A stretch of DNA of 64,000 bases, from assembly GCF_003340495.1 (NCBI RefSeq), contig NZ_QASA01000001.1, forward strand, positions 4,526,001-4,590,000, written 5' to 3'. Under the pieces are notes generated by a model. The model was not told the DNA's origin. It searched no databases and worked only from the letters and a program-made list of their open reading frames with translations. Every line of letters begins with the position of its first letter. Within the stretch, counting starts at the first letter, position 1. Position numbers and translations under genes: made by a program. Of this stretch, positions 1 through 64,000 are shown piece by piece. The stretch is from Adhaeribacter pallidiroseus. Lineage in GTDB: Bacteria; Bacteroidota; Bacteroidia; Cytophagales; Hymenobacteraceae.

Positions 1-1650
1 CAAGTTATGGGAGCCGCACCAGAACTCCTGATCCACATCAGGCTCTCTGCCCCATAATTCTACTGCCGCTTTGTTAAAAAGCTTAATGCAGCCATTTACA
101 TCGCAGGTATAAACCGCTGCAGGTAAATCCTGAATTAGTTGGCGAAAATTCCATTCACTTTCTTCTATTCTTTTCCTTGTCAATACCTGCTCACTTACAT
201 CTACACCAAAAAAGTAGATCTCTTCTACAATGCCATCGCTGTTACAATACGGTTGAAAAAGCATGTCCAGGTAAATAGTATTAAGCTGGCCATTACTATC
301 GCGGCCTAGTTGTAAAACTTGCTCTGTTTCACGATAGCTTTCACCAGTTTTATAGACTAGATCTAACTTTTCCTGAAAGGCTTGGTGAGCTAAATCCGGG
401 AATGCTTCTGCTACGGTCTTGCCAAGCACTTGCCGCCCACCAATCAGACGATCGAATAACAGATTAGTTAATACATACCGATGGTCAGCACCTTTGAAAA
501 CGCAAATACTAACCGGAGCCTGCATAAACAAATTATTAAACCGCCGTTGCTCGTTCGAGATAGCCTTCTCCAATAAACTATTTGCTTTTTGCACTGCCAG
601 AGCATCCTTTACTCGCTCAGTTACATCCCCGAAATGAGAAACAATGGCTCGGATACTTGGCTGTTGAAGCAAATTAGTGGTATTACTTTCTACCCAAACC
701 AAATGACCACTTTTATGCTGAAGTTGGATTAACTTCTGAATTGGTTGGCCAGGAGAGCTTAACACTTCCTGATTATATTGAGTTACCTGTTCTAAGCCTT
801 TCGCCGGATAGCTTAAAAGAGTAAACCCTGGTTGTGCTGCCTCTTCCTTAGTAAAGCCAAAAATTCTTTCAGCCGTTGAACTCCAGTAAACAATATTCAA
901 ATGTTCATCCCGTAATACAATCGCTTCACTGCTATTTTCAATTAAAGCCATAAAGCGATCCTGGCTCTGCTGCAGTTGTTCGCGGGCAATTTTCTTGTCA
1001 GCAAGGTTGGTCCAGCCTCTTTTAAGGACATAGATTAATAATAAAACAAAAAGAGCAAGACCTAACAGAAGAATTAGATTAATCTGAAAAGCAATTTCTT
1101 CACTTTCTTTCTTTTGTTTTTTCAGAACAGAAAGCTCATGTGCGTGCATAGCATTCACTATTTCCCGGATTTTATCCATTTGGATTTTACCCTTATTAGT
1201 GGCAACCAAGCGCAAAGCGGCATCTAAACCTTTTTCCTGTCGAACTTTTATAGTTAAACGAGATAAGGCGATTTTTTTGTTAAGATGTTGCAATAAAAGC
1301 TTTCGATAATTTTCCTGAACAGAATCAAATCGAACCAGCTCTTTCAAGTGAGAAAAAACTTTTTCTAAACTATCCTCAGCCATTTTAAAAGGCTCTTTGT
1401 AAGCGGCATTGTTTGTAATTACAAATCCACGGGCGCCCGTTTCATAATCTTTTGCCAAAGAAACAACTCTTTCTATCTGGTATATTCTTTCCTGAGAATG
1501 TATCACTCTCTGAGCATGTTCATTTTTCCAGCCCAGATTATAATAAATACTATAAACCAGTATAGAAAACACTAGCAAGATTATAGAGAATACAATAAGT
1601 AGCCTTTTAAATTCTTGGCTACTTTTGATAACGTGGTAAAAATTAATCAT
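1..1650 (-). CDS. CHASE3/multi-PAS sensor histidine kinase, 5' part only
   Basis: The frame is open from an ATG at 1650 to the window edge (550 codons), so the C-terminus lies outside. A first membrane segment sits at about residues 16-37. It is followed by an extracytoplasmic helical region of about 150 residues containing DYETGARGF, typical of CHASE3 sensor domains, and a second membrane segment at about 188-206. At least three PAS domains follow, starting near residues 230 (MALIENSSEAIVLRDE), 370 (FMQAPVSICVFKG) and 500 (RQLIQDLPAAVYTCDVNG). This order is usual for Bacteroidota hybrid or orphan sensor kinases. The HisKA/HATPase part is inferred, not seen, and another output domain is possible. 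No response regulator is adjacent on the visible side. The ligand cannot be predicted. Confidence 0.85.
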   Translation of the reverse strand, partial: MINFYHVIKSSQEFKRLLIVFSIILLVFSILVYSIYYNLGWKNEHAQRVIHSQERIYQIERVVSLAKDYETGARGFVITNNAAYKEPFKMAEDSLEKVFSHLKELVRFDSVQENYRKLLLQHLNKKIALSRLTIKVRQEKGLDAALRLVATNKGKIQMDKIREIVNAMHAHELSVLKKQKKESEEIAFQINLILLLGLALFVLLLIYVLKRGWTNLADKKIAREQLQQSQDRFMALIENSSEAIVLRDEHLNIVYWSSTAERIFGFTKEEAAQPGFTLLSYPAKGLEQVTQYNQEVLSSPGQPIQKLIQLQHKSGHLVWVESNTTNLLQQPSIRAIVSHFGDVTERVKDALAVQKANSLLEKAISNEQRRFNNLFMQAPVSICVFKGADHRYVLTNLLFDRLIGGRQVLGKTVAEAFPDLAHQAFQEKLDLVYKTGESYRETEQVLQLGRDSNGQLNTIYLDMLFQPYCNSDGIVEEIYFFGVDVSEQVLTRKRIEESEWNFRQLIQDLPAAVYTCDVNGCIKLFNKAAVELWGREPDVDQEFWCGSHNL

Positions 1651-2277
1651 GCTGTATTATTAAAACACAATTCACGTAAAAATTTAAAAAATTATTATTT
1701 ATCATTAAGTTTTTCACGACTTCATCAAAACTAACTAAAAGCAACTTCTTGCCGCACAAAATATAATTTATAATTATTCGGTATTTAAAAGTAAACAGTT
1801 AAATTCTAAAAACAATACCCTTATTAGAAAAATTATATTTATTGTTAAATTTTAAACAACATTTTTGCATTTAATAACAATAAAAGCAACATATACTTAT
1901 ACATAATTCAATTACTATTGAAAAAAAATGGTAATCTTAAATTTAGCACAATATAACTTTATTAATTTTAAATTTTCGTTTATAGCCTTAACCATTATAG
2001 CTGATTGAAATTATAAGATTGCCTACTTAATTTGAGCATAAACAAATAACTACTATTTTAATCAGGAATTTTACTGGATTAGTTACAAACTACTAAGCTC
2101 TCTTAGGTATATTCAACTATTGTGCTTTTCCAACTTAAATAAAGTACCAGATTACAGTTGAGTAAAAATCAACCTCTAAAAGAGCGAGTACTTAAGCAAT
2201 TATTAAAATCCAGGCCTTATATACAGTTAATAGAATCATCTATTGCTCCAGTATAACAGAGTTAGTGCTTATATCAA
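1651..2277. other. AT-rich intergenic stretch
   Basis: This gap of about 630 bases between the sensor kinase start and the hairpin below the lipoprotein gene is very AT-rich and stop-rich in all frames. I see no gene, RNA or convincing repeat in it. The kinase promoter should lie close to 1650, but no clear TAnnTTTG box stands out. Confidence 0.5.
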
Positions 2278-2325
2278 TTAACAAACAAGCAGTTGATAGT
2301 ACATTATCAACTGCTTGTTTGTTAA
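2278..2325 (-). terminator. Perfect 21-bp hairpin after the lipoprotein gene
   Basis: Positions 2278-2298 are the exact reverse complement of 2305-2325, with a 6-base loop (gtacat). The hairpin starts 20 bases after the stop of the minus-strand lipoprotein gene. It lacks a strong U-run on either side, so it may stabilise the mRNA end rather than act as a classical intrinsic terminator. Confidence 0.55.
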
Positions 2326-2344
2326 CTATTTATATATTATTTTT

Positions 2345-2968
2345 TCATCTTTTACTACGTTGCTCCCATTTTCCAGCCGTAGCAGCCAAGTAATTATTAA
2401 GGTTAAAATCGATTTGAAGTTCCAGTTTTCCGTTATTTTCTACGAGATAGCTAAAAGTAGAATGATCACTGCTAAATGCTAAAGTCCAAACGCATGGAGT
2501 AGACAAGTTCATTAAATTTTTTGTATAAGTGTCAGCAGGGAAGAACTGCATGTAAGCTGTTCCATTACCTTTAGTATGGCCACCGTACAAATTTATCCTG
2601 TTGGCTTGACCGTCTTCTTGTTTGTTTTCGTGTTTTAGAAAAAAACCGGCAGGAGTCCGCTCCAGAATTAAAGTGCGATATACTTTTTCACCAATGTAAA
2701 TCGGAATTCGCATCTCGCTCTTTGTACAATTAATAACTTCTAAAGACACTAGCTGTCCAGCAAAAAGCGTGGACTTTGTTTCGGGGTATAAGGGTTGGCC
2801 TATTACTCTTGCGCCTTGCAGGCTTTCCAACGCTTGGTAAAAGGTGTCGTTTGCCGGATTATAATTCTTTGTTGCTACTGGTGTACGTATACAACTCGTT
2901 GCAGCAAAAAGCATCAACGCTAACAATATTATCCCCTTCAATAATTTATAATCAAGCTTCTGAAACAT
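2345..2968 (-). CDS. Hypothetical lipoprotein (207 aa)
   Basis: The protein starts MFQKLDYKLLKGIILLALML and has a lipobox-like ATSC at about residues 23-26, so it is probably a lipid-anchored envelope protein. The mature part, about 180 residues, is predicted mainly beta with polar stretches. I do not recognise a family. It stands alone: the kinase upstream on the same strand is separated by a strong hairpin and about 630 bases, and the next gene is divergent. The start is the only ATG giving a full signal peptide. Confidence 0.65.
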   Translation of the reverse strand: MFQKLDYKLLKGIILLALMLFAATSCIRTPVATKNYNPANDTFYQALESLQGARVIGQPLYPETKSTLFAGQLVSLEVINCTKSEMRIPIYIGEKVYRTLILERTPAGFFLKHENKQEDGQANRINLYGGHTKGNGTAYMQFFPADTYTKNLMNLSTPCVWTLAFSSDHSTFSYLVENNGKLELQIDFNLNNYLAATAGKWEQRSKR

Positions 2969-3488
2969 TACCCAGTAATATTAAAGGAACAAACGATTAA
3001 ATGTTGCAGTAAAGGAAAGATGCATAAGTAGAAAACGTAAATTTTTCATCATGTTATTTCGATTTTAAAACCTAAAATTTTACTAATTAATCTAGCTGTG
3101 CTTGTTGTTTTAAAATATAAATGCGTTCCACGCAAGAATGCTTTAACAATCTTTAAACAAATATATCACCAGATCGCTCTACTACAAAATAGCAATTTTA
3201 TTAGATCGCTTAATAATTCTGTTTTATATATTGCAAACAAAATAATACAATAATAACCTTTGTTAAACAACAATTTATCTAGATAATCTTGGTACATCGT
3301 TCTTGAAGCTAAAAGGCTAAAACTAGAAGCTAAAAGGCTAAAATGTATTTGTAAAAAGAGAACTAGAATAAAGAGAATTGAAACAAGATGTTTAATGAAT
3401 AGCTAATACTTGCTTAAGATTATTTGATGAGCACTTAAACACCAGAATGAGTTTTATGGAATAAAATATTAATAATTTTTTAAAAAAT
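2969..3488. other. Intergenic stretch with a short tandem repeat
   Basis: This AT-rich spacer lies between divergent genes. It contains an exact 18-base direct repeat (gaagctaaaaggctaaaa at 3305-3322 and 3326-3343, separated by cta). No gene is supported; the 94-codon minus-strand frame at 3480-3764 lies across the attenuator and pheA and is a shadow. Confidence 0.5.
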
Positions 3489-3520
3489 TTTGCTTCTTAA
3501 AAATTCGTTCTTTAATATTG
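3489..3520 (+). promoter_or_regulatory. Putative promoter of the aromatic operon
   Basis: TTTG at 3489-3492 is followed 20 bases later by TAATATTG at 3513-3520. This fits the Bacteroidota -33/-7 pattern TTTG-N19-21-TAnnTTTG except for one base in the -7 box. Transcription would then start near 3527, just ahead of the leader peptide at 3540. Confidence 0.4.
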
Positions 3521-3539
3521 GGGCACCAAGTTGATGATA

Positions 3540-3605
3540 ATGAAACGAATAACAAACGCTTTCTTTTTTTACTATTACTTTTTTAGTACCTCTCCGGGGT
3601 CTTAA
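3540..3605 (+). CDS. Phe/Tyr-rich leader peptide of the aromatic operon
   Basis: ATG at 3540 opens a 21-codon frame ending in TAA at 3603-3605. Residues 8-15 are FFFYYYFF, eight consecutive aromatic codons, in a peptide otherwise rich in Ser, Thr and Asn. The peptide lies directly upstream of an intrinsic terminator and of pheA, the same arrangement as E. coli pheL-pheA. By analogy, ribosomes stalling at the Phe/Tyr codons when charged tRNA is scarce would favour readthrough. The frame is too short for standard gene callers. There is no strong Shine-Dalgarno, which is usual in Bacteroidota. The mixed Phe/Tyr content suggests control by both end products. The sequence is direct observation; the mechanism is inferred. 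Confidence 0.8.
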   Translation: MKRITNAFFFYYYFFSTSPGS

Positions 3606-3646
3606 GAGAATAGTATTGCGTTTGAAATAACAAGATATAAAACTCC

Positions 3647-3675
3647 AAAGCCCCGAAGATCGGGGCTTTTTTTTT
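3647..3675 (+). terminator. Attenuator terminator before pheA
   Basis: AAAGCCCCGA (3647-3656) pairs perfectly with TCGGGGCTTT (3660-3669) across a 3-base loop, followed by further T residues to 3675. The hairpin ends 2 bases before the pheA ATG at 3678, so it can only act on transcripts initiated upstream. A competing pairing is visible: CGGGGT at 3595-3600 can pair with GCCCCG at 3650-3655 (one G-U), plus nearby U-A pairs. That segment overlaps the last codons of the leader peptide, as an antiterminator should. Confidence 0.85.
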
Positions 3676-3677
3676 AC

Positions 3678-4514
3678 ATGATGAATAACACTATTAAAAT
3701 AGCCATTCAGGGTGGCCCAGCTTCTTTTCACGATGTAGTGGCCCAGCAGTACTTTGCCGGGCAATCCATTGAGATTGTACCTTGCATGACTTTTCAGCGG
3801 GTTTGCGCCGCGGTAAAAAACCGCGAATCCGATTACGGAGTAATGGCCATAGAAAATGCCTTAGCGGGCAGTATTTTAAATAATTACTCGCTCTTGCAAG
3901 ACTATCCGGTTTCCATTATCGGCGAAGCGTATCTTCCTATTGAGCAAAATTTATTAGCCTTACCGGGTCAATCTTTAGCAGATATAAAACTGGTGCGTTC
4001 GCACCCGATGGCCTTATTGCAGTGCACTAATTTCCTGGAAGAAAATCCGCACATTCAAGCGTTAGAATCGGCGGATACGGCGGAAAGCGCCCGGGAGATC
4101 CGGGAAAATAATTTGGTTGGGGTTGGTGCTATTGCCAGCCGCATGGCCGCGCAGCGCTACGAACTGGAAATTGTAGAAGAACGCGTTGAGAATTACAAAG
4201 AAAATTACACCCGTTTTATGATAATATCGCGGAAGCCGCTTGCCGACAAAAGCCAGGCAAACAAGGCTTCCGTTATTTTCACGCTGCACCACCGCGCCGG
4301 CGAATTAGCTAAAATATTAGATGTTTTCCGGGATGTAGCCATTAATTTATCTTTGATTCAGTCCATTCCTATCCTGAGCCGGCCAACAGAATTTGCTATT
4401 TTACTGGATCTGGAATGGGAAGATTATAGTACTTTTGAAGAAGCCATAGGTTTAGTTACGCCTTTGATTGTGGAAATGAAAATATTAGGCATTTACCAAA
4501 GAGGAAAAAGATGA
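3678..4514 (+). CDS. pheA: Prephenate dehydratase
   Basis: This is a monofunctional prephenate dehydratase (278 aa) converting prephenate to phenylpyruvate, the committed step of Phe synthesis. The N-terminal catalytic part (residues 1-180) shows ESDYGVMAIENALAGSI and the catalytic Thr-Arg-Phe motif in ENYTRFMIIS. A C-terminal ACT domain (about 195-270; KASVIFTLHHRAGELAKIL) should bind Phe for feedback inhibition. There is no fused chorismate mutase; that activity lies in the third gene of the operon. The stop overlaps the next start (ATGA), so translation is coupled. Expression is probably controlled by the leader peptide and terminator directly upstream. Confidence 0.95.
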   Translation: MMNNTIKIAIQGGPASFHDVVAQQYFAGQSIEIVPCMTFQRVCAAVKNRESDYGVMAIENALAGSILNNYSLLQDYPVSIIGEAYLPIEQNLLALPGQSLADIKLVRSHPMALLQCTNFLEENPHIQALESADTAESAREIRENNLVGVGAIASRMAAQRYELEIVEERVENYKENYTRFMIISRKPLADKSQANKASVIFTLHHRAGELAKILDVFRDVAINLSLIQSIPILSRPTEFAILLDLEWEDYSTFEEAIGLVTPLIVEMKILGIYQRGKR

Positions 4515-5686
4515 TCATTGCCAAAGCAGACCGGCTGAACCAAGTTCAGGAATATTACTTCGCTCGCAAGCTGGCCGAAGTACGAGCTTTAATGGCGCAA
4601 GGCAAAAAAATAATTAATCTGGGCATTGGTGATCCGGACTTACCCGCGTCGAAAAATACCGTGCAAGCGCTTAATGCTTCCGCAGAACTGCCAACGAGTC
4701 ACGGGTACCAACCTTACCGGTCTATACCAGCATTACGGGTGGCCATGGCCGATTGGTATGCACAAACTTACGACGTAACGTTAAACCCGGAAACGGAAGT
4801 GCTACCTTTATTAGGCTCTAAAGAAGGGGTATTCCATATTTCGTTAGCTTTTTTAAATCCGGGCGACAAAGTGTTAGTCCCGAATCCGGGTTACCCGGCT
4901 TATGCCGCAGTAACAAAGTTAGTAGGTGCCGAACCCGTTTATTTTGATTTAACCGCCGAAAATAACTGGTTACCCAATTTAGATGTTTTAAGCCAACAAG
5001 ATTTGAGCGGGGTAAAGCTGATGTGGCTAAACTACCCGAACATGCCTACCGGCGCTTTAGCCAGCGAAGCTGATTTTTTAAAAATTACTGATTTTGCCCG
5101 GACCCACAACATCTTAATTGTGCACGATAATCCTTATAGTTTGGTGCTTAATACCAAACCGCCGGTAAGTATATTGCATGTGCCGGGCGCCCTGGATTGT
5201 TGCCTGGAACTTAACTCCTTAAGCAAATCGTTTAATATGGCCGGTTGGCGGGTTGGCATGGTACTGGGGCAGAAGGATTATATTGATGCCATTATCGCGG
5301 TAAAAAGTAATTTAGACTCCGGCATGTTTTTACCAGTACAACAAGCGGCCATTGCGGCTTTAAAAAATCCGGAAAGCTGGCACGCCGAACGAAACGCGGT
5401 TTATCGCCGCCGCCGGGAGTTAATTTACCAGTTACTGGATTTACTCGGTTGTAAATACGCTACCGAAGCGACGGGCATGTTTGTCTGGGCGCGGGTACCC
5501 GACGACATAGCCGATGTGGAAGATTTTTTAAATTCGATTCTCTACGAAGCCTATGTGTTTCTAACACCCGGTAAAATATTTGGATCTAACGGCGAACGGT
5601 ACGTACGCGTATCAGTTTGCGCTACTGAAGAAAATATAAATCAAGCAATTCAAAATATTCATCAATTTTTAACTGTTACAAAATGA
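4511..5686 (+). CDS. PLP aminotransferase (class I/II), probably aromatic
   Basis: This 391-residue fold-type I aminotransferase shows IGIGDPDLP near the N-terminus, NPGYPAYAA for the substrate/PLP loop, HDNPYS, the PLP lysine in SLSKSFNMAGWRVG, and the C-terminal carboxylate-binding region RVSVC. Placed between pheA and DAHP synthase with 4-base overlaps on both sides, it most likely transaminates phenylpyruvate and/or 4-hydroxyphenylpyruvate or prephenate. The family also contains LL-diaminopimelate and aspartate aminotransferases, so substrate choice is inferred from context. Confidence 0.88.
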   Translation: MIIAKADRLNQVQEYYFARKLAEVRALMAQGKKIINLGIGDPDLPASKNTVQALNASAELPTSHGYQPYRSIPALRVAMADWYAQTYDVTLNPETEVLPLLGSKEGVFHISLAFLNPGDKVLVPNPGYPAYAAVTKLVGAEPVYFDLTAENNWLPNLDVLSQQDLSGVKLMWLNYPNMPTGALASEADFLKITDFARTHNILIVHDNPYSLVLNTKPPVSILHVPGALDCCLELNSLSKSFNMAGWRVGMVLGQKDYIDAIIAVKSNLDSGMFLPVQQAAIAALKNPESWHAERNAVYRRRRELIYQLLDLLGCKYATEATGMFVWARVPDDIADVEDFLNSILYEAYVFLTPGKIFGSNGERYVRVSVCATEENINQAIQNIHQFLTVTK

Positions 5687-6804
5687 GCCCAAAACCTCAA
5701 ATCGATGTCCTGACCGAATCTGCTTTAATTAATGCAGACGGCTCTCCCCTTATTATTGCCGGCCCATGCAGCGCCGAGTCGGAAGAACAAGTTATGGCAA
5801 CTGCCCACGGCATTAAAGCAATTCCGGGCGTAAATATCTACCGGGCTGGTATCTGGAAGCCCCGTACCCGGCCAAATTCTTTTGAAGGTGTAGGTGTACC
5901 CGGCTTGAAATGGTTAAAAAAAGTAAAAGCGGAAACCGGTCTGCGGGTAGCTACTGAAGTGGCTAACGCCATGCACGTGTACGAATCGTTAAAAGCGGGT
6001 ATTGATGTCATGTGGATTGGTGCCCGGACTACGGTAAACCCTTTCACGGTACAGGAAATTGCCGATGCGTTGCGCGGCACCGATATTCCGGTATTAGTAA
6101 AAAACCCGGTTAATCCGGATTTACAATTATGGATTGGGGCGATTGAGCGGTTAAACCAGGCTGGTTTACGCCAGATTGGAGCTATTCACCGGGGTTTCTC
6201 TACTTTCGATAATGCGCCTTACCGTAATTTACCAAAATGGAACAGCGCTATTGAATTCAAACGTTTGTTACCCGAAATTCCGTTAATCTGCGACCCGAGT
6301 CACATTGCCGGTAACCGTGAATTATTACTGCCAGTTGCGCAAAAAGCCATGGACTTAGCTATGGACGGTTTAATGATTGAAACGCATATCGATCCATCGG
6401 TAGCTTTGAGCGATGCCGCCCAGCAAGTAACTCCGGAAAATCTAGGTAAAATGTTAGCCAGCATTCGTTTCCGGAAGCCAGAAGGCGAAGAACTAGCCGA
6501 AGAAGATCACCATTTACTTGATGAGATGCGGAAGCAAATTGATGAACTGGACGATGAAATGGTAGAGGTATTTGCCCGCCGGGCCCGTTTATCGCGCAAA
6601 ATTGGCGAGTACAAAAAAGCCCACAACATGACCATTTACCAGGTAAAACGTTGGGACCAGATTATCGCGGATCGTTTAGAGCACGCCCGTAAAAATGGTT
6701 TAGATGAAACATTCATGAAATCGGTTCTGCAAAGCATTCACCAGTATTCTATTAACATCCAAAACGATGTTTTGAATAAACAAGAACAAGCAGCTAAAGC
6801 ATAA
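5683..6804 (+). CDS. Bifunctional DAHP synthase / chorismate mutase
   Basis: The 373-residue fusion has a type I DAHP synthase domain at residues 15-265 (GPCSAES, KPRTRPNSFEG, CDPSHIAG) and a C-terminal AroQ-type chorismate mutase at 280-365 (LLDEMRKQIDELDDEM, RLSRKIGEYKK). It catalyses the first shikimate step (phosphoenolpyruvate plus erythrose 4-phosphate) and the chorismate to prephenate branch step. This domain order is typical of Bacteroidota. It is the last gene of the three-gene operon and is followed by a terminator. No prephenate dehydrogenase (tyrA) follows, although related genomes often have one nearby (recollection, not checked). Confidence 0.94.
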   Translation: MSPKPQIDVLTESALINADGSPLIIAGPCSAESEEQVMATAHGIKAIPGVNIYRAGIWKPRTRPNSFEGVGVPGLKWLKKVKAETGLRVATEVANAMHVYESLKAGIDVMWIGARTTVNPFTVQEIADALRGTDIPVLVKNPVNPDLQLWIGAIERLNQAGLRQIGAIHRGFSTFDNAPYRNLPKWNSAIEFKRLLPEIPLICDPSHIAGNRELLLPVAQKAMDLAMDGLMIETHIDPSVALSDAAQQVTPENLGKMLASIRFRKPEGEELAEEDHHLLDEMRKQIDELDDEMVEVFARRARLSRKIGEYKKAHNMTIYQVKRWDQIIADRLEHARKNGLDETFMKSVLQSIHQYSINIQNDVLNKQEQAAKA

Positions 6805-6823
6805 CTTTTTTAAATTTTTAATT

Positions 6824-6860
6824 AAAACGGCAGCCTGATAAAGCTGCCGTTTTTGTTTTT
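6824..6860 (+). terminator. Terminator of the aromatic operon
   Basis: AAAACGGCAGC (6824-6834) pairs perfectly with GCTGCCGTTTT (6843-6853), followed by a T-rich tract to 6860. It lies between the operon and the convergent peptidase gene and can act in both directions. Confidence 0.85.
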
Positions 6861-6896
6861 TAAATTTTTGCTAATTGAGAGCTCGTTCATTTACAG

Positions 6897-8279
6897 CTAT
6901 AAGCCATACTTATCTAGCAAATAAATCAGAGCGGCCATAGAAGCTCCGCCCAATTCCAGCTCCCGTTTGTTTACTTTATCAAAAGTATCGTTAGAAGCAT
7001 GGTGGTATTGAAAATAACGCTGCGAATCGGGAGTAAAGCCAATGAGGGCCGCGTTTTTGTCTACCTCTGCTAAAGGCTCAATATCGGTGCCGGCGTGGCC
7101 CAGGCCAATATCGTGCAGGCCATAAGGGGATAATAATGGCTTCCATTTCGAAATGGCATTAATTTTAGACGGCTCGGCCACAATGCCGAAACCACGGGGC
7201 GTAAACCCACCGGCATCTGACTCTATGGCGGCTACATGCTTTTCCTGGTTGGCTTTGGCTAACTCCGCGTATTTCCGTCCGCCCCGTACGCCGTTTTCTT
7301 CATTCATAAACATAACAGCTCTAATGGTCCGTTTTGGCCGGTAGTTTAGGTTTTTGAATATTCGCAATACTTCAATGGACTGCGTACAGCCGGTACCATC
7401 GTCGTGGGCACCATCGGCTAAATCCCAGGAATCTAAATGGCCACCTACCGCGATTATTTCATTGGGCTTTTCGCTACCCCGTAACTCCCCTATTACATTG
7501 TAAGATTTTACTTCGGGTAACGTTTCGCAGTGCATTTCATACGAAAAATTTAAATTTGGATCGGCTTGCAGCATTTGGCTGAGCTTATCGGCACCGTTCG
7601 TACTAATCGCCGCTGCCGGAATTTTCGGCACCGTTTCATCGTAGCGCAGCGAACCGGTATGTGGCAAATCATCCTGAAATAAGTTTAAAGACCGGACTAC
7701 TACGCCAACGGCTCCCAGTTTAGCTGCTTCCGAAGGTCCTTGCCGGCGTTGGTCTCCGGCGCCACTGTAAGCCTCAAAGGTGGAAACCCGACGAGGATCC
7801 ATGGGTCGGTTAAAGAACACAATTTTCCCTTGCACTTTACTGCGGCCCAGTGCTTTTAATTCATCCAAAGTTTTTACTTCTATTATAGGAGCAGTTAAAG
7901 CCGTTTTGCCGGTTCCAACCGATCCGCCTAAAGCGCAAATAGGCACCTCTACTTTTGATTTACTACTTTGAATGCTGGCTTTTTCTTTGGCACCACGTAC
8001 CCAGTGGGGCACCATTACCTCTTGCAGATAAACTTTATCAAACTTGTAGCTTTCCATTAATTGTTTCGACCATTGCACGGCCTTTTCCGCTTCGGGGGAC
8101 CCGCTCAGCCGACCGCCGATTTTATTGCTCAGGTAATCCAGATTTTTATAACTCTGTCCGTTGGTTAAAGCTTCGTCGAATATTTGGCGGATATACAAGG
8201 AATCGGGAGAAGTTTGGGCAAAACATTTTCTGGAGATTATAAAAGCACTAAAAATTAAAAAAGTACGCAGGAGCAGCAT
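6897..8279 (-). CDS. Secreted M28 family aminopeptidase
   Basis: This 460-residue exported metallopeptidase has a signal peptide at residues 1-22 ending in CFAQ. A PA (protease-associated) insert lies at about 130-240. The M28 zinc-peptidase domain is in the C-terminal half: GGHLDSWDLADGAHDDGTG supplies the first His/Asp ligands, NEENGVRGG the catalytic Glu pair, ESDAGGF the next Asp, and HHASNDTFD the last His. It probably removes N-terminal residues from peptides outside the cytoplasm. The gene stands alone and converges on the aromatic operon. Confidence 0.92.
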   Translation of the reverse strand: MLLLRTFLIFSAFIISRKCFAQTSPDSLYIRQIFDEALTNGQSYKNLDYLSNKIGGRLSGSPEAEKAVQWSKQLMESYKFDKVYLQEVMVPHWVRGAKEKASIQSSKSKVEVPICALGGSVGTGKTALTAPIIEVKTLDELKALGRSKVQGKIVFFNRPMDPRRVSTFEAYSGAGDQRRQGPSEAAKLGAVGVVVRSLNLFQDDLPHTGSLRYDETVPKIPAAAISTNGADKLSQMLQADPNLNFSYEMHCETLPEVKSYNVIGELRGSEKPNEIIAVGGHLDSWDLADGAHDDGTGCTQSIEVLRIFKNLNYRPKRTIRAVMFMNEENGVRGGRKYAELAKANQEKHVAAIESDAGGFTPRGFGIVAEPSKINAISKWKPLLSPYGLHDIGLGHAGTDIEPLAEVDKNAALIGFTPDSQRYFQYHHASNDTFDKVNKRELELGGASMAALIYLLDKYGL

Positions 8280-8443
8280 AATATATGGGGATTCGTTAGT
8301 CTAAGGCTCAAATAACAAGATTTAACTTAATTTTTAAACCTTCCGACCAGAATATTATTTTATGCTGGCCTGGCTCTGGCTTAACTCCTATCAATGAAAC
8401 CCACTTCTAAAATAAATTGAAAAAAAATAAATTAAACTATTAA

Positions 8444-8474
8444 TTTAGTTGTATAACTAAAAATTTAGTTATAC
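8444..8474 (+). promoter_or_regulatory. Candidate BlaI-type operator
   Basis: An inverted repeat TTAGTT-GTAT-AACTAA (8445-8460) is followed by a further half copy, TTAGTTATAC (8465-8474), about 60 bases before the repressor gene. BlaI/MecI repressors bind short dyads and usually autoregulate, so this is a reasonable operator. Binding itself is inferred. Confidence 0.45.
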
Positions 8475-8536
8475 GTTTAGGTAAGTAAACGACTACTAGT
8501 AAAAATACTCTTTAACCAACCCGCAACTACTAACGC

Positions 8537-8914
8537 ATGAAAGAATTAACAAAAGCCGAAGAACAGGTGATGCAGATTATCTGGGACTCCAAAAAAGGAT
8601 TTGTAAAAGATTTCCTGGAAAAGTTACCGGAGCCTAAGCCGGCTTATAACACCGTTTCTACCATTGTGCGCCTGCTGGAGAAAAAAGGCTTTGTAGGCTA
8701 TACTGCTTACGGAAAAACGCATGAGTACTACCCTTTGGTGTCGAAAGAGCAGTACAGCAGCTATAATTTAAAAAATCTGGTGAGTGGCTACTTTGGCGGC
8801 TCCTTCGAAAAATTAGTTTCGTTTTTCGCTAAAGAAAAAAATATGGATATCCGGGAATTAGAAGAAATGCTGAAACACGTACGCCAAGATCTAAACGACC
8901 CGCAAGATGAATAA
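8537..8914 (+). CDS. BlaI/MecI/CopY family transcriptional repressor
   Basis: This 125-residue winged-helix repressor begins KELTKAEEQVMQIIWDSKKG. YNTVSTIVRLLEKKGFVG forms the recognition helix region, and the C-terminal dimerisation helices carry the protease-sensitive region in BlaI homologues. Its stop lies inside the start of the M56 gene (8-base overlap), the standard repressor-sensor coupling. Family knowledge: when the partner M56 protease senses a signal, the repressor is cleaved. No beta-lactamase gene is present, so the regulated process is unknown. The palindrome at 8445-8460 is a likely target. Confidence 0.92.
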   Translation: MKELTKAEEQVMQIIWDSKKGFVKDFLEKLPEPKPAYNTVSTIVRLLEKKGFVGYTAYGKTHEYYPLVSKEQYSSYNLKNLVSGYFGGSFEKLVSFFAKEKNMDIRELEEMLKHVRQDLNDPQDE

Positions 8915-10631
8915 GATACTGCTATATCTGGTAGAGTCAGGCGCTTGCCTGCTCGTGTTTTACTTGTTGTATAGCCTGGTTTTAAAACGGGAAAATAGTT
9001 TTCAATACAACCGGTTTTATTTGCTTCTCACGCCTCTGCTATCGTTTATTATTCCGCTGTTGGAGTTACCTTTTTTACAACAGCCCGAACCACTCACCAT
9101 TTTTGTAACGCAACAACTGGCACCTATTACTATTTCGGTTAATCCGGAAGCTACTGCCGAAGTCAACTTATTTAACTGGCGAACCGGTTTGCTCTTTTTG
9201 TACAGCGCAGGAGCGGCTTTCTTTCTCTTCCGGCTTTTACGGCAACTTTACCAATTACATTTATTTTACCGGAAAACGCGAGCCAACCATTTTTATTGGC
9301 AAAACATACGCGTTCATAAAACCGATGGTGCCCAACCAACTTTTTCTTTCTGGAACTGCATTTACCTGGATAATAGCCAAGCTTTAAGTGAAGCTGAAAC
9401 AGAACGGGTTTTGTTGCACGAAGCCGTCCACATTCAACAAAAACACAGCCTGGATATTCTTTACCTGGAGAGCATCCGAGTAATCTTTTGGTTTAACCTG
9501 CTACTTTATTTATACCAGCAAGCTATAACCAGTAACCACGAGTTTATTGCGGATGCAGCGGTTTTGCGCACCACTACTCCAGAAACATACGCCCGCTTAC
9601 TAGCCCGGCAAATGCTGCACCGGCTGAAATTTTCTTTTGGTAATTATTTTAATAAATCACTCACCTTAAAACGAATGAAAATGTTACAGCAAACCGACCG
9701 TCGTCCTAATAATTTAAAAAAGTTAGCCGTGCTTCCTATTCTTGGAGTTCTAATCTTTGCGCTTTCTTGTGCTGATACCGAAACTCCCCTAAAAAAACCG
9801 ACCGAAAACTTAAATCAAAGCCAAGCTGAGTCTCAAATTAATCGTGACGATGAAGTATTCACTTTTGTAGAACAAAATCCAGTATTCCCGGGTGGATTAG
9901 AAAAAATGTACGCCTTTATTGGTAACACCATGAAGTACCCAGAAGCTGCCAAAAAAGCTAATTTGGAAGGAAATGTGATTGCCCAATTTGTGATTACGAA
10001 AGAAGGAAAGATTACGGATGTGCAAATTGTAAAAAGCTTAAGTCCAGAAACAGATGCGGAAACTAAACGGGTAATTGCACTTATGCCTAATTGGCAACCT
10101 GGCAAGCAAGATGGCAAACCGTTAAACGTAAAATATACCTTACCTATCCGGTTTGCTTTAAACCCTTCAAACTCTACTGGAGCATCCAATCAGCTTACAC
10201 CGCAAAACAACCCGAACGAACCAATCTTTACTCAGGTAGAACAAAATCCCCAGTTTTCTGGTGGATTAGAAAAAATGTACCAGTTTCTGGGCACCAACAT
10301 TAAATACCCGAAAGCAGCGGTGCAAGCTAATTTGGAAGGCATGGTTGTAGCTAAGTTTCAGGTAACTAAAGCAGGCAAAATTAAAGATATTAAAATTGAG
10401 AAAAGTTTAAGCCCGGAGACAGATGCCGAAGCCAAAAGAGTTATTTCAATGATGCCGACCTGGGAACCCGGCAAGCAAAATGGTAAACCGGTGAATGTAG
10501 AATATACCTTGCCCATCAAGTTTTCTTTAGACGCAGCGAAACCCCAAAAAGCAGCTCAACCCCTAAAAACCGGCTTTTTCTGGAATAATAATCGAATTTA
10601 TTGGAAAACCTCTTTGCAAGGTAACTGCTAG
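8907..10631 (+). CDS. BlaR1-like M56 membrane protease with two TonB-like domains
   Basis: This 574-residue protein starts with hydrophobic helices (ILLYLVESGACLLVFYLLYS; LLLTPLLSFIIPLLEL; GLLFLYSAGAAFFLF). An M56 peptidase domain follows with zinc motif HEAVHIQQKH and EFIADAAVL. After one more membrane segment (PILGVLIFALSC) it carries two TonB C-terminal-like repeats of about 90 residues, each with FPGGLEKMY/FSGGLEKMY, YPEAAKKANLEG and MPNWQPGKQDGKP-type blocks. Classical BlaR1 has a penicillin-binding sensor here. The replacement suggests a different extracytoplasmic input or a cell envelope bridging role. It overlaps the blaI-like gene by 8 bases. Confidence 0.9.
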   Translation: MNKILLYLVESGACLLVFYLLYSLVLKRENSFQYNRFYLLLTPLLSFIIPLLELPFLQQPEPLTIFVTQQLAPITISVNPEATAEVNLFNWRTGLLFLYSAGAAFFLFRLLRQLYQLHLFYRKTRANHFYWQNIRVHKTDGAQPTFSFWNCIYLDNSQALSEAETERVLLHEAVHIQQKHSLDILYLESIRVIFWFNLLLYLYQQAITSNHEFIADAAVLRTTTPETYARLLARQMLHRLKFSFGNYFNKSLTLKRMKMLQQTDRRPNNLKKLAVLPILGVLIFALSCADTETPLKKPTENLNQSQAESQINRDDEVFTFVEQNPVFPGGLEKMYAFIGNTMKYPEAAKKANLEGNVIAQFVITKEGKITDVQIVKSLSPETDAETKRVIALMPNWQPGKQDGKPLNVKYTLPIRFALNPSNSTGASNQLTPQNNPNEPIFTQVEQNPQFSGGLEKMYQFLGTNIKYPKAAVQANLEGMVVAKFQVTKAGKIKDIKIEKSLSPETDAEAKRVISMMPTWEPGKQNGKPVNVEYTLPIKFSLDAAKPQKAAQPLKTGFFWNNNRIYWKTSLQGNC

Positions 10632-10709
10632 TGAATTTGTTAAAATTTGAAATATCATTAATAAAGATTGCGAATAAAAGAGCGAGTAAAATCTTAAACA
10701 TTTAAAAAA

Positions 10710-13028
10710 ATGGGTCAGCTGTTGCACTACCTTCTGGAATCAGGCGCTTGTTTGCTGGTGTTTTACCTGCTGTATGTTTTGGTATTAAGGCGCGAAAAGT
10801 GTTTTACCTATAATAGATTTTACTTGCTCTTTACTCCGCTAATTGCCTTCTTCATTCCGCTTCTGGAATTACCTTTTCTGCGCCAACCCGAACCACTTAC
10901 TAGTTTTATAGCCGAACAGGTAACTCCCGTTACAGCACCAATAACGCCAGTGCCGGTACAACCAAAACCATTTATTGTTACTCCAGATGCGGCTTACCCG
11001 GTGGGAGAAGAGTCAAAGTTTGATTATACTATTGTGCTGCTGTTGCTGTACGGAGCGGGAGTAGCTGTTTTTGCCAATCGGTTAGTTAGGCAATTGTACT
11101 TTTTACACCGGTTTAATCGCGAAACCCAAGCAGAACGGTTCTATTGGCAACAGATTGCCGTTCATAAAACGTACGGCAGGCAACCTACTTTCTCTTTCGG
11201 CAATTGTATTTACTGGGATAATAGCCAGCCGTTAAGTGAACGGGACACTGAAAGCGTTTTTGAACACGAAGCCGTACATGTACGCCAAAAACACAGCCTG
11301 GATATTCTGTATCTGGAATTTTTTAAAATTTTCTTCTGGTTTAACCCCCTGCTTTACTTTTTTCAAAAATCCCTGGCCCACACGCATGAGTTTATCGCCG
11401 ATGCCGCCGTACTGCGTACCACCAACCCGGAAACTTACTCGCAATTGCTGGTAAACCAAGTGTTGCACCGCTTAGAATTTTCTTTTGGCAAATATTTCAA
11501 CAAATCACTAATAGCAACTCGCCTGAAAATGTTAGAGCAAAACCGCCGCTCTAATTGGTGGAGGCAATTACTGGCTCTCCCGGTTGTAAGCACGCTCTTA
11601 TTCTTTCTGTCGGCTAGTAGTTTACCGATGCCCGAAGCAATCAATAATCCAGCAGGCCTAGCCGGCTCGTTTCCTGCTATAGCCCAGGAACATTTTTCAA
11701 AAAAGAAATTTTCGGAACCGCTTTTCCCAGGTGGCAAAGAAGCGATGTACCATTTTTTTGTCCAAAATTTAAAATACCCGGCCGAAAGTCTCGAAGGCGT
11801 TTCAAGTGCCCATGGTTTATTCGTGGCAGTTAACGTGAATGCCGATGGCACAGTTGACATTCCCAAATACAAATATAATCCGGAAAATGCGTATGCATTC
11901 CCTTCAAGTTTGCCCAATGCTTTCGATAAAGAGATTCAGCGCGTATTATTATTGATGCCAAAAAAATGGAAACCAGCCATGATAAATGGAAAAACCGTTG
12001 CCTCCAGATATTTTTTTGATTTTAATTTTTATTGTTCCAACCCGGCAGAAAGACTTCCGAACATAACCGAAAAAGAACAATATGAATGGGATATAAGTAA
12101 TACACCCGTAGTAACTAGCCGACCTATACACGTTGTATTATACGATAAAAATGTACCTTTACAATATACAAGTACTAGCCCGCTTATAACATTTAATAAT
12201 CCCATAACTACTATCCAAACTGCTTCTACATCTGGTTCGGTACAAGCTGTATCTTCGCTGGCTTACGATAATAAAATTCAGCTTCCATTGTTCCCCGGCG
12301 GAAGACGGCTCATGTACCGGTACCTGCGTAAAAATATCCGATTTGATAAATACATCCATTTTTTAGGTAATAACACAGCAGGCGCTTTTACCATGACCGA
12401 AATAAAGATTGACGAAAAAGGTCAAGTAGCACCTGTAACTTCGGCCACCGACGATGCTTTTGCCCGCGAAATTAATGAAGCAATTCGCCAAATGCCGGCC
12501 TGGCAACCGGCTAAAGTAGATGGCCAGCCTACGGCTGCTACTTACAATTTAACTTTATTTTTTCAAAAAGACGTGAATGGCTACGAGGAAGGCCGCTTAA
12601 CGGAAAATCTAGAAAAATATACCGGTAGGGAATTACTTATTAATGCCGTTTTATTTGGCAATAAAGCTTACGTGGTAGAAAATAATCCGGATGAGCCGGT
12701 GTTAACCGTCGTCGAAAAGAAGCCCGAGTTTCCGGGCGGTCTGGACAGAATGTACGAATTTATCAACCAGAATCTGCAATATCCCCAAGCTGCCCGCGAT
12801 GCCAAATTAGAAGGCATGGTATCCGTAAAATTTATTGTAACAAAAGATGGCCGAATTCTGGAATCCCGAGTAGAAGGACATCTAAGCCCCGAAACCGACG
12901 CGGAAATCCTGCGGGTAATTCAAAAAATGCCCAGGTGGGTGCCAGGTAAACAAAATGGTAAAGCTGTAAATGCAGAATATACTTTACCATTTAAATTCCG
13001 GTTAAATCCTGACCTGCCTAAATCTTAG
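10710..13028 (+). CDS. Second BlaR1-like M56 protease with TonB-like repeats
   Basis: This 772-residue paralogue of the preceding gene has the same N-terminal membrane block (LLESGACLLVFYLLYVLVLR), an M56 zinc motif HEAVHVRQKH, and EFIADAAVLRT. The long C-terminal part holds three TonB C-terminal-like modules: two divergent ones (starting near LFPGGKEAMYHF and LFPGGRRLMYRY) and a well-conserved last one (FPGGLDRMYEFINQNLQYP, ETDAEILRVIQKMPRW). It starts 78 bases after the first M56 gene with no terminator between, so cotranscription with the repressor is likely. The pair appears to be a local duplication followed by divergence and repeat gain. Confidence 0.88.
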   Translation: MGQLLHYLLESGACLLVFYLLYVLVLRREKCFTYNRFYLLFTPLIAFFIPLLELPFLRQPEPLTSFIAEQVTPVTAPITPVPVQPKPFIVTPDAAYPVGEESKFDYTIVLLLLYGAGVAVFANRLVRQLYFLHRFNRETQAERFYWQQIAVHKTYGRQPTFSFGNCIYWDNSQPLSERDTESVFEHEAVHVRQKHSLDILYLEFFKIFFWFNPLLYFFQKSLAHTHEFIADAAVLRTTNPETYSQLLVNQVLHRLEFSFGKYFNKSLIATRLKMLEQNRRSNWWRQLLALPVVSTLLFFLSASSLPMPEAINNPAGLAGSFPAIAQEHFSKKKFSEPLFPGGKEAMYHFFVQNLKYPAESLEGVSSAHGLFVAVNVNADGTVDIPKYKYNPENAYAFPSSLPNAFDKEIQRVLLLMPKKWKPAMINGKTVASRYFFDFNFYCSNPAERLPNITEKEQYEWDISNTPVVTSRPIHVVLYDKNVPLQYTSTSPLITFNNPITTIQTASTSGSVQAVSSLAYDNKIQLPLFPGGRRLMYRYLRKNIRFDKYIHFLGNNTAGAFTMTEIKIDEKGQVAPVTSATDDAFAREINEAIRQMPAWQPAKVDGQPTAATYNLTLFFQKDVNGYEEGRLTENLEKYTGRELLINAVLFGNKAYVVENNPDEPVLTVVEKKPEFPGGLDRMYEFINQNLQYPQAARDAKLEGMVSVKFIVTKDGRILESRVEGHLSPETDAEILRVIQKMPRWVPGKQNGKAVNAEYTLPFKFRLNPDLPKS

Positions 13029-13089
13029 ATAAAACCGGAATTCCTATTGGGTCTACATCAATAAAACATAATTTTTAAAAAACGACTAA

Positions 13090-13136
13090 ATACCAACTGA
13101 AAAGGCTCCTTAATCCGGAGCCTTTTCAGTTGGTAT
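13090..13136. terminator. Perfect 20-bp bidirectional hairpin, overlaps surE end
   Basis: Positions 13090-13109 are the exact reverse complement of 13117-13136, with a 7-base loop (ttaatcc). The hairpin lies between convergent genes. Its right arm encodes the last residues of SurE, and the surE stop codon is in the loop. Confidence 0.7.
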
Positions 13137-13922
13137 AGGCTCCCCTTCCAGTTGCCACTCGTTATTTATCTGGGCTATTGTGTGGTAAGCCGTTAAATCG
13201 TATTGGCAGGGAACTACCGAAATATAATTATGTGCCAGCGCCCATTCGTCGGTATCTTCGCCTTTGTCGGGGTTTACGAAATTACCCGTCATCCAAAAAT
13301 ACCGGCGATTGTTCGGGTCCATTCGCTCATCGAATTCCTCTTGCCAACGGGCATGGGCCTGCCGGCATACCTTAATGCCGGCAATGGGCTTGGTGGAGTT
13401 TTTAGGAATATTTACGTTTAAGGCGGTATTTACGGGTACGCCGTGGGCTAAAGCCTGTCGTACAATTTGCTCCACATACGGCTCCGTGTGCGAAAAATCA
13501 GCTTCGTGACCGTAATCGCACAACGAAAAACCAATAGCAGGTAAGCCCTCAATAGCGGCCTCAATAGCCGCCGACATGGTACCGGAATACAACACGCTAA
13601 TACTGGAATTAGAGCCGTGGTTAATGCCGCTTACTACCAAATCTGGTTGGCGATCTTTGAGTACGTGGTGTTTGGCCAGCTTTACGCAATCGGCAGGCGT
13701 GCCGGAACATTCGTAAGCTTCTACATCGGTAAAAGCCGTTGATTTATCTAAACGCAAGGTATTGCCTACGGTAATGGCGTGCCCCATTCCCGATTGTGGC
13801 CCGTTAGGTGCTACTACCACTACTTCCCCAATCCGTTTCATTACTTTTACCAAAGTGCGAATGCCCGGAGCCGTAATGCCATCGTCGTTAGATATTAAAA
13901 TTAAAGGTTTTTTAGAAGCCAT
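13110..13922 (-). CDS. surE: 5'/3'-nucleotidase SurE
   Basis: SurE is a metal-dependent survival nucleotidase that dephosphorylates nucleoside monophosphates. NDDGITAPGI near the N-terminus supplies the paired Asp metal ligands, and SGINHGSNSSISVLYSGTMS holds the conserved Asn/Ser loop; total length is about 270 residues, normal for the family. I chose the ATG at 13922 (MASKKPLILIS) over an upstream in-frame TTG at 13928. The 3' end is embedded in a perfect hairpin shared with the convergent M56 gene. Confidence 0.94.
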   Translation of the reverse strand: MASKKPLILISNDDGITAPGIRTLVKVMKRIGEVVVVAPNGPQSGMGHAITVGNTLRLDKSTAFTDVEAYECSGTPADCVKLAKHHVLKDRQPDLVVSGINHGSNSSISVLYSGTMSAAIEAAIEGLPAIGFSLCDYGHEADFSHTEPYVEQIVRQALAHGVPVNTALNVNIPKNSTKPIAGIKVCRQAHARWQEEFDERMDPNNRRYFWMTGNFVNPDKGEDTDEWALAHNYISVVPCQYDLTAYHTIAQINNEWQLEGEPIPTEKAPD

Positions 13923-14126
13923 AAACAAAAAGTAAATCTGTTATCAAAAGTACGGCAAAACCGGTAGTACTGTATGTACAAATTTTTAAATAAACGCGCC
14001 ATACCTAAGTTGCCCGTTAGAGTTGTCCTTGGTTTATGTACTTCCTGCCGGGCAAATTGTTAAAACCTTACCCCAACCGAATTAGTTTAAAAGGCAGAAT
14101 ACCCGGCACGTAAACGATTTATCCTG

Positions 14127-14816
14127 ATGAAAAAATACTTATTTCTGGCATTAGTCCAGCTAGTTCTGCTAAGTTGTCAACCGAAAAAAACTGAAACTAA
14201 CAATTCGCAACCTTCTACCTCAACGGCTGATTCTGCTCGGCCGGAAACAATACCAGCGGATAGAACAGTAACCCGTTTAGATTCGGTAGGGGACGCTGCT
14301 TCGTCGCCGGCTCCCACACCAGCACCTAATAAAGGCGAAAACCCGGGCACAAGCTGGCAAATTTCAAAAAGCCAGATTGGTCCTATTCAAATCGGAATGG
14401 CTGTAAACGCTATGCGGAAAAGAGTACCGGCTGAATTTATAAAAGAAATACCCATTACCCGCGAAGGCCGCGGCAACCGAGCCTACGAAATCCGGCAATC
14501 GCCTGGGGAGCAAAAAGCCGGATTACTGATAGAAGAAACCTGCGAGCCAACTTGCCAGGTTTGGCGGGTACATGTGCAAAACCCAGCGTATAAAACCAAA
14601 GAAGGTTTAGGAGTTGGGTCTACTTTAGGAGAAGTAAAAAAGCACTATAAAATCAGTTACTTGGGTGCCGGCGAAACCGAAATTGTAGCTGTCTCGGATG
14701 ATGCCAAGCTAACCTTTATGCTGGATGTAAGTAAAGTACCGGCGAAACAGGTTCCCCGGTTAAATTTAAAAAATACCCCCGATAGCACCCCGATTATTGG
14801 CATGTTGATCTTATAG
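14127..14816 (+). CDS. Hypothetical lipoprotein (229 aa)
   Basis: MKKYLFLALVQLVLLSC gives a clear lipoprotein signal with the lipobox Cys at residue 17. A Ser/Thr/Pro-rich linker of about 65 residues follows, then a compact domain from about residue 75 (WQISKSQIGPIQIGMAV). That domain contains a Cys pair (EETCEPTCQVW) that could form a disulfide. The PIQIGM phrase resembles small envelope proteins that measure a repeated 'ig(p)i.iGm' motif, but I do not assign a family. The gene is monocistronic, converging on an unrelated gene. Confidence 0.7.
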   Translation: MKKYLFLALVQLVLLSCQPKKTETNNSQPSTSTADSARPETIPADRTVTRLDSVGDAASSPAPTPAPNKGENPGTSWQISKSQIGPIQIGMAVNAMRKRVPAEFIKEIPITREGRGNRAYEIRQSPGEQKAGLLIEETCEPTCQVWRVHVQNPAYKTKEGLGVGSTLGEVKKHYKISYLGAGETEIVAVSDDAKLTFMLDVSKVPAKQVPRLNLKNTPDSTPIIGMLIL

Positions 14817-14878
14817 CTAGTCTTTACTATCCTGCGTAGAAGCAGAACGCTGACACATCACAAGCCAAAGCGCTTTTA

Positions 14879-16816
14879 CTAGCTACCTTCGCACGGACAT
14901 AAACCTTTTTCGGCGGTGCAAATGGTAGAATAGCCTTCATCGAGTTTTATCAAAAACTGGTTCAGTTGGGTATTATAATCCAGGAGCGCATCTAATTTTT
15001 TTTCGTCGGGTTTTTGTTTTAGCAGTTGATTTAGTTGCTCTACTTGCTTTATTAATTCGTTGTTACGTTCGGTTAATTGCACAATGTGCGGCGGCAAATT
15101 ACCTTCGGCGGTGTATTTACTTTTAATATTTGTTTCAATGCAGTATTTCTTTTTTAAATATTCCAGCGATTTTTTATTAGCTGTAGCCTGCAAAACGTTG
15201 TTGTGCTCTAAAGCTTGCTTTAACCGATAGCTTTCGTAGCGGGTGTCGTAATTGGTTATGGCCGTTTTTACATAATCGCGGCACAAATAACACTTGGTGG
15301 CACTAGCTTTTTCGGTTAAGTTAGTGCGCAGGTTTAAAGTTTCTTCGGAAGCTTCGGCTTCAGTCAGGCGATTGGTTTCTTTTTCAAATACTTCGCGGTA
15401 CTGCTGGTTTTCTAATTCGGCAATAATACGGGTGATGGATTCTCCCTCAATGGTAGCCGACAGAAAATCTCTACCCGGTAAGTCTACGGAATGCAGTTTG
15501 GTTAAATACGCTTCGCGCTTGGGAACATTCGCCACATTTTTACCATCATTTTCGAGTTCCAGTAAGGTTAGCACCAAATCTTTGCTATTTTTTAAATTAT
15601 GATCGGCGTCTAAATAAAGCTCGGCACTATTAACAATACTAGCGTATTCAGGCCGGAAAATATTCTGGTAAGTAGTATTTTTTGTAAACTCGCGTTCCCG
15701 CACTCGCTGTACAGTTTTAAGTGCCCGGTAGTTCTGAATAACCGAAAATAAACTCTTGGAATTAACTTCCGAGATATTGTTTTTATAATTTAGTTTGTAA
15801 TCGTTTAAACTTTGTTTTAAGTCGGCGAAAGTGCGCAAAAATTCAATAAAATACATTTCCTGCTTAAAGGTTTCGTCGTTTACTAACCCGGCATCGTGGG
15901 CGTTGTTTATTTTCTGCTTGCGCTTTTCAATTAACTCGGTGTTTATCTCGTTACCGCTCAGCACATCCGTTTTGTACAACGATTTATAATTAGCTACCAC
16001 TAAATATGGATAGTCTTTGTAATCAAAAACGGTTTCCAGTTTGCGGCGGTCTAAACCATTGGAGCTGTTGGCCAAAAGCTCGTTGGCTTTGGCCGATTTA
16101 ATAACTACGTTCTTTACATCGGGCGGCACTAAAGCGTACACCCGTACCGAGTGCAGCCGTGTATCAAAATTATGCCCTTCGTACAACCGAATGGTAGAAC
16201 TAAATTTATATTCGGTTTTCCGGGAACTCGAGCCCAGTAATTTGCCAAACTCACCTACTAAAGACATAAGAGCTCCGGATGGAGAAGCCGTAAGATTAGC
16301 GATATTTTGGAGTTGTAGCGCCACCATATTAAAAACCTGTTCGCTGGCATTATCGGCAATGGCTTTGGCTTCTATGGTAGCATCAATGCTTTTGCCCGTA
16401 CTCGAAAGCGGCATTTTATCAATAATCCGGATAACATCAATGTTATCGCTCACCTGGGCAGTGAGCTCTTTATTGTCGTTTTTAACGTAAAAGTTATACA
16501 GCGGATAAACAATGCTTTCGTTACCGAATAATTTTAAATTTTTGAGTTGCGCCGTAATCAGAAGATACTCTAATTCCTGCTTGTAATTTTTCTTGTCTCG
16601 GCCTGCCCCGGTGCGTAGCTCGTTGATGACCCGGGTAAACTTGTTGCCGTTAAACAGGTAAATATCCGTAGACAGGTATTGCCACTCATCAGTAAACGCG
16701 TACTTATCGTTGTACGAATAACCCAATCGGGTTTCGATGCCGTTTTGCGCATTCGCCGAAAAACCATAATTAATAAACAACCAAGTAAGGAGAAGAGAGT
16801 AAGTTACTTTTTTCAT
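14879..16816 (-). CDS. Unrecognised exported protein (645 aa)
   Basis: A signal peptide (MKKVTYSLLLTWLFINYGFS) precedes a long mostly helical protein of no family I can name. The first half (residues 25-330) is mixed alpha/beta with a hydrophobic patch rich in Ala/Leu near ASEQVFNMVALQLQNIANL. The second half is strongly helical, with a heptad-like coiled coil near ERNNELIKQVEQLNQLLKQ (about 580-620). Two Cys-rich spots occur: CYLCRDY at mid-length and CTAEKGLCPC at the extreme C-terminus. It is monocistronic. A role in an envelope-associated complex is possible but unsupported. Confidence 0.7.
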   Translation of the reverse strand: MKKVTYSLLLTWLFINYGFSANAQNGIETRLGYSYNDKYAFTDEWQYLSTDIYLFNGNKFTRVINELRTGAGRDKKNYKQELEYLLITAQLKNLKLFGNESIVYPLYNFYVKNDNKELTAQVSDNIDVIRIIDKMPLSSTGKSIDATIEAKAIADNASEQVFNMVALQLQNIANLTASPSGALMSLVGEFGKLLGSSSRKTEYKFSSTIRLYEGHNFDTRLHSVRVYALVPPDVKNVVIKSAKANELLANSSNGLDRRKLETVFDYKDYPYLVVANYKSLYKTDVLSGNEINTELIEKRKQKINNAHDAGLVNDETFKQEMYFIEFLRTFADLKQSLNDYKLNYKNNISEVNSKSLFSVIQNYRALKTVQRVREREFTKNTTYQNIFRPEYASIVNSAELYLDADHNLKNSKDLVLTLLELENDGKNVANVPKREAYLTKLHSVDLPGRDFLSATIEGESITRIIAELENQQYREVFEKETNRLTEAEASEETLNLRTNLTEKASATKCYLCRDYVKTAITNYDTRYESYRLKQALEHNNVLQATANKKSLEYLKKKYCIETNIKSKYTAEGNLPPHIVQLTERNNELIKQVEQLNQLLKQKPDEKKLDALLDYNTQLNQFLIKLDEGYSTICTAEKGLCPCEGS

Positions 16817-17094
16817 AGAGAAACCAGAGTAAAAACAGTCCTAAGACAATTTTTTAGATAGCTACGTTCTCAAAGAAAAGGCCAATTTTCAGGTTCTGAT
16901 AATATCCCTATTTTTTACAGGTGAGGTACCAAGAAAGCAACCTTTAAGAAGTTATTATGGCCTTAGTTTATAGGTTTACCAGTTTAATACGGCAGCTAAG
17001 CTTTAAATAGCTTCTTGAAGGAGTTCTAATTTTAAAAAATCAGCAAACAAAGCAGGTTTTTCTTTTTATAAGATAATCAGCGTACCTAAACAGG

Positions 17095-19308
17095 TTAATT
17101 GATGTTTGCAGTTTTTTTGTAAGCGGCAAGGCCTGCATCTAAAAAATTCACAAAATGGGTAACATCTAAATCGTAAGCAATGGGTTTAACTAAGGGCTTA
17201 CCATCCGACCCCATTAATATATAAAACGGCTGCGCATTATTCTGGAAAGTTGTGATTTGAAAATCGGCGTATTTTTTACCGATCGTGGTTTTTTGTTTCT
17301 GGTCGTAAGTGGAGGTATACCATTCTGCTTTGGGTAAAGTAGTTTTATCATCTACGTACAAAGCTACTACTACAAAGTCATTCTTCAGGCGTCGCAGCAC
17401 TTCCGGATCCGACCATACATTGGCCTCCATCTCGCGGCAATTCACGCAACCATGGCCGGTAAAATCGATAAAAACAGGTTTATTTTGTTCTAATGCACAA
17501 CGCTTAGCCTGATCCAGATCAAAATACCCCTGGATGCCGTGCGGCAAATGCAGGAACTCGGCGTATTTGGGCTTTTCGCACAAGGTACTAATTGCCGGAT
17601 TACTCCCCCCTCCGGAAGTAAGCAAACGCGATAAATCAAAATCATGGGTACTTTGGGGTGGCAAGTAGCCCGCCAGTGCTTTTAACGGCGCCCCCAATAA
17701 GCCCGGAATTAAATACACCACAAAGCTAAAGGTTATAATAGCCAGCGATAAACGAGGCACACTGAGATAAGGCAAATCACTATCGTGCGCAAATTTGAGT
17801 TTGCCCAGCAGATAGAAACCCAGCAAGGCAAAAAGGACAATCCAGATAGCCAGATAAATTTCCCGGTCCAGAATACCCCAATGATACGCCTGATCGGCCA
17901 CGCTCAAAAATTTTAAGGCTAGAGCTAGTTCTATAAAGCCTAAACAAACTTTTACCGAGTTCAGCCAACCACCCGATTTAGGTAAATTACGCAACCACGA
18001 CGGAAAAGCCGCAAACAACGTAAAGGGTAACGCAAAAGCCAACGAATACGCGAACATGCCCGCAATAGGTTTTAATGTTTCGCCACCCGCCGACGCAACC
18101 AATATACTCCCTACAATAGGCCCTGTGCAGGAAAAAGATACCAACACCAAGGTAAACGCCATAAAGAAGATGCCGTACCAGCCGCCTTTATCGCTTTGGC
18201 TATCGGCTTTATTTACCAGGCTGCTGGGTAAGGTGATTTCAAATAAACCCAAAAAAGACAAACCAAAAAGTAAAAAAATTAAAAAAAAGATGCTATTCGG
18301 CAACCAATGAGTACTAATAAAATTAGCGGCATCAGGACCCGCTAATTTTGAAAAAACAACCCCGATTAAAGAGTAAATAACAATAATGGATACGCCGTAC
18401 CCCAAAGCTTTCAGAATAGATTCACTCCTTCCCTGGCTGTTACCGGTAAAAAATGTTACGGTCATGGGCACCATGGGAAAAACACATGGCGTAAGTAATG
18501 CCACTAAACCGGAGCCAAAAGCCAGCAATACAAATTTCCACAAGCTAGAACCGGTTTGGGATGTTTCTAAAGCGTTAGAACTTGCTGTAATGGAAGCAAC
18601 AGGAATGCTGTTGTTGGGTGTTGCTGCCACCTGCGTGTTTTTTCTCGCTGAATCGGCCAAAGCAGAATCCACGCGGGTAATAACGTTTTGAAAATCCGGA
18701 TTGTCTACCAGCAAGGTTTCGGGTTTTTCGGTGGGTTTACTGGTTTTAACGGCAGTTGGAGATACTGGATTAGTTTCTGGTTTGGGTACTGGAGATGTAG
18801 TTGAATTATTTAAAGATATGGGTTCACCCGTGACCGGGATTGGCTCCAATGTAAACGATTCATCAAACGGAATACACTTGCCATCTACCTCGGTACAAAC
18901 CTGGTACTCTACGGAGCCACTCAGGCGCAAATCTTTTTGCAAGACTTTAATACGCTGCCGGAACTGGGCAGTTTTCGTAAAATAAGTAACATCGCCGCCA
19001 AAAATTTTGTCGAACTTTTTCTTTGGGTTAACCGGAATAATTTTTCCGACTAATTGATAAGATGAATGCGGTGTAAACGTGAAGGTAGTTACTGTTGGCC
19101 CTACGTTCGGATCAAAATCGCTGGAATACAAATACCAGTCAGCATCTATTTTCACATTAATTACCACTTCCATTTCGTCCCCGGTTTTTGCTTCTTTTTT
19201 CGACCAGGAATATGCCCAGGTAGCTGGTTTTAAAACCTGACCAAAAGCACTCGGCAATATTAAAATTAAAATAAAGAACAAAAATATAGCGCGTTTCAGG
19301 AATAGCAT
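17095..19308 (-). CDS. dsbD: Thiol:disulfide interchange protein DsbD family
   Basis: This 737-residue reductant conveyor has three parts. An exported N-terminal domain follows the signal peptide, with cysteines in YQVCTEVDGKCIPFDE. A Ser/Thr/Pro linker leads to a membrane domain of about eight helices (about 255-540) with the active cysteines in LLTPCVFPMVP and SFSCTGPIVGS. A C-terminal thioredoxin-like domain has GHGCVNCREME. It would pass electrons from cytoplasmic thioredoxin to periplasmic partners. Both membrane Cys and the CxxC site are intact. No cytochrome c maturation genes are adjacent. Confidence 0.93.
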   Translation of the reverse strand: MLFLKRAIFLFFILILILPSAFGQVLKPATWAYSWSKKEAKTGDEMEVVINVKIDADWYLYSSDFDPNVGPTVTTFTFTPHSSYQLVGKIIPVNPKKKFDKIFGGDVTYFTKTAQFRQRIKVLQKDLRLSGSVEYQVCTEVDGKCIPFDESFTLEPIPVTGEPISLNNSTTSPVPKPETNPVSPTAVKTSKPTEKPETLLVDNPDFQNVITRVDSALADSARKNTQVAATPNNSIPVASITASSNALETSQTGSSLWKFVLLAFGSGLVALLTPCVFPMVPMTVTFFTGNSQGRSESILKALGYGVSIIVIYSLIGVVFSKLAGPDAANFISTHWLPNSIFFLIFLLFGLSFLGLFEITLPSSLVNKADSQSDKGGWYGIFFMAFTLVLVSFSCTGPIVGSILVASAGGETLKPIAGMFAYSLAFALPFTLFAAFPSWLRNLPKSGGWLNSVKVCLGFIELALALKFLSVADQAYHWGILDREIYLAIWIVLFALLGFYLLGKLKFAHDSDLPYLSVPRLSLAIITFSFVVYLIPGLLGAPLKALAGYLPPQSTHDFDLSRLLTSGGGSNPAISTLCEKPKYAEFLHLPHGIQGYFDLDQAKRCALEQNKPVFIDFTGHGCVNCREMEANVWSDPEVLRRLKNDFVVVALYVDDKTTLPKAEWYTSTYDQKQKTTIGKKYADFQITTFQNNAQPFYILMGSDGKPLVKPIAYDLDVTHFVNFLDAGLAAYKKTANIN

Positions 19309-19773
19309 GAAGTATTACTTTGTGTAAAAGGTATGGCAAAATAACGTAATTACCGGCATATAATATAACCTGGTTATTTTTAACCTTATTGTGTGATTAT
19401 TAGGAGTAAAATTAAGTTAATCTGCTTGTAACAAACTAAATTTGAAACAGATTAAAGAAGATAACAGTTGAAAGAGGCACACGGTTTCCGGATAGCGTAG
19501 AAAAAACTTTTCAGGGGATTAACCTTAAATTTTAAAAATTTTACAGTAACCTAGTTTATGCCATTACGCAAGGCGGACAGCAGCAGTATTTTTAAATTTT
19601 ATGTTGGTTTGCTTGTTTTGCTGATAGTACCGTTAAACTTTTTGGTATAAAGCCAGTCCGTAGCCACAAACCAGGTAAACGCAAGTCTTGTTCAGTAACC
19701 AGAGCTTAATTCTTTCGTTTTAAAACATCCGGGGAATGTTACTAGTTAAAAAACAAAAATATCCGCTGTTTCT
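19309..19773. other. Divergent intergenic stretch
   Basis: This spacer of 465 bases lies between the divergent dsbD and yjdF-like genes and should hold both promoters. I see no RNA gene, repeat or strong hairpin in it. Confidence 0.5.
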
Positions 19774-20424
19774 ATGTCGTTTGTTAAAGTTCGTGCTGCT
19801 CATAAATATTTGCTGCTTTTCCGAAATCCGGTTTTAACCGGCTGCGTGTTAGTTTTTACCTTATTTTGGTTGTACAGCGGTTTTGCTACTACTAACTTTT
19901 TTAATTGGTTACTCGAAAATTTGTTAACCTTTCCGGGGCTTATTGCTTTTGGATTTTTCTACTCCCGCTATTCGCTATCTGATAAAAGCATTGTTTTTGT
20001 TTTTTTGTTTTTACTGCTGCATTTATACGGTAGTCAGTATACTTACCAAAGCAATCCGGTGGGTCATTGGTTACAAGAAGCATTTGCCCTGCCCCGTAAT
20101 CATTACGACCGGTTAGTGCATTTTAGTTTTGGTTTACTCATGGCCTTACCTATGTACGAAATTTGCCGGTATCATTTAAAACACGCGCGCTGGCTGCCTT
20201 ATTTAATTCCTTTAGAGCTTACCTTATCGATGAGTGTATTGTTTGAACTGGTAGAATGGATTTTTTCTACCTTGTTTGTGCAGGAAAAAGCATCGGTGTA
20301 CTTAGGGATGCAGGGCGATATTTGGGATGCGCAAAAGGATGTAGCCTTAGCCTTTTTAGGAGCAGCTATTGCTGTTTTCTTTATCTGGTTTAATATCAAA
20401 GGAGTAAACAAGAGTAAAATTTAA
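19774..20424 (+). CDS. YjdF-like (DUF2238) membrane protein
   Basis: This 216-residue polytopic protein has five or six hydrophobic segments. Family hallmarks are HYDRLVHFSFGLLMALP, ELVEWIFSTLF and GDIWDAQKDVALAFLGA, the conserved charged patches of the DUF2238/YjdF family of inner membrane proteins of unknown function. The start is the first ATG, before MSFVKVRAAHKYLLLFR. It is monocistronic with a terminator about 170 bases downstream. Confidence 0.85.
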   Translation: MSFVKVRAAHKYLLLFRNPVLTGCVLVFTLFWLYSGFATTNFFNWLLENLLTFPGLIAFGFFYSRYSLSDKSIVFVFLFLLLHLYGSQYTYQSNPVGHWLQEAFALPRNHYDRLVHFSFGLLMALPMYEICRYHLKHARWLPYLIPLELTLSMSVLFELVEWIFSTLFVQEKASVYLGMQGDIWDAQKDVALAFLGAAIAVFFIWFNIKGVNKSKI

Positions 20425-20596
20425 AAAAACGTCCTAAATCTAATACCCTTCTGAATGACCAGGATAGCAAATTTTAAGATTTTCTCTCCCGCATTTGACC
20501 AGCTACTTTTAAAAATTTTCTTAAAAGGTTAGAAAAAAATTTAAATCTGAAGGATGTATCTGTGATGGTGGTTCTCAGTACAATTATTCATAAAAA

Positions 20597-20623
20597 AAAC
20601 GGCTGCTCAAAGAACAGCCGTTT
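20597..20623 (+). terminator. Hairpin downstream of the yjdF-like gene
   Basis: AAACGGCTG (20597-20605) pairs with CAGCCGTTT (20615-20623) across a 9-base loop, flanked by an A-run on the left. It lies in the 450-base gap between convergent genes. The rest of that gap shows nothing else apart from the terminator at 20826. Confidence 0.6.
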
Positions 20624-20821
20624 AAAATTGTGTGTAGGAACAGGTCTTTACAGAGGCAACTCTCTTGCCAACTTTTGCCTGAAATCTCAATTATTGTTTT
20701 ATTAATATATATACAAATTAATATAGTTAGTAATATTGTAATAATTAAATTTATTCTTGGCAAGTAACTTGAATAAGTTAATAATCTTTGGGAGTACCTT
20801 TAAGGTAACAAGCCAATAAAT

Positions 20822-20852
20822 AAAAAAAGCCATCCCCAATAGGAATGGCTTT
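20822..20852 (-). terminator. Terminator of the OmpA-family gene
   Basis: AAAGCCAT (20826-20833) pairs with ATGGCTTT (20845-20852). Read on the minus strand, the stem is followed by a U-run from the A-tract at 20822-20828. It sits 23 bases after the OmpA-family stop. Confidence 0.75.
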
Positions 20853-20874
20853 CGTTTATTAGTATTTACGTTGC

Positions 20875-21621
20875 TTACTTAATATCACCGCGCTCAGCTG
20901 CTTTTTTCAATTTTTCGTTGGCGAAAATAGCTACTTCTACCCGACGGTTTGCTTGCTTACCTGCTGCTGTAGTATTTTCGGCAACTGGTTGGCTTGAACC
21001 AAAACCTTGCGCCGTTAAACGGCTAGCCTCTACCCCTAAAGAAGTAATATAATCCGAAACAGCTTGTGCCCGGCGTTCTGACAAAGGCTGGTTAATAGCA
21101 TCAGAACCAGTATTATCCGTATGACCTTGAACAATTACGTTCGTATCACCATATTTTTTAAGAGTTGCAGCTAAGCTTTCGATGTCGGTTTTAGAAGTTG
21201 GCTGTAACTCCGCAGAGTTCGTGGCAAACAAAATTCCAGAATTAAAAGTAATTTTGATACCTTCTCCAACCCGCTCGATTTTAGCATTTTCCATATCGCG
21301 GCGCAACTCTTCTGCTTGCTTATCCATGCGCCGACCAATAACGGCACCAGTAGAACCACCTACGGCCGCCCCAATAATAGCTCCGGCTGCGGTATTTCCG
21401 GTTATTCTACCAATAACGCCACCCACTACAGCACCAGCACCGGCACCAATAATACCCCCTTTGGCTGTTTTATTCATTTTTCTGTTCGGTTGACCTGAAG
21501 TCCGGCTGGTACCACCACCATCCGGCGCACCTGTATCCCGACTAGTTTGTGCGGTTTTACACGCAGAAAAAAGCACTAAGAAGGATAAGAAAACAGATAA
21601 AAATAACTTTGAGATTTTCAT
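20875..21621 (-). CDS. OmpA-family lipoprotein with glycine-zipper segment
   Basis: I place the start at the ATG at 21621 (MKISKLFLSVFLSFLVLFSAC), which gives a proper lipoprotein signal; an ATG 24 bases upstream is less likely. A linker leads to a glycine-rich zipper (GGIIGAGAGAVVGGVIGRI), which can span or associate with membranes. The C-terminal OmpA domain (about 130-235) has NVIVQGHTDNTG and LSERRAQAVSDYI for peptidoglycan (diaminopimelate) binding and ends in ANRRVEVAI. It probably tethers the outer membrane to the wall. Confidence 0.9.
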   Translation of the reverse strand: MKISKLFLSVFLSFLVLFSACKTAQTSRDTGAPDGGGTSRTSGQPNRKMNKTAKGGIIGAGAGAVVGGVIGRITGNTAAGAIIGAAVGGSTGAVIGRRMDKQAEELRRDMENAKIERVGEGIKITFNSGILFATNSAELQPTSKTDIESLAATLKKYGDTNVIVQGHTDNTGSDAINQPLSERRAQAVSDYITSLGVEASRLTAQGFGSSQPVAENTTAAGKQANRRVEVAIFANEKLKKAAERGDIK

Positions 21622-21830
21622 AGAATTAAGTTTTTGAATTTGCACTTTTTAATACGACACTATGCCTATAGTACTCGTTTTGCAGAAAATGGTTTAAATA
21701 ATATATAATTTTTTGTATATTATTATAGTTACAAAAGTCAGGCCAATTCTAGTGCTCAAAAGCTAAAAAGCAAGCAATTTTAAGTAGTCGGAATAAAAGT
21801 ATCAGATTATCAGCAACAATAAAGATTAGT

Positions 21831-22747
21831 TTAAATTGGCGTGGTGGCCTGTAAAGCTTTACCATTAGCAGATACTGAAATTTCATCAGAGAGAGGAGCT
21901 TTATCCGGACGAAGCATCAACAACAAATCCGTTAATTTTTGTTTAAGCTCTTTCCGATGCACAATAAAATCCAGAAAACCGTGATCCAATACAAACTCCG
22001 CACTTTGGAAATCCTTGGGTAAATCTTTACCAATGGTTTCCTTAATAACCCGCGGGCCGGCAAAACCAATAAGTGCACCTGGCTCCGAAATGTTAAAATC
22101 ACCGAGCATAGCAAAGGAAGCTGTAACTCCTCCAGTAGTAGGATCGGTTAACAGAGAGATATATGGTATTTTCTCTTCGGAAAGTAAAGCCAGTTTAGCC
22201 GAAGTCTTAGCCATTTGCATTAAAGAATAACCCGCCTCCATCATACGGGCCCCACCCGATTTAGAAATCATTAGAAAAGGAATGCGCTGCTGCCGGGCGT
22301 AATCTATGGCCCGCGCAATTTTTTCGCCGACCACTGACCCCATAGAGCCCCCAATGAAATTGAAGTCCATACAGGCTACCACTAATTCCAGATTATTCAT
22401 CATACCGCGCGCCGTACGAACAGCGTCTTTCAGATGTGTTTTCCGTTGCGAGGCAGCTATCCGGTTTGGATAGGCTTGGGTATCTACAAATTCCAGCGGA
22501 TCCGAAGAAGTTAAATTTGCATCTAACTCCCGGAAATCAGGCGTATCAAACAAAATTTCAAAATATTCTGCTGAATTAATCCGTTCGTGGTATCCACAAT
22601 TTACACACGTGTATAAATTTGCTTTATGTTCCGTGGTGTTAGTTACCCGCTTGCACTCCGGGCATTTATACCAAAGGCCATCCGGAGTTTCTTTTTTTCT
22701 TCCGTAGGAGTTACAATTCCTTTTTCTACTCTTCTAAACCAAGCCAT
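21831..22747 (-). CDS. accD: Acetyl-CoA carboxylase beta subunit, -1 frameshifted
   Basis: This is the carboxyltransferase beta subunit of acetyl-CoA carboxylase, first step of fatty acid synthesis. The downstream frame (21831-22553 plus upstream codons) encodes the catalytic domain, with [16 protein letters not shown] and [13 protein letters not shown]. Upstream lies the zinc ribbon, with CPEC and CVNC. The N-terminus [19 protein letters not shown], from ATG at 22747, is typical but sits in another frame, which stops after about 32 codons. The frames join by a -1 shift exactly at A AAA AAG (22697-22691), giving [13 protein letters not shown] as expected for the family. Either one A is missing from an 8-A run (mutation or sequencing error) or the site is used for programmed frameshifting. 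Confidence 0.9.
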
Positions 22748-23170
22748 TTTATTTGATTATCTCCTTTCTGCGCGTTGCGCTTTTTAATAAACGTATGCAC
22801 CTTTTTTAAGTCTGTATCAGGCTGGCAAATTATCACGTCTGTATTCCATGTTGCTTTTTTTGCTCGCGAGAGGTCAGAAAATAGTGTGCAAATATAGTAG
22901 TAAATTTTACCGGTAAAAAACTTTCCTACTTTGTTATAAAACGCTGGTTCTACCTGAGACTTTATATAATACATAACGTTTAAAAACAAAACGTTCAAGA
23001 CCCTTTTTTGTTCTAAAAACATGCTTTAATCCTGTATTATTGCTGACCGATAATTTTTAAAAAATTTCAAAAATCAGCAAACTGAAGCAATTATAATCAA
23101 TATCATTGAAACACTATTATTAGTTTTTGTAACTTGCTGCCACTTCGTACTCTTGTCAGAAATTGTTCCT
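22748..23170. other. Divergent promoter region accD / OmpA-family gene
   Basis: This spacer between divergent genes has TATATTTG at 22896-22889 on the minus strand, matching the Bacteroidota -7 box TAnnTTTG for accD, with no good -33 partner. The 98-codon minus-strand frame at 22726-23022 has no family features and overlaps accD, so I do not call it. Confidence 0.4.
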
Positions 23171-24166
23171 ATGCTCATTTCTAGCTTTTCAAATTGTAGT
23201 TTTATAGTTTCTATTCTTATTTTACTTTTTACTTCGTCGTGCGTAACTAAAAAGAAATACGACGATCTGAATAGCCAGCTATTGCAGGTAAACACCGATG
23301 CTGCTAATACGAAACGTTCTCTAAAATTGGCACAAACCCAACAAGCGAAACTAGAGGAAGAACTAAGTGAACTAACCAAAGCTAATCATAAACTAATCAG
23401 CGACTCCACCAGTACCGGTTTGGCACTACGTAAAACCAAACGTTTGCAGACTGATTTAACCAATACCTACGACAACTTACTTAAAAATCATGAGAAATTA
23501 ATGTCAAACAGTGCCACTGAATCGTCGCGGCTTTCTTCCGATTTAACTCGCCGCGAAAGTGAGTTAAAAGCACTAGATGAAAATTTAAAGGCCAGTAAAC
23601 TGCAGATAGATAAACTTAGCGTTGATTTAAAATCCCGGGAGGAGCGCCTGAACGAATTAGAGCGCGTGCTCGCCGAAAAAGATAAAGCTGTGGATGCACT
23701 ACGCAGCAAAGTAAGCAATGCTTTACTGGGTTTTAAAGATAAAGACTTAACGGTAAATGTTAAAAACGGTAAAGTATACGTGTCGTTGGCCGAACAATTA
23801 TTATTTAAATCCGGCAGTACCAAAGTAGACCCTAAGGGTCAGGAGGCTTTGCAAAAGCTAGCCAAAGCTTTACAAGGACAAAGCGACGTAAATGTTTTAG
23901 TAGAAGGCCACACCGACGATGTACCCGTAACCAAAATTACCGGCATACAGGATAACTGGGATTTAAGCGTGCTCCGCGCCACCGAAATAACCCGGATTTT
24001 AACGAAGGCTGGTTTAGATGCAGCCAAAGTTACTCCTTCGGGTCGGGGACAAACGGCTCCGGTGGAAACTGGCAGAACAGCTGAAGCTCGTCAGAAAAAC
24101 CGGCGCACCGAAATCATTCTGACCCCTAAATTAGACGAACTTTTTCAAATTCTGGAGACAAATTAG
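23171..24166 (+). CDS. OmpA-family lipoprotein with coiled-coil
   Basis: ATG at 23171 gives a lipoprotein signal (SFIVSILILLFTSSC); an in-frame TTG at 23153 is the alternative. Residues of about 30-190 form a long coiled coil (repeated Leu/Lys/Glu heptads such as LNELERVLAEKDKAVDALR). The C-terminal OmpA/MotB-like domain has VLVEGHTDDVPV, NWDLSVLRATEIT and RRTEIIL. A lipid anchor, long helical spacer and peptidoglycan-binding head suggest a wall-spanning tether. A terminator follows at 24203. Confidence 0.9.
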   Translation: MLISSFSNCSFIVSILILLFTSSCVTKKKYDDLNSQLLQVNTDAANTKRSLKLAQTQQAKLEEELSELTKANHKLISDSTSTGLALRKTKRLQTDLTNTYDNLLKNHEKLMSNSATESSRLSSDLTRRESELKALDENLKASKLQIDKLSVDLKSREERLNELERVLAEKDKAVDALRSKVSNALLGFKDKDLTVNVKNGKVYVSLAEQLLFKSGSTKVDPKGQEALQKLAKALQGQSDVNVLVEGHTDDVPVTKITGIQDNWDLSVLRATEITRILTKAGLDAAKVTPSGRGQTAPVETGRTAEARQKNRRTEIILTPKLDELFQILETN

Positions 24167-24202
24167 ATGCTAGATACTTGAAGCTAGACTTTATAATACT
24201 AA

Positions 24203-24229
24203 AAATGCCAGCTTATAGCTGGCATTTCT
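24203..24229 (+). terminator. Terminator after the OmpA-family gene
   Basis: AAATGCCAGCT (24203-24213) pairs perfectly with AGCTGGCATTT (24217-24227) across a 3-base loop. It is placed between convergent genes. Confidence 0.75.
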
Positions 24230-24299
24230 CATATCGGGGTTTAATTTTTAAAAAATTTTAAATCAGAAGGTCTCGAATCTACAATCTAGTGTCTGTCGT

Positions 24300-25439
24300 T
24301 TAATTTAACGCTTGCTCTAAATCGGCAAGTAGATCTTCAATATCCTCAATACCTACACTCAAACGAATCAAAGAATCACTAAGCCCACCTTTTAAACGTT
24401 CTTCGCGCGGGATACTAGCATGGGTCATGCTGGCCGGATGTCCGCAAAGCGACTCTACACCACCCAACGACTCCGCCAACGAAAAGTAGTGAAACTTCTC
24501 CAGGGTACGTATCGCATCCTGCATATTATCTCCTTTTAATACAAACGAGATCATGCCTCCAAAATCGCACATCTGCTTTCGAGCCACCTCATGGTTGTTG
24601 TGGTCAGAAAAACCGGGCCAAAATACCTTTTCTACTTTCGGGTGATTTTTTAAAAATTCCGCCACAGCCCGACCATTCTCACAATGGCGCTGCATGCGTA
24701 CGTGTAAAGTTTTTAAACCGCGGAGTAACAAAAAACAATCCTGCGGACCGGGTGTTGCTCCGGAAGCATTCTGAATAAAAGATAAGCGTTGGGCCAGATC
24801 ATCGTTGTTTACAATCAAAGCTCCCATTACCACATCCGAGTGACCACCCATGTACTTGGTAAGCGAATGCATCACTAAGTCTGCTCCTAAGTCCAGTGGT
24901 GTTTGCAAGTACGGAGTGGCAAAAGTATTATCCACTCCCAATAAAATATTGTGTTTCTTAGCTATTTCTACCGCAGCCGCAATGTCAATAATATTCAGTA
25001 AAGGGTTAGTGGGAGTTTCTACCCAAATAAGCTTTGTGTTTTGGTTTATAAATTTTTCAATATTAGCGGCTTCACTCATGGATATAAAATGAAACTTTAA
25101 CCCATAATTTTGGAATATTTTGGTAAATATCCGGTAACTGCCGCCGTATAGATCGTTCGAAGCAATAACTTCATCGCCAGGGTTTAATAACTTAATCATC
25201 GCATCAATAGCTGCCATACCAGAAGCAAAACATAACCCATGTTTACCGTTTTCTAAAGCTGCTAAGGCATTTTGCAGTTGAGTACGCGTTGGATTATGTG
25301 TCCGCGAATATTCATAACCTTTATGATCGCCAGGCGATCTTTGAACGTATGTAGAAGTTTGAAAAATGGGCGTCATAATGGCGCCGGTACTTGGATCGGG
25401 ATAAACCCCCGCGTGTATGGTTTTAGTGCCGAATTTCAT
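24300..25439 (-). CDS. Cystathionine gamma-synthase (trans-sulfuration PLP enzyme)
   Basis: This is a 379-residue Cys/Met metabolism PLP enzyme. GLCFASGMAAIDAM binds the cofactor phosphate, VDNTFATPYLQTPL holds the Asp contacting the pyridine nitrogen, and HSLTKYMGGHSDVVMG carries the PLP lysine. The C-terminal end SLGGVESLCGHPASMTH fits cystathionine gamma-synthase (metB) or gamma/beta-lyases, which cannot be separated safely by eye. I start at ATG 25439 (MKFGTKTIHAGVYPD), the conserved N-terminus, rather than an upstream start inside a repeat. No SAM riboswitch was seen upstream. Confidence 0.9.
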   Translation of the reverse strand: MKFGTKTIHAGVYPDPSTGAIMTPIFQTSTYVQRSPGDHKGYEYSRTHNPTRTQLQNALAALENGKHGLCFASGMAAIDAMIKLLNPGDEVIASNDLYGGSYRIFTKIFQNYGLKFHFISMSEAANIEKFINQNTKLIWVETPTNPLLNIIDIAAAVEIAKKHNILLGVDNTFATPYLQTPLDLGADLVMHSLTKYMGGHSDVVMGALIVNNDDLAQRLSFIQNASGATPGPQDCFLLLRGLKTLHVRMQRHCENGRAVAEFLKNHPKVEKVFWPGFSDHNNHEVARKQMCDFGGMISFVLKGDNMQDAIRTLEKFHYFSLAESLGGVESLCGHPASMTHASIPREERLKGGLSDSLIRLSVGIEDIEDLLADLEQALN

Positions 25440-25448
25440 AGCATAATT

Positions 25449-25477
25449 ACAAGTTACAGGTTGCAAGTTACAGGTTT
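25449..25477. repeat. Short dispersed repeat, copy A
   Basis: Two near-identical 14-base units, each ending agttacagg, form a small tandem. It contains the 13-base core GTTGCAAGTTACA at 25460-25472, also found inverted at 25636-25648 and direct at 30893-30905 in the rRNA spacer. Confidence 0.6.
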
Positions 25478-25630
25478 TGTGCGTTAAAAGTTACAAATTG
25501 CTGCGGGCATGTTTATTCATATTATTTTAAATTTTTCTTTTCCAGTACCTGTAAGTGTATAAGCATATTCTTTTCCATCATTTTGCTTGAGACCTATTAT
25601 TAAAACTATAAACCTGCTATTATTTGTGAG

Positions 25631-25657
25631 CAACTTGTAACTTGCAACCTATACCTT
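25631..25657. repeat. Short dispersed repeat, copy B (inverted)
   Basis: TGTAACTTGCAAC at 25636-25648 is the exact reverse complement of the core at 25460-25472. The two flank the divergent promoter region between the trans-sulfuration gene and the VTT-domain gene. Confidence 0.6.
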
Positions 25658-25668
25658 ACAATTAGTTG

Positions 25669-26379
25669 ATGCTTAAACAACTTTTACAAAAAAACGCAGG
25701 AACTTTTATTTCTATGGTTTTACTGGCCGTTGGGCCCGTACTTATTAGTTCTACGCTTGCCGTTGTTCTCTATCAATACCAGTATATTCTACAGCATTTA
25801 TCCTGGGGACAAATGGTAGTTTATTTTATGGTAGTTTCCGTTACGATGGCTTTTGCTATAACTCCTACTACTTTCGTAGCTATAATAACCGGTTTTTACT
25901 TAGGCTGGAGTGGGTTTCCGGGTGTAGTTATATCCTACGGATTAGCTTCTTTAATCGGCTACGGCCTAGCTCAAATAATAGATCACGGTAAACTGATACG
26001 CTTTATAAGTCACTTCGAAAAAGCAGCTGCGATTATGAGCGAGTTAAAAAATCAAAGCTGGAGTTTAATTATTTTAACCCGGATTTCACCAGTTTTACCT
26101 TTTGCCCTAATGACATTTGTATTAGCTATGATGAAGGTGGAAAAGCGTAAATTTTTTCTGGCTAGTATAGTGGGTATGCTGCCGCGTACTTTATTTTTTT
26201 TCTGGTTGGGTACTCAGGCACAAGATGTTATTGCTTTATTACAAAACCCGGATACTGGCAAGAGTGGTCAAATCTTATTATTATTGCTAATTATAGTTTC
26301 ATTGTTGGGTTTATACTTTCTATTTAATCGGGCATTAAAAAAAGCTTTAGAAAAGAAAGTAGCAGGAAAAAATTTATAA
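25669..26379 (+). CDS. VTT-domain (TVP38/TMEM64/DedA-like) membrane protein
   Basis: This is a 236-residue polytopic protein with about six hydrophobic segments. The central SNARE-associated/VTT region shows FAITPTTFVAIITGFYLGWSG, followed by the conserved Arg-Ile-Ser-Pro (LTRISPVLPFALM) and Gly-Met-Leu-Pro-Arg (VGMLPRTLFFFWLG) motifs. Family knowledge links such proteins to lipid scrambling or flipping and to envelope homeostasis. I start at ATG 25669; an in-frame TTG lies directly before it. It is monocistronic. Confidence 0.88.
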   Translation: MLKQLLQKNAGTFISMVLLAVGPVLISSTLAVVLYQYQYILQHLSWGQMVVYFMVVSVTMAFAITPTTFVAIITGFYLGWSGFPGVVISYGLASLIGYGLAQIIDHGKLIRFISHFEKAAAIMSELKNQSWSLIILTRISPVLPFALMTFVLAMMKVEKRKFFLASIVGMLPRTLFFFWLGTQAQDVIALLQNPDTGKSGQILLLLLIIVSLLGLYFLFNRALKKALEKKVAGKNL

Positions 26380-26395
26380 ATATTTAACAGATAGC

Positions 26396-26427
26396 TTGCG
26401 AAAGAACAGATGGTTTATGTATCTTTG
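26396..26427 (+). promoter_or_regulatory. Promoter of tRNA-Arg
   Basis: TTG at 26396-26398, a 21-base spacer and TATCTTTG at 26420-26427 fit the Bacteroidota -33/-7 promoter. They are placed about 20 bases before the tRNA 5' end. Confidence 0.65.
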
Positions 26428-26447
26428 CACACTCAAAACGAGAAAAT

Positions 26448-26521
26448 GGTCACGTAGCTCAACTGGATAGAGCATCTGACTACGAATCAGAAGGTTTGGG
26501 GTTCGACTCCCTACGCGACCA
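26448..26521 (+). tRNA. tRNA-Arg (anticodon ACG)
   Basis: A cloverleaf can be drawn: D-arm GCTC...GAGC, anticodon stem TCTGA/TCAGA with loop CTACGAA, T-arm with GTTCGACT, acceptor GGTCACG against CGCGACC. The anticodon is ACG, read as ICG after deamination, for CGN codons. The acceptor stem has one A-C mismatch at pair 5:68. CCA is not encoded. Confidence 0.92.
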
Positions 26522-26530
26522 CTTGAAATT

Positions 26531-26567
26531 AAGCACTTACACGAATAACTTCGGTAAGTGCTTTTTT
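26531..26567 (+). terminator. Terminator of tRNA-Arg
   Basis: AAGCACTTAC (26531-26540) pairs perfectly with GTAAGTGCTT (26554-26563), followed by a T-run. It lies 10 bases after the tRNA. Confidence 0.8.
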
Positions 26568-26639
26568 ATTTACACATAAATGTCAGCTTCCTGTTTTTAG
26601 AACTGGCTATAAGTATAAAATTTGGGATAAGTCGAAAAG

Positions 26640-27400
26640 TTGTGGGGCGAAAAATCTAGTTACTTTGCAGTAGCAAGAACATCACTTAGATATTGTCAGA
26701 CGCTTACTAGACGCTCAGTTAGACTGTGCTCACCAATGGAGTAATCATTACCCAAAACTGAAATTTAGTTCAAAAAAGCGTGATAATGACCATTGTGTTT
26801 GCGCTTTTTAAAGGGTATATTTGAATAACTACCTATCAGCAGCCACCAGTAGGGGCATTTCTTCCAAGTAGACGGCAAGCAGGTTCAGCAACAATATAAA
26901 GACCACATTCTTCGACTTTCATCATAGTCTCAAATAGCCAAAGCTGTGGACTATATGCTTTTCCTTGAAAATACTATCGCTTATCTACGCATCGACTTGG
27001 CAGCCTTATCCAATGGCGAGCTTTATACCATTGTCACCAATAAAACGGCTAAATAGCGCGAGAGCAGGGTAGTAGCTATTATAAGGCACACAAGCCTAGA
27101 ATATGATTACTACAAATATTATTGCTACTTTAAACCAGTTGCCTGAACGCCTTAGCTATAAGGTCAAGTAGATGACTATGAATGAATATAGCAGCAAACA
27201 TACAGATGGCCATCAAACGGTCTTTTCCTTAAGAGGGTCAACGATTGCTTTTATATCCTTAAACTTTCTTTTGACACCTTGCAGGAAGTCCATTTTAAAT
27301 ACAAATGCCATGCCTTGGAATAGGAAAACAGGCTACTGCCCCAGCACAAAGAAAATAGAAGGCTTATCAGACGAATGTATTCCTTAATGTCACTTTCATC
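26640..27400 (+). pseudogene. Decayed ISL3-type transposase remnant
   Basis: No long frame survives, but fragments in different frames recall ISL3-family transposases. The clearest is IDLAALSNGELYTIVTNKTA (about 26990-27050), which matches the family's 'sidEvaLs.GELYTivTNK' block, followed by a stop and RVVAII. Then comes IIATLNQLPERLSYKVK in another frame (about 27115-27170), equivalent to the 'LP...R..VKEitlDma' block. Several stops and frame changes separate them. The order of blocks matches a single plus-strand gene. The terminal repeats were not found. This is old IS debris next to tRNA-Arg and the rRNA operon; the rest of 26570-27590 shows nothing else. Confidence 0.6.
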
Positions 27401-27590
27401 GGGTTATTTGTAGTTTTATAATGTTTTTGCAAACTTTATTACCTGATTTTCTTTTGGCAGCGCCAAACTCCTGAACAATTTTCTAAAAAGAAGGGGGTAA
27501 AAGAGTAGACTCTGTGGCAGAACAAGCAAGGAGATCTTAAAATACTAAAGAGAAGAGCGGGATGGCTTGCCATTCGAAGGGTTGTAAGGC

Positions 27591-27622
27591 AAAACGCCCC
27601 GGCCTGATTCAAGGCTGGGGCG
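27591..27622 (-). terminator. rRNA operon terminator
   Basis: CGCCCCGGCCT (27595-27605) pairs with AGGCTGGGGCG (27612-27622) with one G-U pair. On the minus strand the stem is followed by TTTT. It lies 18 bases beyond the 5S gene. Confidence 0.75.
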
Positions 27623-27639
27623 GAAGGGAAAAAAGGGGG

Positions 27640-27750
27640 TTGGCGGTTACCTACTCTCCCGCATGTGATTGCAGTACCATTGGCGCTACGGGGCTTAACT
27701 GCTCTGTTCGGAAAGGGAAGAGGTGAACACCCGCGCTATAACCACCATTA
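27640..27750 (-). rRNA. 5S ribosomal RNA
   Basis: The minus strand has the 5S pattern GTGTTCACCTCTTCCC, CCGAACAGAGCAGTTAAG and GGGAGAGTAGGT over about 110 bases, directly after the 23S gene. Ends are approximate. Confidence 0.92.
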
Positions 27751-27909
27751 CTATACGTTCCTGTTACCAGGAAAGAAGCGGACTCACGCCGCTTTGATGT
27801 TTGAAAGTTCTTAGGCTAGTACATAGTAGCTAGCATATTGTTTAACATAAATAGGTAAGAGAAGCAGAGCTCGAGTAAATCCGAGTGAAAAGGAAACGAA
27901 GGGCTTTTA

Positions 27910-30800
<2,891 letters not shown>

Positions 30801-30888
30801 AAATCGTTTACTCTTTACTCGTATTTTTGTCTACTCTAGTTTCTTCTCTTACCATTATGTCAAAGAACTTTAGCTTAAGTGGCAGGTT

Positions 30889-30910
30889 CTAAGTTGCAAG
30901 TTACAAGTTA
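30889..30910. repeat. Short dispersed repeat, copy C, in the rRNA spacer
   Basis: The core GTTGCAAGTTACA (30893-30905) is identical to copies at 25460-25472 and, inverted, 25636-25648. It lies between tRNA-Ala and 23S. A small hairpin (AGTAAAGAC 30965-30973 with GTCTTTACT 30979-30987) follows in the same spacer. Confidence 0.55.
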
Positions 30911-31012
30911 TCAATCACTGAATACTCGCTGCTTGCTCCTTTTAAACTGTTCCTTAAATCTAGTAGTAAAGACCCGCTGTCTTTACTGATGTATAATCTT
31001 TTAAATTAAGTG

Positions 31013-31086
31013 TGGAGAATAACGGAGTCGAACCGTTGACCTCCTGCGTGCAAAGCAGGCGCTCTAGCCAGCTGAGCTAATCCCCC
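31013..31086 (-). tRNA. tRNA-Ala (anticodon TGC)
   Basis: On the minus strand, GGGGGATTAGCTCAGCTGG opens the gene. The anticodon loop TTTGCAC gives TGC, and the T-arm has GGTTCGACTCC. It sits in the 16S-23S spacer, as usual in Bacteroidota. CCA is not encoded. Confidence 0.95.
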
Positions 31087-31099
31087 TAGTTTTATAGAG

Positions 31100-31173
31100 T
31101 GGGCCTGCCTGGACTCGAACCAGGGACCTCTACATTATCAGTGTAGCGCTCTAACCACCTGAGCTACAAGCCC
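31100..31173 (-). tRNA. tRNA-Ile (anticodon GAT)
   Basis: On the minus strand, GGGCTTGTAGCTCAGGTGG opens the gene. The anticodon loop CTGATAA gives GAT, and the T-arm has GGTTCGAGTCC. It is located between 16S and tRNA-Ala. Confidence 0.95.
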
Positions 31174-31381
31174 TCATCTTTTCGTTGAGTTGCCAGCGCC
31201 GGCTTCTAAGCTGTTAAGTCCTTTTCTGTTCCGTTCTGCCCGGCTTTTAGCTCTTTTGCTTACACGCAGCTGTGCTACCACTTCTTTTTGTTTGACTAAC
31301 CACCTGCTGTGGCTAATCTATTATTGTTTGAATAAGGGAAAGAGAATAGTAATCCAATCAAGAGTAGTAACAATCAGCTCC

Positions 31382-32903
<1,522 letters not shown>

Positions 32904-33163
32904 TATGATATAATTACGAGTATTCCTACTCTTATTTGTCTCGCTGGATTGTTACCCTTGCTCTCTTTTTTAACATAAGACCCTCTAACCCCGTAAGGTT
33001 AAATCTAGCACTTATGCGGTTTACTATTCTCTTCTTCCACTCATTCAAAGAACTTCTACCAACCCCTGCCGGATTGATCTTGTACTACTGCTAATTAGTA
33101 GCTCTCTCGTCATCGTTTCCTATCTCTCTCGTTAGAGAAATCCCTTCTTTTTGTTTGGGAGTG

Positions 33164-33195
33164 CAAAGATCTACATCTTTTTCCACTTCTCCAAA
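33164..33195 (-). promoter_or_regulatory. rRNA operon promoter module 1
   Basis: On the minus strand TTTG (33195-33192), a 20-base spacer and GATCTTTG (33171-33164) form a -33/-7 pair, about 260 bases before 16S. An A/T-rich block upstream could act as an UP-like element. Confidence 0.5.
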
Positions 33196-33318
33196 TCTTA
33201 AAAGAAAATATTTTGTCTTTTTCTACCCTTTAAGCTTGCAACCACTCCTTATCTGCTTCCCGGCTTCCGCTAAACCCTACTCTTTTTATAACCTCAGCCT
33301 GCTGCTGTTTTGGGAGGA

Positions 33319-33350
33319 CAAAGGTCTCCTTTCTTTCCGAAAATTCCAAA
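33319..33350 (-). promoter_or_regulatory. rRNA operon promoter module 2
   Basis: On the minus strand TTTG (33350-33347), a 20-base spacer and GACCTTTG (33326-33319) repeat the layout of module 1. The flanks (gggag before, ccaaat.tt.aaagaa after on the plus strand) are also shared with module 1. Confidence 0.5.
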
Positions 33351-33443
33351 TTTTTAAAGAATATATTTTTAAATGGCTTCCTACTCGCTCTCCCTCAAAG
33401 CTAAGCCAGCGGCCGACTACCCCCTTTTCTTCCTTTCGGTTCG

Positions 33444-33476
33444 CAAAGATAATACGTCCGCCTTCCCTCCTCCTAA
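33444..33476 (-). promoter_or_regulatory. rRNA operon promoter module 3 (weaker)
   Basis: TATCTTTG on the minus strand (33451-33444) is a full TAnnTTTG -7 match. The -33 position has only TTAG (33476-33473), 21 bases away. It is the most upstream of three similar sites. Confidence 0.4.
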
Positions 33477-33479
33477 TCT

Positions 33480-33974
33480 TTTACTAAACTTTTTTATCTT
33501 TTATCACCTAAACAGCTGATAACGATATTAAAAAATTATAGATACATCTAAATTTACTCCCTATTGCTACTTCACACGCACCCTATCCTTACACTTACTG
33601 CCATATCATTAACATAAGTTTTAGATTATTTACTTAGCGTAGCAAAGTATATCATTCATGTCAAATATTTGATTACATTTAGCTTGCTTTTTAATACGTT
33701 TAAGTAGACGATTGCAGTAAGAAGGCAATAAAAAATAAAAACAAGAAATATTAAAGTTCATGTGCAAAATGTATGCTGGACTTAATTTGTGAAGCATTAG
33801 CAATTTATAGGCTACAAAGTACTTCTTCGAATCTACAGAACATCACTGTTTAAGTTGTTCCAGAAGGTTTTGAAGGCTATTTAATCTTGAAAGCAGTCTC
33901 ATTTTTCACTAGAGCCATTTTAATATTTTTTTCATCATACATTTTATACCACAATCAAAATTTTATATTAAGAA
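33480..33974. other. Intergenic stretch between rRNA promoters and an operon
   Basis: This is AT-rich, with no gene or RNA signal that I can see. It should hold the promoter for the plus-strand operon starting at 33975, but no strong TAnnTTTG site stands out. Confidence 0.4.
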
Positions 33975-34738
33975 ATGAAAGTAATAGCATACTCCTTTTA
34001 CTTAATTTTATTAGTATTTATAAATAGCCATAATGCTACTTGCCAGATCAATAATTCAGATAGTATCTTTTTACTTTCTGCGACAAACAAATTGAGTCAA
34101 AAATATACAACGGCCATAGATAATGATGCCCACATATATAATGGAAAAGAGTACTTAAATTATGACAAGTATTATATGAAAGGACATCAATTTTTAAATC
34201 CAGTGAAGAAGAGGAAGGCATTGTATTTTATGAAGGTTACTTATTTACAAAAGTACCTTTAATTTATGATGCTGTTCTGGACCAAATTGTTATTTCTGAA
34301 CCAAATGGCTCGTTACAATTTAAGCTAGAAAACCACAAGGTTAGTTATTTTAGGGTATATGAACATTTATTTATTTATTTAAATACGAATTCAGTATCAA
34401 ACTCTTCTATGCGACCCGGATTTTATGATTTATTAGTAAATGGCAAAACCCAGGTACTTGCCAAAAGAACTAAAAGAATGTTTGAAGATGCTACTCCTAG
34501 AGGAATGGAAGGAGAATTTATAATAGAAGACAGATTTTTTATTAGAATGAACAACCAGTATTATCCGGTAAGCAATAAGAAGACGATCTTAAAAGTATTT
34601 AACACTACTAAGAAGGAGCTTCAGAAATATAGCCGGGCTCAACATTTAAATTTTAAAAAACAAAACCGTGAATCTTCTTTAATTAAACTAGTACAGTATT
34701 ACGACACTTTATCCGCACAAATACCTGAAGCAAATTAA
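33975..34738 (+). pseudogene. Exported hypothetical protein, -1 frameshifted
   Basis: ATG at 33975 opens a signal peptide (MKVIAYSFYLILLVFINSHN) and runs to a stop at 34262. From about 34190 the other frame continues as KSSEEEEGIVFYEGYLF and stays open to the stop at 34738. Adding one T to the 5-T run at 34191-34195 joins them as GHQFFKSSEEEEG, giving one protein of about 254 residues. The ATG at 34409 is therefore not a real start. I do not recognise the family beyond a small exported Bacteroidota protein. It leads the TonB receptor operon with a gap of 45 bases. Whether the missing base is real or a sequencing error is open. Confidence 0.75.
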
Positions 34739-34783
34739 ACTCATTAATAAACCTACCCTCTACCTGCATCCTATTTTAATTTT

Positions 34784-37561
34784 ATGATTTCTTACTCGCG
34801 TATCACGTTAATCATGCTATTCATTAGTGCAAGCCTGCTCAGCTTTGGGCAAAATAAAAAAACTGATTTAATTAATGGTAATTACAAGAATATAACCTTC
34901 ACGGAATTTGCTAAAGAGGTCGAAGCACAAACCACTTATCATTTCTTTTACGATTTTGCAATAGTAGATAGTTTACTTGTTACGATTCAAGTTAAAGAAA
35001 CTCCGTTACCCAAAGTTCTTCCTATAATTTTTAAAGGTACAAATTTACGCTACTCTATTGATGCTGAAAACCGGATTTATATCACAGCAGACATAGCCTT
35101 AGATCTGAGTTTACCAAATAACTACTTTAAACCCGAAGACATAAATACAGTAAATCAAAGCACTCCGGTAAATACTACCGTGGCTCCGGCACCTAGTACT
35201 ACGCGTTCACTAAGTCTTGCGGAGCGTAAGTTATACGAGATCGGCCAACCAGGTAAATCTATGGGTGGACAAGTAACCCTGGCGGGTCACCTACGTGACG
35301 TAAAATCCGGCGAACCAGTAATTGGGGCAGCTGTTTACATCCAGTCGCCTGCCATTGGTACCACTACTGATCAGTTTGGCTATTATTCGCTTACTTTACC
35401 AATTGGCCGCCACGATTTATTAATAAGAGGATCGGGTATAAAAAATACAAAACGCCAAATTCTACTACAAGGCAATGGTCAGTTAGAAATTGAACTAGAA
35501 GAAGATATAACGCCGTTGAAAGAAGTAGTAATTGAAGCGGAGAAAGACAAGAATGTGGCTGGCATGCAAATGGGCTTAGAAAAACTAGACATTAAGACCA
35601 TGCGCCAAGTACCAACCGCTTTTGGGGAAACCGATATTTTACGCGTGGTGCTTACTTTGCCTGGTGTAAAGTCGGTGGGGGAAGGTAACACCGGTATGAA
35701 CGTACGAGGTGGTGCCACGGACCAGAACTTAATACTTTTTAATGACGCTACTATTTACAATCCCGCGCACTTATTTGGTTTTTTTTCCGCTTTTAACCCG
35801 GATATTTTAAAAACGGTAGAACTATACAAAAGTGCTATTCCGGCGAAATACGGCGGGCGTTTATCATCGGTACTGGATATTACAACACGCGATGGTAATA
35901 AAAAAGAATTAGCTGGTTCAGGTGGAATTGGCCTTCTGACAAGCCGCCTTACTTTAGAAGGTCCATTGATTAAAGATAAAACCGCTTTTATCATTGGGGG
36001 CCGCAGCACTTACTCTGACTGGCTTCTGCGGGAACTGCCCAATAGTACCTTCAAGCAAAGTTCGGCTGGATTTTATGATGTAAATGCCCATATTAGCCAC
36101 GAAATAAACAGTAAGAATTCTATTTACGCCACGGGTTACATGAGCCGCGATAAATTTAAATTAGCTGCGGATACGCTGTATAAGTACCTCAATCAAAATG
36201 CTAGTTTAAAATGGAAGCATATTTTTAATAATAAATTATATGGCGTTTTAACAAGTGCTTATAGCCATTATCGCTACAATATAACCAGCAATATTAATCC
36301 GGTAAATGCGTCCGAATTAACGTACAGCATTAATCAATCAAATATTCAGGCTGATTTTAATTATTTTCATAATGCCAAACATACTTTTGATTTTGGTTTT
36401 AGTTCTATTCTTTATCATATATCTCCGGGTAGCTTAAAACCTTTAGGTACCGAATCGTTAATGGAAACTGATATTCTGGAGCGAGAACAAGGCCTGGAAA
36501 GTGCGCTTTATGCTTCTGACCGGATTGATTTAACCCCACGATTCTCTGTTATGCTGGGGCTACGTTATTCCATGTACCATGCGCTCGGACCAAAACAGGT
36601 AAACCAATACGTGCCTAACACTCCAAAATCAGAAAGTACTATTACGGATACGGTAGCCTACAAAGCCGGCGATGTATTGGCTAAATACCAGGGTCCGGAG
36701 TATCGCCTCTCGGCTAAATACGCACTAACCGATAACTCGTCGGTTAAAGTAAGTTTTAATCGCATGCGCCAGTACATACACATGCTTTCAAATACGGCTT
36801 CTATGTCGCCGACGGATATCTGGAAACTGAGTGACGCGCATATCCGGCCACAAATTGGCGACCAGATAGCTTTGGGTTATTATCGAAATTTTAAATCCAA
36901 TACCATTGAAACATCGATAGAAACCTATTTTAAAAAAATGCACGATTTTGTAGATTATAAAAGCGGCGCCACCCTGTTGTTAAATCACCATATCGAAACC
37001 GATGTAATTAATGCCGAAGGCAAGGCTTATGGGTTAGAAGTAATGGTTAAAAAATTAACCGGTAAAATTAACGGTTGGGTAAGCTATACTTATTCCCGGT
37101 CGCTGGTGAAAGTGAATACCGGCTCTACTACCGATATGATTAACAAAGGCATTTACTATCCCAGCAACTTTGATAAACCGCATGACTTTACTTTAATCGG
37201 CAACTACCGGTTTAGCCGCCGCTTTAGTACTTCTTTAAACTTTACTTACAATACGGGCCGGCCCATTACTTTGCCTTTAGCTAAATATTATACCGGAAAT
37301 TCTACTAGGGTATATTACTCCGAAAGAAATGCTTACCGGGTGCCCGATTATTACCGCGCCGATTTTGCCATGAACATCGAAGGCAATCATAAAGTTAAAA
37401 AACTAGCCCATAGCTCCTGGACTTTAGCCATCTACAACCTTACCGGACGTAAAAATCCTTATTCTATTTATTTTAAATCAGAGGGCACCAGAATCAATGG
37501 TTATCAGCTTTCGATATTTGGCCGGCCTATCCCCACCATCACCTATAATTTTAGATTTTAA
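34784..37561 (+). CDS. TonB-dependent receptor with STN and CarboxypepD-like domains
   Basis: This is a 925-residue outer membrane receptor. After a signal peptide ending in SFGQ comes an STN-like domain (about 25-110; FAKEVEAQTTYHFFYD), a CarboxypepD_reg-like beta domain (about 165-245; LAGHLRDVKSGEPVIGAAV), a plug (TDILRVVLTLPGVKS, NVRGGATDQNLILFND) and a 22-strand-type barrel to the C-terminal Phe (TITYNFRF). STN domains usually pass a signal to an anti-sigma factor, yet no FecR/sigma pair is adjacent. Its stop directly abuts the next ATG. The substrate is unknown. Confidence 0.9.
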   Translation: MISYSRITLIMLFISASLLSFGQNKKTDLINGNYKNITFTEFAKEVEAQTTYHFFYDFAIVDSLLVTIQVKETPLPKVLPIIFKGTNLRYSIDAENRIYITADIALDLSLPNNYFKPEDINTVNQSTPVNTTVAPAPSTTRSLSLAERKLYEIGQPGKSMGGQVTLAGHLRDVKSGEPVIGAAVYIQSPAIGTTTDQFGYYSLTLPIGRHDLLIRGSGIKNTKRQILLQGNGQLEIELEEDITPLKEVVIEAEKDKNVAGMQMGLEKLDIKTMRQVPTAFGETDILRVVLTLPGVKSVGEGNTGMNVRGGATDQNLILFNDATIYNPAHLFGFFSAFNPDILKTVELYKSAIPAKYGGRLSSVLDITTRDGNKKELAGSGGIGLLTSRLTLEGPLIKDKTAFIIGGRSTYSDWLLRELPNSTFKQSSAGFYDVNAHISHEINSKNSIYATGYMSRDKFKLAADTLYKYLNQNASLKWKHIFNNKLYGVLTSAYSHYRYNITSNINPVNASELTYSINQSNIQADFNYFHNAKHTFDFGFSSILYHISPGSLKPLGTESLMETDILEREQGLESALYASDRIDLTPRFSVMLGLRYSMYHALGPKQVNQYVPNTPKSESTITDTVAYKAGDVLAKYQGPEYRLSAKYALTDNSSVKVSFNRMRQYIHMLSNTASMSPTDIWKLSDAHIRPQIGDQIALGYYRNFKSNTIETSIETYFKKMHDFVDYKSGATLLLNHHIETDVINAEGKAYGLEVMVKKLTGKINGWVSYTYSRSLVKVNTGSTTDMINKGIYYPSNFDKPHDFTLIGNYRFSRRFSTSLNFTYNTGRPITLPLAKYYTGNSTRVYYSERNAYRVPDYYRADFAMNIEGNHKVKKLAHSSWTLAIYNLTGRKNPYSIYFKSEGTRINGYQLSIFGRPIPTITYNFRF

Positions 37562-38740
37562 ATGTTATCAAGAAAACGCCTCTGGGTAGCGTTGTACGCT
37601 TTAACTTTTATTCTCCTATTAAATAGTTGCGTTGATCCTTTTGACCCGCAGGTAAAAAATACACCCGAAAGCTTTTTGGTGGTAGATGGTTTTATTAACA
37701 GCCAAGGAATTACAACCATTAAATTATCGCGAACCGTAAACTTAAGTGCCGATTCCATTGCTCCTCCCGAAACTCAAGCAACAGTTTACATTGAAGCCGA
37801 AGCAGGTTCCTCGTACAACTTAGCCGAACAAGATGCTGGTACTTATACTTCCGGAAGTTTAAGCTTAGACTTAGCAAAAAAGTATAGGTTACATATTCAA
37901 TTAATTTCGGGAAAAGAGTACATTTCTGATTATACTTCCATTAAAATTACGCCGCCCATTGATAATATTAACTGGGAAGCTAAAAATAATGGTTTGCAAA
38001 TTTATGTAAACAGCCACGATGCCACCAATAGCACACAATACTACCGGTGGCAATACGAAGAAACCTGGGAATTTAATGCTGCTTTTTACTCGGGTTTGGA
38101 GTATAGCAACAATACCATTATCTCGCGCACAGAAGATATTTACTTATGTTGGAAAACCGAGCTTTCTAGTGCTATTAGAATTGCGAGCACAGTTCGATTA
38201 AACCAGGATGTAGTTTCAAACTACCCTTTAGTTAATCTTCCTACAACTTCGGCTAAACTAGCCCGGCGGTACAGTATTCTGGTAAAACAGTACGCGCTTT
38301 CCCCAGAAGAGCATTTATACTACGAAACACTCCAAAAAAATACCGAAAACATTGGTTCTTTGTTTGATCCGCTTCCTACTCAGCTAACCGGCAATATTCA
38401 TGCAGTAGCTAACGCTTCGGAGCCGGTGATTGGCTTTGTTGGAGCGTATTCCGAAACTCAGAAAAGAATATTTGTTGGCCGGGAAGAATTACCCAAGGAC
38501 TGGGGACGCACTATTACCGGATACGAGAGCTGTCCGGTTCCCGATTCTATAGTAATCGATGGTTTGCAGTACAGAAACTTAAAAGAAGTTGAAGATTACT
38601 TTAGATCGACTTTATACCTGCCACTAAGTCCTATTTACTCGAAAGGCATGCCTGTACTTATTGGATACACGGCTTCATCAGCCTCTTGTGCGGATTGCCG
38701 GTTAAGGGGCACTAATGTAAAACCTGATTTTTGGGAATAA
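37562..38740 (+). CDS. DUF4249 lipoprotein
   Basis: MLSRKRLWVALYALTFILLLNSC is followed directly by VDPFDP, the classic start of DUF4249 lipoproteins. The 392-residue mature part begins with a beta domain (LVVDGFINSQGITTIKLSRT) and ends with a Cys pair (SCADCRL). Family knowledge: these are surface or periplasmic lipoproteins that are almost always encoded next to a TonB receptor, and their role is unknown. The start immediately follows the receptor stop (TAAATG), so the two are translationally coupled. Confidence 0.9.
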   Translation: MLSRKRLWVALYALTFILLLNSCVDPFDPQVKNTPESFLVVDGFINSQGITTIKLSRTVNLSADSIAPPETQATVYIEAEAGSSYNLAEQDAGTYTSGSLSLDLAKKYRLHIQLISGKEYISDYTSIKITPPIDNINWEAKNNGLQIYVNSHDATNSTQYYRWQYEETWEFNAAFYSGLEYSNNTIISRTEDIYLCWKTELSSAIRIASTVRLNQDVVSNYPLVNLPTTSAKLARRYSILVKQYALSPEEHLYYETLQKNTENIGSLFDPLPTQLTGNIHAVANASEPVIGFVGAYSETQKRIFVGREELPKDWGRTITGYESCPVPDSIVIDGLQYRNLKEVEDYFRSTLYLPLSPIYSKGMPVLIGYTASSASCADCRLRGTNVKPDFWE

Positions 38741-38775
38741 ATTTTATTCACACTTTTTTTATTTAAATAAACCAG

Positions 38776-41217
38776 ATGAAGTTTTTAAAGTCAATTACCA
38801 GCTTGTTTTGCACCTGCAATCGGCATCGTACTTTTCTGAAGTTCTTTATTCTGCTGGGATTTTTAAAAAATGCATCTGTTTACGGGCAGTCGGATAGCTT
38901 AAAAAGTATTAACCGGCCCTTTAACCAATATCAAGAGCAAAATTTAACTGAAAAGTTATTTCTGCATGTAGATCGACCTGTGTATCTGGCCGGCGAAACC
39001 ATGTGGTTTAAAGTATACGCAGTAGATGGTACTTTTCAAAAACCGCTTGCTTTAAGTAAAATTGCCTACATCGAAATACTGGATAAAGAACAAAAGCCGG
39101 TGCTGCAAGGCAAAGTTGCTCTCACAGAAGCAATGGGCCAAGGTTCGTTTGTACTGCCTGCTACTTTAGCTTCCGGCAACTACTTGGTACGCGCCTATAC
39201 GAACTGGATGCAAAACTTTAATCCGGAATATTTCTTTCAGAGCTCGATAACTATTGTCAACACGTTTACCAACCTGGGTATAAAACCCGGCAAAGATTCG
39301 ATTGCTTACGACATCCAGTTTTTTCCGGAAGGGGGTAACCTGGTAAAAGGCATTGCCAGTAAAGTCGCTTTTAAAATAACCGATCGGTTTGGGCAGGGAC
39401 AAGCGGCAGAAGGTTCAATACAAGACAAACAAGGGAATTCCGTAGCTACTTTTAAAACTCAAAAATTTGGAATGGGCCAGTTTACATTTATTCCTTCTGA
39501 AGCTATCGATTACCAAGCTACCATTAAGCTAGCGCATACAACCGTTACGCAAAACCTACCAAAAGTGTATGAGCAGGGCTACACCATGCACTTAGATCAA
39601 AGCAACCCGGAACAACTAAAAATTTCCGTACAAACAAATTACCCGGATCAAGCATACACTGATGTTTTTTTGTTTGGACACGCGCGGCAAAAAGCTTTAT
39701 TCGAAGTAAATAAGCGTTTAAATAATGGTCAGGCAGAATTTTTAATTAACAAAAATGATTTAGCCGAAGGAATCAATCACTTTACAATTTTTAACGACCG
39801 AAAACAACCACTCTGCGAACGTTTATTTTTTCAGCAACCCCGGCAAAAATTAATTATCACCACCACCACCGATGAGAAAAATTACACCACCCGCGATAAA
39901 GTAACCGTAGAGCTAACTACAGCTAATCCCTCGCAGGCAGCTACACCAGCTGATGTATCGATGGCCGTTTACCGCTTAGATTCACTCCCCGCCAGCGCGT
40001 TACCAGATATTAACAGCTATTTATGGTTAACCTCGGACTTAAGAGGAAATATTGAAAACCCCGCCTATTATTTCAATTCAACTGATCCGGAAGCAACACT
40101 AGCAACTGACAATTTAATGCTGACGCAAGGCTGGCGGCGGTTCAAGTGGGAATCTGTTTTTTTAAAAAAATCCGATTCGCTGCAGTTTATACCGGAACTA
40201 AATGGCCATTTTATCCGCGGTAGCCTTACCGATCGACAAACCGGCCGACCAATTCCGAACATGTCTACCTTCCTGGGCTCACCCAGCCGTTTAGTGCGGC
40301 TGTATCATAATAGAACTAAAGAAAATGGAGCCTTTCAGTTTGAAGTAAAGGATTTTTATGGTCCTCGGGAAATAGTCTTGCAAACCAGCCTGCAACAAGA
40401 TAGTTTGTATCGTTTTGAAGTAGAAAATCCTTTTACTAGTAAAAAAACAGCTTGGCAAGTGCCTGCTTTTACTTTGTCCGAAAAATTTAAATCCGACATA
40501 GAACAACGGCACGTGCAAATGCAAGTACAGAATACGTTTTTTAAAAAATATACCAACCGGTATAAACCCACTCTAACCGATAGTCTGGCTTTTTACGGCC
40601 GTCCCGACGAAAAATACATGCTGGATGATTTTACGCGCTTTAAAGTAATGGAAGAAGTAATGCGCGAATATGTACCCGGCGTACAGGTGCGCATCCGGAA
40701 AGATGGATTTCACTTTATGGTGTTTGACAATGTAAACCGGAGCATCTTTCCGGAAAACCCGATGGTACTTCTGGACGGGGTACCCGTTTTTAATATTAAC
40801 AAGATCATGGCTATGGATCCGTTAAAAATTCAAAAATTGGAAGTGATTACCAGTCGTTATTTTCAGGGCACCACCTCGTACAATGGTTTGGTAAGTTTTT
40901 CGACGTATAAAGGAGATTTAGACGGCTATGAAATAAGCCCGCACGCGTTTGTGCTGGAATACGAAGGACTGCAATACCAACGGGAATTTTACGCGCCTCG
41001 TTACGAAACCGCTGCCGAAAAACAAAGCCGTTTACCCGATCTACGGAATTTACTTTACTGGAATCCGCAAATTAAAACCACTAAGGCTGGTAATCAAAAA
41101 TTAGAATTTTATACCTCGGATAAAGCGGGCAAATATCTAATACAAATTCAAGGCCTTTCCGGAACCGGGTTAGCGGGTAGTACTAATTTTACTTTTGAGG
41201 TGAAACAAGCTTTATAA
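38776..41217 (+). CDS. MG2-like exported protein with C-terminal plug-like domain
   Basis: This is an 813-residue exported protein. After the signal region, residues of about 45-165 hold an alpha-2-macroglobulin MG2-like domain (KLFLHVDRPVYLAGETMWFK, LPATLASGNYLVRAYTNWM). Further beta modules follow, one resembling a carboxypeptidase regulatory domain (RGSLTDRQTGRPIPN). Near the C-terminus a TonB plug-like motif appears (NPMVLLDGVPVFNINKI). Proteins of this type travel with TonB receptors in Bacteroidota; the function is not known. It is the last gene of the operon, followed by a terminator. Confidence 0.85.
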   Translation: MKFLKSITSLFCTCNRHRTFLKFFILLGFLKNASVYGQSDSLKSINRPFNQYQEQNLTEKLFLHVDRPVYLAGETMWFKVYAVDGTFQKPLALSKIAYIEILDKEQKPVLQGKVALTEAMGQGSFVLPATLASGNYLVRAYTNWMQNFNPEYFFQSSITIVNTFTNLGIKPGKDSIAYDIQFFPEGGNLVKGIASKVAFKITDRFGQGQAAEGSIQDKQGNSVATFKTQKFGMGQFTFIPSEAIDYQATIKLAHTTVTQNLPKVYEQGYTMHLDQSNPEQLKISVQTNYPDQAYTDVFLFGHARQKALFEVNKRLNNGQAEFLINKNDLAEGINHFTIFNDRKQPLCERLFFQQPRQKLIITTTTDEKNYTTRDKVTVELTTANPSQAATPADVSMAVYRLDSLPASALPDINSYLWLTSDLRGNIENPAYYFNSTDPEATLATDNLMLTQGWRRFKWESVFLKKSDSLQFIPELNGHFIRGSLTDRQTGRPIPNMSTFLGSPSRLVRLYHNRTKENGAFQFEVKDFYGPREIVLQTSLQQDSLYRFEVENPFTSKKTAWQVPAFTLSEKFKSDIEQRHVQMQVQNTFFKKYTNRYKPTLTDSLAFYGRPDEKYMLDDFTRFKVMEEVMREYVPGVQVRIRKDGFHFMVFDNVNRSIFPENPMVLLDGVPVFNINKIMAMDPLKIQKLEVITSRYFQGTTSYNGLVSFSTYKGDLDGYEISPHAFVLEYEGLQYQREFYAPRYETAAEKQSRLPDLRNLLYWNPQIKTTKAGNQKLEFYTSDKAGKYLIQIQGLSGTGLAGSTNFTFEVKQAL

Positions 41218-41236
41218 AAACTGTTTGCTGTAAATT

Positions 41237-41270
41237 AAAAAAGCCTCCTGTACAGGAAGCTTTTTTAATT
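41237..41270. terminator. Bidirectional terminator
   Basis: AAAAAAGCCTCCTG pairs with CAGGAAGCTTTTTT with one mismatch and a 2-base loop. It sits between the convergent MG2-like and sorbosone dehydrogenase-like genes. Confidence 0.8.
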
Positions 41271-41280
41271 TTTTTAAATT

Positions 41281-42630
41281 TTACTTGGCTTGCACGTGCC
41301 AAAGCGTATTGGCCGCATCGTCGGCAACTAATAAAGCCCCGCTGGGCAGTACGGCTAAGCCTACCGGACGGCCATACACTTCACTTTTACCAGCATCGGC
41401 AATAAACCCAGTTAAAAAGCTTTCGGGTTTACCGGTCGGTTTTCCCTCTTTAAAGGGCACAAATACCACCTGATAGCCGGCAAACTTGGAGCGGTTCCAA
41501 GAGCCGTGTTGCCCCACAAAAGCCCCGTTGCGGTACTTCTCCGGAAACTTATTCCCATCGTAAAAAGCTAAACCCAAACTTGCCGTGTGCGACCCTAAAG
41601 CTACATCCGGCACTAAGGTTTTCTTTACCATGTCGGGTTGCTGTTCTTTTTCCATTCGCGGGTCCGGATGAGGTCCCCAGTAAGCAAAGGGCCAGCCGTA
41701 AAATCCGCCATCTTTTACACTCGTTAAATAATCAGGCACTAAATCATCGCCTAAATTATCACGCTCATTTACTACGGTGTACAAGGTTTTAGTACCGGGT
41801 GCCCAATCCATCCCTACCGGGTTACGCAGACCAGCACCGTAAACGCGTTCACCGGAGCCATCCGGATTTATTTCCAGAATATTAGCCCGGCGTTTTTCAT
41901 TATCTAATCCGTTTTCCGCCACATTGCTGCCCGAGCCTACCGAAACGTAGATTTTAGAGCCATCGCTGTTGGCGATAATATTACGGGTCCAGTGATTGTT
42001 ATAGCCACCGGCAGGCAAATCCAGAATTTTTTCGCCTTTACCAGTTATTTTTTCCTGACCCGTTTTATACGGATATTTCCAGAGTCCATCGGTATTAGCT
42101 ACGTAAAAAGCATCCTTCAGTACCAACATGCCCAAAGGTTGATTTAAATCCTCCAGAAAAGTTTGGTGCACCTCGGGTTTACCATCCTGGTTTGTATCCC
42201 GAAATAAAGTAATGCGGTTAGCACTGCCCCCGGTATTTACTTTTTGGCTTTTACCGGTACCTACATTTTGCACTTTTTTAAAAATACTTTCTTCGGTACT
42301 GGATTCAGCAATCAAAATATCGCCGTTGGGCGCTACGTAAATCCAACGCGGGTTGCGTAATTTGTCGGCAAATTTGGTAACCGTAAAGCCAGTTGGGGCG
42401 GTGGGCATTTTACTGGTGGGCCAACCAATTACCTTGCTATTTTTAGCGGTAGGCGGAGTAGCAAACGGTTTAGGTAACGTGTCATTAGCGGTGTTAGTAG
42501 TCGAAGCAGCGGTGGAGTCGGCAGTTTCGGCCGCGGTGGCTGCCGTATTTTCGGTTTGCTGTTTGGAATTACATGCCGTAAAAGCTACGGTCAGTAAGAA
42601 ACTACATCTTAGCAAAAAGCTCTTGTTCAT
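41281..42630 (-). CDS. PQQ-type glucose/sorbosone dehydrogenase-like lipoprotein
   Basis: MNKSFLLRCSFLLTVAFTAC gives a lipoprotein signal, then a Thr/Ala-rich linker of about 45 residues. The remainder (to 449) is a six-blade beta-propeller of the glucose/sorbosone dehydrogenase type: PRWIYVAPNGDILIAES, NRITLFRDTNQDGKPEVHQ, GLRNPVGMDWAPGTKTLYTV, FVGQHGSWNRS and PSGALLVADDAANTLWHV. Family members use PQQ to oxidise sugars or aldoses in the periplasm. Whether this organism makes PQQ cannot be seen. It is monocistronic. Confidence 0.87.
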   Translation of the reverse strand: MNKSFLLRCSFLLTVAFTACNSKQQTENTAATAAETADSTAASTTNTANDTLPKPFATPPTAKNSKVIGWPTSKMPTAPTGFTVTKFADKLRNPRWIYVAPNGDILIAESSTEESIFKKVQNVGTGKSQKVNTGGSANRITLFRDTNQDGKPEVHQTFLEDLNQPLGMLVLKDAFYVANTDGLWKYPYKTGQEKITGKGEKILDLPAGGYNNHWTRNIIANSDGSKIYVSVGSGSNVAENGLDNEKRRANILEINPDGSGERVYGAGLRNPVGMDWAPGTKTLYTVVNERDNLGDDLVPDYLTSVKDGGFYGWPFAYWGPHPDPRMEKEQQPDMVKKTLVPDVALGSHTASLGLAFYDGNKFPEKYRNGAFVGQHGSWNRSKFAGYQVVFVPFKEGKPTGKPESFLTGFIADAGKSEVYGRPVGLAVLPSGALLVADDAANTLWHVQAK

Positions 42631-43065
42631 GATACAGATTAAAGGTTTAGTATTTGTAATGAGTTATAAATACGTAATAGATAAAATACGTATCACTTTT
42701 ATTAAAAAAGTAAACAGATTTCTGTTGCGGATGTTATTAATAAAATGATTAAGTAGGTTTAGGCTATTAAAATACCCGGTTGAATAAGCCGCACGAAAGA
42801 ATTTTCGCTTTTTATAACTCCCTGCTCGCAGCATGTAATAAATTTAAAAATTTACTTCCCGATCTTTCTTTTTATCTTCAACAGCTTAATTATTATTAGT
42901 TAAAGGCTTTTAAATTTTAAATTATCCGCTTATCTGCGGCATTCAGAATAACTGCTTTTTCTTTTTGATCCTTATTCTTAAATATGTAAACTGTTTCGGA
43001 ATTCAGTTTCTGTTTGCCCCGGTGAATTCTAAATAACTTGTGGCAAAAGCGGGACAAGAAAAAAA
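42631..43065. other. Divergent intergenic stretch
   Basis: This spacer of 435 bases lies between the divergent dehydrogenase and glpD genes. It is AT-rich. I see no RNA, repeat or terminator, and no clear glycerol-3-phosphate repressor site. Confidence 0.45.
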
Positions 43066-44625
43066 ATGGATAGAAATTCTGTTTTACAAATCATCAAAAG
43101 CAACATTACTTGGGATTTAGTGATTATTGGCGGCGGAGCTACCGGTATTGGGGCTGTTCTGGAAGCTGCTTCGCGCGGTTACAAAGCATTGTTACTGGAA
43201 CAATCAGACTTTACCAAGTCGACTTCCAGCAAAAGCACGAAGCTGTTACACGGCGGCGTACGTTACCTGGCCCAAGGCGACATTAAGCTGGTGCGCGAAG
43301 CCAGTATAGAACGGGGATTATTGTACCGGAATGCCCCGCATTTAGTAAAAAACCAAGCTTTTATTATTCCGAGTTATAGCTGGTGGGGCAAGCCTTGGTA
43401 TACCGTAGGTTTAAAATTATACGATGTATTAGCCGGTAAGCTTAGTTTGGGAGCATCGGTAGCTATTTCTAGAAATAAAACCATTGCCAACCTACCTACC
43501 GTAAAAACGGAAAACCTGCGGGGCGGAGTGCTTTACCACGATGGCCAGTTTGATGATTCGCGCTTAGCTATAAATGTATTGCAAACGGCTTTTGAGCAAG
43601 GCGGCTTTGCCATTAATTATATGGCGGTAACTAATTTAACAAAAGATGCTACTGGCAAGATAAATAGTTTACAAGCCTATGATTCCGAAAATAAGCAGTC
43701 GTATACCATTAAAAGCAAATTGGTATTAAATGCTACCGGCGTTTTTACCGATCATATTTTAAAAATGGACAATCCGGGTAATGCCCCTACTATCCGGCCC
43801 AGTCAGGGAGTGCACGTAGTGCTGGATAAAGCTTTTTTACCGGGCAATTACGCCTTAATGGTGCCTAAAACGGAAGATGGCCGCGTTTTATTTCTGGTAC
43901 CCTGGTACGGAAAAGTTATTGTGGGCACCACCGATACGCCTATCCAAGAAGCATCGTTGGAGCCGCAAGCCTTGGAAAGCGAAATTGAGTTTATTTTAAA
44001 AACGGCTGGTGAATACTTAACCCGGGCACCGCAACGATCGGATGTGCTAAGTGTATTTGCCGGCTTGCGGCCCTTAGCCGCGGTAAACAAAAATTCGCAA
44101 CGCACCAAAGAAGTGTCGCGCAGCCATAAAATTATGGTGGCTCCGTCGGGGTTAGTTTCTATTTTGGGTGGCAAATGGACTACTTTCCGTAGAATGGCCG
44201 AAGAAGCAATTGATCAGGTAGAAATTACGGCTAACTGGCCGCACCGAGCATCCATAACCAGCCGCCTAAAAATACATGCGGCTAGTGAACCCAACGGGCA
44301 AAGCAATTTAAGTAATTACGGTACAGATGCAGCGCTTATTCAAAAATTAATAACCGAGCAACCCGAATTAGGAGCAGCTTTAAGTGCTTCCTTAGGAATT
44401 GTAAAAGCCCAGGTTATCTGGGCCGTCAGAAATGAAATGACGCGTTCCGTAGAAGATTTTCTGGCCCGGCGGGTTAGAGCCTTATTGTTAGATGCCCGCG
44501 AAAGTATCCGGATGGCTCCGGAAACCGCTCGCCTGATGGCTCAGGAACTTAACTTGCCGGAAGCCTGGCAACAGCAGCAAGTTCAGGAGTTTACGAGTTT
44601 AGCGGAAAATTATTTGTTAAAGTAA
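43066..44625 (+). CDS. glpD: Aerobic glycerol-3-phosphate dehydrogenase
   Basis: This 519-residue FAD enzyme oxidises sn-glycerol 3-phosphate to dihydroxyacetone phosphate and passes electrons to quinone. The N-terminal FAD site is IIGGGATGIGAVLEAASRG. KSTKLLHGGVRYL is the signature of the GlpD family, and NATGVFTDHI, VPWYGKVIVGTTDTP and ILGGKWTTFRRMAEEA follow. The C-terminal helical domain is complete. No glpK, glpF or repressor lies adjacent, so it is a stand-alone gene. Confidence 0.94.
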   Translation: MDRNSVLQIIKSNITWDLVIIGGGATGIGAVLEAASRGYKALLLEQSDFTKSTSSKSTKLLHGGVRYLAQGDIKLVREASIERGLLYRNAPHLVKNQAFIIPSYSWWGKPWYTVGLKLYDVLAGKLSLGASVAISRNKTIANLPTVKTENLRGGVLYHDGQFDDSRLAINVLQTAFEQGGFAINYMAVTNLTKDATGKINSLQAYDSENKQSYTIKSKLVLNATGVFTDHILKMDNPGNAPTIRPSQGVHVVLDKAFLPGNYALMVPKTEDGRVLFLVPWYGKVIVGTTDTPIQEASLEPQALESEIEFILKTAGEYLTRAPQRSDVLSVFAGLRPLAAVNKNSQRTKEVSRSHKIMVAPSGLVSILGGKWTTFRRMAEEAIDQVEITANWPHRASITSRLKIHAASEPNGQSNLSNYGTDAALIQKLITEQPELGAALSASLGIVKAQVIWAVRNEMTRSVEDFLARRVRALLLDARESIRMAPETARLMAQELNLPEAWQQQQVQEFTSLAENYLLK

Positions 44626-44851
44626 GTAGTTGGTCGTTTTTAGTTGTTCGTTGTTAGATCGTTAATAAATTAATAATCAAGTACTTAAACTCAGGTTTTT
44701 ATCAACTTAATTTTGTCCTGTTACTTAACTGCTTTGCGCAACGGCAGCAACTTTCATTTTTTTAAATTTTTTCATTTTTCTGAGTCCTCTTTTAAATAAA
44801 AAAGTTGGTTTAGCTACTTGAAGCCTATATCTAACTTTAACAAACTATGGC

Positions 44852-47814
44852 TTACCGGATTAACAGTAATTTTTGCTGTAGGCGTTTAGCCGGAGTTCGC
44901 AGTTGTACGCTATACATTCCAGCAGCTTTACTATCGGCTTGCCATTCCAGTTGGTAAGTTTGATGAGCTTGAGCCTTACCCTGAAACAAAGTAGCTACTT
45001 CCCGGCCTTGGCTATCATACACTTGCACGGTACTGGTTTGCGTTTCGGGTAAAGTAAAACGAATGGTAAGTTTATCATGGAATGGATTCGGATAAACATG
45101 TAAGTTTACTAGCTCTGCTGGTGTCTCTGACGCTTCTGTTTTGATTGTTTCTCTAGCTGCGGCCATAGGCTTTGTTTCTGCAGGTACTTTCACGAGCCAG
45201 TAATCCATTCCACCCTGGTTAGGTTGGGTTCGATCACCACTTACTCCAGAGTCGGACTTACCTCCTAAGAGTAAACCACCATCAGGAGTTTGCGTTACCG
45301 CCCGGAGTTCTTCGGCACCATTGCCACCATAGTGTTTATCCCACTGGTACATGCCGTTTTGGTCTGTTTTTACAATCCAAAAATCACTACTTCCCCGGCT
45401 TTCTTGCGTTTTGTTACCACTTTTGCCCGAGAATGATTTACCAGCGAGAATGTAGCCTCCGTCCTGTGTCTGAATGCTAGCCCGGAGTTCGTCGTCTTGA
45501 CTGCCACCAAAGCGTTTGTCCCAAACCTTTCCTCCCGAACTATTTAATTTTAAAAACCAAAAGTCTAGGCCACCTTGTGTACCTGTTGTTTTATCGCCGT
45601 CAGCCGGAGAATCGCTTTGCCCCGCGATAAAGAATTCGTTGCCATGCCGCCCTAGAGAATAAGCTTCGTCTTGGCCACTGCCGCCATAGGTTTTATCCCA
45701 AAGTTTCTGGCCATTCTTATCTACTCGTATTAACCAGAAATCACTGCGGCCCCGACTTACCTGGCTTTTATCGCCGCTCTTACCCGATACGGAGCTACCC
45801 CCCAGCAAAAACCCGCCATCTGTTGTTTCTACCATGCCCGTTAAAGTTTCGTTTAAGTTGCCGCCGTAGCGTTTATCCCATATTTTAGTACCCGCACTGT
45901 TAATTTTTACTAACCAAAAGTCGTTGCCGCCCTGGCTGTGCTGGCTTTTATCGCCACCCGCCGGGGAGTTGCTGTAACCGGCTAAGATAAAATCACCGGT
46001 GGCAAGCTGGATTACTTTTTTGAGTTCATCGTACCCCGAACCGCCGTAGCGTTTGTCCCATTGCTTTTCGCCGGTGTTAGTTATTTTTACAATCCAGTAA
46101 TCGCGATCGCCGCGGCTTGCTTGCGTTTTATCGCCGCCAATGTCCGAGCGGGAAGAACCCGCTAAAAGATACCCGCCATCGTTGGTGGCTATTATCCGGT
46201 TCAAATAATCATCGTGGGTGCCACCATAGCGGTAGTCCCAGAGTTTTATACCGTTTTTATTACTCTTTATTACCCAGTAATCGTTCTTGCCTTGGCTAGT
46301 TTGGCTCTTGTCGCCACTTATATCCGAACTGGAATAACCACCGGCTATCAAACCTCCATCAACCGTTTTAATAACCGTGGTAAAACCTTCGTTACCGCCC
46401 CCCCGTAACGCAGATCCCACTCCGCAGTAAGCGGCTTATTTTCTTTTACTTTTACCAACCAAAAATCATTGGTGCCTTGCCGGTCTACGGTTTTATCACC
46501 GCTTATTTCCGAAAGAGAGAAACCGGCTAGTAGGTAGCCTCCATCAGCGGCCACAAACAAAGCTGTCAGATTCTCAACACCGTCTCCCCCAAGGGTTTTA
46601 TCCCAAACTCGAATGCCGCGGCTATTTACCTTAATAATCCAATAATCTTCTAAGCCTCTACTGTTTTCACTCTTATCGCCCCACTCCGATCCATTATCGG
46701 AAGAATTACCGCCGATCAGGTAACCACCATCCGGGGTGTTCAGTAAAGTTGTTAATTCTTCATCAAAGCCAAAAACAAAGCCGTAGGAATTTGTCCAGAC
46801 GATTTCTCCGGTACTACTAATCTTTCTAACGGCGTAATAAGACCCAAATTCGGACTGGCCGTAATCAAAATATTCGGTTCCGCCTAGTAATAAGCCTTTG
46901 TCCGGGGTCAGGATCATGGTGGTAAAAGCCGGTGCATAGCTGCCAGTATTATAGGCTTTATCCCAGAGTTTACGCCCATCTTTATCTATTTTAAGAATCC
47001 ATTGATCCCAGCCAGACCAGGTAGGATATTCTTCGGTGTTCTGGCTGTCGGCTGTGTTATCGTTTCCGGCAAAAGAGTTGGTAGAACCGCCTAATAAATA
47101 ACCACCATCCGGATCAGCTACTATTTTTTTAAAATAAGAATTACCGGTAGTTATGGTATCGGCCACTGGTTCGCCATCCGGATTATAAGTATAGCTAAGA
47201 GCTTCCCGGATCACTCCCCCATAAGCATTATCCCAAAGTTTCTGACCGTTCTGATCAATTTTTATGATCCAGTAATCGGAATAACCTTTTAATGGCTGCG
47301 TTTTATCACCGCTTTTACCGGAGTAAGAAGTACCGCCTAGTACAAAACTGCCATCTTTATTTGCCACCACGGAGGCAAGCGTTTCGGTACTATCGCCACC
47401 AAAATTTTTCTCCCAAACTTTCGTCCAGTTTTTATCAATTTTCATGACCCAGTAGTTATTGTTCCGGTTACCACCTATCAGGTAGCCATTGTCAGGGGTG
47501 GCAAGTAGAGTTTCCATAGAACCACTACTACTCACCGACTTTTGCCATACGGGTTTACCATTTTTATCGATTTTATTAAACCGGATGGCGGAAACGTCAG
47601 GGCTTGCTACTAAATACCCGCCGTCGGGTGTGGCAATAATGGGCTGTGGCCCCGCGTACTTGGCTTCTAGGCTATTCTGCCATTCAATGGATTGCGCGGC
47701 TGTTTTATAGCAAATACTTATTAGCGCCAAAAATAGCAAGCAAATTTTTTTTTTATAAAATAAGGCGAAAATGTTATTCAGGGGGAAGGCTACCTGAAGT
47801 GAGGTTGGTACCAT
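44852..47814 (-). pseudogene. T9SS-sorted repeat protein, -1 frameshifted
   Basis: Two overlapping frames form one gene. ATG at 47814 starts a signal peptide (KKKICLLFLALISICYKTAAQ) and continues to about 46400. The other frame continues to 44852. Adding one G to the 7-G run (46404-46398 on the minus strand) joins them as RYGGGGNEGFTTV, about 988 residues. The body is a string of repeats of about 65-70 residues, each with 'DGGyllGG.S.SGkSGDKtQ...G..DfWivKid.nG.k.WDkrYGG'. The last about 80 residues form a type A T9SS C-terminal domain (VYPNPFHDKLTIRF ... KLLLIR), so the protein would be secreted and attached to the surface. The repeats resemble beta-propeller blades. Confidence 0.85.
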
Positions 47815-48250
47815 ATAAAACTATTTAGAAGTAAAAAAGGGCGATGATGCAGGTGGCTTTACAGTGAGCCGTCTTTTAAAAAGAAGAGAATGGGTAAAAC
47901 CCGACGCGGGTGACAGTGGCAAATGATTCGTAATAAACCCCGTTAGATTTAATTACGAATGCCTCTACCCTCAAAAGAGACCGTATTCAGTAAACGTATT
48001 TCTGTAAAATTTTAAATTACGTAAACGTTGGAGGTAATTTTATAAACTGATAATCAGCAAATTGAAAGATAAATAATTAACCTATTTGAAACAATACCTA
48101 ACTTAGGTATTTTATCGCTTCTACTGGTTTATTTTTTAAAATTTATAAACTGATCTACCGCTACAAAGCGCTACTAAAATACACGTTAAAAAAATTAGTT
48201 TAACCGTTAAAGTTATTCGCGTAACCCAATCTGATTGCTTTGATTGCTAT
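47815..48250. other. Intergenic stretch
   Basis: This spacer of 436 bases lies between the T9SS protein start and the symporter stop, both minus strand. No gene or convincing structure is seen. It should contain the promoter of the T9SS protein. Confidence 0.45.
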
Positions 48251-49519
48251 TTAAACGAGCACCTCCTCTTCGGTTATTATTCCGGAAAATGCTAGTTGCT
48301 GCTTGGCGGCATTAAATTCGTTTTCGCTTTTGGCAATAACAATAGTAGCCACTCCGTTGCCGATAATGTTGGTAATGGCACGGGCTTCAGACATAAACCG
48401 ATCTACGCCGAGCAGCAAAGCCAGCCCTTCGACGGGAATAATTTTGGTGGCGGTAATAGTAGAGGCCAGCACAATAAAACCACTCCCGGTAATGCCAGCG
48501 GCCCCTTTGGAAGTAAGCATCAGAATGGCAATAATAGTGGCCTCCTGGGCGAAAGTAAGGTTAATGTTAAAAACCTGGGCCAGAAAAATAACGGCAATGC
48601 TCAAATAAATACTGGTGCCATCGAGGTTAAAAGAATAGCCTGTAGGTACTACTAAACCCACTACCGGTTTGGAACAGCCCATTCGTTCCAATTTGCGCAT
48701 GAGTTGCGGTAGTGCCGACTCGGAGGAAGAGGTGCCCAGTACCAGCAGCAGTTCTTCTTTAATAAATTTTAAATATTGCCATAAACTTACTTTGAAATAA
48801 GCCATAATAAGATTTAAAACCACAAAAATGAACAAGAACATGGTAACGTAAACGGTAAGCATCAGTTTGCCCAAAGGCAGCAAGGTAGCTACGCCGTATT
48901 TACCAATGGTAAAAGCCATGCCTCCGAACGCCCCGAGGGGAGCCAGTTTCATGATAATGGCCAGAATTCGAAAGAAAATAGCCGCTAGTTTTTCAAAAAC
49001 TGCAATAATAGCAGGCCCCGCTTCGCCCACTTTGGTTAAGGCCACCCCAAACAACACCGAAAAAAAGAGTACTTGCAGAATATCGCCTTTGGCAAAAGCA
49101 TCGACCACGCTAGACGGAATAATATGCATGAAATATTCTACCCAGTTAATTTCAGCAGCTTGTTTGGTGTAGGTGCTGATATCGCCTTTTGCCAGAGCCG
49201 CCAGGTTAATACTAGCTCCCGGTTGCAAGAAATTAGCCGCCACTACCCCAATAATTAAAGCGAACGTAGTTACCACTTCAAAATACAGCAGCGCTTTACC
49301 ACCTACCCGGCCCACTTTTTTTAAATTTCCCATGTTGCCAATACCCAAAACAATGGTTAAAAAGATAATGGGCGCAATAACCATTTTAATTAGATTAATG
49401 AACAGCTCGCTGATGGGCCGGAGTTGGGCCGCCGTTTCCGGGAAAAATATGCCGGTAAGAATTCCTAAACCAATGGCAAGTAAAACCTGAAACGTGAGAT
49501 TCCGGAAAAGCTGCGGCAT
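48251..49519 (-). CDS. Dicarboxylate/amino acid:cation symporter (DctA/GltP family)
   Basis: This is a 422-residue secondary transporter of the DAACS family with about eight helices and two re-entrant loops. Hallmarks are MVIAPIIFLTIVLGI, the serine-rich loop LVLGTSSSESALPQLM, PTGYSFNLDGTSIYLSIAVIFLAQ (cation and substrate site) and a second hairpin near TSKGAAGITGSGFIVLAST. This last segment and ALLLGVDRFMSEARAITNIIGN favour DctA-like C4-dicarboxylate uptake over glutamate. It is monocistronic. Confidence 0.9.
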   Translation of the reverse strand: MPQLFRNLTFQVLLAIGLGILTGIFFPETAAQLRPISELFINLIKMVIAPIIFLTIVLGIGNMGNLKKVGRVGGKALLYFEVVTTFALIIGVVAANFLQPGASINLAALAKGDISTYTKQAAEINWVEYFMHIIPSSVVDAFAKGDILQVLFFSVLFGVALTKVGEAGPAIIAVFEKLAAIFFRILAIIMKLAPLGAFGGMAFTIGKYGVATLLPLGKLMLTVYVTMFLFIFVVLNLIMAYFKVSLWQYLKFIKEELLLVLGTSSSESALPQLMRKLERMGCSKPVVGLVVPTGYSFNLDGTSIYLSIAVIFLAQVFNINLTFAQEATIIAILMLTSKGAAGITGSGFIVLASTITATKIIPVEGLALLLGVDRFMSEARAITNIIGNGVATIVIAKSENEFNAAKQQLAFSGIITEEEVLV

Positions 49520-49599
49520 AATAGATGTACGGTTTTCGCTTGGAAGATAAGCAGAATTACGGGAAACTTACCGAAAGATTCTGACCAGAATACCAAAGA

Positions 49600-49930
49600 A
49601 ATTACTACGGGCTAAATGTTTCCTGTAAGTGGTAGCTTGCATATAGTGGAAAGGCAGTTTACGACCATCTTCCGTTGGTCTTTGGAGCCTTTTCAAGTCT
49701 CCAGGTATTGGTGCTATCTAACTCGTCAGCTTCAAGTTTGCCGGCACCAATGGGCCTCGTTAACCCCTCCCCCTCCGGGACTTCCCCTAAAAACAGGGGA
49801 TGCGGGTATTCTTATTTCCTCCTTTCCTCGTTCCGTTGCAGAATGTGGCTCAGCGCCACACCAGAACCTGAGAAGGCTCTTCATAGCCAAACTGATGTTA
49901 GTTACTCTTAGCTACCTGATTCTAGCTAGA
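49600..49930. other. GC-richer structured element of unknown nature
   Basis: This stretch between the symporter and the IS is clearly richer in G+C than other spacers. It holds small hairpins: TCCCCT/AGGGGA (49783-49788 with 49795-49800) and TGTGGC/GCCACA (49844-49849 with 49855-49860). A 105-codon plus-strand frame (49616-49933) covers it but has a low-complexity, Pro/Arg-rich product. From general impression such segments recur as small hypothetical ORFs in Bacteroidota, so a dispersed repeat or IS remnant is more likely than a gene. Confidence 0.35.
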
Positions 49931-50036
49931 TGACTAAAAAATAAGTTAACGCTAGATAATCTTTTCGTTAGATAAAAGAGAATTTTCAGGAATTAATAAG
50001 GCAGTCTTAGCTACCCAAAAGCGCAGGCTTCATTTA

Positions 50037-50938
50037 GAATATGTTTAAAAATTAGGGAAGGGGAATTTAACAGAATTATAAAATCAAAAAAGGCAGTAGT
50101 CGAGTAACAAAGGGTGTCTAAATCCGAGTTACGATGCCGAAGAAGAAACTAAAGTTTACCCGTCAGCACTTCTGTGCGTTGACTACTGCCCAAAGGCAAG
50201 TTATAAAAGAAATTATTGACAATGGCCGGAAACGTAAACATAATTTGTTGGAGGTAGTGCAAGCCATTCTACGGATTACCCGTACTGGCCTGCAATGGCG
50301 GAACTTGGAAGGAGCTTATCCGCCCTGGCCAGTAGTGTATTACTACTTTCGCAAGTGGCAAGCCGATGGTACTTGGGCCCAAGTGTTAACCGCCTTGGTG
50401 AGAAAGGAGCGCCAAAGGCAAAAACGAGAGGAGCAAGCCTCGGCCGTGGCCGTGGATAGTCAGAGCGTGAAGAAAGCCAGTTTTATTTCCCTGGAAACAG
50501 GGATAGATGGCGGTAAAAACGTGAATGGGCGCAAACGGCATCTAGCCGTGGACACGTTGGGCTTACCGCTGGCCCTACATGTTTCTTCGGCCCAAGAGCA
50601 CGATGGGCAAGCAGGGGTGGAACTGCTCTGGCAGCTGGAGCAAGCTTCTAATCGGCTCACCTTGATTCGAGCTGACCAAGCTTATAGCGGCTACTTTAAA
50701 GACTGTGCCCAGCTTTATGAGTGGTCAGTAGAGATCACGCAAAAGCCGGAAAGTCAAAGGGGATTTGTGCCCCAGAAAGGCAGATGGCAGGTAGAAAGAA
50801 GTTTCGCTTGGTTAAACTTCTTTCGCCGTTTGAGCAAGGATTATGAGAAAACTACCGCTTCTTCCCTCTGCTTTCTGCAGCTGGCTTTTATTGATATGCT
50901 TTTGGCAAGAGTACCTAACTAAATTTTTAAACATACTC
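50037..50938 (+). mobile_element. IS5-family insertion sequence (IS427/IS1031-like), complete
   Basis: The element is 902 bases long. The left end GAATATGTTTAAAAATT (50037-50053) and the reverse complement of the right end, GAGTATGTTTAAAAATT (50922-50938), match at 16 of 17 positions. TTA occurs directly outside both ends (50034-50036 and 50939-50941), a 3-base target duplication of the TNA type usual for this IS group. One transposase gene fills the element. The intact ends and duplication suggest a recent, possibly active insertion. Confidence 0.88.
50134..50922 (+). CDS. IS5-family transposase
   Basis: This 262-residue DDE transposase is in a single frame. The N-terminal half carries the DUF4096-like block (LLEVVQAILRITRTGLQWRN, WPVVYYYFRKWQADGTW). 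The catalytic half has AVDSQSVK (first Asp), GKNVNGRKRHLAVDTLGL, RADQAYSG (second Asp) and RGFVPQKGRWQVERSFAWL (Glu). No frameshift is needed. The stop codon lies at the edge of the right inverted repeat. Confidence 0.93.
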   Translation: MPKKKLKFTRQHFCALTTAQRQVIKEIIDNGRKRKHNLLEVVQAILRITRTGLQWRNLEGAYPPWPVVYYYFRKWQADGTWAQVLTALVRKERQRQKREEQASAVAVDSQSVKKASFISLETGIDGGKNVNGRKRHLAVDTLGLPLALHVSSAQEHDGQAGVELLWQLEQASNRLTLIRADQAYSGYFKDCAQLYEWSVEITQKPESQRGFVPQKGRWQVERSFAWLNFFRRLSKDYEKTTASSLCFLQLAFIDMLLARVPN

Positions 50939-50979
50939 TTAGATAACAATCAAATCTTAAAATTTCAAATTACTTTCTC

Positions 50980-52338
50980 TTATTTTACCTGCGCTACTTG
51001 AGCCGGCTTTTTAGCAGATTTCCGGGTTTTAATTTTGCTTATTACAAAGTCACCTACCTGCTGGCCTTCGGTTTGTCCATTGGTAATAGCTGGCATGTAA
51101 TGGATGCCGCCGTATAAACGGCTAATAGCCGCTTCTTCCGCAGCTTGGTTAAAAGAAGTAAACTGACGGGGCGCTAAGCCAAAAGCTACTTCCGTAGAAT
51201 CGCTATAAGCAAATTTATCGCCGTACAAAGAAGTAAGAGTAACGGCCGCCGCGGTAGAAATAACACTATGTCCGCTGGGATACTCCGGGAAAGGCGGCGT
51301 TTGTAGCAAAGGCGCCCAATCTTTATCGATGTGGTTATTAATTACCGTTTCGGGCCGGATGCGGGCACTCCGGTATTTTTCATCCCAGCAGGAAATAAAA
51401 CCATCCGCCAGCGCAATAGAAACCAAGGCATACGTTTCTACGGATTTCATAAAATCGGCTTTTGCTTTTTTAGAAGCAACCGCCGCAATGTTTATCCAAT
51501 GCCCCCCCGGACTGATTTTTTTGGTAGCGTACATTACGTGCCCGGTATTGTGCATCACAAATGGGTTGCAATCCCAAAAAGAAGCAATAACTTTTTGTTC
51601 GGTGGTTAAAGCATTGCCGGTTTCGTACACCTGCATTACTTCTTTGTAAAAATCACTTTCTTTTCTTACATCAAATGTACTGGGTACCGCGGGTTTAAAC
51701 TGGCTGCATGAATCCAAGACAAACGGCCGGATCTTAAACCAAAACGGTTCGATGGCATCCATGTAGGCCGGTGGGGTAGGTTGCCATTTACCGGGGTTAT
51801 TTACCACAGTGTAGCGGCGACCACGGGTCTCGCGGTATCCATCCTGATCAGCCCATTCCATAATTTTTTTACCAATCGAATCGCCGAAAGCCATCGACCG
51901 GTTGTATACTTCTTCGTCCAGGCCGGCATCTTTGTACTTTTGGTATACCTGCGGTTCAAATTCATCTACCAGGTCGCCGGAGAAAGTAAGTGTACGACCT
52001 ACGGTTAAAAAAGCGCGTAAACTCGCTAAGGGGTAACAATATGCCTGACCTGGATCAGGTTTTGGCAAATTTTTTAAATTTTTCAACTGCCCGGCTAACG
52101 ATTGGTAGTTGGGATAACCGGGTACTAAGGCTTCGTAAGCCGCAATATTGGCGTAAGCGTACACCCTACTGGCTACCGGTGGCGAAAAAACATCGTGCAC
52201 CATTACATCCGTCAGTTTGCGGACGGAGGTATGCATGACATCCGGATTAGCCAGCGTAGCTGCATCCGTTTTCTTCTGACAGCCCCCAACAGCCAGTAAA
52301 AGAATAAAAACAAAAAGAGAAGTAAACGTACTCTTCAT
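50980..52338 (-). CDS. Vanadium haloperoxidase/PAP2-superfamily lipoprotein
   Basis: MKSTFTSLFVFILLLAVGGC gives a lipoprotein signal. The 452-residue protein is mostly helical, with the phosphate/vanadate-binding set typical of vanadium-dependent haloperoxidases: a Lys/Arg segment in KYRSARIRPETVINNH, PFPEYPSGHSVISTAAA, and the last His in SRLYGGIHYMPAITNG. The same fold serves PAP2 phosphatases, so oxidation of halides cannot be assumed. It is the last gene of the SusCD-VCBS cluster. The IS lies 41 bases beyond its stop. Confidence 0.85.
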   Translation of the reverse strand: MKSTFTSLFVFILLLAVGGCQKKTDAATLANPDVMHTSVRKLTDVMVHDVFSPPVASRVYAYANIAAYEALVPGYPNYQSLAGQLKNLKNLPKPDPGQAYCYPLASLRAFLTVGRTLTFSGDLVDEFEPQVYQKYKDAGLDEEVYNRSMAFGDSIGKKIMEWADQDGYRETRGRRYTVVNNPGKWQPTPPAYMDAIEPFWFKIRPFVLDSCSQFKPAVPSTFDVRKESDFYKEVMQVYETGNALTTEQKVIASFWDCNPFVMHNTGHVMYATKKISPGGHWINIAAVASKKAKADFMKSVETYALVSIALADGFISCWDEKYRSARIRPETVINNHIDKDWAPLLQTPPFPEYPSGHSVISTAAAVTLTSLYGDKFAYSDSTEVAFGLAPRQFTSFNQAAEEAAISRLYGGIHYMPAITNGQTEGQQVGDFVISKIKTRKSAKKPAQVAQVK

Positions 52339-52520
52339 AACAAATGCAACGCAGTATTACAGAAAATAAATTCAATCCGTAAAACCACCTTGGTGTATTT
52401 TATTTAAAGATAGAAATTAAAAAGCAAAGACTAAAAAAGGCAAATATTTAAAAAAACCTTACTTACCTCCTTAACAACATCTCTTCGGAAAACATTTTAT
52501 GCTTAGCATTATCCATGCGA

Positions 52521-55500
52521 TTATCTGATAAAAGTTTTCTTATTAGCCAAAGCGGTGGCCCTAGATTTTTTAGGCCGAAACACCTGTAAGGATGCATTAT
52601 TGCGGGCCACCAGGTAAACCAAACCTGAGACAGTTTGCAGCGGTTTAATATCCCGGACTTCCCCTTCTAGCAGGAAACCACTGGCAGTGGGTAGCAGAGG
52701 TTTAAAGGCGCCTTTGCCGTTACCTTGCAATACTAAACCGTAGCTGGCATCATAACGGCCCTGGTACATGCTTACGCCGTAGAAATTCCCCCCCAGTACA
52801 ACATCCAAATTACCATCCTGATTCACATCGGCGGTATGAAAAGCAAATATGCGCGATACTTGGGCTTCGGTTGGGAGCACTTTTACCTTAAATTGCTTTT
52901 TACCGTTATTTTCTAAATACACCGATTCAAAGCGGTTTACTTCCAACACTTTCGCATCTTTTAGCTCGTCTTTGCTAAAAATTTCTTCGATGGTTTTACC
53001 CGGAAATTCTTTGTAGTTGGTAAATTTTTTATTGATGAGGGGCAACTGCTTGCCTAGCTCGTCTTTAGTGGCTACGGGGTACCACTTATCACCTAAACTG
53101 TAAGCCAAAATATGATCGAGGGTTTGGTTACCGTCAATATCTTTCACGTACAATTTTAATTTAGAATCTGGTTGCTTCCGCAATTTGGTATTGGTACCCA
53201 GGTTGCCCACTACAAAATCCAGATCACCGTCTTTGTCAAAATCTGCCGCTTGCATGGATTGCCATAAACCTTCGGATTGCGCTAAACCATTGGGTTCCTC
53301 TACTTCTACTAACTGGTTTTTTTGATTTTCAAATATCCGGATGGGCATCCAATCACCTACTACCAGTAAATCTAAATCGCCATCCCGGTCATAGTCAGCC
53401 CAGGAAGCATCAGTAACCATACCGGCCTTCTGGAGAGTTGGCGCTAGTTTGGCAGTCTGGTCGGAGTATTTCCCCTGACCGTTGTTGATGAGTAAGTACG
53501 AATGAGGTGCATTGCCGTATTGATATCCTACCACCCGACCACCAACAAAAAGATCTAAATCCCCGTCACGGTCGTAATCGGCTACTTTTACGCAGCTTTT
53601 GTTATCGTACATGGGCGGCAGGTTGCTGCTTTTGGTAAAGGTACCCTGCCCATTGTTCAGGTATAAGCGGTCGAATTGTTCGGGCATTTTACCGTAGAAC
53701 TCGTTTCCCCCACTTACCACGTATAAATCCAGGTCACCGTCTTTGTCGGCGTCAAACAAGGCGGCATCCACGTCTTCGTAAGTAGAATCAGCTTGGAAAA
53801 GAGCTTGATTAGAGGGCTGGAATTTCCCATTTTTCTGTTGCACAAATAATTTGCCGGCCTGCCACTTAGCGCCCCCTACGTAAAAATCATCTAACCCATC
53901 GTTATTTACATCACCAACGGCCAGTTTGGGGCCTTCAGTTGAAACCTGGAACGGCATCAAGCTCTCGCGGTAAAAATCGAGGTAATTGTTTTCCTGATGT
54001 TTAAAATCGACATGAACAGTTTTAGATACTTCTTCAAAAAGCGGCGGCGCTGGCGGGAATAAAGCGGCGTAATACGGTTTAGCCTCTTCCTGGGCATCGG
54101 CTTGTTTTAAGAGCAACGTAGTATTAGCGGCAACCTTGGTTTTAACCTGAACTTTCTGGTCTGGCCAGATTACGATTAAAGTATCGGCCTGAACTGCTTT
54201 ACCTAAGCCAAAATTTAAAATTGGTTCTACCGACGAGAGAAATCCCCGAGTAGGCATCAATTGTTGATATTGCAACTGGTCTTTCTGTTTCACAAACACC
54301 TTGGCTCCTACTCCGTAGGTGTTCAACTGCTCTCCTTGCAGTTTAATTTTTAAAAAATGGTGCTTGGTTAGTTTATTGTTTTGATTTTGATAGATGCTGG
54401 CTGGCGCGTTTATGTTATTGGTAATTAAGTCTAAATCACCGTCGTTATCTAAATCGGCGTAAGCAGCACCGTTGGAAATGGTTGGTTCAGCAAATCCCCA
54501 AGCAGTAGATTCATCCTGAAAACGCAAGCTACTGGTACCCCGGTACAGGTAATTATGCACCTTGCCTTCCGGCATCATACTAATCGCTTTCTGGTCGAGG
54601 TGGTTCGATGTTTCCATAGCGTACCGCAGGGAATCATCGGAAGCGAATTTAATATAATCCAGGTTATTCGGGCGACGTACAATACCATTGGTAATAAAAA
54701 TATCTTTGCGGCCATCGTTGTCGTAATCGGCCAGTAAAGTACTCCAGCTCCAATCAGTAGCCGCCACCCCAGCCATCAGGCCAATATCCGAAAATTTCTG
54801 TCCACCAACATTTAACTGCAAACAGTTACGGCTGTACTGGTTATGGTAACCATATTGAAGTTTATATTGATAAATATCGTAAGAATCTTCTCCTAACGAT
54901 GATTTTTCAATTTTCTCGTCTTCCGGGTACATATCCAGCGTCATCATATCCGGGTAACCATCATTATTAATGTCGGCGGCATCGCAGCCCATCGAGAACC
55001 GGCTTAAATGCTGAAAGTGATTTTTAACGCTCTCGGTAAAAGTACCATTCCCGTTGTTCAGGTAATAATAATCATCTTCGTGAAAATCATTGGATACGTA
55101 GATATCATCCCAGCCATCGTGGTTAAAATCAGCTACCACTATGCCCAAACCATAACCCATAGCAGCGCCGTAAATGCCCGCTCGCTCACTTACATTTTTA
55201 AACTTAACGACCGTTCCTTTATCAGCTGTTTTCTTAGATGTAATTAACTGATTTTCGAAAAGGTAATCGCCGGCTTCGTTATTACGAAGGTGGCGCGTAG
55301 AAACCCGGTCGTAGCTGCGGGAGGTGTGCACCGCGTGGTTAAGCAAATAAACATCTAAATCACCGTCTTTATCATAATCAAAAAAAGTTGCTTGAGTAGC
55401 AAACCCGGTAAAATCCAAACCATAATCAGCGGCTTTTTCGGTAAAAGTTACGCTACCATCCGGTTCAGGGCCATTGTTTATGTACAATTCATTAGAACCT

Positions 55501-55970
55501 TCCAAACCTTTGTAATTACCCACGGCGCACACGTAAATATCCAACCAGCCATCACCGTTTACATCGGCCATGGTAACACCGGTTTTCCAATCGGCGAATC
55601 CCTGAACACCGGCCTTTTCAGAAATATTTTGAAATTGGAAGCTGCCTTTATTTAAATAAAGTTGGTTTTTACCTTGATTCGCAACGAAGAATAAATCCGT
55701 ACGGCCATCGTTATTAACATCTCCGGCAGCAACTCCAGCCCCATTATAAAAATACAGGTAATCCAGAATATTCAGTTCCTCGGTATTTTTTAAGGTATTG
55801 GTAAAAGTAATTTTGGTTTTTTTAGAATCTATTACCTGAAAAAGAGGCTTTTCGGCTACACTATTTTTTTTAGTGTTAGTACAAGCGACTAAAAGGCAAA
55901 ATAAACTTATACCAAGGTGGTAAAAACCAATCTTACAGCTATTGGTAACGGTATACTTGTAATTTGTCAT
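52521..55970 (-). CDS. FG-GAP/VCBS and ASPIC-UnbV lipoprotein (1149 aa)
   Basis: The lipobox is in ISLFCLLVAC near residue 30. The body has many FG-GAP calcium-loop repeats of the form 'DvNnDGr.DlfF' (for example GDVNNDGRTDLFF, ADINNDGYPDMMT, FDKDGDLDFVVG), making one or two seven-blade beta-propellers. An ASPIC/UnbV module lies in the middle (about 525-600; GVGAKVFVKQ, FGLGKAVQADTLIVIWP). This CRTAC1-like architecture is common beside SusCD pairs in Cytophagales. It would be on the cell surface, probably binding a polymer or calcium. Its start overlaps the end of the upstream paralogue by 32 bases. Confidence 0.9.
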   Translation of the reverse strand: MTNYKYTVTNSCKIGFYHLGISLFCLLVACTNTKKNSVAEKPLFQVIDSKKTKITFTNTLKNTEELNILDYLYFYNGAGVAAGDVNNDGRTDLFFVANQGKNQLYLNKGSFQFQNISEKAGVQGFADWKTGVTMADVNGDGWLDIYVCAVGNYKGLEGSNELYINNGPEPDGSVTFTEKAADYGLDFTGFATQATFFDYDKDGDLDVYLLNHAVHTSRSYDRVSTRHLRNNEAGDYLFENQLITSKKTADKGTVVKFKNVSERAGIYGAAMGYGLGIVVADFNHDGWDDIYVSNDFHEDDYYYLNNGNGTFTESVKNHFQHLSRFSMGCDAADINNDGYPDMMTLDMYPEDEKIEKSSLGEDSYDIYQYKLQYGYHNQYSRNCLQLNVGGQKFSDIGLMAGVAATDWSWSTLLADYDNDGRKDIFITNGIVRRPNNLDYIKFASDDSLRYAMETSNHLDQKAISMMPEGKVHNYLYRGTSSLRFQDESTAWGFAEPTISNGAAYADLDNDGDLDLITNNINAPASIYQNQNNKLTKHHFLKIKLQGEQLNTYGVGAKVFVKQKDQLQYQQLMPTRGFLSSVEPILNFGLGKAVQADTLIVIWPDQKVQVKTKVAANTTLLLKQADAQEEAKPYYAALFPPAPPLFEEVSKTVHVDFKHQENNYLDFYRESLMPFQVSTEGPKLAVGDVNNDGLDDFYVGGAKWQAGKLFVQQKNGKFQPSNQALFQADSTYEDVDAALFDADKDGDLDLYVVSGGNEFYGKMPEQFDRLYLNNGQGTFTKSSNLPPMYDNKSCVKVADYDRDGDLDLFVGGRVVGYQYGNAPHSYLLINNGQGKYSDQTAKLAPTLQKAGMVTDASWADYDRDGDLDLLVVGDWMPIRIFENQKNQLVEVEEPNGLAQSEGLWQSMQAADFDKDGDLDFVVGNLGTNTKLRKQPDSKLKLYVKDIDGNQTLDHILAYSLGDKWYPVATKDELGKQLPLINKKFTNYKEFPGKTIEEIFSKDELKDAKVLEVNRFESVYLENNGKKQFKVKVLPTEAQVSRIFAFHTADVNQDGNLDVVLGGNFYGVSMYQGRYDASYGLVLQGNGKGAFKPLLPTASGFLLEGEVRDIKPLQTVSGLVYLVARNNASLQVFRPKKSRATALANKKTFIR

Positions 55971-58900
55971 TATTTTTTGCTAGTATAAGAAATGTCTGAC
56001 CGTTGGCGCCTTTAATTATTTCGGAACGGCGTACTTGGCCTTTCACTAACAAGCCCGATTGGCCAGAGGGAATGGCTGCAAAAGCTCCTTGTCCTTTGCC
56101 TTGTAACAGTAAACCATAGTTAGCATCGTAGCGACCAATTTCGGGTAACACATCGTAAAAGTTTCCGGTCAGTAAAATATCCAGAATTCCATCTTGGTTG
56201 TAATCCAGGGTTTCTATACCGAAAACCGGAGAAAACTGGGCTTCTATGGGCAAGGCCCTCATCGAAAATTTAAAATTTCCTTCGTTAATTAAAAAACAAG
56301 TGCTCGCATTAGTAGCTTTTTTAATTACTGCTTCCTGTAAATCTTCTTTTGAGAAAATATCGGTTACTTTCTTATTGGCGTAATTAGCGTATTTAATAAA
56401 TTTTTTTTTAATGCCGGGCACTTGCTTTTGTAAATCGTGTTTGAGTACCATGGGATAGCTTTTGCCATCTTCGGTATAACACGAAATAATTTGCTCGATG
56501 GTACCATTTTTATCGAAATCACCGACATACAATTCCGCTGGTTCCCGGTCAGTAGCTTTTATACGACTGTTTATTCCTTGATTACCCAGAATAAAATCAA
56601 TATCTCCGTCTCCATCTATATCAGCGGGTTTTATAGTATTCCACCAACCGCTTAAGTTAGCATTATTACTTAAAGCTATGGGTGTAAAAGTACGTCCCTG
56701 GTTGTTTTTAAAAAGCGTAATTGCCATCCAATCACCGGTTACGATTAGTTCGGGATACTTATCGCCATTTAAGTCCGTCCAGGTGGCATCGGTAATCATA
56801 CCAAGTTCGCTTTTAGGCAAATACCGTTTTGTGTAATTTTTAAAATTACCGGAACCATCATTGATATATAAATAACTCGGTGGATCATAACCGTATTTAC
56901 CCGAAATCATGCGGCTGCCAATAAACAAATCCAGGTCGCCGTCTAAATCATAATCCGCCGGAGCTACGCAGGAACCATTTTCGGCAATATTGGGCAAACG
57001 CTGATCTTTGGTAAAATTACCTTTTCCGTCGTTCAGGTAAAACCGGTCCAGGAGTTCGGGCGCATTTACTTCAAATTCATTACTGCCAGTAACTACATAC
57101 AAATCTAAATCCCCATCGTTATCCGCATCAAACAAAGCGGCGTCTACGTCTTCAAATACACTGTCTGCTTTAAAAGCCAGCGGCGATTTATCTACAAAGG
57201 TGCCGTTTTTTTGCTGCATGAACAGTTTCTTAGCCATTCCGGCAGCACCTCCCAGAAATACATCTTCCAGGCCATCGTTGTTTACATCGCCGGCAGCCAG
57301 AGCCGGGCCCTGCGTAGATAACATTTGCTTGAGCAAACCATCGCGGTTATAATCTACAAAATTGCTTTCTACATGCCGGTAGTTGAGTTTTACCTGACCG
57401 GTAACCTCCGTAAAAGTTTGGGAGATAGATTCCTTTTTAAATTTAAACGTTTGATTGGCCTGCTGATAATCTAGTTTTAAGTCTTGATTTGGTTTTACCT
57501 GGTGCAAAACCTGCATTTTATCATCGGGCCAAATAACCCTTACCGAATCAATTTGCGAAGTTTTACCTAATCCAAAAACTAAGGTAAAGTCTACCGAAGA
57601 TTCAAAGCCGCGGTTAGGTATCTGTTGTTGAAATAGTTGTTTATCGGGTTGATGTACATACACTTTAGCTCCTACAGCATTCGGATTTTTACCATAACCT
57701 TTTAAGGTAAACCGCAAGAAGTGATTTTTTAATTTTTCGGTCGATTTGTTGCGGTAAACCGAAACCGGCATGTTTACATTGTTTACCACTAAATCTAAAT
57801 CCCCATCGTTATCTAAATCGCCGTAAGCCGAGCCGTTCGAAAAATTAGGATTACCTAACCCCCAGTCAAAGGCTTTATTTTTAAATTGCAGATTGCCGTA
57901 GTTTTTAAAAGCATAATTGGGAATAGGTTTGGAAGGAATTTTATCTAAAAATTCTTTAAAATCAAACTTTTTGCCAGCCGCCATCTGGCGCATATTGTTT
58001 TCGTCCGCCAGAAAGTTAACAAAGTCCTGATCGGTAAGGTTTTTAGCAATACCATTGGCCACAAAAATATCTTTCAGGCCATCATTATCCATATCAAACA
58101 GCAATGCGCCCCAACTCCAGTCTGTAGCGTGCACCCCGGAAAGCCGGGCTATTTCGCTAAAGGTGCCGTTGCCATTATTTAAATGCAGCATGTTTTGCAT
58201 GTATTGGTAATGAAAATCGCGGGCTAGTTTTAGCTGAAACAAATCGTAACTCTCGAATACCGAAGTAGTTTTTAAGCGTTGGTCATCGCCGGGCAGCATA
58301 TCGGTTACAAAAATATCCAGGTTACCATCGTTATTAATGTCGGCAATATCGGCTCCCATCGAAGAGAGACTCTGGTGCTGCATATAATTTTTGGAATCCT
58401 CAATGAATGAGCCGTTTTTATTGTTGATGTATAGATAATCGTGTTCGTAAAAGTCGTTCGAAATATAAATATCTAACCAGTTATCGTTGTTTACATCGCC
58501 AATGGTAATACCCAAACCAAAGCCAATAATACTCCCGTAAATACCGGCTTTTTCGCTGATATCGGTAAATTTAGTACCATCGTTCCGGAAAAACTTATGG
58601 CCTCCCAGCGAATCGCGTTGATCCCGCAGGTTGCTGTATTGTAACCGACCAACCGGAATAAAGCTATTGTTCAGGAGAAACATATCTAAATCGTTATCCC
58701 GGTCGTAATCAAAAAAGGCAGCGTGCGTCGAGAAACCTTTATCGTTCAATCCATATTCGGCCGCTTTCTCCATGTAAGTAGGGATGCCATTTTTATCTAG
58801 GCCTTGACAAATGTACAGCTCATTGGCCCGATCATCGTTAGGCCGGTTGCCGGCATTACACACGTAAATATCCATCAGACCATCACCGTTTACATCGGCA

Positions 58901-59271
58901 AAAGTGACGCCCGTGCTCCAGGCCCGCTTACCGGCCACGCCCGCCGTTACGGTAATATCTTCGAAGGTAAACTTTCCTTTATTTAAATACAGCTTATTTT
59001 CCTGCATGTTCGATATCAGAAAAACATCGGCTAAGCCATCTTGGTTAACATCGCCAACAGCTACACCACCACCGTTATAAAAATTACGGTAATTAAAAAT
59101 ATTAAATTCTTTGTCGTCGATTACCTGATTGGTAAAATGGATATTGGTTTGGACAGGAGTTAAAGTTTCAAAAAGCGGATCTGATGGCGTACCCTTTTCC
59201 GATACTGAAGTGGAGTTTTTATTCCGGCAACCCCAAATAAACAAGAGTGCTAGAAAGAGATATTTTTGCAT
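55939..59271 (-). CDS. FG-GAP/VCBS and ASPIC-UnbV lipoprotein, paralogue (1110 aa)
   Basis: I start at ATG 59271 (MQKYLFLALLFIWGC), which gives a proper lipoprotein signal; the open frame extends to 59388. Domain order is the same as in the downstream gene: N-terminal FG-GAP repeats (VGDVNQDGLADVFLISN, FADVNGDGLMDIYVCN), a central ASPIC/UnbV module (NAVGAKVYVHQ, FGLGKTSQIDSVRVIWP) and C-terminal FG-GAP repeats. The two genes are clearly a tandem duplication, well diverged. The 32-base overlap with the next start implies translational coupling. Function is inferred only from the SusCD context. Confidence 0.9.
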   Translation of the reverse strand: MQKYLFLALLFIWGCRNKNSTSVSEKGTPSDPLFETLTPVQTNIHFTNQVIDDKEFNIFNYRNFYNGGGVAVGDVNQDGLADVFLISNMQENKLYLNKGKFTFEDITVTAGVAGKRAWSTGVTFADVNGDGLMDIYVCNAGNRPNDDRANELYICQGLDKNGIPTYMEKAAEYGLNDKGFSTHAAFFDYDRDNDLDMFLLNNSFIPVGRLQYSNLRDQRDSLGGHKFFRNDGTKFTDISEKAGIYGSIIGFGLGITIGDVNNDNWLDIYISNDFYEHDYLYINNKNGSFIEDSKNYMQHQSLSSMGADIADINNDGNLDIFVTDMLPGDDQRLKTTSVFESYDLFQLKLARDFHYQYMQNMLHLNNGNGTFSEIARLSGVHATDWSWGALLFDMDNDGLKDIFVANGIAKNLTDQDFVNFLADENNMRQMAAGKKFDFKEFLDKIPSKPIPNYAFKNYGNLQFKNKAFDWGLGNPNFSNGSAYGDLDNDGDLDLVVNNVNMPVSVYRNKSTEKLKNHFLRFTLKGYGKNPNAVGAKVYVHQPDKQLFQQQIPNRGFESSVDFTLVFGLGKTSQIDSVRVIWPDDKMQVLHQVKPNQDLKLDYQQANQTFKFKKESISQTFTEVTGQVKLNYRHVESNFVDYNRDGLLKQMLSTQGPALAAGDVNNDGLEDVFLGGAAGMAKKLFMQQKNGTFVDKSPLAFKADSVFEDVDAALFDADNDGDLDLYVVTGSNEFEVNAPELLDRFYLNDGKGNFTKDQRLPNIAENGSCVAPADYDLDGDLDLFIGSRMISGKYGYDPPSYLYINDGSGNFKNYTKRYLPKSELGMITDATWTDLNGDKYPELIVTGDWMAITLFKNNQGRTFTPIALSNNANLSGWWNTIKPADIDGDGDIDFILGNQGINSRIKATDREPAELYVGDFDKNGTIEQIISCYTEDGKSYPMVLKHDLQKQVPGIKKKFIKYANYANKKVTDIFSKEDLQEAVIKKATNASTCFLINEGNFKFSMRALPIEAQFSPVFGIETLDYNQDGILDILLTGNFYDVLPEIGRYDANYGLLLQGKGQGAFAAIPSGQSGLLVKGQVRRSEIIKGANGQTFLILAKNNDKLQVYRYQ

Positions 59272-59394
59272 ATAAAAGAATAAACGGCACTTAAAATCTA
59301 CGAGTACTTGGTAAATTTTATCAGCTAACAATTTATTCGGCGTGTTTATTATAAATTTTAAATTTTTAAATAATACCTGCCGAACCAAGCATTA

Positions 59395-59426
59395 AAAAAA
59401 CAGGCCCAAAAACGGGCCTGTTTTTT
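59395..59426 (-). terminator. Terminator between susD and the VCBS genes
   Basis: AAAAAACAGGCCC (59395-59407) pairs perfectly with GGGCCTGTTTTTT (59414-59426) across a 6-base loop. On the minus strand the stem ends in a U-run. It lies 20 bases after the susD stop, so the VCBS genes need readthrough or their own promoter. Confidence 0.85.
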
Positions 59427-59446
59427 CACGATGAGCTGTACTAATT

Positions 59447-60931
59447 TTAATAACCAGGGTTTTGCTTCAGATTCGGATTTAAAGATAACTGGCTTTGCGG
59501 AATAGGGAACAAGATTCGCGTTTCCGGAGAAGCATCTTTAAACTTACGGGCAGAAGTGAACTTTCCAAAGCGGATAAGATCTTGCCGGCGATGACACTCC
59601 CAAGCCAGTTCGCGGCCCCGTTCTGCTAAGATCATGTCTTCGGTAAGGGTAGTAAAAGGATCCACGCCCCGCAGGGTTCTAATCGTATTAAAATCTTCTA
59701 GAGCTAAGGCAGTGTTCCCATTGCGGAAATGAGCTTCGCCGCGCATCAAAATTACATCGCCCAGCCGGAAGATAACAAAGTCATTATCTTGATCCGCACT
59801 AGAATTGTTACGCTGAATTTCGTACTTCTGGCTTCTGGCCCCCGCTGACCGGGCTACGATTCCCGCAGGCATTTCAAACTGCGGTATTTCGGGAGTAAAT
59901 GTCAGATGTACCCCATCGTCCAGCAGCGGAGAACCATCCGCTTTAAACTGTGGCCCTACGATCCACATTTTTTTGCGTACATCTTTTTCCTCGAAGGAAT
60001 TATAAAACTCGGCTAAAGTAGCAAAACCATTCCACGGAGCCTGGTTCAGATTGTAAGTAAGCTGGTTGGCATAGTGCAGGGTTTTCATTTCGATATTCAT
60101 CCCACCCTTTTTGCTATTATCAAACGGGGTAGCCAGAATAATTTCCGGAGAGGTTTCGTTGGTGACGCTAAAAGTAGAGAGGAAGTTAGCCGGTAATGAA
60201 AACTTGCCCGAACTAATAATTAAATCGCATTGCTCAATTGCCTTCGCCCATTGCGGCGTACCCGTATAAACCTGCGCGTTTAAATACATTTTGGCTAAAA
60301 TCATGTGTGCCACGTACTTATTCATCCGGCCATATTGGGCACCACCTACTGTCTCAGGTAAGTCGGGTAAATTAGCTAGCAGTTCTTTCTCTACGTAAGC
60401 GTACACTTCAGGCCTACTTTTTTGGGCTGGACTTTCGCCACCGAGTTGTTCGGCAATAATTACGTTACCAAAGTTATCCATGGCAATGTAATGATAGAAA
60501 GCCCTCAAGGTTTTTAATTGAGCCACGATCGTTTTATCAGTCGTTATAGCTGGATTAGCGAGTTGCTGATTAATACTGGTAACGTTATTGTAAACAAAAG
60601 TCCAAAGGCCATTAAATCGCCCATCATCGGTGGAGGGGCTCCAAGTATGCTGGTACAAGCGTTTCCAGGCATCACCATCTTTCCAGTCGCCGCCACGGGT
60701 AGGTACAATTTGTTCGTCGGTGGTAGTGTTCAGATCATGGTAATTACCAAAGTAACCAGCTAAACCACCGTAAAGCGGCCCCACCAAGGTTTCTAATTGT
60801 TCCGGATTTTTGCCATATAGCTCCTGTGGAATTTGGTCGCTCACTTCTTCGTCCAGATTCGTGCACGATTGAACTATAGATAACCCAATAGCAGAACCTA
60901 TTAGTAAAAGATATCTATTATATGTATTCAT
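59447..60931 (-). CDS. RagB/SusD family nutrient-binding lipoprotein
   Basis: The signal peptide ends in the lipobox LSIVQSC at about residue 23. The 494-residue protein has the SusD layout: helical TPR-like N-terminal half (LKTLRAFYHYIAMDNFGNV, ILAKMYLNAQVYTGTPQW) and the C-terminal RagB block (VILMRGEAHFRNGNTALAL, FNTIRTLRGV, ILAERGRELAWECHRRQDL, FPIPQSQLSLNPNLKQNPGY). It would sit as a lid on the SusC barrel and capture the substrate. It starts 80 bases after susC. Confidence 0.95.
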   Translation of the reverse strand: MNTYNRYLLLIGSAIGLSIVQSCTNLDEEVSDQIPQELYGKNPEQLETLVGPLYGGLAGYFGNYHDLNTTTDEQIVPTRGGDWKDGDAWKRLYQHTWSPSTDDGRFNGLWTFVYNNVTSINQQLANPAITTDKTIVAQLKTLRAFYHYIAMDNFGNVIIAEQLGGESPAQKSRPEVYAYVEKELLANLPDLPETVGGAQYGRMNKYVAHMILAKMYLNAQVYTGTPQWAKAIEQCDLIISSGKFSLPANFLSTFSVTNETSPEIILATPFDNSKKGGMNIEMKTLHYANQLTYNLNQAPWNGFATLAEFYNSFEEKDVRKKMWIVGPQFKADGSPLLDDGVHLTFTPEIPQFEMPAGIVARSAGARSQKYEIQRNNSSADQDNDFVIFRLGDVILMRGEAHFRNGNTALALEDFNTIRTLRGVDPFTTLTEDMILAERGRELAWECHRRQDLIRFGKFTSARKFKDASPETRILFPIPQSQLSLNPNLKQNPGY

Positions 60932-61010
60932 TTTCTTAATCTTTATTAGTTTTAATTACATTAATCAGTTTTAGATCAGATGCATCTAATACAAAACAAT
61001 GGATTCATCA

Positions 61011-64000
61011 CTAGAATGTTACATTAACCCCTAGTTGATAAGATCTGGTTTTCGGATAAATACTTCGGTTATCCAGACCTACAGAGTTAAGCTGTTGGCT
61101 GCGGCCATTATCCCGTAAATCGCCTTTTACTTCTAGTTCTGGATCTACACCTTTGTATTTCGTTATAACAAACAAGTTATTACCGCCTGCATAAATACGG
61201 GCATTTTTAAATATTTTGCTATCCCCTATCGGCACGTTATAACCAATTTGCCAGTTATCTAAGCGTACAAAAGAGGCGTTTTCTAAAAATAAATCTGATA
61301 ATTGGTTAGTGCTGTAATTAGCGGGGAACCCGGTAACATCGGTAAGCTGGTTGCTTTCCAAAACACTGCCCGGAATAGTTACATTAGAATAGGTATTATT
61401 TAAAATTTTGTTACCAAACACTCCCCGTAACTGAAAGTTTAAATCAAAATTGCCATATTGGAAAGTATTGATAAAAGCGGCCGTGAAACGAGGCTGAGCG
61501 GTACCGCTATATTTTAATTTAGCCTTGCCGTACTCGGTAACGGGTTCAGTACTGCCACCATTTTTTTCCGGATCGCCTTCTAATAACACTTCCCCTTTAT
61601 CAGAGAATCCCACAAAATGAGGGATATAGAATTCACCCAAAGGACGACCTGCTTCTAATTGGGAAGCAAATACATTGGATAAACCCCGGCCACCGAAATC
61701 GTTATAACGCACAATACCCACATCAAACTGATCGTTTTTCAGGCTCTCAATTCTGTTTTTATAAGCCGAACCCACTAAACGGGTATTCCAGGTAAATTTA
61801 CCACTCCGGATAATATCGGTATTTAAAGAAACCTCAATACCTTTATTGCTCATTTCGCCTACGTTAGCGGTAATTGTATTTACGAAGTATGTAACGCCAT
61901 CTGCTGACACATTATAATTATATAACATATCTTTGGTACGCTTGTCGTAAATATCAATAGTACCGGTTACGCGGTCAAATAGAGTAAAGTCGAGACCAAC
62001 GTTAGCTTGCTGAATAACTTCCCATTTCAGGTCAGGATTCCTGTTTTGGGTAGCGCCATAACCTGGCAAGAAGTCTCCGACTTTACCATCGTAGTAAGTA
62101 CCCTGAGGACCATAAAGTAATAAGGATTGATAAGGCGCAATACCTTCGGAGTTACCAGTTTGCCCCCAGCCGGCGCGTAATTTTAAATTTGTAACAGCGG
62201 TAGTACCTTGTAAAAAGCTTTCGTTAGATATGTTCCAGCCAGCGGCAAAGGAAGGAAATAATGCTCGCTTATTGTTAGCTCCAAATTTAGAACTACCATC
62301 TTGGCGCAGAGTAGCGGTAATATTATAGCGATTAAGCAGGTTAAAGGTAGTACGGCCAAAGAAAGAAACTAAAGTTGTACGATTGCGGTACGAACCGGTA
62401 TATCCGGAGCTAGGATTAATTAAAGTACCTCTGCCTTGCGATAAGTTGTTATAACCAAAAATATCGTACAAACCCTGTACAAAATCATTATTTCCAGCAC
62501 CAAATCCATCGTTTACGTTATCCTGGTACGAATAGCCACCTAATATGTTAAAGTTACTGGTTTCGCCAAAGCCTTTGGTGTACGAAGCCGTTAACTCCAG
62601 TAACTTATTATTCGTTTGGTAAAGAGCCCGGGAAGCCCCCCCCTGACCGTATAAACCGGGAATATCGCCGTTGTACGCCTGACTATTAACGGCATTTTCG
62701 TTACGCAATGCTCCATTTACTCCTAATACTAAACCGTTTAGTACTTCGTATCTAACGTTTAAGCCCCCGATTAACACTCTTTTCAGTTCATCGTTCAGGT
62801 AATTGTTCTGCATTGCCACCGGGTTTAGTAAATCGAAACTTCCCGGAATAGCGTAGTAGGAGCCATCTGGATTGCGTATCGGCAGGGTTGGTAAATACAG
62901 AATGGCCCGGTTCAAAATATCATCACTCTTGTTTTCCTGATCGGTTTGGGTGTAAGATAAGCTATATTGCACATTTAACCGGCCATCCAGCGCTTTCTGA
63001 TCCAGGTTAACCCGGCCGGTCATCCGGTCGAAGCCGGTTTTCTTAATAATACCTTCCCGCTTGATATAGTCTAAGGAGCCCCGATATGAAAAATTTTCGC
63101 CACCGCCGGTAATAGCTAAGTTGTGGTTATTAGTATAAGCTACGCGGGTAATTTCTTTAAACCAGTCGGTGCTGTAGCCATTACCACTTGCATCTTTGGG
63201 AAATTTTAAATTATCACTCAGCGAAGCTTCGCCTTTTACCCGGGTTACTTCGGCCCGGAACTGATCGCCATCTAATAAGTCTAAACGGTTGGAGATATGT
63301 TCAATCCCTACGTAGTTGTTAAAGGTTACCGAAGTAGTACCGGCTTTTCCACGTTTAGTAGTAATAATAATAACGCCGTTTGCCGCCCGCGAACCATAAA
63401 TAGCCGTAGCCGAAGCATCTTTGAGCACGTCCATGGTTTCAATATCGTTCGGCGATATACTGTTAATGGGCACCCCAATAATTCCATCTACCACGTATAA
63501 AGGATCACTGCCGCCCGCTAGTGAAGTATACCCCCGTAAACGAATAGTAGGTGAGCCGTTTGGGTCGCCGGAAGGCTGCGTAATAACCAAACCCGCTACT
63601 TTACCTTGAATCGCCTGTAAAGGATTAGGATTAATACCCGAGTTAAAATCCTTAGCCGAAACCTGGGTAACAGCACCCGTTACATCCGCTTTTTTTTGCG
63701 TGCCATAACCTACTACCACTACTTCTTGAAGGGCTTTGGTATCTTCCGAAAGCGCAATATTAATGGTTCCCGGGCCGGTAAAAGGTTTTTCCTGAGAAGT
63801 ATAACCAATGAAAGAAACAACCAGGGTACCTGATGCTTCTGGTACAGACAAGCTAAAAGTTCCATCAGCTCCAGTTGTTGCGCCTACAGAAGCCGAACCT
63901 TTTAAAACCACCGTAGCTCCGGGTACTGCTCCGCCGGCTGCATCGGTAACCTTGCCCGTAATTTGCCAATCAATGGTTTTCGTGTAAGAATAAGTTGGCT
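61011..64000 (-). CDS. SusC/RagA TonB-linked outer membrane protein, 5' end missing
   Basis: The frame is open to the window edge (an internal GTG near 63911 is not the start), so signal peptide and N-terminus lie outside. The visible part begins with a CarboxypepD_reg-like domain (ITGKVTDAAGGAVPGATV), then the SusC-type plug (VVVGYGTQKKADVTGAV, DASATAIYGSRAANGVIIIT) and a barrel ending KTRSYQLGVNVTF. With SusD it forms a TonB-powered importer of oligomers or peptides. The nature of the substrate is not apparent. Confidence 0.94.
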   Translation of the reverse strand, partial: PTYSYTKTIDWQITGKVTDAAGGAVPGATVVLKGSASVGATTGADGTFSLSVPEASGTLVVSFIGYTSQEKPFTGPGTINIALSEDTKALQEVVVVGYGTQKKADVTGAVTQVSAKDFNSGINPNPLQAIQGKVAGLVITQPSGDPNGSPTIRLRGYTSLAGGSDPLYVVDGIIGVPINSISPNDIETMDVLKDASATAIYGSRAANGVIIITTKRGKAGTTSVTFNNYVGIEHISNRLDLLDGDQFRAEVTRVKGEASLSDNLKFPKDASGNGYSTDWFKEITRVAYTNNHNLAITGGGENFSYRGSLDYIKREGIIKKTGFDRMTGRVNLDQKALDGRLNVQYSLSYTQTDQENKSDDILNRAILYLPTLPIRNPDGSYYAIPGSFDLLNPVAMQNNYLNDELKRVLIGGLNVRYEVLNGLVLGVNGALRNENAVNSQAYNGDIPGLYGQGGASRALYQTNNKLLELTASYTKGFGETSNFNILGGYSYQDNVNDGFGAGNNDFVQGLYDIFGYNNLSQGRGTLINPSSGYTGSYRNRTTLVSFFGRTTFNLLNRYNITATLRQDGSSKFGANNKRALFPSFAAGWNISNESFLQGTTAVTNLKLRAGWGQTGNSEGIAPYQSLLLYGPQGTYYDGKVGDFLPGYGATQNRNPDLKWEVIQQANVGLDFTLFDRVTGTIDIYDKRTKDMLYNYNVSADGVTYFVNTITANVGEMSNKGIEVSLNTDIIRSGKFTWNTRLVGSAYKNRIESLKNDQFDVGIVRYNDFGGRGLSNVFASQLEAGRPLGEFYIPHFVGFSDKGEVLLEGDPEKNGGSTEPVTEYGKAKLKYSGTAQPRFTAAFINTFQYGNFDLNFQLRGVFGNKILNNTYSNVTIPGSVLESNQLTDVTGFPANYSTNQLSDLFLENASFVRLDNWQIGYNVPIGDSKIFKNARIYAGGNNLFVITKYKGVDPELEVKGDLRDNGRSQQLNSVGLDNRSIYPKTRSYQLGVNVTF

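Follow-up and report, generated by a model that had tools for sequence, protein, structure and literature searches.

A putative ribosome-mediated transcription attenuator with mixed phenylalanine and tyrosine codons upstream of the pheA operon in Adhaeribacter pallidiroseus and its relatives

We analysed a 64,000-nucleotide stretch of the Adhaeribacter pallidiroseus genome (the window), near one end of which three overlapping + strand genes form an operon for aromatic amino-acid synthesis. Pfam matches identify the first gene (3678..4514) as a pheA-type prephenate dehydratase (PF00800) without a chorismate mutase domain, the second (4511..5686), which overlaps pheA by 4 bases, as a class I/II aminotransferase (PF00155), and the third (5683..6804), which overlaps the aminotransferase gene by 4 bases, as a DAHP synthase–chorismate mutase fusion (PF00793 + PF01817; CM_2). 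These assignments agree with the dehydratase, aminotransferase and DAHP synthase-mutase proposed in the original prediction for this DNA. No NCBIfam model scored over its own cut-off for the operon genes among the matches listed. The next long ORF with a Pfam match after the operon lies on the opposite strand, and the 6.4-Mb genome has a single tyrA-type match, which is outside this operon. Elsewhere in the window, an rRNA operon occupies 27638-32904 on the − strand, with 16S, two tRNAs, 23S and 5S all recovered as full-length matches.

Upstream of pheA, a + strand ORF of 21 codons (3540..3605), MKRITNAFFFYYYFFSTSPGS*, runs from an ATG at 3540 to a TAA at 3603-3605. It contains the predicted FFFYYYFF run as codons 8–15 (3561..3584; Phe Phe Phe Tyr Tyr Tyr Phe Phe), which both the fold scan and the genus comparison described below mark as the control codons; the leader is thus a short ORF with a codon run for amino acids that the operon makes. 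There is an in-frame ATG at 3534 too, and the start at 3540 is the one common to 8 genus members (GTG in one), all of which keep the leader ORF. When the 350 bases upstream of pheA were shuffled with dinucleotide composition preserved, a short ORF with 8/9 aromatic codons appeared in 1 of 2000 shuffles, and one with 7/9 in 5 of 2000 shuffles of a second set. On both strands of the 64-kb window, the leader is the sole ORF of 10–45 codons with at least 7/9 aromatic codons. A 94-aa antisense ORF that lies over the leader (3480-3764) was judged to be mechanical. At 3489..3520 (+ strand), TTTG – 20 nt – TAATATTG resembles what we take to be a Bacteroidota-type promoter consensus; such patterns occur near chance frequency (6 matches in 64 kb, this site included, versus 4.7 expected), and all 8/8 genus members keep the ATTG of the −7 element unchanged. 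On this weak evidence, 3489..3520 is a candidate promoter of the leader transcript.

Between the leader and pheA, sequence and fold predict an intrinsic terminator (3647..3675, + strand; −15.6 kcal/mol) composed of a 10-bp hairpin (3647-3669; AAAGCCCCGA-AGA-TCGGGGCTTT) and a nine-T run (3667-3675), after which come AC and the pheA ATG at 3678; the hairpin ends 8 bases and the T-run 2 bases before this ATG. In computed folds, segment 2 (3595..3608, + strand), the 5′ arm of an antiterminator (CGGGG, CUU, GAG), lies over the last leader codons and the stop codon and pairs with segment 3 (3643..3655, + strand), the 3′ arm (CUC, AAG, CCCCG), which has 3647-3655 in common with the terminator. A third element, the protector (1:2) helix, pairs AACGC (3555..3559, + strand) with GCGTT (3618..3622, + strand). 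The original prediction had named the hairpin and T-run, a competing CGGGGT/GCCCCG pairing that overlaps the last leader codons, and the mutual exclusion of the two structures. The first was confirmed in the sequence, the second lies at 3595-3600 (codons 19-21) and 3650-3655, and both structures form as claimed upon folding, with 11 pairs in the antiterminator as against the six named. Folding of the 201-nt leader RNA gives −48.4 kcal/mol, compared to −32.4 ± 3.7 kcal/mol for shuffled sequences (4.3 s.d. lower, with 0 of 200 shuffles as low).

We computed folds of the nascent leader RNA for several positions of a ribosome. Stalling a ribosome at codons 8–13 of an RNA that ended at 3657 gave pairing of segment 2 with segment 3 at −18.7 to −19.7 kcal/mol. 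A ribosome on the stop codon covered segment 2 and removed the segment 2/3 pairing, and with no ribosome, segment 2 was sequestered in a large hairpin closed by AACGC/GCGTT. When RNA from 3500 to 3657 was folded, both the ribosome-free state and the state with a ribosome on the stop codon had segment 3 paired with UUGGGGC at 3518-3524; this result suggests that the pairing would be lost only with a transcription start downstream of that stretch, in keeping with the weak promoter evidence. Once segment 4 was present, no fold was more stable than the terminator in any ribosome state that we tried, and antitermination would therefore depend on the order in which the segments are synthesized.

In the mechanism that we propose, RNA polymerase would make the leader and a ribosome would follow on the 21-codon ORF. 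If both tRNAs were charged, the ribosome would reach the stop codon and cover segment 2, leaving segment 3 to pair with segment 4, and transcription would end before pheA. If either tRNA were in short supply, the ribosome would stall on codons 8–15 and block the AACGC/GCGTT protector helix, allowing segment 2 to take segment 3 before segment 4 is made; with segment 3 captured, the polymerase would read on into the pheA, aminotransferase and DAHP synthase/chorismate mutase genes. Without translation, the protector helix would hide segment 2 and the terminator would form. To our knowledge, ribosome–polymerase coupling in Bacteroidia has been little studied.

We then compared 133 loci upstream of pheA, 63 from named contigs and 70 from the window's family. 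The latter represent 70 of 118 genomes with a pheA match (150 searched), taken best matches first and then picked by hand, and L002 was left out of the 133-locus set as a duplicate of L070's genome. A leader was scored as a short ORF with at least 6/9 Phe, Tyr or Trp codons, and a hairpin and T-run behind it were scored by a lenient rule. Aromatic leaders were present in 118 of the 133 loci (70/70 in the family and 48/63 among the others). These loci contain 145 leaders, every one of which is followed by a hairpin and T-run under the lenient rule. Two loci with under 300 bases upstream were left out of the comparison with controls. Under the 6/9 rule, leaders were found in 118/131 loci versus 1.6/131 in shuffles, 2/131 on the reverse strand and 0/129 inside pheA; under a rule of at least 7/9, the corresponding values were 109/131 versus 0.15, 0 and 0. 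Thus, the original expectation that the aromatic run and terminator are conserved upstream of pheA in relatives, despite drift elsewhere, was borne out strongly.

Fifteen of the 133 loci lacked a scored leader, two of them being short of upstream DNA, and five leaderless loci (L036, L038, L048, L056 and L061) have a weaker aromatic ORF. In three Algoriphagus loci, an open frame extends right to pheA. No aromatic leader was found upstream of pheA in L016, L017 and L019 (Algoriphagus) or in L146, L152, L179 and L205 (family f2), an apparent loss of the leader in part of the order, as judged from these sequences. We also sampled the phylum, in which 340 of 395 genomes had a pheA match, taking 108 loci among the matches listed (down to E ~1e-40); the more distant PheA proteins of families f3 and f6 (E about 1e-17 to 1e-30) fall outside this sample. 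Leaders were found in 66 of these 108 loci: 56/56 from six families of the window's class, 3/7 from another family of its order, and 7/45 from other classes, two of which are doubtful. PheA matches in ORFs of at least 668 aa were skipped except in five loci (L136, L137, L138, L140 and L150), where part of the sequence upstream of the match may be coding. Five loci from other classes (L135, L137, L150, L206 and L217) combine an aromatic leader with a PheA that is 42–51% identical to the window's, and possible sources are transfer of the operon together with its leader or mis-binned contigs.

Relatives differ in how far the terminator hairpin lies from pheA, the distance ranging from about 5 to 105 bases. 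This variation bears on the idea that control is mainly translational, with the hairpin hiding the pheA start and leader translation or reinitiation opening it without any termination. Bacteroidota make little use of Shine-Dalgarno pairing, and a hairpin beside the start, as in the window where it ends 8 bases before the ATG, could hinder initiation. Bacteroidetes leader genes have also been described, in the portion of the article available to us, as peaking 11–14 bp from the next gene (PMC4833913). However, the hairpin is followed by a T-run, and a T-run together with a variable distance from hairpin to pheA fits termination rather than start-site occlusion. We consider translational control quite improbable, and it is as a transcription terminator that the hairpin would work.

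We next scanned ribosome position codon by codon, with an assumed ribosome footprint of 13 nt downstream of the first base of the A-site codon. In the window's leader, the terminator 5′ arm was paired with segment 2 at 0.64–0.79 for A-site codons 7–15 (Ala7 and the aromatic run), at 0.04–0.16 for codons 2–6, and at 0.00 from codon 16 to the stop; the start codon (codon 1) was partly permissive, with a pairing of 0.57. A footprint 2 nt shorter or longer moved the edges by roughly one codon and changed codon 1 to 0.04 or 0.73. Stalls on Tyr codons were as permissive as stalls on Phe codons. E. coli pheL, which served as a positive control with identical code, was on for codons 4–14 and off at Pro15 and the stop, a codon-by-codon profile much like that of the window's leader. 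In these computed folds, therefore, antiterminator and terminator exclude each other and the position of the ribosome sets which of them forms.

The scan was extended to 144 leaders; one of the 145, with a weak terminator, was left out here and in the arm-duplex test below. Mean pairing was 0.68 at aromatic codons, 0.11 after the run and 0.03 at the stop, and codons preceding the run averaged 0.63. In 122/144 leaders, the last permissive codon was the last aromatic one or lay up to 2 codons beyond it (13 of the rest earlier and 9 later), the spacing from run to stop varies from 2 to 15 codons, and sliding the aromatic run along the leader gave no better fit in 124/144. The left edge of the sensing window differs between leaders: G001, G002, G004 and G005 are permissive before the run too, and G003 is permissive only from codon 10 on. 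We dropped the general claim that the sensing window starts where the aromatic run starts, which is true of the window's leader, bar codons 1 and 7, and fails as a general rule. Across 145 leaders, the arm was paired at 0.75 in the stalled state, at 0.43 when the intervening DNA was shuffled, and at 0.13 with the ribosome at the stop (a state computed for all but 7), a drop that is partly trivial because less RNA remains to pair. Stalled-state energy was better than that of shuffles (p ≤ 0.05) in 114/145 leaders and not in 31, and arm pairing was better in 88/145 and not in 57.

To look for covariation, we used an alignment (A3) of 42 sequences from genera g1, g3 and g6, without four tandem g3 loci. 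One protector-helix pair is GC in 19 sequences, AU in 14 and unpaired in 9; all 14 AU cases are from genus g3, and these compensatory changes may thus represent one or a few events. Cells with two-sided change numbered 14 versus 5.5 by shuffling, yet shuffles also yielded 1.0 such pair, and the protector pair is broken in six of nine g6 sequences. Within A3, 92.9% of cells of the protector helix and antiterminator were paired, compared to 29.5–50.1% when the arms were slid. A matching partner was present in 32 of the 35 leaders that have the protector 3′ element (A[AG]CGC with GCGTT and A[AG]CAC with GTGT), a motif (AACRC/GYGUU) that was chosen after viewing the alignment and whose 3′ element occurs in only 35/145 leaders. 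The protector helix hides segment 2 in folds of the untranslated RNA and shows compensatory change at one pair. Seven antiterminator pairs were kept in 93.9% of A3 cells, and because their positions are invariant or changed on one side, with none changed on both, this alignment neither proves nor disproves the helix. Terminator covariation counts were discarded because a gap in A3 shifts the arms out of register.

A test of arm specificity used the 144 leaders collapsed to 128 distinct ones. The segment 2/segment 3 duplex averaged −13.9 kcal/mol for cognate arms and −9.2 kcal/mol with arms from other species. Cognate duplexes were better than shuffled arms (p ≤ 0.05) in 89/128 cases and in the best 5% against non-cognate arms in 66/128. 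The window's own segments 2 and 3 were better than shuffled arms (0.02) but not better than foreign ones, 3/17 of which, of like composition, were as good.

Codon changes within the leader bear on whether the ORF is under selection. Among 8 genomes of the genus, codons 9–15 show Phe–Tyr swaps and synonymous changes and always encode Phe or Tyr, codon 8 being the sole position of the run that departs from aromatic residues (Ala, Thr or Asn), and Tyr11, Tyr12 and Phe15 are invariant in 8/8. Across 25 loci of genus g3 (a table made without the 4 tandem g3 loci), seven aromatic positions are all Phe or Tyr except for one Leu. A chance short ORF in T-rich DNA, sitting beside an ordinary terminator and regulating nothing, might be suspected from the T-rich run and from seven other short ORFs in the 64-kb window that reach 6/9 aromatic codons. 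Such a coincidence is hard to square with the 118/131 loci versus 1.6 in shuffles, with exchanges confined to Phe, Tyr and synonymous codons apart from codon 8, and with the covarying protector pair, and we give it practically no weight. Residues of the leader peptide beyond the aromatic run drift widely among relatives, which also argues against a peptide that acts in trans, a mode known from peTrpL of Sinorhizobium (PMC7298713, in the text open to us). Direct binding of a ligand to the leader RNA, as in a riboswitch or T-box, would be the related possibility, and those families had no match at curated cut-offs in the window; we regard action in trans or by a ligand as highly improbable.

A less remote alternative is that attenuation acts as proposed and responds to one amino acid, probably Phe, with the Tyr codons as neutral spacers. 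Phe and Tyr codons are one base apart, the E. coli pheL peptide contains seven Phe but lacks Tyr, and the tyrA of the window's genome lies outside this operon, all of which would suit a single signal. Against it, 130/130 distinct leader peptides contain at least two Phe and at least two Tyr residues (means of 4.5 and 3.8, respectively), as do 72/72 leaders of the phylum sample. Within the genus, Tyr11 and Tyr12 never change, though neither does Phe15, and the equal permissiveness of Tyr-codon and Phe-codon stalls in the fold scan also speaks against neutral spacers. Furthermore, tyrA lies within the operon in 5/8 loci examined downstream (L010, L024, L030, L031 and L052), and both amino acids draw on the operon's DAHP synthase/chorismate mutase. 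In the other three (L002, L012 and L064), the downstream ORFs tested encode DAHP synthase-mutase, followed by RsgA in L012 and L064. Phe and Tyr codons are thus retained whether or not tyrA belongs to the operon. We therefore judge a single signal unlikely, and both amino acids probably count.

Taken together, we are highly confident that ribosome-mediated transcription attenuation, with charged tRNA-Phe and tRNA-Tyr as the signals, controls the pheA/aminotransferase/DAHP synthase–chorismate mutase operon. The ORF, the terminator, the alternative helices with their dependence on ribosome position in folds, the conservation, and one covarying protector pair support this reading. By this reading, the leader should be transcribed and translated, and starvation should raise readthrough.

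Two complete leader–terminator units stand in series in 27 of the 118 loci with leaders: 18/20 in genus g5, 4/4 in g4 and 4/29 in g3, plus L030 (in full L082, L088, L092-L094, L097-L099, L102, L104, L105, L107-L109, L111, L112, L114, L116, L118, L123, L126, L130-L134 and L030). L166 from the phylum sample is tandem as well. Terminator 1 lies only 11–36 bases from ATG 2, leaving little room for a promoter between the units. In the remaining g5 loci, L100 and L115, the run of the second unit appears by eye to have decayed, for example with Cys or His in place of Phe or Tyr. Stalled-state energy was better than that of shuffles for 15/27 upstream copies and 23/27 downstream copies, and the upstream units are thus less well supported. 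A division of labour, with one leader for Phe and one for Tyr, was unsupported since Phe and Tyr codons occur together in both copies. On a FastTree PheA tree, with long branches flagged, a minimum of 2 changes between single and tandem states was required; L166 and the g4 locus L134 were left out of this count, and L100 and L115 were scored as tandem. We tentatively suggest, while stopping short of calling it probable, that the dual Phe/Tyr attenuator is ancestral in Bacteroidia and has been doubled, apparently more than once, with the result that the polymerase must escape twice.

Like the window's element, E. coli pheL-pheA (RF01859) has a short leader ORF, a run of control codons and a terminator before pheA. 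Rfam Phe_leader (RF01859) matched the window element at 39.5 bits (E 2.7e-5) with the whole model covered, short of its cut-off of 55, and other sub-cut-off Rfam matches (rimP, asX2 and others) were judged to be terminator look-alikes. The two systems differ in that the pheL peptide lacks Tyr, whereas the leaders of the window and its relatives mix Phe and Tyr; Phe is the sole aromatic control residue in none of them, as 130/130 have Tyr. The operons differ too, in that the window's has a DAHP synthase–chorismate mutase fusion and a mutase-less dehydratase, unlike E. coli pheL-pheA. The description 'pheL-like' in the original prediction thus holds for the working plan and fold profile and fails for the Rfam cut-off and the Tyr codons. 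Among 20 loci searched (19 pheA and 1 trp), none scored at any Rfam cut-off.

Bacteroid-trp RNA (RF01692), presumably a trp-operon leader, is like the window element in being a Bacteroidetes cis-regulatory motif and belongs to a different operon; it had no match at cut-off in the window and none at E ≤ 10 for 3400-3760. Candidate attenuators in Bacteroidetes/Chlorobi are reportedly mentioned in an abstract by Vitreschak (2004, FEMS Microbiol Lett). Bacteroid-trp itself is listed in an earlier survey (Weinberg 2010; PMC2864571). Naville and Gautheret (2010; PMC2965389) stated, in the sections accessible to us, that leader-peptide systems had, to their knowledge, previously been demonstrated in Proteobacteria and Actinobacteria alone, and added a Firmicutes case of their own. 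In Bacteroides thetaiotaomicron, mapped transcripts with long 5′ UTRs contain short ORFs 'reminiscent of leader peptides' (PMC7366714), a case from the same phylum in which the accessible text does not name pheA. A close precedent comes from Flavobacterium psychrophilum and other Flavobacteriaceae, in which pheA is preceded by a conserved, structured 5′ element without Rfam hits; the same paper sees 'strong clues' that amino-acid operons are controlled by leader-peptide attenuation (PMC9723704, as far as its main text goes). The original statement that such attenuation is little documented in Bacteroidota is thus only partly right. That element shares gene and phylum with ours, and the main text describes neither a peptide or its codon content nor an antiterminator, and mentions no spread outside the family. 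No prior report of dual Phe/Tyr leaders or of tandem leader-peptide attenuators was found in the accessible portion of the open-licence literature; Phe and Tyr in every leader, spread through the class, and tandem units appear to be new here.

We looked for leaders before three other operons of the window's genome (trpE, hisG and tyrA). Before trpE (match at G000:C1 4298086-4298526), a trp leader, MKQLYTAGWWHLLEC, whose ORF carries GWW, precedes a strong terminator (L244 2206-2253, − strand), and a second aromatic-rich short ORF, MHYSFFRTNYYWQG, lies between this terminator and trpE (L244, about 75–120 bases upstream). Before hisG there is a candidate his leader with AVHFHHYHHSFRY (HFHHYHH; L243 1149-1256, + strand), behind which a short AGGAG/CTCCT hairpin with TTTT was seen on inspection but failed the energy rule. 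No aromatic leader was found upstream of tyrA. With trp and his leader ORFs in the same genome, leader attenuation may be a general mode of control there.

These results suggest that classic ribosome-mediated attenuation is a standard control of aromatic amino-acid synthesis across Bacteroidia, and that the micro-ORFs upstream of these operons are regulatory. If our tentative reading of the tandem loci is true, the doubled units would act as a two-stage (AND-like) switch with a steeper response, triggered when either tRNA runs short. Leaders that respond to two amino acids, together with tandem copies of them, would be natural material for testing how an attenuator's sharpness depends on its codon mixture and its number of copies.
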